From: Paramacrobiotus metropolitanus
Lineage: Eukaryota; Tardigrada; Eutardigrada; Parachela; Macrobiotidae
Assembly (NCBI RefSeq): GCF_019649055.1
Contig: NW_026570297.1
Location: forward strand, 1-64,000
Reading direction: 5' to 3'
Length of the DNA: 64,000 bases
The position numbers were made by a program, and so were the translations under genes. Positions 1 through 64,000 of this stretch are shown in pieces. A model generated the notes under the pieces. The model had not been told where the DNA came from and searched no databases. It saw only the letters and a list, made by a program, of their open reading frames with translations. Positions within the stretch are counted from its first letter, which is position 1. Each line of letters begins with the position of its first letter.

Positions 1-98
1 TGGACGCTACCACCATTGGTACGTCAACGTATCAACATTCAGCGGTTTGTTTTCTTTTAAGTAGGTACCATAGATAAGGTCGAGGAGTAATAAAAGTA

Positions 99-739
99 CT
101 AGAATTCTTCCGAACGGTTCAGCGTCCCATCTTCTTCTATCATTTCTTCAATATAGTAACGAAATTTTGAAGGAACACCGTCAAGATCTTTAAAGTCTAA
201 AGGGTCTATATCGTGTTGAGTCTGCACAAAACCAAGTAACCCTTTCAATCGGTCATCGTTTTCGGAAAAACGCAGCTTGCCACGCAAGCTATTAAACGTT
301 ACTTCCGTCTTGAGCGTTACAGGATTATAACGTATATTGAACACCTTTGTGGTACTGTTATTTGTGCGAAGGCGTGAGGAGTAACATTGCGACCTTTAAG
401 TCTACCGAGTTTGGCGACTGTCGCTCAATTACGTCAATTAGTGCCTTCAATGTATATAGACCCGGTGGAATGATGATCGTATTCTGAACCGATGACAAGG
501 AAGTGTCACTGATGACATCGTACTCGTTAACAGTTAGTTCTTGCTCTTTTGGTATGTTGTAGATTGAGTTTGTATATTGCAATTCCACCAAAACCCGTTC
601 CCACCGGCCCGATAAAGGAAATTGGAATTTTTAGTTTAGTCTTCCACATTTGCGCACTGTTCTTGGGATACATGTCCATTGACGCATCGCTTGGTAATGT
701 TACGTAAAACGGTGTACTGTTTCCAACAACACTAGCCAT
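99..739 (-). pseudogene. Polinton-associated structural-type protein (TLPSDAS family), broken by two frameshifts
   Basis: The start is the ATG at 739. The first 40 or so residues contain the block FYVTLPSDASMDMYP, typical of a protein found in many metazoan Polintons/adintoviruses and thought to be virion-associated. The reading frame shifts near 590-605 and again near 345-358; the three pieces 739-527, 591-358 and 344-99 together follow the family layout, ending in an LLGF-type strand. The stop at 99 may be premature compared with longer family members. The function is unproven. The assignment rests on remembered family similarity, not on a search. Confidence 0.6.
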
Positions 740-1324
740 TTCCGTCAGCTACTTTTGATAGCTCTTGCTCATAAAACTTTCCAATTACACTGGGTCCACC
801 GTCGGCAGGTTCCACTTCATACACAGGTACGCGATGCTTGATTACCTTATTCACTCGATATAGCTTTTTTGTGTACTTCACATCAGCGCCTTTCTTAAAA
901 AGCTGCTTTTGCAAACGAAGACGCACTGTTTCTCCGTCCTTAAATAGCGGTACCTTAGCTTTGCTTTTGTTATTACTGTTGGACTGTAATCGCTGAAACA
1001 CTAAAAGCGAATTTTCTCGATTGACGTCATTCGGCGCCAATCCATGCGCCGTGTGAGGTGTGCTGTTGTAGCTGTGAATAATGTCCTGTAACTTGTCATA
1101 ATATTTTACACTCCCATCACGAGCGGTCATCAGTCGCATGAGACGCTCTCGTAACGTTCGGATGAATCGTTCTGCCATGTTAGCTTTAATTTCACAGTTC
1201 TCTTCAGAAAACATAACGACGCCGTTCTGTTTCATGTAGTCTTGAACTGGTTTGTTGTAAAATTCACGCCCTGTGAACGAATAATACAGTTAGTTTGCGA
1301 CGCTTACGACGGTTCCATCCTATG

Positions 1325-1357
<33 letters not shown>

Positions 1358-1774
1358 AGTACCTCTATCCACTTGTAAATACATAGGTGGTCCATACAAA
1401 CGAGAAAAGGCTTTCTCCAGGGCAGGAAGAACGTATTCACTGCTTTTTTTTGTCAGCATTTCGCATGCTACTTTTTTGGAAAAACTGTCCACAACAACCA
1501 GCAGAAATTTTTTATGTTTATTCTGCTTTGCGTAACGGGACACATCCATCAGGTCAGCCATGTATTGTTCACCGAACTGTATTGAAACTACCGGATTTCT
1601 GCGGAATTTCCGCCGAGACGGCTTATGTAAATTGTAGGCGTCAATTCCTTGCAGAAGCTTTAGGGCTTTGTCATGCTGATTAAGTTCGCTTGACACGGTT
1701 TGATGCTTCCGGAATCGTTCCACTCCCCCCAGGCTTGCCACTTGCGCCGCACTCACGTACTCCGCTTCTCCCAT
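732..1774 (-). pseudogene. Polinton integrase (rve/DDE family), interrupted
   Basis: The N-terminal part (1774-1304) has the HKPSRRKFRRN segment followed by the RNase H-fold integrase core. The first catalytic Asp is in YMADLMD and the second in LQVDRG. Just after the second Asp the frame runs into a (TG)n tract at about 1,322-1,357, which encodes a meaningless Thr/His run. The C-terminal part (1235-732) is in another frame. It carries the catalytic Glu in NMAERFIRTLRERL and an SH3/chromo-like tail (FKDGETVRLRL). The intact enzyme would insert the linear element DNA into host chromosomes. All three catalytic residues survive, but the microsatellite and frame change make this copy non-functional. 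The 3' end overlaps the start of the TLPSDAS gene by a few bases. Confidence 0.85.
1322..1358. repeat. (TG)n microsatellite inside the integrase gene
   Basis: A run of TG dinucleotides with one interruption (gtttg) lies between the second catalytic Asp and the catalytic Glu of the integrase. It replaces or interrupts the codons expected there. Confidence 0.95.
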
Positions 1775-1907
1775 CTTTAGTTAGGTCAACTTGGACACTG
1801 ACGTCAACTTTGTTTTTGTTTTGACCAAAGCTATTGTCTTTACTGACGTTTGAGTCTTCCGAATCTTTATCCCCAGCACAGCATGATGAAATAAAGGTCA
1901 GCTTCAT
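1680..1907 (-). CDS. Hypothetical small acidic/polar protein of the Polinton element
   Basis: A 75-residue open frame from an ATG at 1907, overlapping the start of the integrase in another frame. It is rich in Asp, Lys, Ser and Gly, and I recognise no motif. It could be a separate small gene. It could also be the displaced N-terminus of the integrase, since the integrase frame starts at 1774 without the usual longer leader. Confidence 0.3.
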   Translation of the reverse strand: MKLTFISSCCAGDKDSEDSNVSKDNSFGQNKNKVDVSVQVDLTKDGRSGVRECGASGKPGGSGTIPEASNRVKRT

Positions 1908-1959
1908 ACCCTCTCAAAGTTCAGGCTGACTGGTATGCACCCCGCCATGCCTGCTATTC

Positions 1960-2655
1960 TTAAATAACTAACCACTTTAAGCGCTTGTGTTGCTGAAGTT
2001 TTCTTTTTCCAAAGCCCAGCTGTGGATCATCATATTTATTTTCAACGGCGTAATAGTCTACCCGATCTCGATTTCTTAAATTATGTATTTTGTTTAACGT
2101 TGTTTGAAGTCGTTTTTTTGATTTTGGATGGCCGATTTTGCTTGGCGTGATCATGTCCTCATACACTTTCCGTTTTCCTTGTGACCTTGAAAGGGAACTT
2201 GCAGGCGTTGCGTACTGGCTGTTTTCACCGCTTAACGGCTGTTGGCGCACCGGTGTACCGGTACCTGCTTTGCCAAATATACTGGCGGCATGCTTTTTTA
2301 AAAGTGACTGTTTTCGTCGAGCTGAAGTTCTTTTTACCATCTGCTTAAATATAGGTTTCGGTTTACGAATTTTTTTCAAAGGCTGGGATCCTTCCTGGGA
2401 AATATTTGGATTGGTTTGGCTACCGCTCGTATCATCTAAAGCGTACGGCCGCAGCGCTAAAAACCGCTGCAGACTAGATGAAAGTAATTGTGCTTTCTGA
2501 TATTCCGATAGGCTTTTGTTAGCCAAAGTTTCCGTTGTCAGCTGTTCTAGAGAAAGGATTTTGGAAGCTTCTGGGGGTACTTGGTTTAGTGCTAGCTCAA
2601 CCTCCGTGCGCCGTTTCTCCGCTTGCCGTTTTGGTATTAGCATATAGGTTTCCAT
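1960..2655 (-). CDS. Polinton-associated basic protein, 231 aa, intact
   Basis: One of the few uninterrupted frames in the element. It opens with METYMLIPKRQ; a leading [YF]-x-L-I/V-P-[KE] block like this starts a conserved but uncharacterised protein in many Polintons/adintoviruses. The middle and end are strongly basic, with clusters such as KKIRKPKP, RTSARRKQ and KSKKR, so a nucleic-acid-binding or virion-core role is possible. An A/T-rich run resembling a TATA box (CATATAAAA on the minus strand) sits directly before the ATG. It lies between the ATPase/small-protein gene and the integrase on the same strand, a normal Polinton neighbourhood. Family placement is from memory and moderate. Confidence 0.55.
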   Translation of the reverse strand: METYMLIPKRQAEKRRTEVELALNQVPPEASKILSLEQLTTETLANKSLSEYQKAQLLSSSLQRFLALRPYALDDTSGSQTNPNISQEGSQPLKKIRKPKPIFKQMVKRTSARRKQSLLKKHAASIFGKAGTGTPVRQQPLSGENSQYATPASSLSRSQGKRKVYEDMITPSKIGHPKSKKRLQTTLNKIHNLRNRDRVDYYAVENKYDDPQLGFGKRKLQQHKRLKWLVI

Positions 2656-2711
2656 GTTTTTTTTATATGCTTATTGGTGGTTTGCTGTCACTGCGCTTAT
2701 AACGGCTGATG

Positions 2712-3008
2712 CTAGTAATGGTAATAGAGCGGGTAAGAATCCTCCTCGTTGTAATAGTATACGTTTTTCTTTTGAAGTGATACACTTGGAGATGCTAGAA
2801 GCTTTATGGGAGTCTTGCACTTTTTACACGCTGTCAGCTGATGAGGCTTTAAGGGGACTCGTCCTTTAATAAGGTTCAAGGCAAGCTCTTGAATACCCCT
2901 TATATGGTGTTTATCGCAACACTGCTTCAACAGTGCTCTTCGTTGCTTAGGCTTTGCCCGGTTAAGGGTAAGCAAAAACAGAACAATCTCCTTCGCTTTA
3001 CTTGCCAT
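2712..3008 (-). CDS. Conserved small Polinton/adintovirus protein, fused in frame to the ATPase
   Basis: The segment opens with MASKAKEIVLFLLTL and continues with a LLKQCCDKHH...IQELALNLIKGRVPLKPHQ pattern. This is a small helical protein that normally has its own gene next to the ATPase in Polintons and adintoviruses. Family members are about 100 residues and their role is unclear; a virion-core role has been proposed. Here no stop codon separates it from the ATPase frame, so it could be made as a fusion or from its own ATG at 3008. The tail YYYNEEDSYPLYYHY is not conserved as far as I know. Confidence 0.55.
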   Translation of the reverse strand: MASKAKEIVLFLLTLNRAKPKQRRALLKQCCDKHHIRGIQELALNLIKGRVPLKPHQLTACKKCKTPIKLLASPSVSLQKKNVYYYNEEDSYPLYYHY

Positions 3009-3699
3009 TTTTAGGCTCAGTGATGGCAGATGATCAGTATAAATTCTCCTTGTCTCTTTAGGAAACAAATGCGATCGCAGCCTTAAATAAGATGGACAAG
3101 CCGGGGTAAGGTCAATTAAGAGCGGTTGATAGTTTTCTGACGTGCAAGCCGCGTACGCTTGCGCAAGGCACTTTAGTTTTGTTTGACGTTGTAAGATATC
3201 GATCTGGCCGAGGTCCCGAGCATTCTTAAACAGCACCATATACTGACAATTTAGTGTTATATCACGCATCGCTTTTCCTTGTTTGTACAGGTTCTGGGTA
3301 ATATAAATAACGCTCAGGTTTTTATGGTGAATTCCTTGCGTGAACAGATTACTGGCCTGCTCATTTTTTGCCATCTCGTGTGCCAAATCATCCACAATCA
3401 GTAAATTTGTCACCTCTTTATCGAAAAAATCCTCGTCCGAAAAAGGTCACTCAGTCCTTTCACAAACTCTGTTTCTGGACACTGAACTTTCAAAGCATCG
3501 TATCCATTCTGCCACTGATTGTATGCATATACCACTCTTCTCGGAGTCGAAGTCATCATTTCTTTTCGTTGCTCGATAAGGCGGAAGACAAAGACGATTT
3601 TCCAACCATTGTAGGACCGCAAATCATCATTCCAAAAGGAGTTACGAGTTTTGGCTGACTTTCCAGCTCCACGAAATTGTTTTGAATTACTGCTGTCAT
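2712..3699 (-). pseudogene. Polinton packaging ATPase (FtsK/HerA type) with an in-frame C-terminal small-protein domain; frameshifted
   Basis: The likely start is the ATG at 3699. The P-loop is in the first piece (MICGPTMVGKSS, coded by about 3,640-3,600). The middle piece (about 3622-3410) and the last piece (3413-2712) are in other frames. The last piece contains a Walker B strand (LLIVDDL), the sensor-like VIYITQN and the YMVLFKN block typical of Polinton/adintovirus genome-packaging ATPases. The last frame runs without a stop into a conserved small Polinton protein starting at Met 3008. Two frameshifts, near 3,590 and 3,415, make this copy inactive. Its start codon overlaps the start codon of the divergent TBP-like gene. 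Confidence 0.85.
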
Positions 3700-4217
3700 G
3701 GCGGCATCAATAAAAATATAGTCGCAGTTGGTAAACTGAATTGTGGCTTTGATCTTCAAGATATTGCAGACCTTCTCCAGATTCCGTACGATCCCAACAT
3801 TTTTTCAGGACTTACTATTCGCCGAATGCGTCCATACAAAGTCACTGTCAACTATACAGCAATGGTCGGATTACCGTAAACGGAGCTGTTACCGAGCGTA
3901 ATGCTGAAGAGCTTCTCGAACTCTATTGTAACGATATGCACATGTTAGGCTATACCGATGCGTACGTTACGGACTTCGAAATAGTTAATGTAGTAGCGTC
4001 TTGGGACATGAATAGACCATTGAAACTAGATGACGTCTTTAAAAAGCTGCACTGCTACAGGCCTTGTTATGAACCTGAACTGTTTCCTGGTCTAAGCGTC
4101 CATCTACCGGAAGCAACTTGTGTAATTTTTACCTCTGGTAAAGTTAATATTTTGGGTGCAAAGTCGGAATTGGGTGTGCGTACTACGGCAGCCGAACTTC
4201 GCTTGCTACTGTTTTAA
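3698..4217 (+). pseudogene. TATA-binding-protein-like gene inside the Polinton element
   Basis: Both saddle repeats of TBP are visible. Repeat 1 includes NIVAVGKLNCGFDLQDIA and YDPNIFSGLTIRRM; repeat 2 includes FEIVNVVASWDM, CYEPELFPGL and VIFTSGKVNILGAKSE. These are the diagnostic TBP blocks, in the right order and spacing, giving a core of about 170 residues, close to the normal TBP core. The DNA-bending Phe residues are present in repeat 2 (ELF and VIF) and at NIF in repeat 1; the fourth position appears to be Tyr. The first ATG (3,698) is one frame off, and another frameshift lies near 3,858, so this copy cannot make the full protein. It is the only recognised plus-strand gene among minus-strand element genes. 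Divergence from canonical animal TBP suggests an element-borne, fast-evolving gene. A captured host TBP-like fragment is the alternative. Confidence 0.85.
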
Positions 4218-4355
4218 TGTTCACATGAATCTTATCAAAGTTCATTTTTTTTTGACTAAGTCCTCTCCGCTTTAATAGACCACTGCTCTGCCATAAACTA
4301 ATAAACATACGAAAAACGATATTCTTTTTTTTTAAACAAAACGTCAGTTTTAACA
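4218..4355. other. Short A/T-rich spacer between the TBP-like and single-BIR genes
   Basis: This is the convergent 3' side of both genes. It contains T-rich runs (about 4,245 and 4,324) but no ORF or clear motif. Confidence 0.6.
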
Positions 4356-4960
4356 TCATATTTCTTGCGGCGGGCGATCTGGTCTGCAGGACGTTCCGCT
4401 ATGCCAGTCATGCTCAGCTTGTGGGTCGTCATGCGGCTCCCAGTTTTCTAACTCTAGTCCACAATGAATACACTTCACTAGGTCACGCAATCCCGTGTAA
4501 AGAAGCCGGCTCTCGCAAAACGCGCCGCTGACGGTGTACGCAGTGTCCAGTTCCGGTGTTGAAACGAGTGCAGACGGTATACGAACCGTCTGAATTCATG
4601 TTGCAGCCGATAGCCTGCTGCAGCACGCCCAGGAGTCGCTGTGTCCGTTCTTCTGGTAGGCGCTCCCGGGGGATCCAACCAAACCAAAGTGTATCCACTC
4701 AAAGCGCCCAATGGTAGACGATACGGCCTATCCGCCGCAGGCGCTGAAGTCGACGCAGTTGCTGGTTCTGGCCGTAGCGGTGGTTGTGGCGGAGTTGGCG
4801 TGGCTGGTGACGCTCCGGTTTCAGCGCTTGGTACTGAAGCTGAGTCCGGTACTTGCGGTGGAACAGACCTTGTTGAGCTTACTGGAGAATCTTGCAATTC
4901 GCCATCTTCAACCAGAAGAGAGTCTCCACCACTATCGTAGTCTTCGTTGACTTCAGACAT
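4356..4960 (-). pseudogene. Single-BIR (IAP-like) protein with a Ser/Pro/Glu-rich N-terminus; one frameshift
   Basis: The ATG at 4960 opens an acidic, Ser/Pro/Thr-rich N-terminal region of about 90 residues, then a BIR-type fold begins (RLHSFQHRNW, then ARFARAGFF). At about 4,505 the frame shifts. The new frame carries the rest of the BIR: a CxxC pair in VKCIHCG, NWEPHDDP, then His and Cys ligands, with a stop at 4356. All four zinc ligands of a BIR are therefore present across the two frames. BIR proteins of viruses and hosts bind caspases or their activators and block apoptosis. A TATA-like box (minus-strand GGTATATAA at about 4,998-5,006) lies some 40 bp upstream and overlaps the stop codon of the next gene. 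Confidence 0.75.
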
Positions 4961-4995
4961 TTTACACTGCCGTACTAACCGCTTGCATGTTTCTC

Positions 4996-5007
4996 GGTTT
5001 ATATACC
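4996..5007 (-). promoter_or_regulatory. TATA-like box before the single-BIR gene
   Basis: On the minus strand the sequence reads GGTATATAAACC, about 40 bp upstream of the ATG at 4960. The TATAA also supplies the TAA stop of the preceding small ORF. The same GGTATATAA core precedes the ATG at 6637, and a related GGTATTTATA precedes the ATG at 9231. Confidence 0.6.
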
Positions 5008-5238
5008 GGCCATCGGTATGGTAGCGTTAGGGTCACCTTTATAGGATCGATACCGTTCAAGGATCATTTCCCACCATGACTGATAACCAGCCCGACGCGA
5101 TACTATTTTACAGCAGTACTGTGCGACCTGCATGACTTTCCCAACATACAGGCCTAGGTCAGAGTCACCGTTCACAGGTCGGGGTAGCGGAAGCCGATAG
5201 CGACCTCTCAAAACTGTGGCTCCCACCAGCTTGAACAA
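4999..5238 (-). CDS. Hypothetical 79-aa protein of the Polinton element
   Basis: An intact small frame, basic in its first half and aromatic in the middle (QSWWEMILERYRSYKG). I see no recognised motif or signal peptide. Its stop codon lies inside the TATA-like box of the BIR gene, suggesting compact viral-style gene packing. Confidence 0.4.
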   Translation of the reverse strand: MFKLVGATVLRGRYRLPLPRPVNGDSDLGLYVGKVMQVAQYCCKIVSRRAGYQSWWEMILERYRSYKGDPNATIPMAGI

Positions 5239-5256
5239 TTCGGGTTAACTGGTAGA

Positions 5257-5532
5257 CTAGAAAAAATCTTCTGGCTTCTTAGGCTTGGGGACTTCATACC
5301 CCACGTGGAGAATTTTGCATAACCAGCCATCGACCATGATGTTCATACCCGGTGCCAAATCTAAACAATTGTTTTTTTTTATTTGACTTTCATATGACCT
5401 TCTGTTTTTATTTGTTTTACCGTGAATTTCCTTCACAACGTCCCTGACAAACATCTCAGTGTCACTGTTAAAGATTGAATTATCACTTGCCAAACCGCCG
5501 AACACCGATGGAGCACACAGGAGGGAAAACAA
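5257..5532 (-). CDS. Hypothetical small protein of the Polinton element, possibly frameshifted near its start
   Basis: The open frame contains LFSLLCAPSVFGGLASDN and ends in VPKPKKPEDFF. No ATG is available in this frame at the expected place. An ATG in another frame at about 5549 reads a few residues and would join by a shift near 5,535-5,545. The function is unknown. It sits in the same minus-strand array as its neighbours. Confidence 0.4.
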   Translation of the reverse strand: MFSLLCAPSVFGGLASDNSIFNSDTEMFVRDVVKEIHGKTNKNRRSYESQIKKNNCLDLAPGMNIMVDGWLCKILHVGYEVPKPKKPEDFF

Positions 5533-5630
5533 TCGTCTTGAACTCCATGGTTGTTTTTAATAAAAAAAAACGACGTTCTAGAAACTTGCAGGTCGTTGCC
5601 TTATACTCTGAAACTTGAACTCCTAAGGCC

Positions 5631-6082
5631 TTAAATAGACTTTACACCCGCAGCCGTATCGGTCTCTAGTGCTATCTTAATTTCTTCCAAGAAACCGTGC
5701 AGTATATGATACAGCATATACTGGTCGTAACTCTTAAAGTGGATGGAGAACCCATGAGCGTTGACTAATGCCATTCTTGAACAATCCAGTTCGTACTCTA
5801 TTTCCAATGTCCAAGGTGATTCCGGTTGTGTATCTTTAAATTTTTTAACCATTTTGGACTTTTTTAATAATTCATGGATGTCGTATGCTTCTGCAGCACC
5901 AAACGTCCAGGACACTCTCGCCCTGCCTGTTCGTCCACAAGTTGCAATCGCTTAAAACGGCCTCCCTTGCCCGTTATGATATTAACTTTTGTACCTCGTT
6001 TCAAATCCCAGCTCGCTTCGCATTCTCCCTGGTCTAACGGTTTAATCACCGCTCCGTACATTATATCTGATGTAGCGTCCAT
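5631..6082 (-). pseudogene. Small conserved element protein, paralogue 1 (frameshifted)
   Basis: The first piece starts at the ATG at 6082 (VMYxAxI-type N-terminus: DIMYGAVIKPL, then SWDLKRGTKVNIITGKG). The second piece lies in another frame (PESPWTLEIEYELDCSR, then QYMLYHILHGFLEEIKIAL). The shift is near 5,870-5,910. The neighbouring gene at 6212-6637 has the same pattern of residues in both halves, so the two are tandem paralogues of about 150 residues. I do not recognise the family. Aromatic and Glu positions alternate in the second half and could form an amphipathic fold. Confidence 0.5.
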
Positions 6083-6211
6083 TGTGTTCGATATGGCGTT
6101 CGTTTTGTTTTGCAGTGTAAAGATATTCTCTGATTAACGATATGGTTTTTTCTGTACTATATACAACAACCACCTTAAATAGACTTTATTCAATATTGCC
6201 ATCAATAACAG

Positions 6212-6637
6212 CTAGCCAGCACACGCTTCATTTATTTCGCGCTCATACGCCTGTAGAATGTTACACAACTTCTTTTGGGCCAATAAAGGCAGCTCCAGCA
6301 CCATCTCTGGATGATTTAACAATAACTTTGAGCAGTATGTTGTAGCTTCCACTTCCATGTCCCAGCTTAATCCTTCGACGGACTTCAGCCGGATGGATGT
6401 CTTTCGCGGAGTCAACGCTTCGTGTAGTTTCTTTGCCTCCATCGGTAGAGATGGATGAATACTAATCGCTCTCCCTGTTGACCTTCAATCTCCATCCAAT
6501 CAAACTTCCCTTGAACGTTATCACGTTGGCCTTTACATTTCCAGCCAAACTCCACTGCAGTTGGCTATAGGAACCTGCAAAGGCAAAATCTCGGCCTCGT
6601 ACATTACCGCTAATGTGTTGTCGTACATCTGCGCCAT
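6212..6637 (-). pseudogene. Small conserved element protein, paralogue 2 (frameshifted)
   Basis: It begins with an ATG at 6637 and an AVMYEAEILPL segment matching DIMYGAVIKPL of its neighbour, and continues after frame breaks into LSWDMEVEATTYCSK and LCNILQAYEREI, which match WTLEIEYELDCSR and LYHILHGFLEEI of paralogue 1. At least two frameshifts lie between about 6,440 and 6,560. The function is unknown. A minus-strand GGTATATAAG box at about 6,684-6,693 lies some 50 bp upstream of the ATG. Confidence 0.5.
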
Positions 6638-6683
6638 GGTACTGACATGCTTCATGGTAGCCACAGTTGCAAACATTTCAGCT

Positions 6684-6693
6684 CTTATATACC
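6684..6693 (-). promoter_or_regulatory. TATA-like box before paralogue 2
   Basis: The minus-strand sequence GGTATATAAG lies about 50 bp upstream of the ATG at 6637. The core is identical to the box before the single-BIR gene. Confidence 0.55.
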
Positions 6694-6699
6694 AGTTAC

Positions 6700-7860
6700 A
6701 ACAAAGATAGTATCTGCCATTTCCGGTCAGCAGTTCTCAAACATGGTATATAAAGCCCAATATTTCAACAGCAAAATTCAGTCGTCTTCCGTTCTTGAAC
6801 CAACTTTGGTGTATAAAGTGGTTCAGAGTTGTTCAGTGCCAGTTGGATATTATGGCCCTAGCGACCTTGTCTCGCCCGCCATTCCCCGTCACGGTATTGC
6901 TTGGATATTTTAGATCAGTTCAAAATGGATTGACCAAATCCTTTGGACTGACTACGATTACTAAGCAGGACCGTCAGCGTCGTGACCTTTTGGGCTCCAT
7001 ATTTCTTTTTTACTGACCTGAGCAGGGTTCATACTATGACCCTGCAGAGTTTTCACTTGTTTATTTGTTCATATATACGGTATTGCTCTGTAATCGTGGT
7101 TGAGTTAAACTGGATTGATCGAATCCATGTAGCTTACTACGACTACTGAGCAGGACCGAAACCAGTTCAGTTACCAGGAACTGCTTTGAAAGGAATGTGA
7201 TCAAATATCTAATCTGTTACTATCCGTAATTCCCGTTACACTTTTGTGTGAGTTGTACATTGCGCTGGTAGTAATGGACATCACCGTAGTTTCTATTGGT
7301 CATTTCCATTGCGACTAGCTCCATGTTCACCTCAATGCGATTCAGAACTCAAGGTATAGGCTTCATAAATAAGTCGACGGTCTGTATCAAGGAGCCATAA
7401 TGATGGACATTACCGCACGTTGGTCATATCCATCATTATTATTGGTTCTTTGTACGTCCTGCAGTATTTTTGAATGTTTGACAGACTTTTATGAGAGTTG
7501 ATACGTAGCGCTGGTAGTAATGGAAATTACCTCAATTGTAATTGGTCATTTCCATAGCCACCAGTTCCATGTACACCTCAATGTGAATTGGAACTTAAAA
7601 AGTATTGGCTTTGCAAATATAGGGAGGACGTGTACCACGGAACTTCAGCAATAGACGTTACCATATCTTGGTCATGTCCAATGCTGCTTGTTCCTTGTAT
7701 GTCCTGTAACAAACTTGAATGTTTGACTAGCTTCCGTGAAAGCTGATACATAACGCTGGTAGTAATGCAACTGCTCTTAATAACTATTGGTCGAATCCGT
7801 CGTTGCCGGTTCCTTTTGCGCAGAGTGCGTTGTGGATTTCCAGTAAGTAATCAAATAGAT
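6700..7860. repeat. Non-coding stretch with imperfect tandem repeats (about 245 bp and about 185 bp periods)
   Basis: The motif GCGCTGGTAGTAATGG recurs at about 7,262, 7,508 and (variant ACGCTGG) 7,753, with matching downstream blocks (TGGTCATTTCCAT, AGTTCCATGT, TTGAATGTTTGAC). This gives a period of about 245 bp over roughly 2.5 copies. A separate pair, ACTACGATTACTAAGCAGGACCG at about 6,951 and its variant at about 7,137, repeats with a period near 185 bp. I see no gene in the stretch. Confidence 0.75.
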
Positions 7861-7956
7861 GCAAAACTTTAATCAACTTTCACCAGAACATGTTGTGGCT
7901 TACTCGTAAACTAAACAATTTTATAGGATAAGGTCTGGGGTTCAATCCCTGGTAGC
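7861..7956. other. Spacer with a tRNA-like B-box sequence
   Basis: GGGGTTCAATCCC near 7,935 resembles a T-arm/B box, and TGGCTTACTCG near 7,890 loosely resembles an A box. I could not fold a full tRNA, so this may be a relic or chance. Confidence 0.25.
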
Positions 7957-8262
7957 TTAACATAAAACAAAAAAAATTTCAGTAGCAAGCCACAGCTTGT
8001 TCTTTTTTTTATCAAAAATACACTGGCAAGATTTTTTTATGACGGAACGACACATTGGGCAACCATCACAGTCCTTCACACAACAGTTGCAAACAACAAA
8101 ATGACCACATGGATATAGAACCTGCGTGATGACATTTGTGTAACAAATTTTACACAGCTTTTCGTCTTTCACTTCGGCCAGATGATCTGCTGGAGAACGT
8201 AGGAATATTCGTCGCCAATGCTCTCTTACTGCCCGCAGATGTTCCTCGCTATTACCCTTCAT
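7957..8262 (-). CDS. Small RING-finger protein (IAP-like C-terminal module)
   Basis: An intact 101-residue frame from the ATG at 8262. Residues about 36-75 form a C3HC4 RING: CKIC, then CGHFVVC, CNCC and CPMCR. RINGs of this type in IAPs recruit E2 enzymes for ubiquitin transfer. The ORF follows the two-BIR gene on the same strand, in the BIR-then-RING order of an IAP. It is in another frame and 385 bp away, so it is either a separate gene or the decayed C-terminus of one IAP. A TATA-like run (CTATATAAAG on the plus strand, near 8,319-8,328) lies about 57 bp upstream of its ATG. Confidence 0.7.
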   Translation of the reverse strand: MKGNSEEHLRAVREHWRRIFLRSPADHLAEVKDEKLCKICYTNVITQVLYPCGHFVVCNCCVKDCDGCPMCRSVIKKSCQCIFDKKKNKLWLATEIFFVLC

Positions 8263-8647
8263 TCTCGCATTTCTGTTAATACCACAAAACTGATTTACCG
8301 TTCAGCAATGCAGGGCCACTATATAAAGCCAATAACCTTTCACGCCTTTCGCTGTCCCGGCAACCCTGTTCAAGCCAGGGAACAGACCAGGGAAACCCCA
8401 GCTCCGACTGGGCCATGATTCTCGCACTCGGACGCCGGCGTAAGGCTTCCATCACGTGCTCCCAACTATAGAACTGTAAAGCTTGTGAATTTTTTTTCTT
8501 CGGCCACGTTGTCTGGCCATTACACAGCGCGTCTTCATCTACAATATCGAAAGCTTAGTTGTAATACGGTATTTACTCTTTTACTGCCAATCTAACCTTC
8601 TTTAGATGCATTTCTATATTTGTTCTGTTTCTTCTGCTGAATCGTAT
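8263..8647. other. Spacer between the RING and BIR genes
   Basis: No convincing coding frame. It contains a TATATAAAG run near 8,320 and may be the promoter region of the RING gene. Confidence 0.5.
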
Positions 8648-9231
8648 TTATAAAACTTTCCCCTTCTGCTCCATCAAATACGGACACTGCGGTCTTAAGG
8701 CAGCATGAATCTCCCAAGGGTCTTCATTTTCTCTCCAGCAATCTCTTCCCATGCCACAGTAAAACAGCGTGTCAGTATACAATAGTTTATAAAGTAAAAA
8801 CCCGCTGCAGCCATTTCTTGTGGATGTTGATGTGGACTGCTTGGCCAACGAGCAAAAGTAGCGAAGCGGCTTTCATAGGATTGCATTTTTGGGCAGTAAA
8901 CCTTGGTAATGATGTCCTTGCTGTACACCTCGAATCCAGCAAATTCCTCCTCACTAGCCTCTCCATCATAAACGTCTGCGTCCGCTTCGGTGTCACTACA
9001 GCTGGTAACTTCACTTTCTGATCTCGACATTTTACAATCCGGAAAATAAATTTTATGTGTTGCAACCGGTGTACCCTTTATGTTCCGTGCACTAATAGTT
9101 CCAAGACAATAACTACACGTAATTAAGTCCTCATAACCAGTACATTCAAAGCCAGCCTTAGCCAGTTCCAAAGGGGTCCAAGATGAACACCCCCATTCAA
9201 GGAACGATAATATACGATTGTACAAGTCCAT
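8648..9231 (-). pseudogene. Two-BIR IAP-like protein; frameshift in BIR 2
   Basis: The ATG at 9231 starts a protein whose first BIR spans about residues 5-70: RILSFLEW, LAKAGFECTGYEDLITCSYC, then a His and Cys in HKIYFPDC. An acidic linker (SDTEADADVYDGEASEEEF) follows, then a second BIR from about residue 118 (YESRFATFARWP, MAAAGFYF). The frame breaks near 8,790. The remainder (DPWEIHAALRPQCPYL) is in another frame ending at 8648. BIR 2 lacks a clear CxxC pair in the visible frames. IAP-like genes are known in several insect viruses and, as I recall, in some adintoviruses. Minus-strand GGTATTTATAGC lies about 40 bp upstream. Confidence 0.75.
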
Positions 9232-9267
9232 CAGCTAGTAATTAACTTTCCGTCAGTTCCTATTTTG

Positions 9268-9279
9268 GCTATAAATACC
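9268..9279 (-). promoter_or_regulatory. TATA-like box before the two-BIR gene
   Basis: The minus strand reads GGTATTTATAGC about 40 bp before the ATG at 9231, similar in sequence and distance to the boxes before 4960 and 6637. Confidence 0.5.
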
Positions 9280-9403
9280 ACCGTTGCATTCAAGCTTTCA
9301 TGTTCAAACACGTTTCTCTATTTAACACATATTTACCCTATTTTTACGAATTTTTCTAGGTCATTAGGAATTTTTTCAGAATTTTCTAAATTATTTTTGA
9401 AAA

Positions 9404-9445
9404 ACGGGACGTCATCCCGGGACGCTCTTATCAGCGTCCCACATC
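9404..9445. repeat. Hairpin-forming sequence near the inferred end of the element
   Basis: GGGACGCT-cttatc-AGCGTCCC is an 8-bp perfect stem with a 6-base loop, preceded by a second small inverted pair (CGGGA...TCCCG). It lies just before homology to the duplicated host exon resumes. Confidence 0.6.
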
Positions 9446-9787
9446 TAAAAGCCGGTCGAGACAGGCATATTACTACTCTTGCCAACAATCCAGGCGTTTT
9501 CAGTGCTTGTGAACCAGGTGGAAACTTACCCAGCAATGCTAAGGAAACATGTCCGCTTTATGACGGAAGAGTGTACTACTGTGGAATTCTTTACTACATG
9601 GACAGAAGAAACAAGAATAACAAAATCCCGATTACCCGAAGCTGCATTATGCCGATTTATGCTACCCCTCCCGGTTTTACAGTTGCACAATCCTTATTTT
9701 GTAATACTATCAAGGACGTCAATGCCGACAGACGCTACGCCTGCATCTGCCGTGGGTCGTATTGCAATAATTTCAGCCTAGCAGCGA

Positions 9788-9820
9788 TTGGCATTGGCAT
9801 TGGCATTGGCATTGGCATTT
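9788..9820 (+). repeat. (GGCATT)5 hexanucleotide repeat
   Basis: Five tandem GGCATT units encode Gly-Ile repeats in copy A, at a position where copy C has only GGAATC. Confidence 0.9.
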
Positions 9821-9948
9821 TGACAACACGAATTTACCAGACAATCAGGTGCACCAGTTATGGGTTTCAATCGTTACGAGTAGCCTCTGATTACAAACTG
9901 GTTTGAAAATATTTGTTTAATAGATAATTGCTTTGATAAATACATTAT

Positions 9949-10815
9949 GGCTGCGTGCACGGGTGACATTTTTGGGTCCGCACGGGTGTTGGCTGCGTGC
10001 ACTGAGTGTGGAAACGAGTGTTGGCTGCGTGCACGGGAAATTACTAATTGAATTGTTTAGTTTAAATTTAATTGTATATTTTAGTTATAAATTTTTTACA
10101 TAATTGCTACTTAGGGAAACCTACTCACTTAACCCACAATTTCTCAACGAAAATACCTACCGCAAGTGCTGCAAAAGTTGCTGTACATAGCAAGTACAGA
10201 GTACTATGTTACGAGTTAATATCTATACTTGTTAGTGCATTACCATGAAGTACTTGAAAGTCACCGTAAGAAGAGTCGAAGAATCTCTGTAGTGTTTTTT
10301 TCCCATGAAGATTTTCCATGCCATTCCTGTGTAATATAGCCACGTAAGAATTTCTGTAATACTGCCAAGGCTACTGCGTTCCTTTTCGGGATGGATCCTG
10401 GAACGGCCACTTTTGAGCAGGGTCTGATGCGAAATTGCGGACACACTTGGTGGCCGCTTATGAAGCATGCAACGGACACCATTCCCACTTGCATCAAGCC
10501 GCGTTGAAAACCTCTGAGTCGTAAAAAAAAGTATCTGTAACTATTTCTATGAGTAGATTATGATGGCACATGAAAAATATGTCAGAAACCGGTCGAAAAA
10601 CCTGCTGTGGTGGAATAAGACCTGGAAAATTATAAATGTTACGACTAAAATTCGAAATCATAAAAATTGAAGTAGCCGTGCACACAGCTAACACCCGTGC
10701 GGATCCAAGAAGGTCACCCGTGCACACAGCCAACACCCACTCCTCGCACGCAGACAACACCCGTGCAAGCACCCGCGCACTCAGCCAACACCCTTGCTTC
10801 CCCGTGCACGCAGCA
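9949..10815. mobile_element. Foldback-like element with repeated termini (about 870 bp)
   Basis: The left arm (9,949-10,045) contains copies of GTTGGCTGCGTGCACGGG. The right arm (10,676-10,812) contains the reverse complement in several copies. A 57-base segment including GACATTTTTGGGTCCGCACGG of the left arm is matched in inverse orientation in the right arm with few differences. The interior is A/T-rich and non-coding. It looks like a foldback or MITE-type element with short tandem repeats in its inverted arms. ATAAATAC occurs just outside both ends. Confidence 0.65.
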
Positions 10816-11236
10816 TCGATTTATAAATACTGTATCCTGTTGTTATGAAAGGCCTATCAGTTGCCTGATGGTTATTCGCGCACTTTTATAATTTTAAAAC
10901 TGATTACCGAATATGATCGTATATATGTCTTTTAAGATTTATTATGTATTATTCTGCTTTCGTTTTCAGTTTTGTTATCATTACTGTGAGTCCATAACTC
11001 ATAAATAATTACCAATAATAATCTGTGATCGAGTGGTCACTGTGACTGCATTTCTAAATCGGGTGCGGGAAACAGTTTTTTTTACAAACGTTTTGCGTAA
11101 GTTAAAACGATAACCGAATTAAAACAGTTTTTTTATAAAAGCTTGGTATATTATATCATCCAGATTTCACTGATACGTCGTAAACTTCAATTCCATCGAG
11201 AGGCTGACATGGTGGTAATACATATTCTGTAAACAG
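10816..11236. other. Intronic/intergenic stretch upstream of linker exon A
   Basis: A/T-rich, with no gene seen. It is partly homologous to the sequence upstream of linker exon D (about 32,800-32,916). Confidence 0.5.
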
Positions 11237-11744
11237 AAAAAGCCGATACCAGCTGGATCTTCACTATCGCCCGTTATGCCAAGCAGTGGGTCAGGCAGTA
11301 CAGGCAGTGCTTCGAACAGTGCGGACGACCCAGCTCCACAATCCGTTGCTGGTAACAAGGAATCTGGAGACAGAGTGGTGGCTAGTGGACAAAGCCCCAC
11401 CTCAGCCGGCAAAGGTGATTCGACAAATGGGAGCATCAATGCTGGGACTGGATCAAAAGGCATGTCATTCGCTGTGATCCGTCATACTAAAACAAAGTCA
11501 CATACGAACACTATGACTTTTCGTAGAGGGTGGACCAAACATGATTGTTATTATCGCCGCTGTTGTGGTTGCGATATGTTACAGTCATTCTACTTTGATC
11601 TTGGTTTGCACTGCAATTTTATAACTTTAACAGGCCGTTTTGCTGCTAATCGGAGGTATCGTGCTCTATAAGCACAACCATCACAGACGACGTCGTCCGG
11701 AAGACGAGGATGAGGATGAGGATGACGAGCAGTCGCAGAGATGA

Positions 11745-12430
11745 CAAGGAGGTTGTGGACGAAATTCGGTTGGACCCCGTTTCATGAACCGGTGTGTGTG
11801 CAGTGTGCACCGGCGCACGATATCGGTAATGCGAGTAAAACGCACATCCCGAATCCCGATAGTGCCCATGGGCTGTAAACTTCTAAAAATAGATCAACCA
11901 TCAGGAAAAGAATCGCTAGTAAGGGTACGAGTATAGGTGAGGATATCTTCGAAGTAAGCTTTTGTGCTCCATTTCGGCTGCATGGCAGTTATACCTGTTA
12001 ATAAGTTGGTTTGCAGTACGTACATACGCAGTATTATATAGATACGTCTAACAATTGTAAGGCTATTGTTCTCTAAAGTGAAAAATTTACGAACAACTAC
12101 AATGGTAATGATAGTGAACTGTTTCCTTATTTTGCATGCTTATAAGATAATTGTTTCCTGTTTGTGAACAGGAGATTTTGTAACAATTATTAGTTTGTTT
12201 CTGTTTTGCATCGGTTCTGTTTGCTCAAAATTCAGATTTCTAATCTAAAAAATTCTTGTTCAAAATAACCAAAGAACATTTCCACGGGTATATTCTAATT
12301 TGCGAGTTATGTACTCAGTGAATTTTGGATTGTACGATGATAGAATGCTTTAACGATACTCGTGCAACTGCACTCCATTGCACTAAAGATATCGAATCCG
12401 TATCGAATTTCTGCAAGCGACTGTTACATC
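11745..12430. repeat. Segmental-duplication segment, empty site of the solo LTR
   Basis: Homologous to about 33,454-34,440 (shared blocks GCATGGCAGTTATA, GAACTGTTT, TTTTGCATGCTTATAAG). The site AACAGGAGATTTTGTAAC at about 12,168 has no insertion, whereas the other copy carries a solo LTR there. I see no gene. Confidence 0.7.
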
Positions 12431-12432
12431 AA

Positions 12433-12830
12433 TCACGTCCAAAACGAGCATTTTGAAACTGTCAGTAGCCTGAACAATTCACATACGACTTCGCAGGTTC
12501 CATTCGAGGACAGAAGATAACGACCGTTCTGGTCACCAAATCCATTTAGGAACTCCATGTTTTCATGACTGATTTTCGTGTATTGAAAATTCGCAAATCG
12601 GCGCCCGTAAAGTTGTTTAACACACTGCCACCCTTGTGAGAATTCGACGTTGTAGAACCGCTGCACAGAAATCCGATGATCCAGCTGCTGACCGCCAGTA
12701 AAACAACCGTTTTCTGTGACATAATCTTCGGATATTGATGCGGGTAAACGGTGGCAGCAAAGCGATTAGCCGCCAGGAATAGCAGGAACAAAGCGAACGC
12801 CGCCAGGAACGGTGGCAAAAAAGCAGTTAG
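12433..12830 (-). pseudogene. GPCR fragment (copy A), paralogue of the gene at 34,886-35,911
   Basis: The frames around 12,546-12,790 read LFLAANRFAATVYPHQYPKI and VVLLAVSSWIIGFLCSGS, nearly identical to TM3-TM4 of the intact GPCR. The region continues to FLNGFGDQNGRYLLSS in another frame. TM5-TM7 are absent: homology jumps from a point equivalent to about 34,445 in the other copy to one equivalent to about 35,275, so a deletion removed the 3' half. Frameshifts and the deletion make it a pseudogene. Confidence 0.85.
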
Positions 12831-12839
12831 CCGTTTTCC

Positions 12840-14050
12840 ATGGCGGTGGGTATTGTGAGACTATAATGACCTTCTGCTGTATTAAAAATCTTAAGGCCAG
12901 TGGTCACTTAAAAGCTTGTTACCATGGATGCCATAGAGCTAACGTGGGGTGGTGTGTTACCACGGTCATAATACAAAGTATGCTCCCTCGTACTGTAACG
13001 TTTTTTTGCGTACGACCCTTCTTTTTTATTTCGACTGTCTACTGTACATTGTACAATAAGTAAATTATGCAAGTGCATAGCCGCATAGGTAAACATCAAA
13101 ACATCCACATAAAAGTTAAGCCCCATATTAGAAAGAAGGAAAACCGGCCTCTGGACAAAATGCAAAGTCATTTTTGCCCAAAATGTATCCATTTCTTCAA
13201 AAATCGCAAAACGGTGCGACGAGAGTCCATTATCTGAAGGGATACTGCACTTTAACGATATGTTAACAATATCACCCTTATAATTTTCGGTTTTCTAAAT
13301 TCTTAATTTAACAGTCTTCGTTCTATCACAGCTGCAAAGTAATTGCAACACAGTAATTGCTAATAGTCGTAAGCCAATACTGTAGTTATCCGTCCTCCGC
13401 TTGTATGGTTATACGAATACTAAACATCTCTAGCCAGGTGTTCGGCCTCTCCTCATTGTCCCGCCTCATTTCAGCTCCTACTAATCCGATTTTCCTGCTT
13501 CAAAATATTTAGAATCCTCTCAGGGCAGCGGGTGTTGTGAAACTAATAACCTTTTGCTGTCTTAAGAATCCTGTGGCTAGAAGTCACTCAAAAACTTGTT
13601 ACCATGGATGCCATAAGGCTAAAATGGGCTGGTCTCTTACCACGGTCACACTGTACTTACTATACTCTCTCGTACTGTAACAAGACACAGCTTGTTAGAG
13701 TACGAGCTTTTTGTCCTTTATTTGATACAGTAAAGTGAGTTGCAACTGCAGTCTTAGGAAAAAGTAATAAAATGGCGCTGCATTTACTGGGGTGGTAGAC
13801 TGGTAGTAAACACCAAAAACACTCAAATTTGACAGTTAAGCTCATATTATTAGAAGGGCGGAAAAGAATTCCTTGGGGAAGCTGCAAAATACCATTTCTG
13901 TTTAAAATTAAACTTTTCTCCGCAGTCACAAATTGATCCGGTACAGATGCAGCAAAATAATGCATAGTAATGCATAAGAACGCATAATAATGCATAAGAA
14001 AAGGCAAAAGCAAACCAAATGCTAATAAGTAGTCGTAAGCCAATATTCAT
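12840..14050. repeat. Tandem duplication of a roughly 520-bp non-coding unit (period about 680 bp)
   Basis: Matched blocks include CTTGTTACCATGGATGCCAT (12,916 and 13,596), TTACCACGGTCA (12,957 and 13,638), CTCGTACTGTAAC (12,985 and 13,669) and AGTCGTAAGCCAATA (13,365 and 14,030). The open frames inside are short and not shared between copies, so I regard the unit as non-coding. Confidence 0.7.
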
Positions 14051-15716
14051 CCGTGCTCAGCTTGTACCGTACATCCTCATCAGCGTTAACATGACCGAGG
14101 ACATGTAGGTACTGGCATCTACACGGCTGGGCCACTCTGTTCCGCTTTCAGAAGGCGGTTTCGGATTCGGAGTCTTGGGAAGCTAGTGCCCCGGCCTTTC
14201 TGGCCCCGGCTAGGGGCCGGTTTATATTTCGAAGCACCCATTATTAACTAATAAGTCTAATTTCGATATCTGAACACATTAAGTTCGAACCAGGCGTCTG
14301 CTGGCGGTGCGAGGCTGTGTTGCTCAGTGGAAAGAATTACCAAAACAAGACCTCCTAACTACTGACTCGCGAAAAATTCGGAAAGCAGGGCACAAGGTAA
14401 TTGTTAAAAGCATCGAAAAGGGAGAGGCGACATTCCACTCTAACATCTCAGGTGAAGCACGGTTGCGAGTGCGAAGGACAACAGAGCCTAGCTGGGAGCA
14501 ATCTAGGAGCACTCCCGGCTACTTCTCCCGGTAATTGTTTCACTGATTCCGCTTTCAGACTTGCTGCCGGGTTTCGTCTCGGAACAAAGATAATTTATTA
14601 CAGTCCACATCGCTGTATGTTACAACGATACTTTCAAGCAATCCAGATCAAAATGCTTATTCACAACTCGCCGCTATGAGGGATCTAACGACTGTTCTGG
14701 TATGAAAAAAGGTCACAAATCAACTAAGCATGATTACTTACGTTTACCAGAAACGAGAAACACCAGTTGTCTGTGTGGCTGGATCGCAGGCCCAATGTAA
14801 TTGGGGTCGTACCTTACGAAGAACGAATAGTTAAATCAGGTTTGGAAACCGAACGGGCAGCTTCATGATCATGCGCGAACACAAGGGCCATATCGCCCAT
14901 CGCACTGATGTATGGACACGCGGGAGCAGCAGCAGTGCAGGCTGCCCAAAGTAAAGCTGAGAAATAGTACCAAACAGGACTGAAGAGCAAGTCTACCACT
15001 ACTTCCGTTGTGTAGTTATAGCCCACGCGTTGAAGATACGGTACAGTTGAATTTGGCTAACCATAAAAAAAAGAAAGTATGTACTTACGAGAAACATACA
15101 CAATCATATCATTCTGTATTTAATCACAACGTATTTTAAATAATCTCACAAGTTTATTACACTCTTACGTGCACCCTTTTTTTAGGATGCGAATGATTTT
15201 TCATGCATTACAATGTATTGACCCTTATACGGGCATTTAACTTACAGTTGATTTTACTGATTCCTGTGCCGGTTGATGTGGATACATAAGGTGACCATGA
15301 CCTATGGCAAGTGCTTGCTGCGATCAGTATTCGTCATCACAGCAATGACCTTCCGGTCGTTCAGTGTTGTTGTATCATCACTTTCCAACTTTTGCGTGAT
15401 TTGTATTTTTCTGGTTCTAAGTACCGGTACAACCGTCACGACCCTACCTTGACAGAAGTTTAGGGGCGTACCTCAAAATTTCCGGGAATACAGTAGACTC
15501 TTACTCTTTATCGCCAATCTGCATAATCAGTCCGCGCTGTTGAATGAATGTTTCTACCCGGTACATACAGTAACTGTACTTGTCAGCTTCGAAGTTCGTT
15601 TATTACTAGGTGTAGTATTATGGTGGACTTGCCAAAAAAGGATCGGATCTTTTTTTTATATTAGGTTATCTTTATTCTTTTAGATTGGGTTACGGTATCT
15701 TTATTACTAATAATTT
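14051..15716. other. Intergenic stretch upstream of copy B
   Basis: No recognised gene. The part from about 15,250 to 15,420 is homologous to 18,905-19,070 upstream of copy C (GGATGTGAATA...AAGGTAACC and GGTCGTTCAGTGTTG blocks), showing that the duplication extends upstream of the coding exons. Confidence 0.5.
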
Positions 15717-17230
15717 TGCTTACTGTCTGCGCAGGCGATCCAGGACTAGACTGCTGGTTCTGTACCACCGACAACACTAATACCAATACAGAACCAGACT
15801 TGTCAGAGCTTGCCACAAATCGAGCCATTTTCAGTGCTTGCGGACCTGGAATCTTAACAACGAGCGCATTACGGAGCTGTCCACTCTATGACTTACTACT
15901 GTGGAACCTTATTACTGTGGAATTTTCTACTACCCTAACAAGAAAAATAAATATAACATAAGATACCGATTTCCAGACGCTGCGTTCAGATTTTTTCTTC
16001 TCGTGGCTATCCCGTCTTTACAGCTGCACAACCTCTGTTCTGTCATATTCGGGAAGACGATGCGGGTTTAACATACACAAGTGTACGCTATTCCTGCATC
16101 TGCAGCGGGTCTTATATTGCAATACTTTCTCTCTAACAGCAACTGGCACTGCCGTCAGCAACGCGGATCTAACAAACAATGAGGTATATCATGCATAAGT
16201 GTGCTCAACAATTTATCGGTGTTTCTCAGTAAGTTTGAATTGACACCTACATATAAACAATTTTGCTTTATGGATAATTTCTATCCAGAGCTCATATCCA
16301 TCAACTGCTTGCCTGATTAGTATCGCCATTTTTTATTTTGCTTTTCTACCCGGTTGCGTGTCTTCTTAAAAGCGAATGAAAATTTACTGGTGTCTTAGTC
16401 TGGAGTCGCTTTCAGTCATATTATTATTACGGTCGTCATGCTAAACTTTAGAATCGAGTCCCTTTCGTACATTCCGAATGCCTTATAACGTCTTTCGCAA
16501 AACATGTACCTGCCGTGCCAAGTAGCTTTTGCAAATGCCTTCGCAATACCTTACGAAATGCCTTTCGTACCTTCTTACGCTTGGTGCAGAAAACAATTTT
16601 TTACAAAATGATCAAGTCAAAAATTGCCACTAAACAGTAATTTTCTATCTGAATTTTGTCCTCATTTTACCTCATTATATTTATTATTGATAAGTAGATC
16701 CCAACGATCGATCGAAAGTATATATGACGTGGCGGTAACACTTTTATGTACAGAAGAGCCCAGTACCAACTGGATCTTCCTTCTCACCAAACAATGTTAT
16801 TATGCCAGGCAGTGTGGCAGGCAGTGTATCAGGCAGTGCGGATAACCCGGCTCTACAATCAGTTACTGCCCCTGCATGGTAATGAAGAATCTGGAGATGG
16901 AGTGGCGGCTAGTGGACAAGGCCTTGCCTCAGTCAGCAAAGGTGGGGCGACAAATGAGAGCAGTAATGCTGCGGCTGGATCAAAAGGTAAGCACGTTTCG
17001 ATGTGATCTGTTATGCTCACACAAAGTCACATGTAAACATCGTGACCTTTCGCAGAGAGTGGTCCAAACATGCTCATTACAATCTCCGCTGTTGTTGTTG
17101 CGGTACGTATGTTACCGTTGTGCGACAGATCTTGGTTTGCACTGCATTTATGAATTTAACGGGCCATTTTGCTGCTAATCGGAGGTATCGTGCTCTATAA
17201 ACACAACCATCATAACAGATGACGTCGTCC
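15700..17230 (+). pseudogene. Copy B of the Ly6-like membrane-protein gene (frameshifted, acceptor lost)
   Basis: The extracellular exon (about 15,700-16,183) keeps a hydrophobic signal-like leader (VSLLLIILLTVCA) and the start of the domain (GLDCWFCTTDN), then loses frame near 15,890. The C-terminal cysteine motif is still visible (SCICSGSY) in another frame. The linker exon is 16,754-16,986 with a good GTAAGC donor. The membrane exon is 17,056-17,102 with GTACGT. The final acceptor is CGG instead of CAG at about 17,160, and the tail ends early. This is a pseudogene, but its leader shows that the family is secreted/membrane-targeted. Confidence 0.7.
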
Positions 17231-17275
17231 GGAAGACGAAGAAGAATATTAAAATGAAAAACAATCACAGAGATA

Positions 17276-19263
17276 ACCTTCTAAGGTTGTACAAACATCT
17301 GGTTGGACCCATTCCTGCATTTTTGTGCGTGTACCGGTGTATAAAATGGTAATAAGAAGCACATGCCCAGTTTTTACGGAACGTTACATGAAATGATGAT
17401 AACGGCTCCAGAAGTTTTGATTTTAGCTTAGAAACCATTTGATGAGTCACTCACTGTTGGTCGCTCACTTTTGGTGTGAAATACATAACACGTAGAGTGG
17501 AGAAGCTACTACTAGGTTGAACTACCAGCATTCTTTTACATCCTTGGAAGGCCACTGTGTGAAGGTGGTTCGTTTTCAGATCAGATGAGCTGTTTTGATT
17601 CTACTCGTACTCAGTGGCCCCATATTTTCGCTCGAATCTCCTGTACAGTTTACATAATATTATTAGTACAATTGTACATACAGAGTGCGTGCCGTAAAGC
17701 TCTCCGAAGCTTGCAGTCCGATTTGCCGTGTCTTGTTTTATATCAACCGTTTGAACAAGCTGTTGGTTTACTGAAATTAGGTGGATGTTAACAAGATCAC
17801 TAGGTCGAGCCGAGCGATAGTCGCTGGGAACTGAGCGCATCTCAAATACTACTGAGAAATAATGTTGGCCAATGGTTTTGAATGTGCGCATCAGTTAAAT
17901 TCCGTCTGCTATACGGTGCGAAAATGCTGGTTGTGTGTAATTGGGCATGTGTTTTACTACACGGTTTGTGTCCACCCACTGTCAGTCTCAGCAAGTTTTT
18001 GGTAACGTTCTCGCACCATAAAGCCTAAAAACTTCTCAGTTTAATAGTGGTCCCAAAACCAAAAAGAAAAATGCGGTCAAATTTCCGGAAAATGCCAGTG
18101 TTTACCTGAACATCTCTTGGTGATGAGATGTGCAGTGATAAGACATGTTTTTATAGTAATGTTATAACAAACATGGGTGCGATTGATGGCCATGGCCGTG
18201 ATTTAAATCAAACAAATATTTTGTGCACAACTTCTGTCGAATGCAGCATAGTACATTCCATGCAAATCTGCCGTACTGATAAACCAGAGACGACGGGAAA
18301 TACGGCTGTACGAGTGCCAATGAAAAGCTACATTCATCTGTAAATTCCAGGAGTCCATCGCGACTGAGCCTGTCGAGGAGGGTAAAAGCAGTCCAGAAAA
18401 ATAAAGTTTACAACATGCAGTTTTGTTCAACACTCACGACATTACTTTGCTTCAGACGCGCATCAAGCGGAAGCTTGTGGAGCTGCCTTTACTAAACCGC
18501 ATATTGCAGTGCCGGTGTAGCACGTTGCGTAGCAAAAACTAACTGGTAAGCAACACATTGCAGTATACTTCTGAGAAAAAGCAGTGAAATGAACATGTTT
18601 TGCTTCAAGACCAGGCGGTGTATGCAGTGTAGCATATACGGTGTAATCTCGCACGTATCCATATTGTTAAAAGTACAAACCGTGCTTTGAGATTAAAATA
18701 TTAACAATGCATTTTATACGTAAGCTACGTAACTACTTACTAGTACTAAATTACAATACGTACCTGTTTGCAGCCAGTTACATTAAAGGCTACAGGTATG
18801 TTTTAATCTCTGAATTTTACCACGATATACCTTCTTTTTAATTTTTGGTTTGGATGGTGATGATTATTCATACTGTGTCCAATGGCCCTTTCTCAAGCAC
18901 TAAAATTACGGTTATTTCTACTTATACCGGTGGTGGTGGATGTGAATAGGCAAGGTAACCGTATGTCATATTAAATGCTCACTGCTCAAGGTTAGTAATC
19001 GTTATCACAATTACAGTCACAATAGTTACTGTACTTTACGACCATTTGGTCGTTCAGTGTTGCCGGCGGGCGGTGGCGGTACTTATTAGCAGCTCTTGCA
19101 CGATCAAATAACGTTCGGCGGTTTTCAGTGCGATTAAGTGAGTTTACGAATAAACCCAGGAACATTCCGAGAATAAACTCTCGCCGATATGCGTAGTCAG
19201 TCAAGAGCCAAAGTCAAACGAATTAGTTAAAATAATTGCACCCTCCGACCTCCATGCTCGTTT
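17276..19263. other. Intergenic stretch between copies B and C
   Basis: The first part (to about 17,350) is homologous to the sequence behind copies A and D. The rest contains only short, non-conserved open frames, and I recognise no gene. The part near 18,905-19,070 is homologous to the upstream region of copy B. Confidence 0.5.
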
Positions 19264-22200
19264 ATGTGTGTTTTCTGGCATTTCCTCTGTCTGAATTCGG
19301 TCGATAACAGTTGCGGTAAGGAAGCGGTTTTACTTTACCCGCTAATTTTCCAAACAGGCGCTTCAGGACTAGACTGCTGGTTCTGCACGACTGACAACAC
19401 TAACAACGAGCCGGAGCTGTCAAAGCTTGCCAACAATTCCACCATTTTTAATGCCTGTGAACCTGGAACCTTACCCAGCACCGCAGTAGAGCATTGTCCA
19501 CTCGATGACCTTCGTTACCCTTTCATGTGTGGAATATTCTACTATCCGGACATGAGAAACAAGAATAACAAAATACCGATTTCCCGACGCTGCATTCAAA
19601 AGACTTATTCTGCCACTCCCGCCTTTACAGCTGCACAACCGTTATTCTGTTACACTTGGTTGAATGCTGGCCCGGAGGGCACACGCTACTCCTGTATCTG
19701 CAGCGGGGATTACTGCAATAATTTCCCTCTAGCAGCGATCGGAATCGCCGTTGACAACACAAATTTATCAGATTCTCAGGTATTACGATTTTTTTAAATT
19801 CGTGGCCACTTTAAAACACCGTTATCATTCTTTGCCAGCTGCATATTAGCAACCGACAGCCGATTAGCCGGCTGTGCAGTTATAACGACCCACTGAAAGA
19901 AAAATACCTTTCGACTTGGCGCCACAGTAAACGACAAAGTCTCAAATCGTACGGTTACGCACGGACTACGGTTTCACCCGACGATTCTACGGCTACCGTA
20001 CTGTTACGGCATGAATAACCGAAGTGACCGCACCATACACGGTTTACCCTATTTAAACTGTTTTCGGCTTACGGTTACTCACGGAAAATTCTTGACCTTG
20101 GTCGCTTTTTATATAGTCCCTTCGGTTTGCACCTACCAAAAAGCGTTCAAATTCCCAAATAAAATTAAGAAAAGTCGGAACTGGCGCAACGGTTCCATTG
20201 TTCTCGCTCAGGGATAATAATTGTGCGCCCCTTCCTCTTACCTACGAGCATGCGATGACCCGGATTAAACATTATAAAAAGATACAGTACTCACTCGCTC
20301 ATGACTGTACAGTGTACAGATAGAAGTTCAGTACTGCAATACTGTAACGAGAGTAATCGAATGACCGCCTTGTTTACAGTGTTGTTGGTTTTCCTTACTG
20401 TTCATTGGTTGTTGTTCTCACCGTGTAACTGAGTGATTCATCCTTCTTTTTCTCTACACTTTTACCGGGTAAATGTCTAAGAGAATGGAACACACTTTCA
20501 TTTTGAGAATCCTCTGAATGGATGCTTGCCACGCTTGCCTAGCTTGTAACCCGCTTGTCCTGCTTGTACGCTTGTTAATTAAATGCCTGAAAACGACGTT
20601 GCTTTGTTTGACTCCTCGGGATGATGCACCCATCATCCCGCTCGTCATTGTCACTGTAAAACCACTTCCGATTCACTGCTGAGCTTACGCCCGGCAGTGC
20701 CGACATTTCCATCAACAGCCGACACAACATCGTGGTACGGTCAACACGCCAACCCACTAGAACGCCGGCACAACCGCCCGCGTTACATGGCGCTCCTGGG
20801 TTAAAACCAGCCCGGAAGCTTCACATCGCAACCATTCCCACCATCCCCACTCGCTCCACCGACTCTCCTTGTAGCCGGATCAAGGCAGCCAAGCGCCTGA
20901 ATTGCCCGGCCCACAGACGCACTCCAAAGAGGAGCGTTCGCCCATTCCATACCGGACCGGAAATCCCGTCCTACCTGCAGCATTACAAGATTCCACGACT
21001 GCAGTTAGGTGAGTAACGATAATATTATTCTGTTATGTCGAGGTTTCTCTTTCTCTACTGTATCTTAACTGAATGCAAGTACTGCACTTACATACGCACC
21101 AATTACCAGTCGTTTTCTTTCTGTGCAAGCACTGCAATCTACGTGCGTAATTAATTACAGTTCATCTTGATTAACCGTGTAATGGCGACTTGACTGGCGC
21201 AGATAGCCACATAGGTAGTACACCTTCGCTGTTTTCTCTGCCAGAGCATCTCACTCCAGTAGTTTTTCGAGAACGTTATTGAATTTGCCGGCACGGCACC
21301 ACAGTTTGGTTCTCTGTAATCTGTCCCTTACACTACGTCTGTCACATTTGCTTTGTCTTGCAACTTTCACATTCCAGTAGTCTATCGTTTTGGCGCCGAT
21401 TTGCACTCAGATCAAACCCATTAGCTGTCACGCTCCGCGTACGCAATGGAATCTTTAAAGCAAGACCTTAATACTGCATTCACTCGGATTGCAGTACGTG
21501 ACATTTGTCGAAATCTCAATGTGCAAATCTCTGCAAAAGACACCAAGGCCAAAATGATAAACGCGCTCGCTGCACATATGTTTGTAAACCACATTACTGT
21601 GGATCAGCTCCAGCGCTCCCGGTCTCCGTCTGCTGATGAGTCAGCTGCGCCGGCTGTGAACACTGTACAGAGCAACGCCGCATCGGCCACACGTTTGCAC
21701 ACTCAGAGAGACAGCCTACAAGCACAGGCGACTGCAGCGCGTACTGAAGGCGCTCAATGCAGTTCCAGACCGCACGTCTCACAGTACCCTTCACATATTC
21801 CAGATTTCGATCTGGACACAGTCGACGCAAGTACAGGCAACTTCCGAGACATCCGATCACTATATCGCCGCATAGGTGAATCGCTGCCAGAACACTTGCT
21901 TGAGGATCTCGACAATTTGTTGAACCTCTCGCATGCTGAATCAGTCAGCCAGTTCCGTCAGCAAGCAGGGCGCACACAAGCCGGTACACACAGACTTTCC
22001 CGCGCAGCATCGCCCGCTATTGTACATGGTGGGCCTAATGCACGCATTCGTTCACCAGACGTCCAAGTGCACGAGCGGTATACAGCACAACCATCCGCTC
22101 ACACTGATGAACCGGCAGCACACAACGCCTTCGCACAGACAGGACGCACCGATCAGAACAATCTTGTCGATATCTTGCGCAGTTTGCGACTGGACAACAA

Positions 22201-25200
22201 TTCCAAGTTGAATGTCAAAGACTTTAAAATTGAGATTTTTAATAATAAGCCGGAATATACAATCACGGCCTTTTTTTCAGCAGTTTGAACGGGCAGCAGA
22301 CACTCTTAGCTGGGACAACGACCGTAAAGTTAAAATGCTACCCAACTATCTCGGTGAAGCACCACGCCGTTACTTTGAAGGTTTATGGCCTGTTAACAAA
22401 TCATACTCGTATGATCAGTGGAAATCAGTTTTAGTTGAGCGCTTTCTACCAGAAGATTACGAAATGATTAAACGACTTGAGTTATCGAAAAAAGTTTTCA
22501 AGAAAGGCATGGACATCAACCAGTTTTTGGACGAAATGCAAATACTTTTTCAGGACATTGATGCACTCATGCCTGAAAAGTATAAAATCGCGGAAATAAA
22601 TCGTGCGTTCTCTGATGTCCCTGAGTACCGAAAGTTTCTGGCTATCACAAAAACCAGCACGGTTAGTGATATCCGATCCGTACTTACGAAACTCGCTGTT
22701 GTAGATCGCCCTGACGCTAGCGGGTCTGAATCCAACCCGATCGAAGTTAAACATTACAGTGAACGTGGTACACCGCAGCAGTACAGCACTACCCAGCGCT
22801 CCCGTTCACCCGGTCCCTACCGATCGCGTAGTCCGCCCTTTTATCGGGGCAGTGCAGAGCGTCCTAGTCAGTATGGTGACCGTAGCCGCTATCGCCAATC
22901 AAGCAGCGATCGCCCGGTTGACCGCGACAGGCGCCGGTCTGATGACTCTCGTGACCGTTTCCGCTCGCGCAGCCGTGATCACACTGATACACGTTATCGT
23001 CACCACGCATACAGCGCCACCTCTGACCGATACCGCTCGGGTAGCCGCAGTCGGGATGACGCCCGGTACAGTACACCCGGCCGCACCGGCTATCGTTCAC
23101 CAAGCGCCGATCGCTTTGGTCAGCGTGGGCGAAACTCCGATCCCCGCCCGCCGTATGGTGATCGATATGCACGTGAGCACCGCGATGCACGATCAGACCG
23201 CCCCAGTGGTCGCGAGCGCCGGTCATCCCGTGATGACCCGAAGCGCATACCGCCCAAGTTTATTGACTTCGACAGTTACCGGTTGGACAACGGCAAGATC
23301 TTTTGCCCGAAATGTCATGATTTTGCTCATTCGTACAAAGAGTGCCCAAAGGCTGCTGCCGACGATAAGTTTCGCATAGAACGTATCTGCCCCCAAGATG
23401 TCAAGAGCAAAGTACAGCGCGATTACGATGACTATGTGCAGTATCGCCTTTCGAAAGAGGGCAATGCGTTCTGGGCTACCGCTCAGGGAAAAGAATGAGG
23501 CCTTACGATGTCGGAGGTCCGTACGGCCGTAGCTATCAACCTCCCAAATTTTACTCGCAAGCTGAAATTCACACCTTTGACGTACAAATGCACACAGATA
23601 CAATACCTATGCTGCCCAGCACGGTCAGCCCGTACGCCGGCCTCCCAATGCCTCAAACTGTCAGTCCAGCTTACATACTCATGAATATCAATGGGCACAA
23701 GTTGAAAGTACTAATTGACACTGGTGCCGGTACTAGCATAATGTCTGAACCCGTCGCGGCGCGTCTAAAGCTACAGTTCCGGAGGTTTGTAAAAGGTGCA
23801 CCCGAATTACAATTCGCGACCATCTCTGATCGATTTACCGCACGTGAATCGTATTTCGCCGAAATCACAATTAGTCTTAGCGATCGCAAAATCAGACACT
23901 TAATCTTTATCGTTTGTGATATACCGTACGATATGATCATTTTGGGTAATGATTTCCTTAAAGAACATGACATATGGATAAGCAGCCGCAACGGTGTATT
24001 GTGTTTCGAAAACGTTTCGCCAACTCGTAAAGTACACAAGTTGCTGTCCCGCGAGCCTATAATATCAGACGTACAGGATATGATGGTGGCTGATACACTA
24101 ATCCCGCGCACGCGTTTTGTTCAGCAGCACCGTTTAGACGTCTGTAAAGAACGAACTGCTGACACAACATTAAACCGCCCACTTCCCACACTTGTCGAGC
24201 TGCCGCGTTCACGGCCATCATCGCCGCTGGCATCTCTGTCTGGTTGTACCGCGCAGTCAATAGCACACAGCACTGCGCCAGGTACTGTACTGTCCAGCAT
24301 GCCAACAGGGTCACTTCCGCCCTCAGCCGTCCCTCTACTCGTCGACAGTACAGTACAAACATGCAATACTGTGCAGTGCAGATCGGCCAGCACACAAACA
24401 GACTTCATCCTGGAACCCCTTTCCGTTACTGAGTGTGAACGAGCACCGGTCACACATTCACACATACCCTTATACAAAATGCAGATTCCCTCCATTCTCT
24501 GTCCTGCAGGCTCGGTAACGCAGCACCAACCGATATGCTTCCGGTTGATAACAATTACAGTACCGAAGTCTGGTCGACAGCCAGTGCACCCACTGCACCG
24601 GACACTGCTATACAGTCCCTATTAATAACATTTATATGGAAAGACAGTTTTATATGTTTCGGATGAGTGATTCACAAAAAACCGCATCCGATACACAGGT
24701 TTGCATGTCGGTTCATGCAAATCGCTTTCAGCGCTGACTGATAACGCCTGGATAGTTATAATTTTATCTCGTTCAGCATGAATATTGTCGTGATTCGGCA
24801 AATTTCATTCGAAAAATACTAAAATAATTTTAGCTAGCAAATTCACCTTAAGCTTCTACAGCTTCCCATAAACTTACAAGATTAATTAATCTTGTTGAAG
24901 ATGTACGAGCATCATTTGCACGAGTTAATGTGTATACGTAGAAGCTAAGTCAATTGCGATACTTCGACCCTATTACTAAAAAAATTTGTATTACACCCTG
25001 AAAGATTGGGCATTCTTGTTTTTTATGCGTAGTAATCCGTAATTGATTACGGAATGTGCGCTTAACACTGTAATTATGCATAAGCGCAAATCACCTTATT
25101 TTTTTCCCTGCATGCTAGCCAGAAGCTTAGCCAAAGATGTAATTATAATATATTTTATTGCATTCCAAAAAACTCCCGGTAGTAATGGTAGCGCCAAATT

Positions 25201-28200
25201 AAGTATTACTTAAATTAATCTCCTTCAGACTCAGAGAGAGAGAGAGAGACAGAGTGCGCACAATAACAGCGATATCGCTAGCTGATTTATTTTTGTAGCA
25301 GCTAAATTATTAAAATTTACAGAGTATACTTACTTTGTAAATTGTAACAAGGCACTGTAAGTAATAATTATTACGTAATAAGGCACTGTAAGTGTGACAG
25401 TCGGCAGATGAAATTTTTCATTAGCGCCGCGAAATGCTAATCGATAACGTTAATTACTGAACATTGTACTACTTTGTACTTCTTATAATTATGCATCCAT
25501 TGAAACGGTCCGCTTTTGTATGCAGTACTTCAAACTAACACAATCAATCCAACAGAAATGCCTGATTATCTGATAGTTTGCCGGTGGTAAAGCTAAATTC
25601 ATCTATATTCATCTACACAATAAACCTCTCTATAATATAACAACATATACATTGTTCATATTATACATAAAGATAAAAGAACACCGCGCAAGTTGTAATT
25701 CATTTATTTTATTATTTAGGCATGTTTCTACTTGTACTGTATATTCATTAATCGTTATGGTCAATCAACAGAAGACATTCAACGGTTCATAGCTGAAAAC
25801 GCAATGTCATAGCAAAGGGGCACGTACGCGTACATCACTGATGTCAAAAAAAGTCTCTTATCAGGATTCACACAGAGTGACATCCCAACGGCTGCGTGTA
25901 TCATACAGTTCCATTGCGGGTGCAGCACTTGTTAGTTGTTAGTGAATGCGCTCGACAAAACTTGATGTTTCAGTCGAGCGCAATCTTCGTACCGCGCTGC
26001 ACCAACACGGAAATTCTTGATTTCCCTTTGTTTTCCAATGCTACTAATTATCCGGCAGGCGGCAAGGAATTTAACTGATGGTATTTATTGGGATGCATGT
26101 AAACTGACAGCATCCGTGTCTATCCTTGACTCTTTCAGGCAAAAATTATTTACACCGCCTGGCCAGTGCAGCAGTACGTATCTTATTACAAATTAATACC
26201 TATTTCTTTGTTTTGGGAAGTAGCAATTGCGAATCGTTGTACTAAAAACTGCGCACAATGTACCGGTATTCTCTAACTGCATGACAATCGAACTGGATGC
26301 TCAGTGCTATCAAACGAAATTGGTGTGGATGGTTGGGTGACATATAGAAACTGGCAGTTGTCCACCGAGGAGGAAAAATGCATTTTTCAGAAAAGATATG
26401 CAAAGCGGGATTACTGACATGTTCGTTGCCAACTTGCCGGTATAATTTCGAAAACTTTTCCATACACTCATCCCCAACAACTACTGAATCTAAACCGTCA
26501 GTAAATTCATGTTGATTAAATACGAAAAATGGCTACGTACACAAAACGGTCTTCAAATAACTAATTAGTATTCCAATACAAAGTACAGAAATTTAGGAGA
26601 CAGACGCAAAGAGTTTCAAGAGAAAAAAGCAGTATTTTTACCTAGATATTTTTGCCGGGTTACGACAGAATAATTCCAGGACAAATTTTGTCTTTTTCAA
26701 GACAAAAAAACACTGATTTAAGGGTGATTGTGATCCATACGTTTTCCATCTGAGTAAACGTCTAAATCAATGTACCGATATTACTATGATTCATATGTTG
26801 CTTATTGATGGGGAGTCAGTCAATGTTCAGCCGCCACCTCCGGACGCAGAATGCGAGTATTACGGCACCGCAAGTACCACATCAACTCCCCTCTCGTCGT
26901 GCGTTGACCCCGCAGCACATGCACTATGCTGCTTATGTCCAGTTGTCGCACCAGTCAACGCTGCTCGCTATGTTCAGCCGTCCACGCTGCTGTCGCATGC
27001 AGCCTCTCCGTTCGCAGCCACTCCGACAGAATCGTCGACCGCAACCAGCGAGCACCGCACGTTGCCCGTCCGTTCGGCGTCCTCCTTGACGGCTGATCAG
27101 CACACCCCGTCGATGCCCCAGCAGCTGCCTGTTGATCCCCTACCGTTTTCCTCTCAGTACGAGTCTGACACACTCCCAGTCTGTCCCCCGGCGTTTCCCA
27201 GCACACCCATATCCGACGTAGCGCCTGTGACATGGTACCGTTCTGGTATACGGCTACAGTCTACAACTGTCTTACCCCCTAAGCACGGCACCGTTCTCAA
27301 TGTCACCGCACCCGACTCGTACAGTGGCGACGTTATGATCACCGGTAACAAAACGCTGCTGACGAATTCTCTAGTAGCCGTCCCTAATTCACTGACAACC
27401 GCTCGCGATGGTTGCCTGTCAGTCATGATTACAAACTTTTCTGATAAGCCAGTACGGCTCAAGAAAGGTGTGATAGTCGGATACATGGAACCTGTCGATA
27501 CCATTATAGAAGTACCTGTACACAATGTGGAAACCGCGCAGATGACCGATGCCGATCGTACAGAGCTGAACAGTCACATCCGCGCAATGAAGTTTAGCAA
27601 CCGTTTAAGTACCGAACAGCGCAACACTCTTGTTCGAATGCTCGTAAAATATCACCGCATATTTCCAAACAAAAATCGTCCCCTCGGTGAATGTGGCAAA
27701 GTGCAACACGAGATCGATACCGGCCATCATCAGCCGATAAAGAAATTACCGTATCGTACATCTTATGCACAACGCATACAGATACAAACTCAGATACAAG
27801 AAATGCTCGATCAGAATATCATCCGCCCCTCAACTTCGCCTTGGGCGTGTCCTGTCGTATTAGTCCGTCGAAAAGACCCTCAGGCTAGTGCCAGATTTTG
27901 CTGCGACTTCCGTGCACTCAACGCTATCACCGGCCGACCCATGTGGCCACTGCCACGGGTGGACGATGCTATTTCGTGTTTTGGGACGTCAAAATTCTTT
28001 TCCAGTCTTGACTTTAACTCGGGATTCTGGCAAATACCCCTTGCCGACAACGCCATACCTAAGGCGTCGTTCGTCACCCAAGACGGGCAGTACGAATTCC
28101 TTCGTATGCCGTTCGGGTTGAACGGAGCTCCCGCCACCTTCCAGCGCGCTATGGACAGCGTCCTAGCACACCTCAAATGGCAAGGTGTAATATGTTATAT

Positions 28201-31200
28201 TGATGACGTACTTGTGGGTGGAGAAACTTTTGAGGCTCACTGCAAACTGCTTGAGCAAGTACTGCACGCAGTCAGCTCCGCTGGCTTTACGATCTCTCCC
28301 AAGAAATGTGAGTTCGGGTTTAACGAAATTAAATTCTTAGGGCACATAATCGGCGCGTCAGGAATAAAACCCGATCCCGCAAAGGTCAGCGCAGTCGCAA
28401 ATTTTCCCACGCCTAAAACGGCTCGCGACATCAAATCGTTTGTTGGCGCTCTAGGATATTACCGTCAATTTATTCATAATTTTTCGACTGTCTCTGCCCC
28501 GTTAATTAAGCTTACGCGAAAAGATGTGCCGTTTAAATGGAAATCTGAACAACAAGTATCGTTTGATGCACTCAAACGTTGTCTCGTCACTGCACCGCTT
28601 TTAAAACCTTTCGATCACCGTCTGAAAACGCAAATTAAGACTGACGCCTCCGGCGTCGGTGTCGGTGCCATCCTAGAACAGGAGCATGCCGACGGATGGC
28701 ATGTTGTGGCGTATGCAAGCAAAATGCTTGACAAACACCAAATGAACTACCCTACCTCCGAAAAAGAGCTGTACGCAATTGTGTTCGCTATCAAGAAGTT
28801 CAAACATTACTTGGCTGGTCAGCACTTTGTCGTCATAAGTGACCATGCAGCACTACAGTATCTGTTAAACTTAAAAGAGCCACAAGGTCGCCTAAACCGC
28901 TGGGCCTTGTTACTGCAAGAGTATGATTTCAAGATACAGTACCGCAAGGGTAGACTGCATCAGGACGCCGACCTGCTTAGCCGCAACCCTTTCGAGCCGA
29001 CAAGCACTGTCGACGACTGCGATATCCCGTTGTATAGTGTTCAGCCGCTCAGTAGTCAACAGTACTTGTTTGAACAGCAGAATGCAGATGAATTTTGCAG
29101 TCACATAAAGAAACTGCTGTCTAACACTGAGTACTACGCAGCCGCACGCCGCAATACTCGTAAGATGGCACATAACTTCCGTATTGTCGCCGGTATACTG
29201 TACAAGTTGCGGTTGAGAAAAGGAAAGCAGGCACTGCTAATTTGTTTACCGCGTAGCATGCGTGCCGAAGTACTCTATACATGTCACGATGCCCCATTCA
29301 GTGCTCACTGTGCATTCGCCCGCACCTGGCATTCTGTAGCACACCGTTATTACTGGCCCAATATGTTTCATTATGTCAAAAACTATTGCGAAGCATGCGA
29401 GCAATGCCAACGACGTCATTATGCTAACGTCCCTGCTTCCGGTTACCTAGAGCAGACGAAACAATATGACCTGTTACAGTCGTGGTCCATTGACCATCTC
29501 GGCCCCTTTCACCAATCTCCCCAAGGCAACGCGCACATTATCGTTGCAGTCGAAAACGTTTCCCGTTATGTCGTTACGCAAGCCGTTAAGACTACCGGAA
29601 AAGATGAAACCGCTCAGTTCATCATAAACCGCATTATTCTACCGTTTGGTCCACCTACGCACTTCACTTGCGATCGTGGTTCTGCATACACCAGCAAAGT
29701 TATTGAGAAAATTGCACAAATTCTGGATGTTAAAATGCACTTTACGACAGCGCATCATCCGCAGTCCAATGCACTGGCAGAGCGCATGATGCGTTTCCTC
29801 GCTGAGAAACTAACGATGTACGTTAATAAGGAGCAAAATAACTGGGAAAACTATCTCCCTTACATTACGTTTGCGTACAACACTACGAAGCACAGTACAA
29901 CATTAGTCGAACCGTATTTCCTTATGTATGGAGTTAAACCCCGGCTCCTTGTTGATTCAATATACGCTAACGTTAGTGCCCAGCAAGAAACCAATACGAC
30001 TCTACGCGAGTACATACAAGAAATGCGTACGAAATGGCAGCACGCCGTAGAATTTGCAAAAGTTTTGACCAACATCGCTCACGATCGCAATTCCCAGCAT
30101 TACGATGCGCATAAGCAAGATATATGCTTTAAACCTGGTGATGCAGTTTACGTAAAAGATGAAGCCAGAGAAGTAGGACGAACTGAGAAGTTAGCTGATA
30201 AATATAAAGGTCCATACACAGTCATTGACGTAAACTCGGATGGTAACATCGAAATTAAGTGCGATAATCCCGGCACTCGAAAAAAACTCGTTGACACAGT
30301 ACATGCTTCTAAGTTGAAGTCCTATAAAACATACGATCCCGATGTGCAATCTAGCCGGGAAGAGTACCTTAAGAGACTGAGACCGCGTAAATAACATGCA
30401 CTGTTATTGTACTCGTATGTACTATATATATGTAGGTAATTATACTAGTATAGTTCTTGCTATGCACTAGCATTGGATGTCGTTTATTCTTATCAATCCA
30501 AAATAGTCGTTATCTTATTGTAGCAATGGACACTGACGCAAATGCCCAGGCTGAACAAGCAGCATCAGAGCCAGCACGGCAAAGTACTTCTACTGACTCG
30601 TCGCACCCACATCATGAAGAAGCTACTGATAATGAACGAGACGTTCTTCAAATGGATGGCTATGACGACGGTAGTTTTGATGCGCCTGAAGACCATCACA
30701 CGCCTTTACCAACCGACGAGCTCGCACATGAGCTGCACACAGTCGCTCCACCACCACGTCGTGTTGTGTTGGAAGACGAAGACGTCGCGCATACAGAAGA
30801 TGACACCGCGGACTACCACGGTCAATCCATGCAGTTCACTTCCGCCAACCGCAGTAAGCACCGTTTCCGTAATGGGCAACAGCAGCACGCACAGCGCCCT
30901 TCACACAGTAATATTGTTCAGCGCCAGCCGCCGAACGCTGCCGCGTCGCACGCGCCATCCCGCCCCGCTAAAGGCACACCCGCCAGACCACCACCAGATA
31001 ATATCCGGTATTTCTATACCGGCCCCCGTCAGCGCGCCGATGACCCACAGAGTCAATTTGACAATCCTTACATCGGACAGCACGTCAAAACGTCAGACTA
31101 CAATATACACATTAGAAATCTTAATCATGCCATTAGTACTGGTCAGTATGCTCGACCGCCTCGCACACAGGCCGAGCACAATATGCAAGTCGCTGAGCGC

Positions 31201-33453
31201 CGCCTCTTGGAAAGCACTTCCTCTTTTCTGACAAGTTTACGCGACAACGTTAATAATCTGAATGACAACAAGTACTGTTCGTTTCCTGTGCCCATGTGTA
31301 CCGTCTTGAGACCCCACTATTTCCAATCTTGGCGTTTTGACAAGTTCAGCAGATCACCGTGGATCAAATACCCTTCTGACGACAACACATGGCGATACGA
31401 GCACCGCACAGGCTTTGTGTACCGCTATGATCGTAACAACAATCGTTTCGTACAAACCGAACAGTCTCCGCGTTACTTTAACCCTTATCGTTACTTCCCC
31501 ATCGATCTCCCTTTCTGGCCAAGTGAAATCATGTGGGATGGTACGTATTCTCCTGAAGGCCGCAACGATGCACTCGATATGTGGCACGCGTATGACGACA
31601 ACAGAGCACGCAAACTGAATGTACCCATTTGCAATCAAGTACTGCCATTTGTGGAACTACCGGACGTCGCTCTTGGTCAGCATATGAACCGAGATGTTGC
31701 ATCAATCCTGGACAAGCGAGGAATTCCTAACTACAGCGAATCGGACATCTACCGGATGCCTCAGCCTACCGTGAGGGACCCAAATCAGCGGATCCGTGAG
31801 TTGGAGGACAAGCTGGCCTACTACGAAAGTCTCCATTAACCGGACCTTCTGCTCCCGCTGCCATCATCACCTTTAATAGTACACACCGTACCGTGGCGCC
31901 GCACCAGTCCCTTTCCCCTCCGGACACGCCATGCAAGCACAACCAGTATTTAACCGCATTTAACCATTTTCATTTTCCTTCTTAAATTTCCTTTCTTTTG
32001 TATTGTCTTGATGAGACAGGTATATCTCATCGCTACCGTGAGGGATGTAACGAGAGTAATCGAATGACCGCCTTGTTTACAGTGTTGTTGGTTTTCCTTA
32101 CTGTTCATTGGTTGTTGTTCTCACCGTGTAACTGAGTGATTCATCCTTCTTTTTCTCTACACTTTTACCGGGTAAATGTCTAAGAGAATGGAACACACTT
32201 TCATTTTGAGAATCCTCTGAATGGATGCTTGCCACGCTTGCCTAGCTTGTAACCCGCTTGTCCTGCTTGTACGCTTGTTAATTAAATGCCTGAAAACGAC
32301 GTTGCTTTGTTTGACTCCTCGGGATGATGCACCCATCATCCCGCTCGTCATTGTCACTGTAAAACCACTTCCGATTCACTGCTGAGCTTACGCCCGGCAG
32401 TGCCGACATTTCCATCAACAGCCGACACAACATCGTGGTACGGTCAACACGCCAACCCACTAGAACGCCGGCACAACCGCCCGCGTTACAATACTTACTC
32501 GGCAGCTGTGCAGCGGGCTAAAAAAATTTAATCATAACGGTGTTATAAAGCGACTGCGAACTAAAAAATCGTTGTACATTACGTACGTATACACCGTACC
32601 CATTTCTTAATGAAACCCAAACTGATTGCAATTATTTTGTGCAGTGGGTAAGTACAGTACCTACTTATTGGCTGCGCTATTTAACTTATTAGTTATTACC
32701 CAGTCGAAAATTCTTCTCAACAGAATACGTATGTAATGTACTCTACTTACTTATGACCTTATCTAATCACATTATTTTGTGTCCCACTGTGCAGTCGTTT
32801 TCGGTCCTACCGTCACGAAAGGATCTGTAATCGAATAGCTACTGTAAATACTGTACATTCCTTGAACGATCTCAACCATCCGGAGGCTGATATGGCGGTA
32901 AAGCCTTTTTGTACAGAGAAAACCAATACCAGCTGGATCTTCTCTATCGCCAAACAATGTCGCTGTGCCAGGAAGTGCGGGTAGCGCATCAGGCAGCACA
33001 GGCAGCGCAACGGGCACTGCAGGCAACACGGCTTTGCAATCCGTTGCTGGTAACAAGGAATCTGGAGACAGAGTGGCGGCTAGTGGACAAAGCCCCACCT
33101 CAGCCGGCAAAGGTGGTTCGACAAAAGGGAGCAGCAATGCTGCAACTGGATCAAAAGGCAGGTCATTTAATGTTATCTGTCACACTAACACAATGTCACA
33201 TACAAACACTATGTATGACCTTTCGCAGAGGGTGGGCCAAACATGACTGTTATTATCGCCGCTGTTGTTGTTGCGGTATGTTACAGTTATGCTACGATGA
33301 TTCTGGTTTACACTGACTTCAATTTTATGACTTTAACAGGCCATTTTGCTGCTAATCGGAGGTATCGTGCTCTATAAACACAACCATCATCATAGACGAC
33401 GTCGTCCGGAAGACGAGGATGAGGATGAGGATGACGAGCAGTCGCAGAGATGA
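19264..33453 (+). CDS. Ly6-like single-pass membrane protein (copy C/D), intron 1 invaded by an LTR retrotransposon
   Basis: The proposed exons are 19,264-19,779, 32,917-33,157, 33,229-33,275 and 33,340-33,453. Phases agree and give about 305 residues. Residues 40-160 hold a cysteine-rich extracellular domain opening with LDCWFCTTDN and closing with YSCICSGDYCNN, a pattern like Ly6/uPAR three-finger domains. Next come a Ser/Gly/Ala/Thr linker, one membrane span (IIAAVVVA-AILLLIGGIVLY) and a cytosolic tail of His, four Arg and an Asp/Glu run. The linker exon uses a GC donor (AAAAG|GC), a weak point. The start is uncertain because no strong signal peptide is visible in this copy. A 12.1-kb gypsy element sits in intron 1. 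The ligand and function are unknown. Confidence 0.6.
19780..20342. other. Intron 1 (left part) of copy C/D
   Basis: The donor CAG|GTATTA is at 19,780. No gene is seen. It ends with the ATAC target duplication (20,339-20,342) of the inserted retrotransposon. Confidence 0.6.
20343..20787 (+). repeat. 5' LTR of the gypsy element
   Basis: 445 bp, TG...CA ends, identical by eye to 32,046-32,490. Confidence 0.95.
20788..21445 (+). promoter_or_regulatory. Retrotransposon leader with primer-binding site and splice donor
   Basis: TGGCGCTCCTGGG at 20,788 is the primer-binding site. It resembles the complement of animal tRNA-Asn 3' ends as I remember them, with two differences; this is unverified. TTAG|GTGAGTAA at 21,005-21,016 is a strong splice-donor consensus. 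A CAG acceptor-like site occurs near 21,245. No long ORF is needed here. Confidence 0.65.
21446..23498 (+). CDS. gag: Gag polyprotein of the gypsy element, split by a +1 frame change at a T7 run
   Basis: The first frame (21,446-22,288) contains an N-terminal helical region and a Ser/Ala/Thr-rich middle. The second frame, open through 23,498, contains the capsid-like part (FERAADTLSWDNDRKVKMLPNYL region), an Arg/Ser/Asp-rich stretch of about 200 residues and a CCHC zinc knuckle (CPKCHDFAHSYKEC). The frames meet at a T7 run at about 22,270-22,276, needing +1. This could be a one-base indel, a sequencing error or programmed slippage. Gag packages element RNA into particles. Its stop overlaps the protease ATG as ATGA. 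Confidence 0.85.
23495..24625 (+). CDS. Aspartic protease ORF of the gypsy element
   Basis: 376 codons. The retropepsin core covers about residues 55-160: VLIDTGAGTS holds the catalytic Asp and DMIILGNDFL the flap-distal strand. A Ser/Thr/Pro-rich linker follows. The ATG overlaps the gag stop (ATGA at 23,495-23,498), so translation could use re-initiation or a -1 shift. From about 24,500 the frame loses its Ser/Thr/Pro-rich character, while a neighbouring frame keeps it to about 24,620, suggesting a small indel just before the non-coding insert. Confidence 0.8.
   Translation: MRPYDVGGPYGRSYQPPKFYSQAEIHTFDVQMHTDTIPMLPSTVSPYAGLPMPQTVSPAYILMNINGHKLKVLIDTGAGTSIMSEPVAARLKLQFRRFVKGAPELQFATISDRFTARESYFAEITISLSDRKIRHLIFIVCDIPYDMIILGNDFLKEHDIWISSRNGVLCFENVSPTRKVHKLLSREPIISDVQDMMVADTLIPRTRFVQQHRLDVCKERTADTTLNRPLPTLVELPRSRPSSPLASLSGCTAQSIAHSTAPGTVLSSMPTGSLPPSAVPLLVDSTVQTCNTVQCRSASTQTDFILEPLSVTECERAPVTHSHIPLYKMQIPSILCPAGSVTQHQPICFRLITITVPKSGRQPVHPLHRTLLYSPY
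24626..26785. other. 2.1-kb non-coding A/T-rich insert between protease and pol
   Basis: No ORF longer than about 75 codons and no motif. It includes an (AG)n run at about 25,230-25,248. The Ser/Thr/Pro-rich linker ends before it and resumes in the start of pol after it, so it appears to interrupt a formerly continuous pro-pol region. I found no terminal repeats or target duplication. Confidence 0.6.
26786..30394 (+). CDS. pol: Pol polyprotein (reverse transcriptase, RNase H, integrase) of the gypsy element
   Basis: 1,202 uninterrupted codons. Residues 1-200 are a low-complexity linker. The reverse transcriptase starts near 310 with the catalytic YIDD at about 470. RNase H starts near 615 (KTDASGVGVGAIL). 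The integrase has an HHCC zinc finger at about 833-880 (ending CEACEQC) and a DDE triad: IDHLG near 901, TCDRG near 960 and LAERMM near 998. A C-terminal SH3-like piece (YKGPYTVIDV) follows. The domain order RT-RH-IN is Ty3/gypsy. All catalytic motifs are intact. The start ATG follows the non-coding insert, so how pol is expressed is unclear. Confidence 0.95.
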   Translation: MIHMLLIDGESVNVQPPPPDAECEYYGTASTTSTPLSSCVDPAAHALCCLCPVVAPVNAARYVQPSTLLSHAASPFAATPTESSTATSEHRTLPVRSASSLTADQHTPSMPQQLPVDPLPFSSQYESDTLPVCPPAFPSTPISDVAPVTWYRSGIRLQSTTVLPPKHGTVLNVTAPDSYSGDVMITGNKTLLTNSLVAVPNSLTTARDGCLSVMITNFSDKPVRLKKGVIVGYMEPVDTIIEVPVHNVETAQMTDADRTELNSHIRAMKFSNRLSTEQRNTLVRMLVKYHRIFPNKNRPLGECGKVQHEIDTGHHQPIKKLPYRTSYAQRIQIQTQIQEMLDQNIIRPSTSPWACPVVLVRRKDPQASARFCCDFRALNAITGRPMWPLPRVDDAISCFGTSKFFSSLDFNSGFWQIPLADNAIPKASFVTQDGQYEFLRMPFGLNGAPATFQRAMDSVLAHLKWQGVICYIDDVLVGGETFEAHCKLLEQVLHAVSSAGFTISPKKCEFGFNEIKFLGHIIGASGIKPDPAKVSAVANFPTPKTARDIKSFVGALGYYRQFIHNFSTVSAPLIKLTRKDVPFKWKSEQQVSFDALKRCLVTAPLLKPFDHRLKTQIKTDASGVGVGAILEQEHADGWHVVAYASKMLDKHQMNYPTSEKELYAIVFAIKKFKHYLAGQHFVVISDHAALQYLLNLKEPQGRLNRWALLLQEYDFKIQYRKGRLHQDADLLSRNPFEPTSTVDDCDIPLYSVQPLSSQQYLFEQQNADEFCSHIKKLLSNTEYYAAARRNTRKMAHNFRIVAGILYKLRLRKGKQALLICLPRSMRAEVLYTCHDAPFSAHCAFARTWHSVAHRYYWPNMFHYVKNYCEACEQCQRRHYANVPASGYLEQTKQYDLLQSWSIDHLGPFHQSPQGNAHIIVAVENVSRYVVTQAVKTTGKDETAQFIINRIILPFGPPTHFTCDRGSAYTSKVIEKIAQILDVKMHFTTAHHPQSNALAERMMRFLAEKLTMYVNKEQNNWENYLPYITFAYNTTKHSTTLVEPYFLMYGVKPRLLVDSIYANVSAQQETNTTLREYIQEMRTKWQHAVEFAKVLTNIAHDRNSQHYDAHKQDICFKPGDAVYVKDEAREVGRTEKLADKYKGPYTVIDVNSDGNIEIKCDNPGTRKKLVDTVHASKLKSYKTYDPDVQSSREEYLKRLRPRK
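30526..31839 (+). CDS. ORF3 of the gypsy element, 437 aa, unknown function
   Basis: The frame runs intact from the ATG at 30,526 to 31,839. The N-terminal 180 residues are acidic and polar with His/Gln/Ser/Pro runs. The C-terminal half is aromatic-rich and likely folded (HYFQSWRFDKFSRSPWIKYP, FWPSEIMWDG) and ends in a short helical RIRELEDKLAYYE. There is no signal peptide or membrane span, so it is not an envelope protein. A splice acceptor (TATCTTATTGTAG) ends two bases before the ATG and could pair with the leader donor at 21,009. I recognise no family. Intactness beside intact pol suggests that it is maintained. Confidence 0.75.
   Translation: MDTDANAQAEQAASEPARQSTSTDSSHPHHEEATDNERDVLQMDGYDDGSFDAPEDHHTPLPTDELAHELHTVAPPPRRVVLEDEDVAHTEDDTADYHGQSMQFTSANRSKHRFRNGQQQHAQRPSHSNIVQRQPPNAAASHAPSRPAKGTPARPPPDNIRYFYTGPRQRADDPQSQFDNPYIGQHVKTSDYNIHIRNLNHAISTGQYARPPRTQAEHNMQVAERRLLESTSSFLTSLRDNVNNLNDNKYCSFPVPMCTVLRPHYFQSWRFDKFSRSPWIKYPSDDNTWRYEHRTGFVYRYDRNNNRFVQTEQSPRYFNPYRYFPIDLPFWPSEIMWDGTYSPEGRNDALDMWHAYDDNRARKLNVPICNQVLPFVELPDVALGQHMNRDVASILDKRGIPNYSESDIYRMPQPTVRDPNQRIRELEDKLAYYESLH
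31840..32045 (+). promoter_or_regulatory. 3' untranslated region and polypurine tract of the gypsy element
   Basis: Non-coding. It ends with CTTGATGAGACAGGTATATC and then GTGAGGGA immediately before the 3' LTR. The same block precedes the 3' LTR of the element at 37,000-41,992 on the minus strand. Confidence 0.7.
32046..32490 (+). repeat. 3' LTR of the gypsy element
   Basis: 445 bp, identical by eye to the 5' LTR, followed by the ATAC target duplication. Confidence 0.95.
32491..32916. other. Intron 1 (right part) of copy C/D
   Basis: Starts with the ATAC duplication and ends with a TTTTTGTACAG acceptor. No other feature is seen. Confidence 0.6.
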
Positions 33454-34885
33454 CGAAAAGGTTGTGGATGAAATTTAGTTGGGCCCCGAATCTTTATGTG
33501 TGAACCGGTGCACGATATCGGTAATACTAGTAAAACGCACAACCCGATAGTACCCACTGAGCGTTATGCTTCTAGAAATACGAGTACTTAGTTTAACCAC
33601 CAGGAAAGGAATCGGTAGTGAGGGTATAGGTGTGATCATTTCGAAGTAAGCTTTTGCGTTCTATTTCGGCAGCATGGCAGTTATAACTGTTAATAGGTTG
33701 GTCTTGCAATACATACGCAGTTTTGTTCGAATGTTATTGTCCTCTAAAGTGAAAGATTAATGAATTACTGGTGATAATGAACTGTTTGCTTATTTTGCAT
33801 GCTTATAAGTCAGTATAAGACGACTGTGAACAGGTGTGTAAAGGCGGGACGCTCCGCGCTCCTGAGTAGCTATTCGCTGTTTCTGGAGATTTCCACACCG
33901 CACATTGCTGCGCTGTTTTGACGGATCTGCAGCACAGTTGCACTGCACTGGCTGTAGAATCCTTCCTAGTTAGTCTGGTGTTGCTGCGCCACGGTGCGCA
34001 TTAGATTCGGCAATAAAGCCTCATCCGGGTTCACGCTGTTCGCTCTCGAGGCTACGCGTGGCGCCCATACGGCCCCGCGTTATAGGTGATTGTGTAATAA
34101 TTATTATTAGCTTTTCTCTGTTTTGCATCGCTTCTGTTTGCTTGATTTCAAATCTCCACAAAATTCTTGTTCAAAATAGCCAAAGATTACTTTCACGGGT
34201 GTATTAAAATTTGCGAGTTATGTACTCGGAGGATTTTGGAATGAACGACCACATAATGTTTTTTCCAACTGCCTTAACGATACTCGTGTCGGTGCAGCTG
34301 CATTCCATTGCACTAAAGATATATATCGAATCGAATCGATATCGAATTTGCAGACGACTGTTACACCAATTCAGTCCGCAGACGACTGTTACACCAATCA
34401 CTTCCAAAACGAGCATTTTGAAAATTGTCAGTAGGCTGAACAATTAAAAACAAAAGTTCGTTCACAATTCATCTGTCTAGTCAGTTCATATAAAGGCGCT
34501 TCGGGCTTCCGTTGTGCGATTGCGATAGCATGAAAGGTACTGCGTTAATCGTTGTCGCCCGGTGCGCAGGGGAAGCATGGAATCCCTATTCGGCGTCACG
34601 GCAGTTCTCGAGCCGGTCTCCGAGGGACGTCTTGGCGTCGTGAAGTGCACCAAACAGCAGAGTTTCGCCACAGCGATTTTATAATCCTTGTTCATGAGTA
34701 TAATAACCATCTGCAGACATCGAATCGATACAGCATGCTTGTATAATGCAAATATATTACCATAATTATAAGAAACCCGTGCTTTATGGCTATAATCAAC
34801 TTTTTAGAAATAATTTCTGCAGTAATTAACGGTGTTCCTAGCTCTGTTATGGTAAGTTTAGCCGATTTACGAAGTACAGGCTTTT
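33454..34885. repeat. Segmental-duplication segment (partner of 11,745-12,460)
   Basis: Homologous to the sequence behind copy A, with the solo LTR inserted. It carries a 24-bp tandem duplication (GCAGACGACTGTTACACCAAT twice, near 34,351-34,398). From about 34,445 to 34,885 it contains sequence deleted from the other copy. No gene is seen. Confidence 0.7.
33837..34084. mobile_element. Solo LTR (248 bp)
   Basis: A G/C-rich segment beginning TGTAAAGG and ending GTTATA, with an AATAAAGCC polyadenylation-type motif near 34,012. GGTG flanks it on both sides (33,833-33,836 and 34,085-34,088). The duplicated copy at about 12,168 lacks it, so the insertion came after the segmental duplication. It is unrelated in sequence to the two LTR pairs in this window beyond its first bases. 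Confidence 0.75.
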
Positions 34886-35911
34886 CTAGCAGTATTTTTG
34901 ATTATATACCCTTACTGGACTAACAGCATACGCGCACAGCCAGCAAAATCGCGACCACAACAGCACATCGGGATTTCCGTAATATATTTCAGGAAAGAAC
35001 GGTAACAGCGTTGAACTGGGTAAAGCCGCAACGGTATACGACACGAAGGTGGCAAACAACATTTTGGCGACCATAATTCTGCGTTTTAGCCTCTTACTTT
35101 CCATCGGCGATATGGCCACTTTCGAAAGGTCACAATAGCGGCGATGCCACAAGAGAGCGCACTTGAGGCGCAGAAAGATGATGGCATACACAATACCAAC
35201 CAACGTCAGCGGAATGTGGACACCAACGGCGATAGCACAAGTTAACGAGCGGACGTCTTCGGCAGTGCCGACTTCGCAGGTTCCAATCGAGGACAGAAGA
35301 TAACGACCGTTTTGGTCACCGAATCCATTTAGGAACTCCGAGTTTTCATAATCCATTTTCGTGATATTGAGAATTCGCAAATCGGTGCCGGTAAGGTTGT
35401 ATAAGAAGCTGCCACCCTTGTGAGAATTTGACGTTGTCGAACCGCTACACAAAAATCCGATGATCCAGCTGCTAAGCGCCAGTAAAACTACAGTTTTCTG
35501 TGACATAATCTTGGGATATTGATGCGGGTAAACGGTGGCGACAAAGCGATTAGCCGCCAGGAATAATAAAGACCAATGTCCAGCAAATAAGGTGCAGGCA
35601 AAGAGAAAGGTCATAGAATCACAGCTAGCAAACAAGGGCGTCCCAAAAAAGTGCATTGACAGTACTTTGACGGCCACAATGGGATATTGTAAACCGCATG
35701 TCAGGACTTCTTGAATTAAATGGTTAATGATGAGAATTCCGGTTCCTTTACGCAGTTTAGAACTTTTCAAAATCGCTGCTAAAATAGCTATAAATAACGT
35801 TGTGCCGATAATACATACTGTAAAGACGGAGATGAACCACGTGACCACAAGAATGGAGGATACTTCCACAACGTTGTAGCGCACATCGATGCGAGAGGTA
35901 CGGTTGGGCAT
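34886..35911 (-). CDS. Rhodopsin-like (class A) GPCR, single exon, 341 aa
   Basis: Seven hydrophobic segments: TM1 (TWFISVFTVCIIGTTLFIAIL), TM2 (GILIINHLIQEVLTCGL), TM3 (FACTLFAGHWSLLFLAANRF), TM4 (VVLLALSSWIIGFLC), TM5 (IAVGVHIPLTLVGIVYAIIF), TM6 (MLFATFVSYTVAALPSST) and TM7 (FCWLCAYAVSPVRVY). The DRY motif is replaced by NRF, and the NPxxY position reads SPVRVY. An N-glycosylation site (NRT) is near the start. The ligand is unknown. Divergent class A receptors without introns are common in expanded invertebrate families. A decayed duplicate lies at 12,433-12,830. Confidence 0.85.
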   Translation of the reverse strand: MPNRTSRIDVRYNVVEVSSILVVTWFISVFTVCIIGTTLFIAILAAILKSSKLRKGTGILIINHLIQEVLTCGLQYPIVAVKVLSMHFFGTPLFASCDSMTFLFACTLFAGHWSLLFLAANRFVATVYPHQYPKIMSQKTVVLLALSSWIIGFLCSGSTTSNSHKGGSFLYNLTGTDLRILNITKMDYENSEFLNGFGDQNGRYLLSSIGTCEVGTAEDVRSLTCAIAVGVHIPLTLVGIVYAIIFLRLKCALLWHRRYCDLSKVAISPMESKRLKRRIMVAKMLFATFVSYTVAALPSSTLLPFFPEIYYGNPDVLLWSRFCWLCAYAVSPVRVYNQKYC

Positions 35912-36999
35912 GTCGATCCTATGATAAAATTTTCACCAATACCATTAAACTGTATTGTGATTCTGCTTTGCGCAGGATCTTCAGGATATCCTTCTCGGTT
36001 ATCCCATCAAATACTTAATCGATAAATGCGTTTTAATTTAGGAAGCACACAAAAGTAGCTACCAGTAAATATCCTTGGTGCTGATGTAATCAGCAGCGCA
36101 TCGATTTATGAAACATAAAAGCATAGATAATACAGCAACACAATAGGCTTTTCAAACGGCAATCCAGATTAGTCGGTGACCTTTATAACTGATCGAGCAA
36201 CAAATTCAGTATTTCATAGTTCGGTTGAAACTGAAAATTGTCAGCGTTAATGTGGTGGAATGCCATGTAACTGACAATTCCATGGGCACAAGATGTGAAT
36301 CCGGTCCCACAGAAATGTTTTTGCTTATTGCAGCGAAAATGGTGAACCTGTTGTTTGCACAGTCCTTGGATAAGCAGGAGTGCTGGTGTGGGACCTTATA
36401 ACGATCCCCAGTGTAATAATCTTTCGAATGGGATAAGCGCATTGGCATTTAGCATTCTGTATTACCCGGATTCGCGCTTACATGAATAGGCGCAGTTATG
36501 TGGTTTTCAGCTTTTCTAGTAGCCAACTTGGTCCAACACTCTCGTTTACTTTAGTATTGCAATTAAGTACGTAGTGTTTAAGCAGGCTAGTTACAGAGGC
36601 TACAAAATTCTGAGCATTTCCATGTGTACTGCTGATGGATTTCCACTTATAGAAATTTTGCATAATTAAAATGTCGTTTAACTTAACGAAGCAGTATTAT
36701 TGGCCCTTTAATAGTTGCAAACCTCACTACAATGTACCGGTAGAGATATCGATATTGTCGTGTCTTCATAGGTGGTCATTGGTGTTCTGGAGCGCGAAAC
36801 CATGACCATGACTGTTCAATGCCACCACTATTTTACCATATAATATAATGTTAACTACGATGTTATTTCATAGCTCTAACTAAGAAATAATCAAATTAAT
36901 ACTGCAGTGAAGAAATGCCATCGCTCTAAAAATAAAACCGGCACTATAGCTAGGCGGACAGACTTAAAGGCCGGTTAAATGCTCTAATGTGGAAAGTAT
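35912..36999. other. Intergenic stretch
   Basis: No gene recognised. It ends with the GTAT target duplication (36,996-36,999) of the LTR element. Confidence 0.5.
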
Positions 37000-37396
37000 T
37001 GCAATGGCAACTTCTAAGCTGCCCCTAGTGGGTTGGGTTAATCCACCCGTACCACGATAAAACGAGGTTCGATGGTTCGTCGGTAATTACCCAGATCTTA
37101 AGTAAATCACAATCTTACGTAACGCGCAAAAATCAGGAACATCATCATCAATTTAATCAGAATCAGAGCAAGTGCAAAAGCAAGGGCAAGAGCAAGAACA
37201 TGTGGGAAAGTCAACCGTCTGCCGGTCGAGGCAGCGTGAGCACGTCTACTGATTTCACATCCAGAAAAGTCAGAACATCTCAGAATTCTTCACAACCGAT
37301 AACATGGATTCACAATTCTACTGAGATAGGCGGTACATCTGTTTCCGGTTGAGTTGTTACCAATGACAATCTGTAGAACATGATTCTACGGCTACA
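37000..37396 (-). repeat. 3' LTR of the non-autonomous element
   Basis: 397 bp. Differs from 41,597-41,992 at about half a dozen positions plus one short indel. Confidence 0.9.
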
Positions 37397-38680
37397 TCCC
37401 TCACAGTGGCGATAAGATATACGTGTCTTATCAAGATTCAAAGAAAAACGTAACGAAACGAATAAGGAAACAGGAAATTAGATCTACTATTAGTAAGGTG
37501 CTAGTCGTGGGGAATCGAAGGAGGGTTGGTGCTCCAGATGGAAAGTTGCTGCTCCCACGTGTTATTGAGTTACTTCTTCAACACTTCCGGGTATGTAATT
37601 CAGCGGTGCGGATGGCGGTACTGCTGTAGTCCATGCTGGCTTGGGCATTCCTGTCAGTGTTGTCCACGTTGGTGCTGGGGATAGGATGGCAGTGCGTTCT
37701 GGGGTCCCTCACAGTGGACTTTTGGGTGTAGTTAATGTTGCATTAGTGGCAGCTCCTGCAGGATTTACTGATGGTTTCCCTCACAGTTGACGTTGCAATT
37801 TCGTGAACTTCGTGTGCATGGTTGATGCAAGTACTTCCTTCCGGTGGTGGTAAGGTTACTAGTTAAACGGTACGAATGCGTACTTGTACTCGTAGTTTAA
37901 AATGCGGAAATCCAAAGAACTGATATTCTAAGTCGGCAACAAATATTGCGATCAGTTGGGAATACTCGTAGGTGTAGTGCAGTGCAAACTGCAAAATAGC
38001 GTAAGCAGTGTTACTTTTAGGAACGATCTTCCCGTCAGAGGTAAAATTTGTTACTATTAGTTGAATCCAATTTGGTTGGCGGTAGTTATTGTCGGTCCAT
38101 CGGTTGCATTCAAAACATCCATGTCCGGTGGTTTCCAAGTTACTTTGGTTCGCAAACAACACTTCTAGTTAATGTAACATCCTGTGTGCATGTAGTCGGA
38201 GGAAGCGAAATGATTACCGGTGTGGTGTTCACTTAGGTTACTATGTAAGTACTCGTCTGCATTTGCGGTACTATGTACTCATCTGAGGTACCCGTTTATC
38301 GTACGTGTGATAGTCGTCGTGCTGTAGCACGACGTAACCACTTTGCACTGTCTTACTATATAGTGCATTATTTTCGTACTTTGCACTATTTTTACTGTAA
38401 CAGTGTTATCCTTTGTTAATTCCACTGTGTGTACTGTATAGTGCATTGATTTAGTACTTTACACCATCAATTAACTCTATAGTGTTCTTCGTTCTTTGCT
38501 GTACACTGTGTACTCTAGCAGTGTTGTTATTTTTGTGCTTTGAACTGCGTTACTTATTTGTAGTGCGATTCTTTTATAACTCTGTACTACGTTGCTGGCG
38601 AATGGCACTTTCACCATTATTACTGATACTGGTATTTTCACCATGGTTAATGTTAATACTTTCATGTATAATTACTGTAC
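37397..38680. other. Non-coding 3' part of the non-autonomous element with repeated motifs
   Basis: TCCCTCACAGT (minus ACTGTGAGGGA, like the polypurine tract) occurs at about 37,397, 37,709 and 37,775. The stretch 38,330-38,600 is low-complexity, with many ACTGTA, TAGTGCA and GTACTTT variants. No ORF with a recognisable motif. Confidence 0.6.
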
Positions 38681-39949
38681 TCATGTTACTGCTGACCGTT
38701 GGTTGTCATCGCGACCACAAGTCGAAGGAGAGCGTGATGAATAAGCTGTCTCCGTTGTAGACAATGCCGGTTGTTTACGCTTCCGTTTCTTCTTTTGCTT
38801 CCGGTTACTTTCTGCAGTACTAATTCCTTCCACTGTATTTGAAACTTCCCTGGCGCCGTTACTTGCTGTGGCGGCTGCGTTACTGTTATCACCGTTAGTA
38901 AGAGGCGCCGTGCTTACCATTTCACTGCTTAATGTATTGGGCAGAAGGGGATCTGCAGATACTTTAGAAGTTCCAACCTGTGTGCTGTCTCCAGAAGACT
39001 TATTACTTGTACTGCTTGTAGGCGATGTAGTCCGTTTAGGTTTTAGAAAACTGCTGTTCGGCGTGTGCGGTGCTAATAGCGGTTTCTTCATGTCAAACTC
39101 TTTTACTGGCAATACTGTACGATTAACAGTAGGAAAAGGTTTACCATTCATGAAAGCGGTGCCCAGCATAATAAAGTTACTTGGTAAATTGGGCAAAACA
39201 TAAAATGTATGAAAATACTTTTGTGTAGCAAACCGAAATCTGATTACTATTGCATAAGCACCAGCTACTTTGATGTTCTTTCTCAAAAGTCCAATGTTGA
39301 TTGCAAAATCAATAACAGTGTTTTGCTGTTTATAAACAGAACCGTTCATTTTTAATTCTTTAACAAGACTTTCACTTATGACACTGAAAGTGGAACTGCT
39401 GGCTACTTTGGCACTGATTTCTTTTCCGTTTATTTCAATAACAGTGTTTGTCGTATTACTAATAGGATGAAGGTGTAAACTAAATGACAATTTTTCTTTA
39501 GCCGGATACTTTACATCACTGATAACAGCACTGGCTGCTTCCGAAGAAAACGTAATGTGAGAGATTTTCGGAAATACAATGTCATCCTCGTATACTCAGG
39601 TAACGTTGTACAGGCGTAGAAAATCAGCATCCAGAATTACTTTATATTCCTTGTTTGCTATTTTTAAAGATCCACTGTCGGGAATCATAAAAAATCGATG
39701 GTAAAATGCTCTGTCATTTAACAGAAATTTAGTGGTCACTGCTGGACACTTACTTATTATTTCTCTATTGCCGGTGAAGTCAGTCAGATCCAGTTTGCAT
39801 TTGGTGTTAAAAACTGAAAACGCTAAACCTGAATCTACTACCGCTGTTTCCGTAATCAAAACTATGCTGCTCGTTAGTACTGGCGATGGTACTAAAATAT
39901 TTACTGTTGATGACGGTACTTGTTGATACTTTGAAATGCTGTTCATCAT
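38681..39949 (-). CDS. Tandem retropepsin-like ORF of the non-autonomous element, in-frame TGA between domains
   Basis: One frame from 39,949 to 38,681 is divided by a single TGA at 39,596-39,598. The first domain has AVVDSGLAFS at the active-site position (Asp-Ser-Gly instead of Asp-Thr-Gly) and ILDADFL, like the ILGNDFL strand of the gypsy protease. The second domain has AKVASSSTFS, with the Asp lost, and FIMLGTAFM at the same structural position. A Ser/Thr/Asn-rich region and a Lys/Arg cluster (RKQKKKRKRKQ) follow. The second domain is presumably catalytically dead. The TGA could be a mutation or a readthrough site. Confidence 0.65.
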
Positions 39950-40733
39950 AGTTATTATTTACGTTGTTATTTTCACTAGAATCATCAGCATTTGCCAAAT
40001 ATTTCGTAAGATTTGATGGAGGTTTATAATATTCGCCATAAATTACTTTGTAGTCTTTACCAGTAAATGGCTTCATTCTATTTCCTCGAGGCGTTGACCA
40101 AAAGGAAATTTCTTTGCCTTTACGATTAATATACGAGTAATATCGGTTAGCAAATAAATACTCGTAATACTCTCGCTGTACACGTTCCAAGACATCTTTC
40201 GGACATATCTGCGCAATTTTATACAAATGTCGAGGTTTAAAACGTGTGCACTCGTTAAATGAATGTGAAAAGTGCAAACAATGCGGACAAAATAACTTTC
40301 CGTTTTCGAATCTATAGCTGTCAAATGCTATTCTTTCTTTAGGAATTTTAAGTTTACTTGCTGCTGTGCGATACTTTTTGTATTTTAAATACTGTGGGTA
40401 AGGATTCGCTCTAAATTCAGTATGCAGATTACCGTTGTCATCGATATTGAATGAACTCAAATACTCATAATTATTGCGCTTATTAATACTCCGTATATTT
40501 ACTATTGCCGGTGGTGCACTTGGCTGTGTATGTGCTGCATTCGACTCTGCCTGCTCAGTGGCCAGCTGGCTGACCAAGTTTTCATGCATTACATGCTCAG
40601 CTTTTGACTCGTTCAGCTTGTCATATATTTCGGGAATACGCACTTCGTTCCTGCCTATTCCTGTCTGCGGAATAGAAGTACTGTCTGCATCCTGTGCTGA
40701 CTTCAGCACAGGCCGTCGTTTCTTACGCGGCAT
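39807..40733 (-). CDS. Nucleocapsid-like Gag ORF of the non-autonomous element, 308 aa
   Basis: The frame is intact from the ATG at 40,733. After a basic start (MPRKKRRPVLK) and a linker, residues about 130-215 match the C-terminus of the gypsy Gag closely: FDSYRFENGKLFCPHC against FDSYRLDNGKIFCPKC, the zinc knuckle CPHCLHFSHSFNEC, ICPKDVLERVQREYYEY against ICPQDVKSKVQRDYDDY, and FWSTPRG against FWATAQG. The capsid part is missing. It overlaps the protease-like ORF in another frame. It could bind element RNA in trans-assembled particles; this is inference. Confidence 0.75.
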   Translation of the reverse strand: MPRKKRRPVLKSAQDADSTSIPQTGIGRNEVRIPEIYDKLNESKAEHVMHENLVSQLATEQAESNAAHTQPSAPPAIVNIRSINKRNNYEYLSSFNIDDNGNLHTEFRANPYPQYLKYKKYRTAASKLKIPKERIAFDSYRFENGKLFCPHCLHFSHSFNECTRFKPRHLYKIAQICPKDVLERVQREYYEYLFANRYYSYINRKGKEISFWSTPRGNRMKPFTGKDYKVIYGEYYKPPSNLTKYLANADDSSENNNVNNNYDEQHFKVSTSTVINSKYFSTIASTNEQHSFDYGNSGSRFRFSVFSF

Positions 40734-41596
40734 GAGCGACGCTGTGAGTGTACTCTGGCTATCGCTATCACTGTTCGGAACTACGCATATCTATCTGTAT
40801 ACTGTTCTGGTCTACGCTGGCAGCGGACAACAGGTCGTCTATGTCCAGAGAGAAATACTTCGTAGTAACAGGACAAGGGAGAGACTGCGGATACTGTATA
40901 GACCTGGCTCGGAAACTCTTGGAGCGAAACGGATAATGGGTCTCAAGAATGTAAAGTGTTCAGTCTGATCGCTATAAGCAACCAAGAAAATTTTACTGCT
41001 AATGTTTCCCGAGCGCTTTTACTATGTACAAACTTAATGTAGGTCAGTCTCCTTATATTGTAGCACTCTAAATTATATTTCAGCACCAAAAATAATCTTC
41101 CGTTAAATTTACTTTTTTTTTGCAACTTTTTCCCATGCAAATTATGACAAAACAATCGGTAAATTAGTTGTAAATTTATCTGTACTTTATTACGAAACGT
41201 TAGCTGTATCGCCTCAAAAGGAAGGCAAAACAATAATTTACTGGTAATGCTAATACAATTCAAAGTGAGTTTAATGATCGAAATTCGTTTATTATTAACT
41301 CACTAAAATAACTGGACTGTCCGCGGTGGTGTCCGGTCGTTGGACTTCCGATGGACTGATTTAGGAGGAAATATGCCGGCTGGATACTTGTCCGAGGTTG
41401 ATGTTGCGCAGAAGCCGGTTGTGTATTCTTCAAATTAGGTGCCGGTTATTGTGGTGGAAGTGTGGTTAGCAAGGTGGAAGAGGTACTGTTAATAAACCAC
41501 AGCTAGATGGCAGAAGTATTGCTAGTTTTAGCGGATCCGGAAAGGGCGTTCGTTGGAATTCACTGGGTTAGATGGTCAGGACACCCAGGAGCGCCA
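40734..41596. other. 5' leader of the non-autonomous element
   Basis: Non-coding, with TGGCGCTCCTGGG (minus strand, 41,584-41,596) as the primer-binding site adjacent to the LTR. Confidence 0.65.
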
Positions 41597-41992
41597 TGCA
41601 ATGACAACTTCTAAGCTGCCCCTAGTGGGTTGGGTTAATCCACCCGTACCACGATAAAACGAGGTTCGATGGTTCGTCGGTAATTACCCAGATCTTAAGT
41701 AAATCACAATCTTACGTAACGCGCAAATTCAGGAACATCATCATCAATTTAATCAGAATCAGAGCAAGTGCAAGAGCAAGGGCAAGAGCAAGAACATGTG
41801 GGAAAGTCAACCGTCTGCCGGTCGAGGCAGCGTGAGCACGTCTACTGATTTCACATCCAGAAAAGTCAGAACATCTCAGAATTCTTCACAACCGATAACA
41901 TGGATTCACAATTCTACTGAGATAGGCGGTGCTTCTGTTTCCGGTTGAGTTGTTACCAATGACAACCTGTAGAACATGATTCTACGGCTACA
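41597..41992 (-). repeat. 5' LTR of the non-autonomous element
   Basis: 396 bp, paired with 37,000-37,396. It is followed on the plus strand by the target duplication GTAT (41,993-41,996). Confidence 0.9.
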
Positions 41993-42112
41993 GTATTATG
42001 GGGGTTCCCTTTCATCGAAAGCATATCAATGCTTCCCGGACTGTGTTCCAGGCACTTAATCGAGGCAAAGTAAAAGTCACTTGAATTTGTTGGAAATATA
42101 GCACCGTCACGG

Positions 42113-43993
42113 TCAAATACATGCGACATCGGTTTGCGCCGAGGTGACTCCTTTGCCACACAGCACTTGACACTGTCGACGAAATTTTGGACTGGATAGG
42201 AAATAGACAAAAAATGTGATGGAGTAGTTGCTTAACTGAAGCAGGTCCACAAACCAGCTGACATGGCTCACTTCCTCATTGGTCAATGACAAGCTGCAGT
42301 ATGGCGGCCGACTGGCCATTTTCAAGCATTCCAGGATGACATGCGGCAGCTGTGTCAGTGTGTACACGGTCAGACTGGCCAATACAAGGATGTTCGCGTT
42401 GCGCGTAGACGAGCGCTTGTTCACTGTTACCGTAACATTGGTGGATGTTTGATGCTTCCAGAGGACAATTATGAGAGCGGTGTTGAGGATGAGAAGCAAC
42501 AGCCATTTAGCGAAAGACATTCCTGTCTGCAACAACGGCAAAATTTGTGACTGAACCACAACCGTTCGATTAAATTAGTTTTATAAAAGATAAACATTGC
42601 AAATACATTGGATTACGGGAACAAACGGAGAGTCTTTAGTACAGAATCCGTACACTGCGCTTACGTACCTGGGCGGTGATTTGCAGGTTGTACCAGCGGC
42701 TTAGAGACGGCGTTAGTGAATCCTGATAGCTCAGCGTTGAATCGTAGAAGTTCGTGTAATAGTAGTAGTAGGTGACCAGATGGGATAAGGAGAACAGGAC
42801 CGCCAGGACCAGAATGCAGCATTCTTTTGCCAGTGTTTTCCGCCATGCATCGGCATCCGTTTGCCTCAGGGCAGCGGACAGCGGACGTGCCGTGACCAGC
42901 AATCGCTCAACGGAAAATATGACAAATGTCCTATCAGTGCAGAAAGCAATTTCGTACCAATGACTGATGTTCGTGCGGAAACATTGGAAGCGATAGTTTT
43001 TTTATGGTTCTTATGGAAGGAATACCGTATCAAGTATCTGTATAAGATGAATATCGCCGATGTTCACATATGTACTTCTAAACGTTTAACTGCGAAGTAA
43101 ATGGGAGATCAAAAGGAGTTAGGCTTTCGGAAAATTAGAAATGCAAGCACAAATTACACGTAAATGCAATGTTATAACTTATATGATTGTTAGTGCAGAA
43201 CAATACTTAATGTATGCTGCCTTACTTACCAGTCAACGACTTCTTTTGCTGTTCTGTACCAAAAACTTCCGAATCCTCTGTAAGCAGCAAGTACATCGAC
43301 ACTGGAATTACCGCCCAAGATAGAAGTGTTTGCTGCATTTACAAGATTTTCCGCTATGGCTGTGACATAATCAGGGAACAAGGACCACCTGTAAATAATG
43401 CATACATAAATAATAATATCTTTTTGGAATCGAATACTCGACGAATTCGTAGTGCACTTAGAATTTTAAAATAATGCTAGCAATATTTTCGTTCATCACT
43501 TTAAACCTGCATCTTAGCATAACAGATACGGGGCATAATCTTCTTGAGAATAATTAATATGAAATTATCATAGTGTACGAAAGTACCAGTCAAAGCTCAG
43601 TCCCGTTTATGACATATCAACCTAACCGTAGAGTATGCGCTTATTAGCAATCAATGATTATGTTAACGTAACGAGGTATCTGTGTGATCTGCTTTTGCGA
43701 AGCAACTTATGCAGATCACACGTCACGCACAGTATGCAGAGGTCCCCAAATCCGACACAGACAATATATACCGAAGTCGAAGTCAGACGACTTGTGTGAT
43801 CTCTCAACTGTGCCGCAATTATCACAACACTTCCTGCGGTACCGCATAGTACAAGAAGAGGATAAACCACGAAATATCCATAAAGACCGGGACTGGAGTC
43901 GGCTGTTTCAATGGATCCCGTTCCGTTTTCATCCAAGCCCAACGCTCTATTCCAGGAACATTCACTAACAATCACGCTGCCGTTCCCCGCCAT
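42113..43993 (-). CDS. Class A GPCR (neuropeptide-receptor-like), four exons
   Basis: The proposed exons are 43,993-43,731, 43,388-43,230, 42,963-42,669 and 42,550-42,113. Phases agree and give 384 residues. TM1 is YFVVYPLLVLCGTAGSVVII. TM2 spans exon 1/2 (YIVCVGFGDLCI...). A Cys at the exon 2/3 junction precedes TM3 (FCTDRTFVIFSVERLLV, with ERL at the DRY position). TM4 is ECCILVLAVLFSLSHLVTYY, TM5 KWLLLLILNTALIIVLW, TM6 LVLASLTVYTLTQLPHVIL and TM7 LLQLSNYSITFFVYFLSS, followed by a PKFRRQC tail. The pattern resembles FMRFamide/neuropeptide receptors; the ligand is unknown. N-glycosylation sites (NGS, NGT) occur before TM1. The non-autonomous LTR element lies 120 bp behind the stop. Confidence 0.8.
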
Positions 43994-45799
43994 TTGTCAA
44001 AACATCAGTTGATGGAAGCTGTGGTGTAATTTCAAAATGCGAAACTGTTCGGCTGGCACGCCTGGTGACAGTTGACAAGCAATATGATGATGCTCGAAAT
44101 AATGAGAAAAAAGGGCATTTGCGGTCGAACAAACCGTTTTGCTTTAAATTACGGAACGCTGTAGGAAGTAGGTAGAAAATGCGTCGGCTCGATTTACTGA
44201 AGAGCAGGTAGAATATCGCATAAAACTGAACGGTATATACCGGTATGCGGTCTGTAAACTGTTAATTCGTCTGCACTTGCAGGCATCTAATTTTGTCTAC
44301 AAGGCTTATTTAATGGGTTTGAAAATGACTTATGAGGAATGACTAGTACAAATTACACTTAATGATATCATAAATACTGTCAAAAATGACGTTCATATGC
44401 AGCATTATTGCTTGCGGATGCTTTTTCGAGAAAGTCAACCGGTTTGTAACTACTTTCTGGCACTTGCGTCAATCGAGTCACCAACAACGTGCGCTATACG
44501 TCGTTTATCACAGCTTCCGCACGACCATTCTGAGCCATGGAGGTCACTGGTCAAGTTGTAAGGTGAAAATATTTTACCGAACAAATAGAGTAGCCCGGTA
44601 CTGAGAACCGTAGACGGAGGGAATAAATTAAATAAAATTTTCCTGTCATGATTCTGTTGTTCGTTGGACCGGCATTGTATCACAAAACTCTACCACGCGC
44701 AGCAAATATCTACATACTTCAGTAAAAGGCGCACGGGATTACTGATGACACGTAAATTTTTCCGCCAGCGATAGTCGCTAAATATTATACTGTACAATCG
44801 GAAAATATGGTACCCCTTCTAGAACAATTAAAGCAACGGAGAAGTGGACGCAGGGTGTTGGTAAGAAACCTATGCAGCTACCGTATCTGTGGAAGTTCGA
44901 GGACTTCTGAACTACTAATTTTTATAAAACGTCATTTCCCGGTTAACCCTCAAACATTCACGCACTCATATTGAGGACTAATATTACTTGTATGTTGTCG
45001 CCGTTTTGCTCACTATACGAGTATTCGTATGTCCTGCGGCAACGATGACAATACACATCAAGCTTTAACTTCCATGACGTATAAAAGTTGCCGGATATGT
45101 ACAATACAGTTATAACAAACTAAAATTCTTACCCAAGCACTGAGGTAATTTTTATTTTTTCCACAGTGCAGGACCATAAATACAAATATGTCAAGCGGTA
45201 CCTCGAGAGAATCTTTCCGCTTTGGAAATCCTGACTAAACGCAGTGGTACTGCATTAAAGTCTGCAAAGCGACCATCTCGATGTGAAACTAATGATATAA
45301 TGCATTTCGACGCAGCATGACATTTGTGTCGCGAATCAAGTTCTACAGTTCGGCATTTATTGTACACAGATATTTACTAGTCACTTATGATTTATCGAGA
45401 TGGGGTTCACTGTTCAGCATATATTTTTTCTTCTAGGACCTCCCGTAACTCGCAGAAAACGCAGTTATAAAGGTATAAAGGTGATTTTTATTACGTTCAC
45501 CGCTCCGCAAAAATATAGCGCCAATATGTTTAGAATGCTTTGCAATAAATCAGTAGTGCACCACCTAAAATGTTTTCGTTGTTTTACAAATCGGTTTTCT
45601 GTCTGCGTAAGACATAAAGTCTTTTTTTAGATACCGAGTGCAGTTTGTGTTATTTTGACATGATTTATTAAACTGCACCATATGTATTAAAGTAACAGAA
45701 CATATACAGTAGGATGTAAAAGCGTTGACTTAGAACTTCGAAATCCATAAACAATGGCTTTTATCACACGATGCTAAAATTTACAAAATCGGCGCTCAT
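43994..45799. other. Intergenic stretch
   Basis: No gene recognised; only short frames without conserved features. Confidence 0.5.
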
Positions 45800-48700
45800 T
45801 TACGGGGCTTCTGCAGTGACCAGTGCGTCCAACACCGATTGCTGATACGTTCGCAGCCACTCAATATTGGCTTTGATTTTGGTTATTGCCGACTCGAAGG
45901 CCAGCTTTTCCTCAATATTTGGTCCGAGGCTGGCATAGAAAGCTTCGACCTGGAAAATGTTTTATTGTAAGTACGTATCGGTTGGGAAATTTATGACGAA
46001 ACTGTACTGACATAAAATCTGCAGAAACGTGATAATTACTTGTGTGAAAGACCTAACCATGGAAAAATATATACTAGCCATGACCTAACGATTGGCTTAC
46101 CTCTGCGAGCTGTGCTGGTGTGTCGAACTTGGTGCAGACACTAGTGACCATATCGTTCCTCGACAAACTAATAAAATTAAACGCATGGTCAAGGCTAATG
46201 TATAGACAGCACGCTGATTTTAAACCCAGCCTTTATTTGTCAGTGTTTACCTTTTAGAGAAGGCATTCCAGTTTTCTCTCAAGAATTTCCAGGCAGTTTC
46301 TGTTCCCAGGAAAAATTTAACCAAATACCGGAATACGTATGCCTGATCTTGTGAACGAATGATGGTTGTGTCCAAAGATAAATTCAATAATCTGTAAATC
46401 AGACGGCGTATCCCGTATTTGGTTATTTCGACGACGCCAAATGTACCACGAGAAAATATTAATAGATGGATTATTTGACCCATGTTCGGTCCTTGATATT
46501 CTATCGCAAATCAGTTAGCTGTAGAAGTAAAAGGTGCTTTCTTACTTTTCACAGAGAATAATAGCAGTTGAAGCAAGAAGCAAGCAGGCGTTTTAATAGT
46601 GACCTTTATCGCTTTTTAGTTTTTAGAATGATCTTTACCGTTCAATCATCGCTTGCTGCCGACTGCAGGCCAATCCGCGCAGCACGGCCAACTTGACATT
46701 ATGCACTTCGGCAGCACGGTACTGTTGCAGCATAAAATCGAAATCCGTATCGTTGGTAGCGTTGTTGCGCATACCGTAGCAGAAAACTTGATCGCGCAAA
46801 TGGGGATCCACTCTGCACAGCCCACGATCTCAGTTAATGTACAGAGTAATACGAATAAATCCGGTTGCACAGAGAATCGGTTCTTACGGTTTGTTAGCGG
46901 GATCGGCCTGCCATTTGACAAACTCCTGTCTTGCATGCTCCTCACACCCTTGATGTTCGTAGTAGCACGACTGCTCCACAAATAAACGATTTAGCATTCT
47001 AAAAACAAAATAGACACGTTTGCCGATCAAAACCTAAGAAATCCGAAAGGCTGTTTTTTAAGAGAATCTTTTTAGTTGTGGAGTAACTGTAAGCGGTTTG
47101 CCGAATCGAAGCTAGTAGAATTTTGCTGATCTACATCATTATTCCGCTTGCGTGGAAGAAAGGAATAGAATAAATCAATTTTAATTAACGGAAAGCTCTT
47201 TTGTAACATCACGTACAGTTCTTGGTAGTCTTCGTGCTCTTCATCACGCCACACAGTGCTGGTATTCCAGAAGTCAGCGCTATAATGATGCTGAAAGAGA
47301 GCCGATGTGTAGTTTTTGAATGCCTCCTGCGTGCCCATCATTATGTCCAGATACTGTAGATTATCCAAAGCAGCGTACCACGGTGCATACGCATTTTCTC
47401 GTTGCATATAAGACGATAAAATCTTAAAGGGCACGGTGTAATTTAAAGCACCCTTCCTGAAAAGCGTCGACAGCTGAATTCTTGAATCCTGTCACAATAT
47501 GCGTTCGCTACGAAGATTTTGCAATAAATTGTACCTGGCGAGGTTAAAACTGTCGTCAATCAACTGGGTGCGACTGTATACGCTGATGACCTAATCAACG
47601 TAGAGCGGTAAGTGATGATAATGATTATCGCGCCTATTTTGTTTTTACACATGTTCGTTTGCATAACTTTACCTGATGGTTGGTTTTCAACTGCTCCGTC
47701 AGCTTATCCCAGTTGTCGCTGTCGTAGTTAACTCGGTAATAACCATAGTGCTCCACATTGGCCAAGATCCAGCTGATATTCTCACCGGTTAAGGTGTGTT
47801 CAGCTATAAGAAAATTCTTGTAAGGAATAGCATTTGATTTATACGTATCAGCAACAAGTTTTACCGGACATAGTATGCCCAATACGCGTCTTGGTTTGCT
47901 CAAAACTTTTCTGTGCTAAGGAACTCACACGCCCTTGACCTTTAGCTTAATGCAGAATTTCAAACAGATTTTTACTACTGGTGAACTACTAAAGACACTA
48001 ACATAAAAAAACAACTACGTAAACGAAGTAATCTGGAATAAATAATTGTTGAGGTTGCTTGCGAAAAATCATTAAATTTTTACAGTTTTCTCGTTTGTGT
48101 CGCTCGTACCGGTTTTGTTTTCCAGCCAGAGCTTAGGTCGAATCAACTGAACCCGATTCTCCTCGGTAATAGCATCCAAGCTGGTCACATAGCTGATCGG
48201 CACATGCCATATCTGCCGGGTGGCATTCTCCGAACTGTTACCCAACAAGAAGCGCTCCTGACTGAGGGACAACGTATTGCCATTGCGCCGAATAGTAACC
48301 AAGGGGAAACCGCTGGTGGTGATCCACTTGTCGAAGCGCTCGGTAATGTTAGCAAAATGTGGTTTACCAACTAAATGGTCAGTCAGAGCGCGCAATAAAT
48401 CCGGATAAGTGGTGATGCTGTCGTTTCTCATACGGTGGAGATACGATTTCAAGGCAGCATAAAGATCACTGGTGCCCATTACACCTTCCATCATACGAAT
48501 AACCGCTCCGCCCTGATGTAAGTAAAATACCATTTATTAAACAGCAGGTCATAAGTTCATGTTTAGTTAAACTTGCTTAGAATTCATTTGCAATTTATTT
48601 AGCAAAATACTGGCTATTAATTTTATGGATGTACCTTTTGATAGGTAATGCGACCGAACATGTCGGAAATCTCAGCCTGCGTGTTGACTTCACGGAACAG

Positions 48701-51700
48701 TGGAATGGAAGATTCGTAAGAATCGGTGTCGTACGCGACTCGTGTGTCTGTCGCAGTGAAGAGTGTTGGCTATAAATGAAGTGAAAAGTCTTATTTAACC
48801 AGCGCAGAAGGACGTTATGGCGCAAAGAACTTACGATATTCCATTCCGGTTTGGCATGATGAGTTAGCGGATATTCCATAAACGTGGCAAAGCCTTCGTT
48901 GAGGAAACTCTCCGACCACCATGAGCAGGTTACTGCGTTACCAAACCACTGAAACAAGTAATCGTTCAATTTTACAGTTACCTCTTTTCGTGGCAACAAC
49001 TACGTAGTTTCTTTTAAAGTTGTATGCTGCATTACCAGTTCCTGTTTGTCTGGTATCAGTTATTAGCGTTTTCTGCCACAGATCACCATTTGATGACTAA
49101 AAATTGTCGTGTGGTTTAAATGTTTTGCCAATGTTGGTTGTCTGCAATTTTGTGACCTTAGTGTGTTTACTACTGTAATTCACAACCTGCTCAACAACTA
49201 CTGTAATTCGGGGTTGTACTGGAGAATTCATACTTAACACAGTTAAAACTCTTCAGTATTTGTGCGCTACAACAATAAGCAATTCCCTATGTAATTGTAT
49301 TTACAGTGCAGCATGATAAGGCGTAATTCCCCGACTGATTAGACAGTCAACCACAGTTAAATATTTAGCGCCGGCTGTCTGCAATAACCGTTTTTCCTGT
49401 AAAGGTTTGCTTACCATGTGAGCCAGTTCGTGGGCCACAATGCGGACAATCTGCTTCTTATCTTCTGCTGATGTAATGCCCACACGATGCAGCATGTACA
49501 CTTCACGGTAAATGATCAAACCCCAGTTTTCCATAGCACCGGCTACAAGAGAATGTGACATTTATTTCAGTTTTGAGGAATTTCTGTAATAAACCGTGGT
49601 AAAATTACCATCGAAATCCGGAACGGCAGCCATATCTAAAAACAAAAGTTCAACAGGCGTGTTTTGCCAAAAACACACATTACCAGATTAAGCATTTACA
49701 AACAGGGTTGCCCTCTTACCAAGTTTGGAGTTGTAGTCCTTATACGGCATATCGAAGAGATCGCGTCCAACAAATGTGGTCATATTGACACCGGTGCGCA
49801 GAGCTAAGCTGGCATCTTCTATTGCATCCGGCCGTGAAATAACGCCAAACTACGATATACTTTGTGTTTAAATGAAAATAAAATAATCTTTTAATACAGA
49901 TATGTTATTTTTTCGAAAGTTTTTTGTTCAAACTAGTTGACCGGAGGTGGTACGCGTATCTTTAAGTTGAAGATGTACTTAAGTAGACACCATATTAAAA
50001 ACTTGTTTGTCCAGAAAATTGGCTCACATCAACGCCATCCTCCATGGCAGTGTTGTTTCGTGCGAAATCACTGACAATAAACGCCAACAGGTACGTTGGC
50101 ATTCTGACAGTCCGTTCAAAGGTCGTCTCGGTCCAGCCGTCCACCAGATGCGTGGTGTTGGTAATGCGACGCACACTGTACGTTCCGGTGTGTCGGCTGT
50201 CATGCTTAATGGTGATGTCGAAGGTGGCGCGGAACGACGGTTCATCGAAACATGGGAACGCTCGACGTGCTTTGTACGGTTGGAACTGGGTAGTTGCCAA
50301 CCACCTAAACATATTAAAAGATTAAACCCTTAACAGACAGTTATTTCGGACCGACGATAGGTTTCTTGGTTAAATAAAAATTTATTACTAATTATATTTT
50401 TTGGAAAACATCATGCGCTTTATTGAGAATCACAAACATACTCGCTATATACGAGTATATATACTGTAGTATAATTCATTTTTTACCAATTACAATAAGC
50501 ATTTTTTAAACCATAAACAGGACCCGAACAGATAAACCATTTGCTGTTAAGTAACTATAATAATTATTCTATCTGTTTGTTCGATAGGCTTCAAAATATT
50601 TAGCTGCTATAATGTTTATTCTTTTTTCTCGCACTGACCGCTTTTCGCCGTTGATCTCGTAGAAGCTGCGATAGAATCCCTGATTTTCTCCGACAATTTG
50701 CCCTTCATATTCCATCATGAGCGTATATTTTCCGCCACGAACCAGCCGCTCATCGGCACGCATAATAACCAAATGCCGCACGGGATCATAGACAATCTGC
50801 CGCTGCAGCGGCACCGTGTGGGTGGCATTCTGCAGGTGTTTAACGCGGATATCTATATCCCAGCTGTGCAGCACGAGGAGATCCGTCTCGGCGACACACT
50901 CAAACTCCACGCTGACCGTGCCCCGCGTGGTGAACGCATTGGGCCGGTCGGCTTCGGCATCCGTGTAGGGCAGGAAGACCTGCAGATTGAGATCGTAATG
51001 GCTGGGAATGAGATCGCTGGGCAGACGGTAATTGGGCCAGATTGTCTGCGGCGGAGATGTGGGCGGGACTATCACGGGAGTGGAGGCGTTTATCCCTGTC
51101 GCATAAAAAAAATTGACGTACAGGAACGATTTACTGCGATATACTTCATATATCAGTATACCAAATACAAAACGAGATTTAGATTTATCATTCAATAACA
51201 CTTAATTCAACTTTTAAAACGATGGTTGTTAAACGGTTTTATATTGTGTATATGTCTCTTTTCCAGTTTTCAGTTGTATGTACATTAGCAGATATTTTTT
51301 CTTGCTTAGTTTATTAGATTTTTAATATATAGTCTTTAATAATTCTATATTTAACAGCTTTTTCACTCGCTGCTTGCTTATAGAATACAATTACGTAAAG
51401 TTAATTTAAACAGGTGGAGATAAGATTTAAACAGGTGGAGTTAATTTAAACAGGTACATTTTGTAATCAAAGTTACGCAAGGAAATTAGTGCCAATACAT
51501 TTCTTGAAAATGTAATCACGCAGAGCAACAAAATTATTTTTGAAATGTCTTGACATTATTATGTACTTACGGTTTATTTGGTTTTGAAGATCAAGAATAT
51601 CCTCATTCTGCTGTACAAAAAACACCGACAACACGATAATCACAGCAACCGCACTGACTAATACCAGCGTCAACAAGAAAAGGGCAAACGGACTGCAGCG

Positions 51701-51766
51701 GACACCGCGACGTCGCTTGGTGGACTCGCTGCTGTCCACTTCTAAGGTGAAGTTGGCCTTTGGCAT
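45800..51766 (-). CDS. M1 zinc aminopeptidase (aminopeptidase N type), 17 exons, 978 aa
   Basis: The exons, high to low coordinate, are 51766-51571, 51095-50639, 50304-50028, 49849-49720, 49635-49609, 49542-49415, 48948-48835, 48769-48635, 48512-48110, 47803-47673, 47590-47535, 47456-47217, 46998-46888, 46812-46639, 46391-46251, 46167-46101 and 45949-45800. All phases agree and all introns are GT-AG. The order is a short cytosolic tail, a signal anchor ([20 protein letters not shown]), a Ser/Thr/Pro stalk, then the ectodomain. GAMENWGL (exopeptidase motif), HELAH plus the Glu in FLNEGFA (zinc ligands) and the catalytic Tyr in ITYQKG are all intact. The C-terminal ERAP1-like helices follow. 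It should remove N-terminal residues from extracellular peptides as a type II membrane enzyme. The length matches the family. Confidence 0.93.
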
Positions 51767-52551
51767 TTTGATGTGTTATTCCCAAAATGCCAGGCGAGCG
51801 GCGGAACAAAATTGGACAACTATTGTGACAGAACGCAAAATGGTTATTGATTCTTATTAGTGTAACGATACTTGAAAATGCTGCGATATGTTTTGAACAA
51901 TTGCACTTTGATAACATAATTACACGGTGGAATACGTGCGAGTCACGCAGAATTTACCGGTGTTGTCTTATCAGTCAAAGATGAACAGACGAACCCATCT
52001 TCAACAGCAGTACCTAATTACTGATTATCTTAACATTTTACCGCGTGGCTGCTTATCTGCTTTCCTTAAAATATATCGCTTGTCCGGCATTATGTATCGG
52101 ATCTATTATTAAATTTTCAATTGGTTTTATCGCATTGCTTTGAAGCTTGATTGTTCCCAAGCATGTAGTGTACGTAGGATGGTTTTTTATCGTTGAAATA
52201 TGACGCAAAATTATGCCGAATTATCGATAATATTACAGTAACTCTGCATAACGCGTATGAGGTCATAAGTCAGTAATACAGGCCACCGTAATGTGTATTG
52301 TACAGTGTTGTACTTGTAGCACAACGTATTCATATACCTAGGTAATTATTTTATCCGGCGTTCTCGTGAAAATCGTTTTCCGGATGTATGAAAGCAACTC
52401 CTCCCAGTACGTACTTCAAGGGCCACAAGTCACATCTTGAACTTTTTAGCTCAATAAAATGATAATTTTTCTTTATTTTACAGCGGAGTGTGCAAAAAAT
52501 AATGTTATGACGTATAAGAAGTTTGTAGGCACCTCACACAAGTTCTATAAT
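51767..52551. other. Upstream region of the aminopeptidase gene and intergenic stretch
   Basis: No gene seen. Confidence 0.5.
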
Positions 52552-53054
52552 GGTGGAGGTCAATTACATTTGGGTAAGCGTTACGCGTCAAGTAACGGGA
52601 AAACGCGTAAAAAATGTGACGTAACAGCGCTTAACCAAGCAAACATTCTGATTCGCAGTCACAAAATCTGGGATGGGTTTTCAGCTTACTTGTCCGCGTA
52701 AGCGTTGCGCTTCGACGTCGAAGCGCAACCAATACCCAAACTCCGAGTAACTCGTAACTCTCCTGCACAGATTAACAAAATTTGTGTGTGTTTGGACCAA
52801 AAGTAAATCCAACGACCCAGAGTAACAATCGAAAACTCATAATTAACTTTTTTGACGTAATACCACATTTACCACATTACAGCATTAAAAATGAGTTTTT
52901 CAGTTCCACTACGGTGTTCAATTTCTTTCTTGGCACGGAAGCGTACTCGACTCACGATTGGACGATTGTTTTTCTGCTGAGTCATGGCTGATTTTTTACG
53001 CGGTTCTCCATTACCCGTCGCGCAACAGTTACCCAAATGTAATTGACCTCCACC
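52552..53054. mobile_element. MITE with terminal inverted repeats of about 70 bp and an internal palindrome
   Basis: The left end GGTGGAGGTCAATTACATTT is matched inverted at the right end (53,035-53,054). The match continues imperfectly inwards for about 70 bp, with CGCGTAAAAAAT in both arms. In the middle is a perfect palindrome, GTTGCGCTTCGAC followed by GTCGAAGCGCAAC (about 52,704-52,729). It has no coding capacity. The target duplication is uncertain (AAT is possible). The family is unknown. Confidence 0.8.
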
Positions 53055-53069
53055 AATATGTCACTACGG

Positions 53070-53756
53070 TCAGCACGTCCGGGTAACATTAACACCGTTT
53101 ACATAAAAGAACGCATTACAACCATTGCAGTAATTATTGCAGCATGTAGCCCGGCGATTGCGGGGGCAAGTGGCTTGCGAACACGGTTCTACGTAGCACT
53201 GATTGGGATATGTCCCCGGCGGACAGCGGCTCTCGGACGGGCAACTCGGATTGGTCGGGACGTTTGGGTCACGGGAATAGCAGCGGTCCGTAACGTCGCG
53301 ACCGTTGAAATTCCACACGGCGGTGCAGTCACATGCCGCTGTACACCGAGCGCTGGGGAAGTTGAGACAGTAGGTAGCCCTCGGATTGCATGGATCGCTG
53401 GAGCATCGCGGCGACCACGGACACGTCCCTGCAAGTATTCCGATGAATCTCACATAAGTTTATTTAACAAATACGAAGATAGTCAGGTATTTCACTTCGG
53501 AAATTATTCGGCTTGCGTTTTGATTTGTTTTGCTTTATGTGACGTTGTGGGAAAACATTTTCTTCTTGTGGCCTTTATATTTACAACGGCCTTCAACAAG
53601 AGTTGTGCGCGATACTGTAATACATATATTAGAAGAACTGAGGATTTTCGTACCTGAGAAGCTTCCGGTAGCGGATTTCCGGCACTGCACAGGGTCAGAA
53701 ATTAAAATCAGTGTCCACGCTAACGCCGTAAATGTACATGTGTGTGCTCCGAACAT
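53070..53756 (-). CDS. Secreted cysteine-rich protein with two related repeats, two exons, 153 aa
   Basis: Exon 1 (53,756-53,654) encodes a signal peptide (MFGAHTCTFTALAWTLILIS...). Exon 2 (53,428-53,070) joins in phase 1 through a TTGCAG acceptor. The mature part has about 24 Cys. Two segments repeat a pattern: RATYCLNFPSARCTAACDC...FNGRDVTDRC and RATCCNNYCNGCNAFFYVNGVNVTRTC. Such Cys/NG/V repeats occur in extracellular invertebrate proteins, but I cannot name the family. It is probably secreted. A MITE begins 15 bp behind the stop codon. Confidence 0.7.
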
Positions 53757-55043
53757 TGTGTTAAAAGTACTCGAAATTCTAAAGTGTCGATATGTTAATA
53801 TGCTTCCCAAAAGCCTAAAAAATAACCTGCATTAACTAGTGTCATACAAAGTATTAAATAGTGCTTCTATGCGTTTATATACCGTCGCGAGGAAGTACTG
53901 ATGTTTGCAGCGAGTGACTTTATCTCCTTAAGGGCAGGTAAAACCTGTGCTGTTCGACAGCATATACAGATAATGCTTGGAAAAAACCAGATGTCGTGAT
54001 GATTTATTGTCTAAGGAATTAATTTTAATCAATCGAAACGAGTCAATAATTATTTTACTGTCGATACGCTATGCTGATCCGCATATTTTAACTTTTCAAT
54101 TCCGAAAAAGCAGTATGACGCATGTCTCTCATTACGTGGAACTGCGAATGTTACTCCTTGCATTACATATTGAATCTTCAAGGGTGCAAAACGTGGCTTT
54201 CTCCAGTTGCATGCTGTTTTCTGATGTTACGTCTGGGAATTCTGAAAAGTTTTGAGCATAGATGTTAAATACAAAGCTTATTAAGAAACTGGAAATGAGT
54301 AAACTTACCGAGTACATAGCGCCCAAACGTAAATCATTAGTCATTCAAATTTTTTCAGTTTCGTCATTACCCGGCATTAATTTTGTACTATAGACGTGAT
54401 CGGCATACTTAATTAAAAAGTACAAAGCTTTTGCAAGAATATCTTTTGGTGTAGTGGATTATGAAGTTTCTGTGCAGTAATTCGTTACCACGTACACTGG
54501 TTGCAGCTGAAGTTGCAAAATATGAAAACGCAAACTTAGGAATGATTTATAGGGCAGATTAGAAATAGCAGAATTTTGAAACTTTTGCCTACTTGTGCTT
54601 ACTTAAGGGTGACTAATACAATACATTTGTATCTGTACAATATTAATGTCGCCATAGTACATTTGACGTTACATTAAAAAGTGATCGTTTTTGAAAAAAT
54701 GCTCTGAGTGTGCACGTGTAGCATATGCGATGCGTATTGTCCTACACCAGTGTATGTTGCTGGTACCGGCAACATAATTACGCTTTGAAATAATATTCTC
54801 AATATACAGTACAAAAGGATGCCTGGATCTGACAGCCCTCGAGCAATAACAGCGCTAACAGAAAGCCGGGATATTAAAGCAACAGAACTGAATACAGACA
54901 CCTTAGGACGACTTAAAGCGCCCGGGGTCCGGATATTATCGAACAACTTGGGTACACACGTGCAAAAACCACTAAAGTAAAAAACATGATTACCATCGTC
55001 ACTTATACTGCACATCCACCGGTCCGCAACATAGATGTTAAAA
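53757..55043. other. Intergenic stretch upstream of NUP copy 1
   Basis: A/T-rich, with no gene recognised. Confidence 0.5.
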
Positions 55044-56185
55044 ATGGTGGCGTTGTGCATTCTCCTCCTGTTCACCGGCATCGTCCAACTCGTCCACACT
55101 CTCCCGGCTCCCAATGTACAGTACGGCCGCAGCGATGGGAAGAAGGGGTCATCAGTCCCAAAATCCTGCTGATCACCATGTTTGATAAGGAAGCTGATAT
55201 CTGGCTGAAATCGGACTACAAAATAACCGCGGTGAATGTGACCATGCCAGGATTAGCGTCGCGCTATCCCGCGGTCAACTGCGATGCCGCCGGGAATATC
55301 TGTCACATCACCACCGACGAAGGGGAGATCAACGCCGCCCTCACCCTTACCGCGCTAGTGGATTCAACGTTTTTTGACTTCAAAAAGACGTATTTTTTCA
55401 TTACCGGCATTGCCGGCATCAACCCGGATGTGGCGTCACTGGGATCGGCGACCTTTGCCAAATACGCCGTGCAAGTGGATTTGAACTATGAATTTTTTCA
55501 TGGAGATTATCCTGCGGACTGGCCGGTGGGGTACGTACCCCTGGGCGCCAAGAAACCCAACGTGATGCCGGTGTGGTTCTACGGTACCGAATTGTACGAG
55601 TTAAACGAGGCGTTACGGGACCGTGCAGTGGCCGCTGCGGCCACAGCCAAACTGACCGATCACGACAGTATTAAAAAGTACCGTCAGCAGTGGCGGCAGC
55701 GGGTGGCCCAGCAGCCGCCCGGGGTGGTGAAGTGCGACACTGCCACCGCGAATATTTATTGGAAGGGAAAAGTGCTGGGGGATTATTTCGCCAATTATAC
55801 GACAATTGTTACCGAGGGGCGGGGCCGGTACTGTACCACACAGCAGGAGGACAATGCGTCGCTGGGAGCGTTGATTCGGGGAGCGGCGCGTGGGGTGCTG
55901 GATTTCGGGAGGATTATCATCTTGCGAACGGGAGCGGATTTTGATCGGCCGGCGCCGGGGATGACGGCCGTTGAGCAGTTGCTGGGCGAACGAGGTTCGC
56001 ATGGCGGCTCCATGGCGCTGACCAATATGTTGTTGGCTGGGAAGCCGGTGGTGGATGATATTATCAGGAACTGGGATAAGGTGTTTGCAAGGGGAATAAC
56101 TGCCAAGAACTACTTGGGTGATGTGTTTAATACGCTTAATGACCCTAAACCAGGTAACGTGGCGCGCAGTAAATTGCTCTATTGA
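55044..56185 (+). CDS. Purine nucleoside permease (NUP) family protein, copy 1, one frameshift near the start
   Basis: The ATG at 55,044 opens a signal peptide (MVALCILLLFTGIVQLVHT) and PAPNVQYGRSDGKKG, matching the N-terminus of copy 2. At the G4 run 55,145-55,148 the frame changes, and the remaining 345 or so codons (from about ISPKILLITMF) are open to 56,185. The body shares KTYFFITGIAGINP, RYCTTQQEDN and FGRIII(L/M)RT with copy 2. These are marks of the NUP family (Pfam PF06516), known from fungi and bacteria for purine nucleoside uptake. It has no introns. The frameshift is either a real lesion or an assembly error; the conserved remainder favours recent loss or error. Confidence 0.8.
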
Positions 56186-57534
56186 TTACTGAATAAGAAA
56201 AAATATAGTAAAGCTTTCGAAATTAATTAAAAAATTAAATAGATTGAAAGACTAATTTAAACCACGGTTATGTATTGGAAAATTCGCTTGTTGTAAACAA
56301 AGTACTGTAACCTACCGGCATCGTTTTGCATTGCAGATTCGAAATTCATAAAGGGATACGAAGGCTAACAAATCGACGGAACTGGATACCAAAATGCTCA
56401 ACAAACTCCAATTACACAACTGGGAATTGTTGATGGGTAGCTGCATGCAGCTTTCTCAAGGAACATTTACCGAATGCACGCATTTTAAATTTTCTCCTTT
56501 GGACTCTGTCGTATAATTTAGTTTAAAGATTTACGTACCCCGAACCTTAACCTTGTCCGAAAACTTGCCATAGCTCGATGTGTTTAATTTTGAAGTGTAC
56601 GGTTGTAGCGGTAATGCAGGCTTTTTCGATGAGGTGAAAGTGAGTCGTACCGTGAAACAGATGGAACACCAATAATAATTATTTTATGACCACATTTATT
56701 GCTTTAATTTTGCAGAGTGCCGGTATCAGTAAAATAATTGAAACACTATGACAACGCCCAATTTGCGGCAGCCACTAAATTTTGGAATTATTTTCGAACT
56801 GCGCAGTATTACGAATTGTTTTCGGTAGTCACTCTATTCTTTTATTCAGATATTTGTTAATTTTTTCAGTCTCCAGAAGTTTATTTATGGTCAGTGATAA
56901 AATCTTATGATCGTAAATTCCCCCTTTTGTCCGTATGAGATACACAGCTTAATCTAGCATTTATGGGCTGCAGTCATATATCCATGCACATACTTATATG
57001 TGCGAACTTTTAAGCACAGCATCCTCCACTGCCGCGTATCTATACGATATATTACTACAAAGTAAATTAATTAAAAAGTCTGACTGCATGGTGCAGGCGT
57101 TTTCTGTGCGCCTGAAACCGAATTTGCGATCATATCGAATATGCATTACACTTCATTTGCGAGTACATACCTATTACACACAAAATCACCCGAAAAACAT
57201 TGTAAATGTGAGCGGAAGTGGGTGAATCAGGCGGGTATATTCGTGGAAGCTGCTACGTGAGCGTGGTTTACTGTAATTGGTAATTAACGTGCATGCGCTA
57301 ATGCACGTCATATATTTTGATATGATCAGAAATCTGGACGGTATACTGTATACTCCGATATAAAAACCTTGCGAGCACCACTTATTTGATAATTTATGAC
57401 AAATGTACCGTTAATTTCAGATCTCATTACGTGACGTGTGTTTATAAAAATATATATCAAAATATACATTATTTCATTTATATGCAATTTCTAACGTAAT
57501 TTTTATATTCGCGGATCGAGAACTTATAAACAAT
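56186..57534. other. Intergenic stretch
   Basis: No gene recognised. The last 300 bases are homologous to the sequence before the decayed PAN-like copy at 58,950 (GTGAGCGTGG block at about 57,255 and GTGAGCGCGG-like block near 58,745). Confidence 0.5.
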
Positions 57535-57942
57535 ATGCCTACATTACGCGTAGAAGAAGCACTTTTTCCGTTATTATTCCTCGCCGCAACACTGGCCGGC
57601 TTCGCGCTGGCCGACAACGGTATCGCCTGGAACGGCAACAACTGGGCACTGGGCTGTGATTTCAGCGGGCGTGATCTGAGCCACGCCCGCATGGCGGGCG
57701 AACAATGCGGCGGACACTGTGCCAACACGCCGGGTTGTACGCATTTTGTATGGAATAACCACGAAAGCGGTACGTGCTGGTTAAAGTACGGTGAGGTGGC
57801 GAAGTCGTGGGCCTTCAAGACGGGAGATAATTCCATGACCTGCGGAGTGACTGCTAAAGATGGATGTGATGCGCGGTGTAATTGTGGCGGATTTTACGTC
57901 AATGGGCAATGTGTGTGTTATTACTGTAAAGGGCGAAGATGA
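57535..57942 (+). CDS. Secreted PAN/Apple-like cysteine-rich protein, 135 aa
   Basis: A single-exon frame. Signal peptide residues 1-26 (ALFPLLFLAATLAGFALA). A PAN-type domain follows (WALGCDFSGRDL, GEQCGGHCANTPGCTHFVW, GTCWLKYG), the classic PAN_4 pattern seen in fungi, rotifers and other small invertebrates. A Cys-rich tail ends in CVCYYCKGRR. Such domains bind proteins or carbohydrates outside the cell; the ligand is unknown. TATAAAC lies 10 bp before the ATG, too close to be an ordinary core promoter. A decayed duplicate follows at 58,955-59,335. Confidence 0.8.
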   Translation: MPTLRVEEALFPLLFLAATLAGFALADNGIAWNGNNWALGCDFSGRDLSHARMAGEQCGGHCANTPGCTHFVWNNHESGTCWLKYGEVAKSWAFKTGDNSMTCGVTAKDGCDARCNCGGFYVNGQCVCYYCKGRR

Positions 57943-58940
57943 ACTGGCGGAGCTGCCTTAAATTATTGTGATTAACACATGTTAACGTACCATGTTATTA
58001 ACACTAATGGTACGTTAACATGTTGTAGTTATTGGGCAGTATTATCTTGTGCAGAATATCTGCTGCCATTTTTATCACTGACTTTATGTAAGCTGCACAT
58101 TTCTGCTGTCAGATTCAGGCGCCGATTTCTTTGTTACGGTATCATTCGCTTTCTTCCGCCATATATAGCAACTACGTAAATAAGATGCAACAAACGTTAC
58201 GGTTTTCGTCGTCGCGAGTCGAACCACACTAAAATTATCCATAGTTTTCATAATATCGCATTATCAGGTTTGCACATATGTCACCTACGGCGCGTTTCGT
58301 ACGCCTAAGCAAAAAAGCCGAACGCTATGTTTTGTAACTTTTGTTACTATATTCACCGTTAGTAAGGTCATGTGGTTGCGACTGTGGCGGTCAGTGCAGT
58401 CATCGACGTAACGGCACGATGTGCTCTGCATACTTATGCCTATGACCGGACCGGCACAGTAGACATCTAAACAGTGGACACACGCAGACATACTGCAGCC
58501 GCGGGTGTCACCGGTCATCTGAATCTGTGCAGAGCTCCTGTTTGGCATCGGAAAATTTTGACCATGCCTACGCCCATGCACACCAGACTTCCTGTTTGTG
58601 ACGACGGATACCCTAGAACAGTATACCAGGTTTAGTTTTGGTAGCAAATTTGTTATATCTAAAAAATCCACCCCTTGAAAACAATAAAATATGAGTGGAA
58701 GGAAGTCTAAGAACCAGCCGCGGGCGCATCCGTAGAAGCCGGTACATGAGCGCGGACTATTATAACCATCATTAACCAGTGGCAAAGTGCGTACGCGATC
58801 AGAAATCAGAGTGGACGAAAAATCTACGAATATGCTGCGAACGTAGTTATTAAACTGGCCAGCACTAAATAAACAGCTCGTTCAGCATTAACACTTTACA
58901 GCTTAAATTTTCAAATTTGCAGTATCTGTACAGATACATG
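57943..58940. other. Spacer between the PAN-like gene and its decayed copy
   Basis: Includes an inverted pair around 57,975-58,025 (GTTAACGTACCAT and ATGGTACGTTAAC). A 166-codon minus-strand frame at 58,285-58,785 shows no recognisable feature. No gene is called. Confidence 0.5.
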
Positions 58941-58954
58941 TGTATCTGTATCTG

Positions 58955-59335
58955 ACACTGTCATCGCCTGGAACGGCAACAACTTCGGCTGGACGGCTGG
59001 ACCGGTAACTGGGCACTGGGTTGTGATTTTAATGGCGGGCATGATCGGCGTAATCTGAGTCACGCCCGTATGGAGGAAATTGTGCCAACACGACGGGTTG
59101 TACGCATTTCGTGTGGAATAGACAGGAAGGCGGTACGTGCGGTTGAAGTATGGTGAGGGGAAGAAATCGGAGGCCTGCAAGACGTGGGATAATTCGATGT
59201 CCTGTGGCGTGATATCGCTAAGGATGCGTGTGATGAGCAATGTGATTGCGGGGGATCGTACGACAACGGACGATGCGTGTGTAACTGGTGTGAGAGGCGG
59301 AATGGAATGTGTAATTGGCGAATGTTTCAAGTAAT
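58955..59335 (+). pseudogene. Decayed duplicate of the PAN-like gene
   Basis: IAWNGNN, NWALGCDF, NLSHAR, TTGCTHFVW-like and WDNSMSCG blocks of the intact gene are recognisable in different frames. A 26-bp insertion lies after the first block (about 58,982-59,010), and several indels follow. The signal-peptide region is replaced by unrelated sequence. Confidence 0.75.
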
Positions 59336-60743
59336 TTTCTGCCCTTATTAGGTGTTTGCTTTACCATGTTGAATTACTACATATGATGCATTTCACCACA
59401 TTATTGATACATTACATTGATACATATGGTATTATAACTGTATGCATACTATTTATTGCCATTTTTCGTCACTGTTTTCGTTTCTCGTATTATACCAGAA
59501 ACGAAAATAATGACGATACATTACATTGTACAGCCCACTAAAAATGTGTACGAGTTGTATACATTTTCACTGGCCCGGTTGTTTGTTTTGGTATGATTCG
59601 TCTTTCTGACATAATAATACGAGGACGTAGATTAACATATTAACAGAACGTAGAATGAGAGCTAGGCGTTATTTTGTACGCCGTGATAATTTTCTCGCAT
59701 GCTGAAATATGTCGCCACTTTGTATGGATTTTGCAAAAAAATTAATACATTGTAGGCATCTACAGATACATGTACAGTACACTACTCGTAGGTTACCGAT
59801 ACCGATAAATGCCATTGTGCCGATGTACCCTAGGTATTGTCAGCATTATCCTTCGACCAGTTTAACGTCACCGATTAGCTTTTTGTTTATTTGCTCCAAA
59901 GGAGAATTGTAGAAACATGCACTGTTGACATTTTAAAAAACAATAATGTTCTACTCGACTTGCAAATACCGCAAAAAATTACAGAAACCGTCATTTCTTT
60001 TATACTACCCTAGCTCTTTACAGTGGCTATATGCTGAGTAGGCATATTGGTGCTGCACGTGCATCTAATCTATGCCCCTGCACTGACTGCACCATCGCAA
60101 AAAAATCCGTTGAAAAGTAGTTAAACAAATATCCTGCTTGTAAGAACTACACAGCACATCCCTGGATGGGCTTTAAGATGTCCCAACAAATACAGCTGCT
60201 GCTTCAGCAAATGCAAAAAGACTAAAGTTTTTATTTACAGGAATACCGGTCCATCTGTCAATCTTCTTGTCAAATCGTTTGCTTCTCGTACTTGCTACAC
60301 GGATTGTAAATTCACCGGCTTATGTAAGATGTACTACATGTGTATAATGTGCTACATGCATGTACTTACATGCTATGCAGTTTGATAAAACTAAACTCGC
60401 ATGGCCGAGTCGTTATAGTTGCGAAAAAGTATTACTTCCGGGCATTCTGTCAACCGCATCCTGTATTGGTCCAGCGTGTGAGTAATTTGCCCGGGAGGTC
60501 AGGCTGCCCATATGGACCATCTTGACGCTGGTCTGATTAATTATAATTTAATTATATTTTATAATTAATGGATCGCATTATGATCTGATGGCTGCTTAAC
60601 GAAAACCGCTCACGGCCAATTTTATATAATCACACCGGGTATATATCCACAACGCCAACCGAAACCCGGCATTTTTCCATCCGATCACTACGGGTTTATC
60701 GTCAAACCCGGCATTTTTTGCTTAGTATCACATTCAGCAAAAA
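59336..60743. other. Intergenic stretch upstream of NUP copy 2
   Basis: No gene seen. TTTTATATAATC at about 60,620 is a TATA-like sequence 120 bp before the NUP ATG. Confidence 0.5.
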
Positions 60744-61943
60744 ATGCGGGCGGTGTTCGCGGTATTGGTTGTATTGGGATGCCTGGCCACGGTATTGTCG
60801 GCACCGGCGCCGGCCCGTCGACCCGCCGTAAAATACGGTCGCAGTGACGGGAAAAAGGACGTCCTGGCGCCCAAAGTGATGATTGTCACCATGTTCTCCC
60901 CGGAAACCAACGTCTGGTTGGCGTCCAAGTACAAGCTGACCGCCATCAACGTCACCGTCCTGGGCTTCTCCTCGCGCTTCCCCGCCGTCGGCTGCAACGC
61001 CGCCGGCTCCGTCTGCGTGATGACCACCGACGAGGGCGAGATCAACGCCGCCAGTACCCTGTCAGCGTTGACCTTTTCCCCCTTCTTCAACCTGAAGAAG
61101 ACGTACTTTTTCATCACCGGCATTGCCGGCATCAACCCCAAGCTGGGCTCCATTGGATCGGTGACCTTTGCGCGATACGCCATCCAGGTGGATCTCTTCC
61201 ATGAGTTCGACGCCCGCGAACTGCCGAAAGACTGGCCGAACGGGTTTGTGGCGCTGGGCGCCCGGTACCCGAATGAGTACCCGGGGAAATTCTATGGAAC
61301 GGAGGTGTATGAGTTGAACGAGGCGTTGCTGGATAAACTGTTCACCGTGGCGTCCAAGGCCAAGCTGCAGGATAGCCCGACCGCCCGCGGGTACCGTGCC
61401 AACTACAAAACCCGCCCGGCCATCCAGCCGCCCATGTTTGTCAAATGCGACACGGCGACGAGCGATATATACTGGGGCGGGACCCCCTTGGCCGAGACCT
61501 TCGACAATTTCACCCGCGTTGTCACAAACGGCACCGGCCGGTACTGCACCACCCAGCAGGAGGATAACGGGACGCTGGGCGCCCTCCTGCGGGCGGCCAT
61601 GGCAGGGTTGGTGGATTTCGGGCGAATTATCATCATGCGCACCGCGTCGGATTTCGACCGGCCGCAACCGGGCGGCAATTCCGTGGATCTGTATTTGCAT
61701 AAGCATCATTCCGGCGGATACGAACTGTCCATTGCCAATCTGGTGAACGCCGGCGGTCCAGTGGTGGACGAGATCACCAAGAACTGGGATAAAGTGTACG
61801 CCAACGGGATTAAAGCCAAGAATTTCCTCGGGGATGTGTGGAATGACCTCAGCAGTGAGGTCAAGGCCACCTGGGGACCGTCCGCACCGGAATCGAAGCT
61901 CCGGCGGAAACGGGCGCTCGCCGTAAAATTCGCCAGAAAATAA
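60744..61943 (+). CDS. Purine nucleoside permease (NUP) family protein, copy 2, intact
   Basis: 399 codons without introns, visibly richer in G/C than its surroundings. Residues 1-20 form a signal peptide (VFAVLVVLGCLATVLSAPAPA region). The rest is a full-length NUP domain: VMIVTMFSPETNVW, TTDEGEINAASTL, KTYFFITGIAGINP, FYGTEVYELNEALL, CDTATSDIYW, GRYCTTQQEDNGTLGAL and DFGRIIIMRTASDFDRP. The family handles purine nucleosides in fungi and bacteria. The protein has no multi-pass membrane region, so it is secreted rather than a channel. The tail KLRRKRALAVKFARK is basic. The nearest relatives are probably fungal or bacterial, which would mean horizontal transfer; this is inference. Confidence 0.9.
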   Translation: MRAVFAVLVVLGCLATVLSAPAPARRPAVKYGRSDGKKDVLAPKVMIVTMFSPETNVWLASKYKLTAINVTVLGFSSRFPAVGCNAAGSVCVMTTDEGEINAASTLSALTFSPFFNLKKTYFFITGIAGINPKLGSIGSVTFARYAIQVDLFHEFDARELPKDWPNGFVALGARYPNEYPGKFYGTEVYELNEALLDKLFTVASKAKLQDSPTARGYRANYKTRPAIQPPMFVKCDTATSDIYWGGTPLAETFDNFTRVVTNGTGRYCTTQQEDNGTLGALLRAAMAGLVDFGRIIIMRTASDFDRPQPGGNSVDLYLHKHHSGGYELSIANLVNAGGPVVDEITKNWDKVYANGIKAKNFLGDVWNDLSSEVKATWGPSAPESKLRRKRALAVKFARK

Positions 61944-62298
61944 TATGGTAGAAGGATGTATTTGCCGGTGAGAAAAGTCGTAAAATTGTCGATTATTTTT
62001 GCAGTTAATTAATTCATTGAGTTGTTCTGCCGCATTCTGTGAGAACCGGTTCTGCAGATTTTATTACTTATAATTCCGATAGAATGCATTGCCAGTGATT
62101 GATTAATTTCACAAATTTTGGCACAATAATTACGTCTTCGCCGATTTACTATGGCATTTTTTTCTGTATAAAATTTAAAATTTCTCCGGAAGGATTCACA
62201 GTGTCAAAACCAAATAAACCGTCGCAGTGGCACAATCAAAGGTGTGAACTAACTGGTATAAAGCCAGTCTTAAAGGTCAACAGATTAATAAACAAAAG
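61944..62298. other. Intergenic stretch, 3' side of NUP copy 2 and the DRC11-like gene
   Basis: The convergent ends of two genes. No ORF with a recognisable motif. Confidence 0.5.
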
Positions 62299-63739
62299 CT
62301 ATTTCTTTTGCGCTTTGTTGCTCTTCTTCTTGCCTTTCGGTGCGTTGTTAACGCCCAGCTCATCTTCCAATAACAGCCGGCGTTTCTTATTTATGGGCAT
62401 TTTCGCATACCACGCCTGTTTAAAAAGGAAATGTGAATCCAACAATGCAATACATAAAAGTGGTAAATTCCAGACAAAAAATTATACATTCATACCGATT
62501 TGTCAATTTTTAGGGTGCCTCACAAATTATTACTTTTGGCAAATGATTTTTGACCATGGATTTTAGCAGTATGCTACAAGTACTCGAACATAACATTAAC
62601 AACAATTTAGCGGCAATTTTGTCAACACTCTGTACTCCCAGATTCCATCAGGCAGAAAATGTATTGAGCCAAAACTCACAAAAGCCTTGCATAAACTTTT
62701 CCAGCAATAGCCGCAATTAAAGAAAATTTCGAAAATAAAAAAATTATAAAATAAAACAGTAACAACAGTAGTAAATATTCAGTGAAAAGAAATACCAGTT
62801 CGCCAATTTAGAAAAGATTCAAGGTGCAATCCACGACTTTAAATCTGGATATGATATATATAATATACGTTTCAAATGTATATGAAACGTGCAAAAAAGA
62901 GTAAATTTTGTCTTAACTTCGAGCACAAAAAATACTCCCAAACTGATACTGTATTACAGTGAGTTCAATAATCTTCATAAAGTAGAAAAACATCTACATT
63001 ACCTCAAACTGCTCCAACGGCTTTCCCGCAAACAGTCTGGCTTGTGCGCACAAGGGAATAAAACGGTCAACTGTGACGGAGTGCGGATTGAAACGGCGCT
63101 CCTGATCGCCGGAAGCGAATCCGCCCGCCGGTGTCATCCAGCTGATGACAGATTTCGCCAGCGAGACGAGCTGTGTGGTGGAGAAATACTCGCTGATTTT
63201 GGCCACGGTCGGCAGCAGATGCGGATCCAGGGATAAATAGTTATAGCCCGTTTCCTGGGCCAGAGTGCGATTGAGGATTTCTAAAAGATAAACATGCAAA
63301 GCCGCAAGTACAATTAATTGCATTTTGCAGTATCTTTGGATTTATTTTAGGAAAGCACAGTCTTTTTTTAAAAACCAACAAAGAACGTATTTTGCAATGA
63401 AACGGTAGTGTACTGGCTGCATAGCAGTAGATCCATGCCAAATCCAAATTAACCGGAACGACAATACTTTAGGATAAATATTTTTAGATTTTATTTAACA
63501 AAACTATTATATTGATACATTCTGATAATGTGTGCTGCTGCATATACCAACGCGGGCGTGAAAATCCGGGAGCGGAACAGGGACTATTTTATTGAACACG
63601 GAATTCGCGGCTTTCACTTCGCAATCCGAAGGGCTGCTGCTCAGTCCCAGAATCAAAATGCGCTCTTTCAGTGGCAGCTTTTTCATTGTCTTCAGCAATT
63701 CTTTTTTCAGTGCTGCAAATAGCAAACCGAAATCTGTAA
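62299..63739 (-). CDS. DRC11/IQCA1-like AAA protein, 3' exons
   Basis: Three exons are visible: about 63,739 or 63,717 to 63,548, 63,280-63,003 and 62,415-62,299. Phases agree and all introns are GT-AG. The first encodes the end of an AAA+ core: RILILGLSSSPSDCE (sensor-1 type strand) and IVPVPLPDFHARV, the RPDYxSR-like position. The second encodes the lid helices (SEYFSTTQLVSLAKSVI). The last encodes WYAKMPINKKRR and a Lys-rich end. The WYAKxPxxKK ending is, as I remember it, typical of IQCA1/DRC11, a nexin-dynein regulatory complex subunit of cilia and flagella. The Walker A/B motifs are not in the window; the gene probably continues past the right edge. Confidence 0.7.
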
Positions 63740-64000
63740 GTGCAATTGCGTTGCGTCTGAATTTTTATTGGTGCTGATATCCGGCGGAAATAAGCATATG
63801 TAGTTATGTACTGCAGTAAATAAGCGGTATTTCCACCCGACCGTAAACCGAAGGCATCGTAGTATCATGGCTGCAAACAAATGCGGAGTGGCGAATTGAT
63901 ATGTGCTTTCCGAATAAAACCTCATTTCATGAATCTTTAAATAATTGCTTATAATTTTTTTGCAAAAGCATAAGACAGTCTTCATTAAACAGCGCGCAGT
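63740..64000. other. Probable intron or upstream exon region of the DRC11-like gene
   Basis: A minus-strand open frame exists (from about 63,985) but shows no AAA motif. I cannot say whether any of it is exonic. Confidence 0.35.

Follow-up and report, generated by a model that had tools for sequence, protein, structure and literature searches.

A non-host TATA-binding protein gene regularly carried by Polintons of the tardigrade Paramacrobiotus metropolitanus

TATA-binding protein (TBP) genes are found in several groups of viruses. TBP is present in 59% of mirusvirus genomes and in 0% of Nucleocytoviricota in the same comparison (PMC10132985), and Yellowstone Lake phycodnaviruses encode TBP together with TFIIB (PMC4602308); the initial annotation of the present locus took TBP to be known in some large DNA viruses. 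TBP is also known from endogenous elements of a green alga that are putatively derived from mirusviruses (PMC10675990). Mirusviruses resemble the tardigrade elements described below in being DNA viruses with a TBP of their own, but are much larger, herpes-related, and planktonic. Phycodnaviruses likewise encode a general transcription factor, but are large algal viruses that also encode TFIIB, whereas no TFIIB-family match lies near the tardigrade elements. The haloarchaeal viruses HRTV-9 and HJTV-2 also encode TBPs (28–31% identical), but are viruses of archaea.

With respect to animals, the tardigrade elements share with metazoan Polintons (Mavericks) an integrase, PolB, an adenain-type protease, AGT...ACT ends, and 6-bp target duplications, but add TBP and, in other families, PC4-like genes. 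No animal Polinton with TBP was found in the literature searched, going by titles, beginnings of abstracts, and counts; a term search for TBP in papers on Polintons and animal viruses (PMC11071308, PMC11071296, PMC10120064, PMC8097293, PMC12220804, PMC3671162, PMC4028283) was likewise negative, and a paper on tardigrade transposons mentions Maverick once and lacks the term TATA (PMC11071193). The earlier statement that no TBP was known to have been described in an animal Polinton is borne out within the literature searched, and TBP in animal Polintons is apparently new to that same extent.

The window analyzed here is a stretch of 64,000 nucleotides at the start of contig C77 (NW_026570297.1, assembly GCF_019649055.1) of the eutardigrade Paramacrobiotus metropolitanus, and the genome searched comprises 169.8 Mb in 533 contigs. 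The window contains the right 9.5 kb of an element, the left end being off the contig, with the following features.

99..395, minus strand: ORF matched in copy L025 only, by sequence comparison
358..630, minus strand: ORF downstream of the integrase; its cluster is present in 9 of 21 loci compared
732..1780, minus strand: rve-type integrase in two pieces (PF00665, E 3.2e-9), homologous to the single-ORF integrase of L020
1960..2670, minus strand: conserved ORF between integrase and ATPase, with matches in L012–L014, L016, L020, L025, and L028
2712..3706, minus strand: fragmented ATPase facing TBP head to head; assigned to the packaging type by a weak match (Pox_A32, E 0.045) and homologous to open ATPase ORFs of other copies
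3698..4217, plus strand: TBP gene with both saddle repeats and a broken frame (PF00352 on two pieces; PDB TBPs; intact 177-aa copies elsewhere)
4478..6484, minus strand: several ORFs common to the window and copy L025, with no Pfam family over its cut-off
7957..8301, minus strand: RING finger ORF (PF13920, E 2.7e-11), possibly the C-terminal portion of an IAP-like gene
8695..9234, minus strand: BIR (inhibitor of apoptosis) ORF (PF00653, E 1.2e-17)
9370..9477, plus strand: right terminal inverted repeat, ending ...TACTACT (40 genome matches, 14 inverted pairs; ends read in 10 pairs)
9477..9478, no strand: junction of element and host DNA (three other copies match up to there; homology to host DNA within the window from 9478)

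The two-repeat TBP gene begins with an ATG at 3698, and its stop codon ends at 4217. Searched separately against Pfam, the first piece (ORF 3580–3879) matched PF00352 with E 1.3e-5 and 25.4 bits, and the second (3753–4217) with E 1.6e-19 and 69.9 bits, both above the curated cut-off of 22.9 bits. Against PDB sequences, the second piece gave a best E of 9.4e-18, and the first 35 of its 36 matches are TBPs or TBP-containing entries. Both saddle repeats are therefore recognizable, as originally claimed, and a chance match is ruled out by the E-values and by the presence of two repeats in order. The window copy itself is broken, its frame shifting near the start of the gene and a second time within repeat 1, and is unreadable from its own ATG. 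Among eight window-family copies examined, a single open frame of 177 aa is preserved in five (L025, L037, L043, L044, and L047) and broken in three (the window, L045, and L046).

The initial annotation had placed the gene between a packaging ATPase and a BIR gene. An ATPase-like gene indeed lies head to head with it, but the BIR gene is not adjacent, the intervening ~4.5 kb being filled by ORFs without a Pfam family and by the RING ORF. The Pox_A32 match of the ATPase is weak and below cut-off (E 0.045 for the window piece and 0.0069 for L093); the ATPase gene family is conserved beside TBP and integrase. A relative of the 358..630 ORF, L014:7464-8450, has no Pfam match. At the right end of the element (7957–9234, minus strand), the BIR ORF is followed by the RING ORF, the two perhaps constituting one IAP-like gene, apparently broken; a BIR relative adjoins TBP in L003–L006.

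The right end of the element is at 9477, with homology to three other copies stopping at 9477/9478. Matches to its last 108 bases number 40 across the genome and form 14 inverted pairs. The ten pairs whose ends were read span 21.0–31.6 kb, and all ten start with AGTAGTA and finish with TACTACT; a 6-bp target site duplication is exact in six of the ten, agrees at 5 of 6 bases in two (C218 and C3), and is absent in two (C280 and C116). PolB (PF03175) was found within the terminal repeats of the C218, C53, and C19 copies, and an adenain-type protease (PF00770) over cut-off (25.9–26.1 bits) inside the C3, C17, C111, and C218 copies. By its ends, target duplication, integrase, PolB, and protease, the window-type element is a Polinton, as the initial annotation had held. 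Copy L025 is 98.4% identical to the window element across 8,007 bases. In another family, a candidate for the double jelly-roll major capsid protein (L009:6997-8442) gave no sequence match in Pfam or PDB.

The host DNA to the right of 9477 resembles other window stretches from base 9478 on, which indicates insertion of the element in one member of a repeated host gene family, its nature as a gene being judged by eye. The stretch 9478–9805 is similar to 15809–16151 and 19426–19756, a host family of short cysteine-rich ORFs that appear three-finger-like by eye. Further along the window (21425–24625), ORFs resemble, also by eye, the Gag and aspartic protease of an LTR-type retroelement.

Across the genome, 150 of 493 candidates were scored, giving at least 150 TBP-domain matches; 138 of those scored have no in-frame stop. 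They merge into at least 122 loci, which ten further copies found by DNA bring to at least 132; one of the 132 is the host TBP (G000:C4:406165-406662, 115 bits), leaving at least 131 non-host loci, a lower bound that includes one unclassified locus (L048 on C66). Window-type TBP is enclosed by 12 of the 14 inverted terminal-repeat pairs of the window family, the two pairs without it being on C48 (0.4 kb) and C330 (11.6 kb), and other Polinton families carry TBP as well; the absence from other copies that had been named as evidence against such a gene is thus not what was observed. In addition, TBP lies beside element genes in all 22 loci read at 8 kb. Of 146 ATPase matches, 90 have a TBP no more than 12 kb away—divergent at less than 1 kb in 37, on the same strand at less than 1 kb in 7, and at 1–12 kb in 46—with none listed at the remaining 56. 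Two of these 56 loci were read (C1:1032631 and C129:238620), and both carry a more divergent TBP (PF00352, 87–89 bits), so the TBP counts are lower bounds.

Three arrangements recur. TBP is head to head with the ATPase in the window, L012–L014, L016, L025, and L028, with an ORF, termed X, between the two genes in L014, L016, and L028. In the second, X is followed by TBP, and a PC4-like gene is divergent across X (L009–L011, L015, L017, L018, L020, L022, L023, L026, and L027); in nine loci, this arrangement includes PolB tail to tail with TBP (L010, L011, L015, L017–L020, L022, and L023). In the third, TBP is just upstream of the ATPase on the same strand (L024, L092, and L093). X immediately precedes TBP in many families, and its protein matched nothing in Pfam or the PDB; in L017 (3650–4858) and L023 (3211–4431), the conserved X frame (LDADWF...HSHGLLW...LEELGCP) is continuous with TBP as one long open frame, a possible fusion. 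Two irregular loci were also seen: at G000:C88:438290-459975, two TBP copies lie in opposite orientation ~10 kb apart within one terminal-repeat pair, and L021 (G000:C140) is an inverted duplication in which, within 4 kb, each strand has disrupted frames of both TBP and ATPase.

Purifying selection on the element TBP is shown by comparisons among open copies. The dN/dS ratio was 0.06–0.37 in the 15 of 18 pairs for which it was computable, 13 of them at 0.11–0.29, synonymous sites being saturated in the other three. Replacement changes were in deficit in 14 of these 15 pairs (p 0.025 or less), these values being uncorrected and the pairs, which share copies, not independent; the exception was L025/L047 (p 0.13, 9 changes).

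As to origin, the TBP of L025 is 29% identical to the corresponding stretch of the host TBP, and a protein search with the intact copy found three environmental relatives, two of them 51% identical and the other 31%. In a profile search, 66 proteins ranked above the first cellular TBP; one is from this tardigrade, and the other 65 are environmental or unnamed. A careful tree (85 rows, 173 columns) united 19 tardigrade element TBPs with 39 environmental ones, hand-picked from those 65, in a 58-row clade with support 99/96; the same 58 rows came together in a quick tree of 94 rows (SH-aLRT 83), from which nine rows, chosen for their long branches, had been dropped for the careful one. The sampling covers neither animal TLF/TBPL1 nor named giant-virus TBPs. 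Element TBPs L024 and L035 fall outside the 58-row clade, grouped with one unnamed protein. Holding L025 together with 11 eukaryotic TBPs (the host and ten others) was rejected by the AU test (p-AU 4.5e-8), as was holding all 21 tardigrade element rows with eukaryotic TBPs (p 2.9e-13), indicating that the element TBP is no copy of the host TBP. The grouping of the 19 element TBPs as one tardigrade lineage was also rejected (p 0.0017), which implies that several TBP lineages predate their presence in this tardigrade or were acquired separately. Among the viral contigs scanned for carriers of the environmental TBP relatives, no relative was found; some environmental TBP contigs measure 12–28 kb, which would fit the size of a Polinton.

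Taken together, it is close to certain that Polintons of P. metropolitanus carry a selected, non-host TBP as a regular gene, and this gene is best explained as that of a virus-type TATA-binding protein within the regular gene set of the tardigrade's Polintons.

Cellular eukaryotic TBP, represented by the host copy on C4, is like the element TBP in its two saddle repeats, kinking aromatics, and groove asparagines. The host gene seems, by eye, to have introns and an N-terminal extension, whereas the element TBP is one ORF. In what follows, yeast TBP numbering and contact roles were assigned to aligned positions, and the DNA-intercalating aromatics are taken to be the two pairs F99, F116, F190, and F207. 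In the 58 rows of the main clade, F99 is kept in 57, F190 in 58, and F207 in 57, position 116 being Y in 56; the groove asparagines N69 and N159 are kept in 56 and 57, and V71 and V161 in 53 and 45, respectively. Other groove positions are changed: L114 to Q in 55 rows, V122 to T in 56, T124 to N in 58, L205 to V in 54, V213 to N in 56, T215 to L in 55, and V203 to T in 44. Six of ten presumed groove-contact positions are altered and near-fixed. At 12 positions, element and cellular TBPs are each near-fixed yet different, 6 of the 12 being at presumed DNA-contact positions.

Two of these changes, V203T and L205V, are presumably two of the three that define the laboratory altered-specificity TBP mutant m3; the third m3 position, I194, is also altered in the element TBPs, mostly to S, R, A, or T. 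According to a review, TBPs with three second-repeat changes recognize TGTAAA as well as other variants (PMC10005294). By itself, V203T is not special, since 2 of 11 eukaryotic rows and 9 of 20 archaeal-like or other rows likewise have T there. Owing to the altered DNA-contact surface, the sequence preference of the element TBP is probably shifted or relaxed compared with that of the host TBP. At the positions presumed to contact TFIIB, E188 is kept in 53 of 58 rows and E186 in 24; at those presumed to contact TFIIA, K138 is kept in 6, and Y139 is Y or F in 57.

Of 122 TBP loci, 57 have a divergent PC4-like gene less than 3 kb upstream; at the others, a PC4-like match was found 3–12 kb upstream on the same strand at 7 and not at all at 58, with 0.014 matches within 12 kb expected by chance per TBP locus. 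The gene at L017:5030-6040 matched Pfam PC4 (PF02229) with E 1.2e-4 and 22.0 bits, below the cut-off of 25, and the family profile retrieved human PC4 structures from the PDB at E about 1e-5. Of the ten matches in a genome-wide Pfam scan for PC4, one is the presumed host PC4 (C41, 81 bits); the other nine, at 27.4–33.2 bits (cut-off 25), coincide with PC4-like profile matches, and eight of them adjoin a listed TBP. For the window-type element, no PC4-like gene was found on C77 among the matches listed, and a Pfam search of ten window and L025 ORFs gave none. A profile search of proteins found four PC4-like proteins, all from Paramacrobiotus, among the 8000 candidates scored. A conserved ORF beside the TBP of L092 and L093 had seemed PC4-like by eye, which searches did not support.

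The promoters of the PC4-like genes were examined in hand-picked regions, 22 of 27 having a recognizable PC4 start and L055, L058, L060, L011, and L022 being dropped. Nine of the 12 promoter families have one TATA-like box (TATAAAA, TATATAA, or CATAAAA, a pattern picked after inspecting the sequences) 49–121 bases before the ATG. It falls wholly inside the tested interval of −125 to −45 in eight of the 12, a number reached in 0 of 500 shuffles, and outside it in one; the other three lack such a box in 330 bases, and the control interval of −280 to −200 contained none in any of the 12 families. No TATA-like box was detected on either strand in the head-to-head gaps of the window type (40 bases in L014, L016, and L028; 66 in L025); in three of these four loci, a single reverse match occurs no more than 100 bases from the gap. 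Separately, short, family-specific inverted-repeat arrays with GTAATC or GGATCA arms were observed between the PC4-like and X–TBP genes in L049 and L051–L053. Upstream of the PC4-like gene, there are seven copies in L049, four in L051, and two in a third family; these arrays exceed the shuffle control (none reached in 200) in three of 12 families and do not in the other nine. They are possibly binding sites or an origin. A genome search for the TFIIB family gave six matches at three loci (C45, C100, and C28), on contigs without a listed TBP or ATPase match, and none near the elements, so the element would depend on host TFIIB.

With a probability of roughly 0.6, judging from sequence, the element TBP serves promoter recognition for the element together with host TFIIB and RNA polymerase II. 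In the active phase of the element, it would bind and kink TATA-like sequences in the element's own promoters and recruit host TFIIB and RNA polymerase II, and the element genes would thereby be read independently of the supply of host TBP/TFIID. In many families, the PC4-like protein from the divergent neighbor would probably assist, as a coactivator or single-strand binding protein. In favor of such a function are the retained kinking residues, the purifying selection, and the PC4-like neighbor with TATA-like boxes seen in other families. Counting against it, the TATA boxes could be read by the host TBP, the window-type gaps contain no TATA-like box and window-type elements no detected PC4-like gene, E186 and K138 are kept in only 24 and 6 of 58 rows, and the window copy itself is broken. 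A more far-reaching version, in which these Polintons and related environmental viruses would have a partly separate promoter system, with a natural altered-specificity TBP feeding host RNA polymerase II onto virus promoters, is suggested only tentatively. Its parts would be the rebuilt, fixed groove surface (L114Q, T124N, V213N, T215L, V203T, and L205V), the PC4 partner in many families, and, in some, the short inverted-repeat arrays between both genes.

Other roles can be set against promoter recognition. As a decoy or competitor, the element TBP might bind TFIIB or TATA boxes and so weaken host transcription or silencing; retention of E188 on the TFIIB side (53 of 58) against that of K138 on the TFIIA side (6 of 58, though Y139 is Y or F in 57) would suit this, altered groove contacts could give a non-productive binder, and the BIR ORF suggests that host-directed genes may be present. 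The near-fixed kinking residues and groove asparagines, and the TATA-like boxes kept in the promoters of most element families examined, make such a role unlikely. Protein-primed replication requires a single-strand binding protein, an activity that PC4 domains have; the PC4-like protein might accordingly act in this way beside a TBP that bends DNA architecturally for replication or packaging, and TBP does adjoin the ATPase or PolB in many loci. Since the spacing of the TATA-like boxes ahead of the PC4-like gene is that expected of a promoter, this role is considered rather improbable.

Two further explanations concern the provenance of the gene. That it is a domesticated host gene family without a role for the element would agree with the many copies keeping open frames, but TBP is enclosed by terminal repeats in 12 of 14 pairs and adjoins element genes in every one of the 22 loci read, where no selected copies outside elements were seen, and domestication is thus very improbable. 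The single ORF of the element TBP is what a recently captured retrocopy of the host TBP or a TBP paralogue would show, but the two AU rejections (4.5e-8 and 2.9e-13), the 29% identity to the host TBP, and the much closer environmental relatives (51%), in a tree without the fast-evolving paralogue TLF/TBPL1, leave it almost no likelihood; for the host TBP itself as source, tree and AU test amount to a refutation, and the branching within host TBP that the initial annotation had named as counter-evidence did not appear.

A general transcription factor supplied by a self-replicating animal transposon or virus is relevant to the activation of Polintons in the host nucleus, and also to the evolution of viral transcription machinery. 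With near-fixed natural changes at DNA-contact positions, the long-standing question of how far TBP specificity can drift while function with TFIIB and RNA polymerase II is kept becomes directly testable. The tardigrade gene model named "TATA-box-binding protein-like" (P0061) is an element gene, and others may be too. For the Polintons of this tardigrade, the element TBP may help to choose which of their genes the host RNA polymerase reads.
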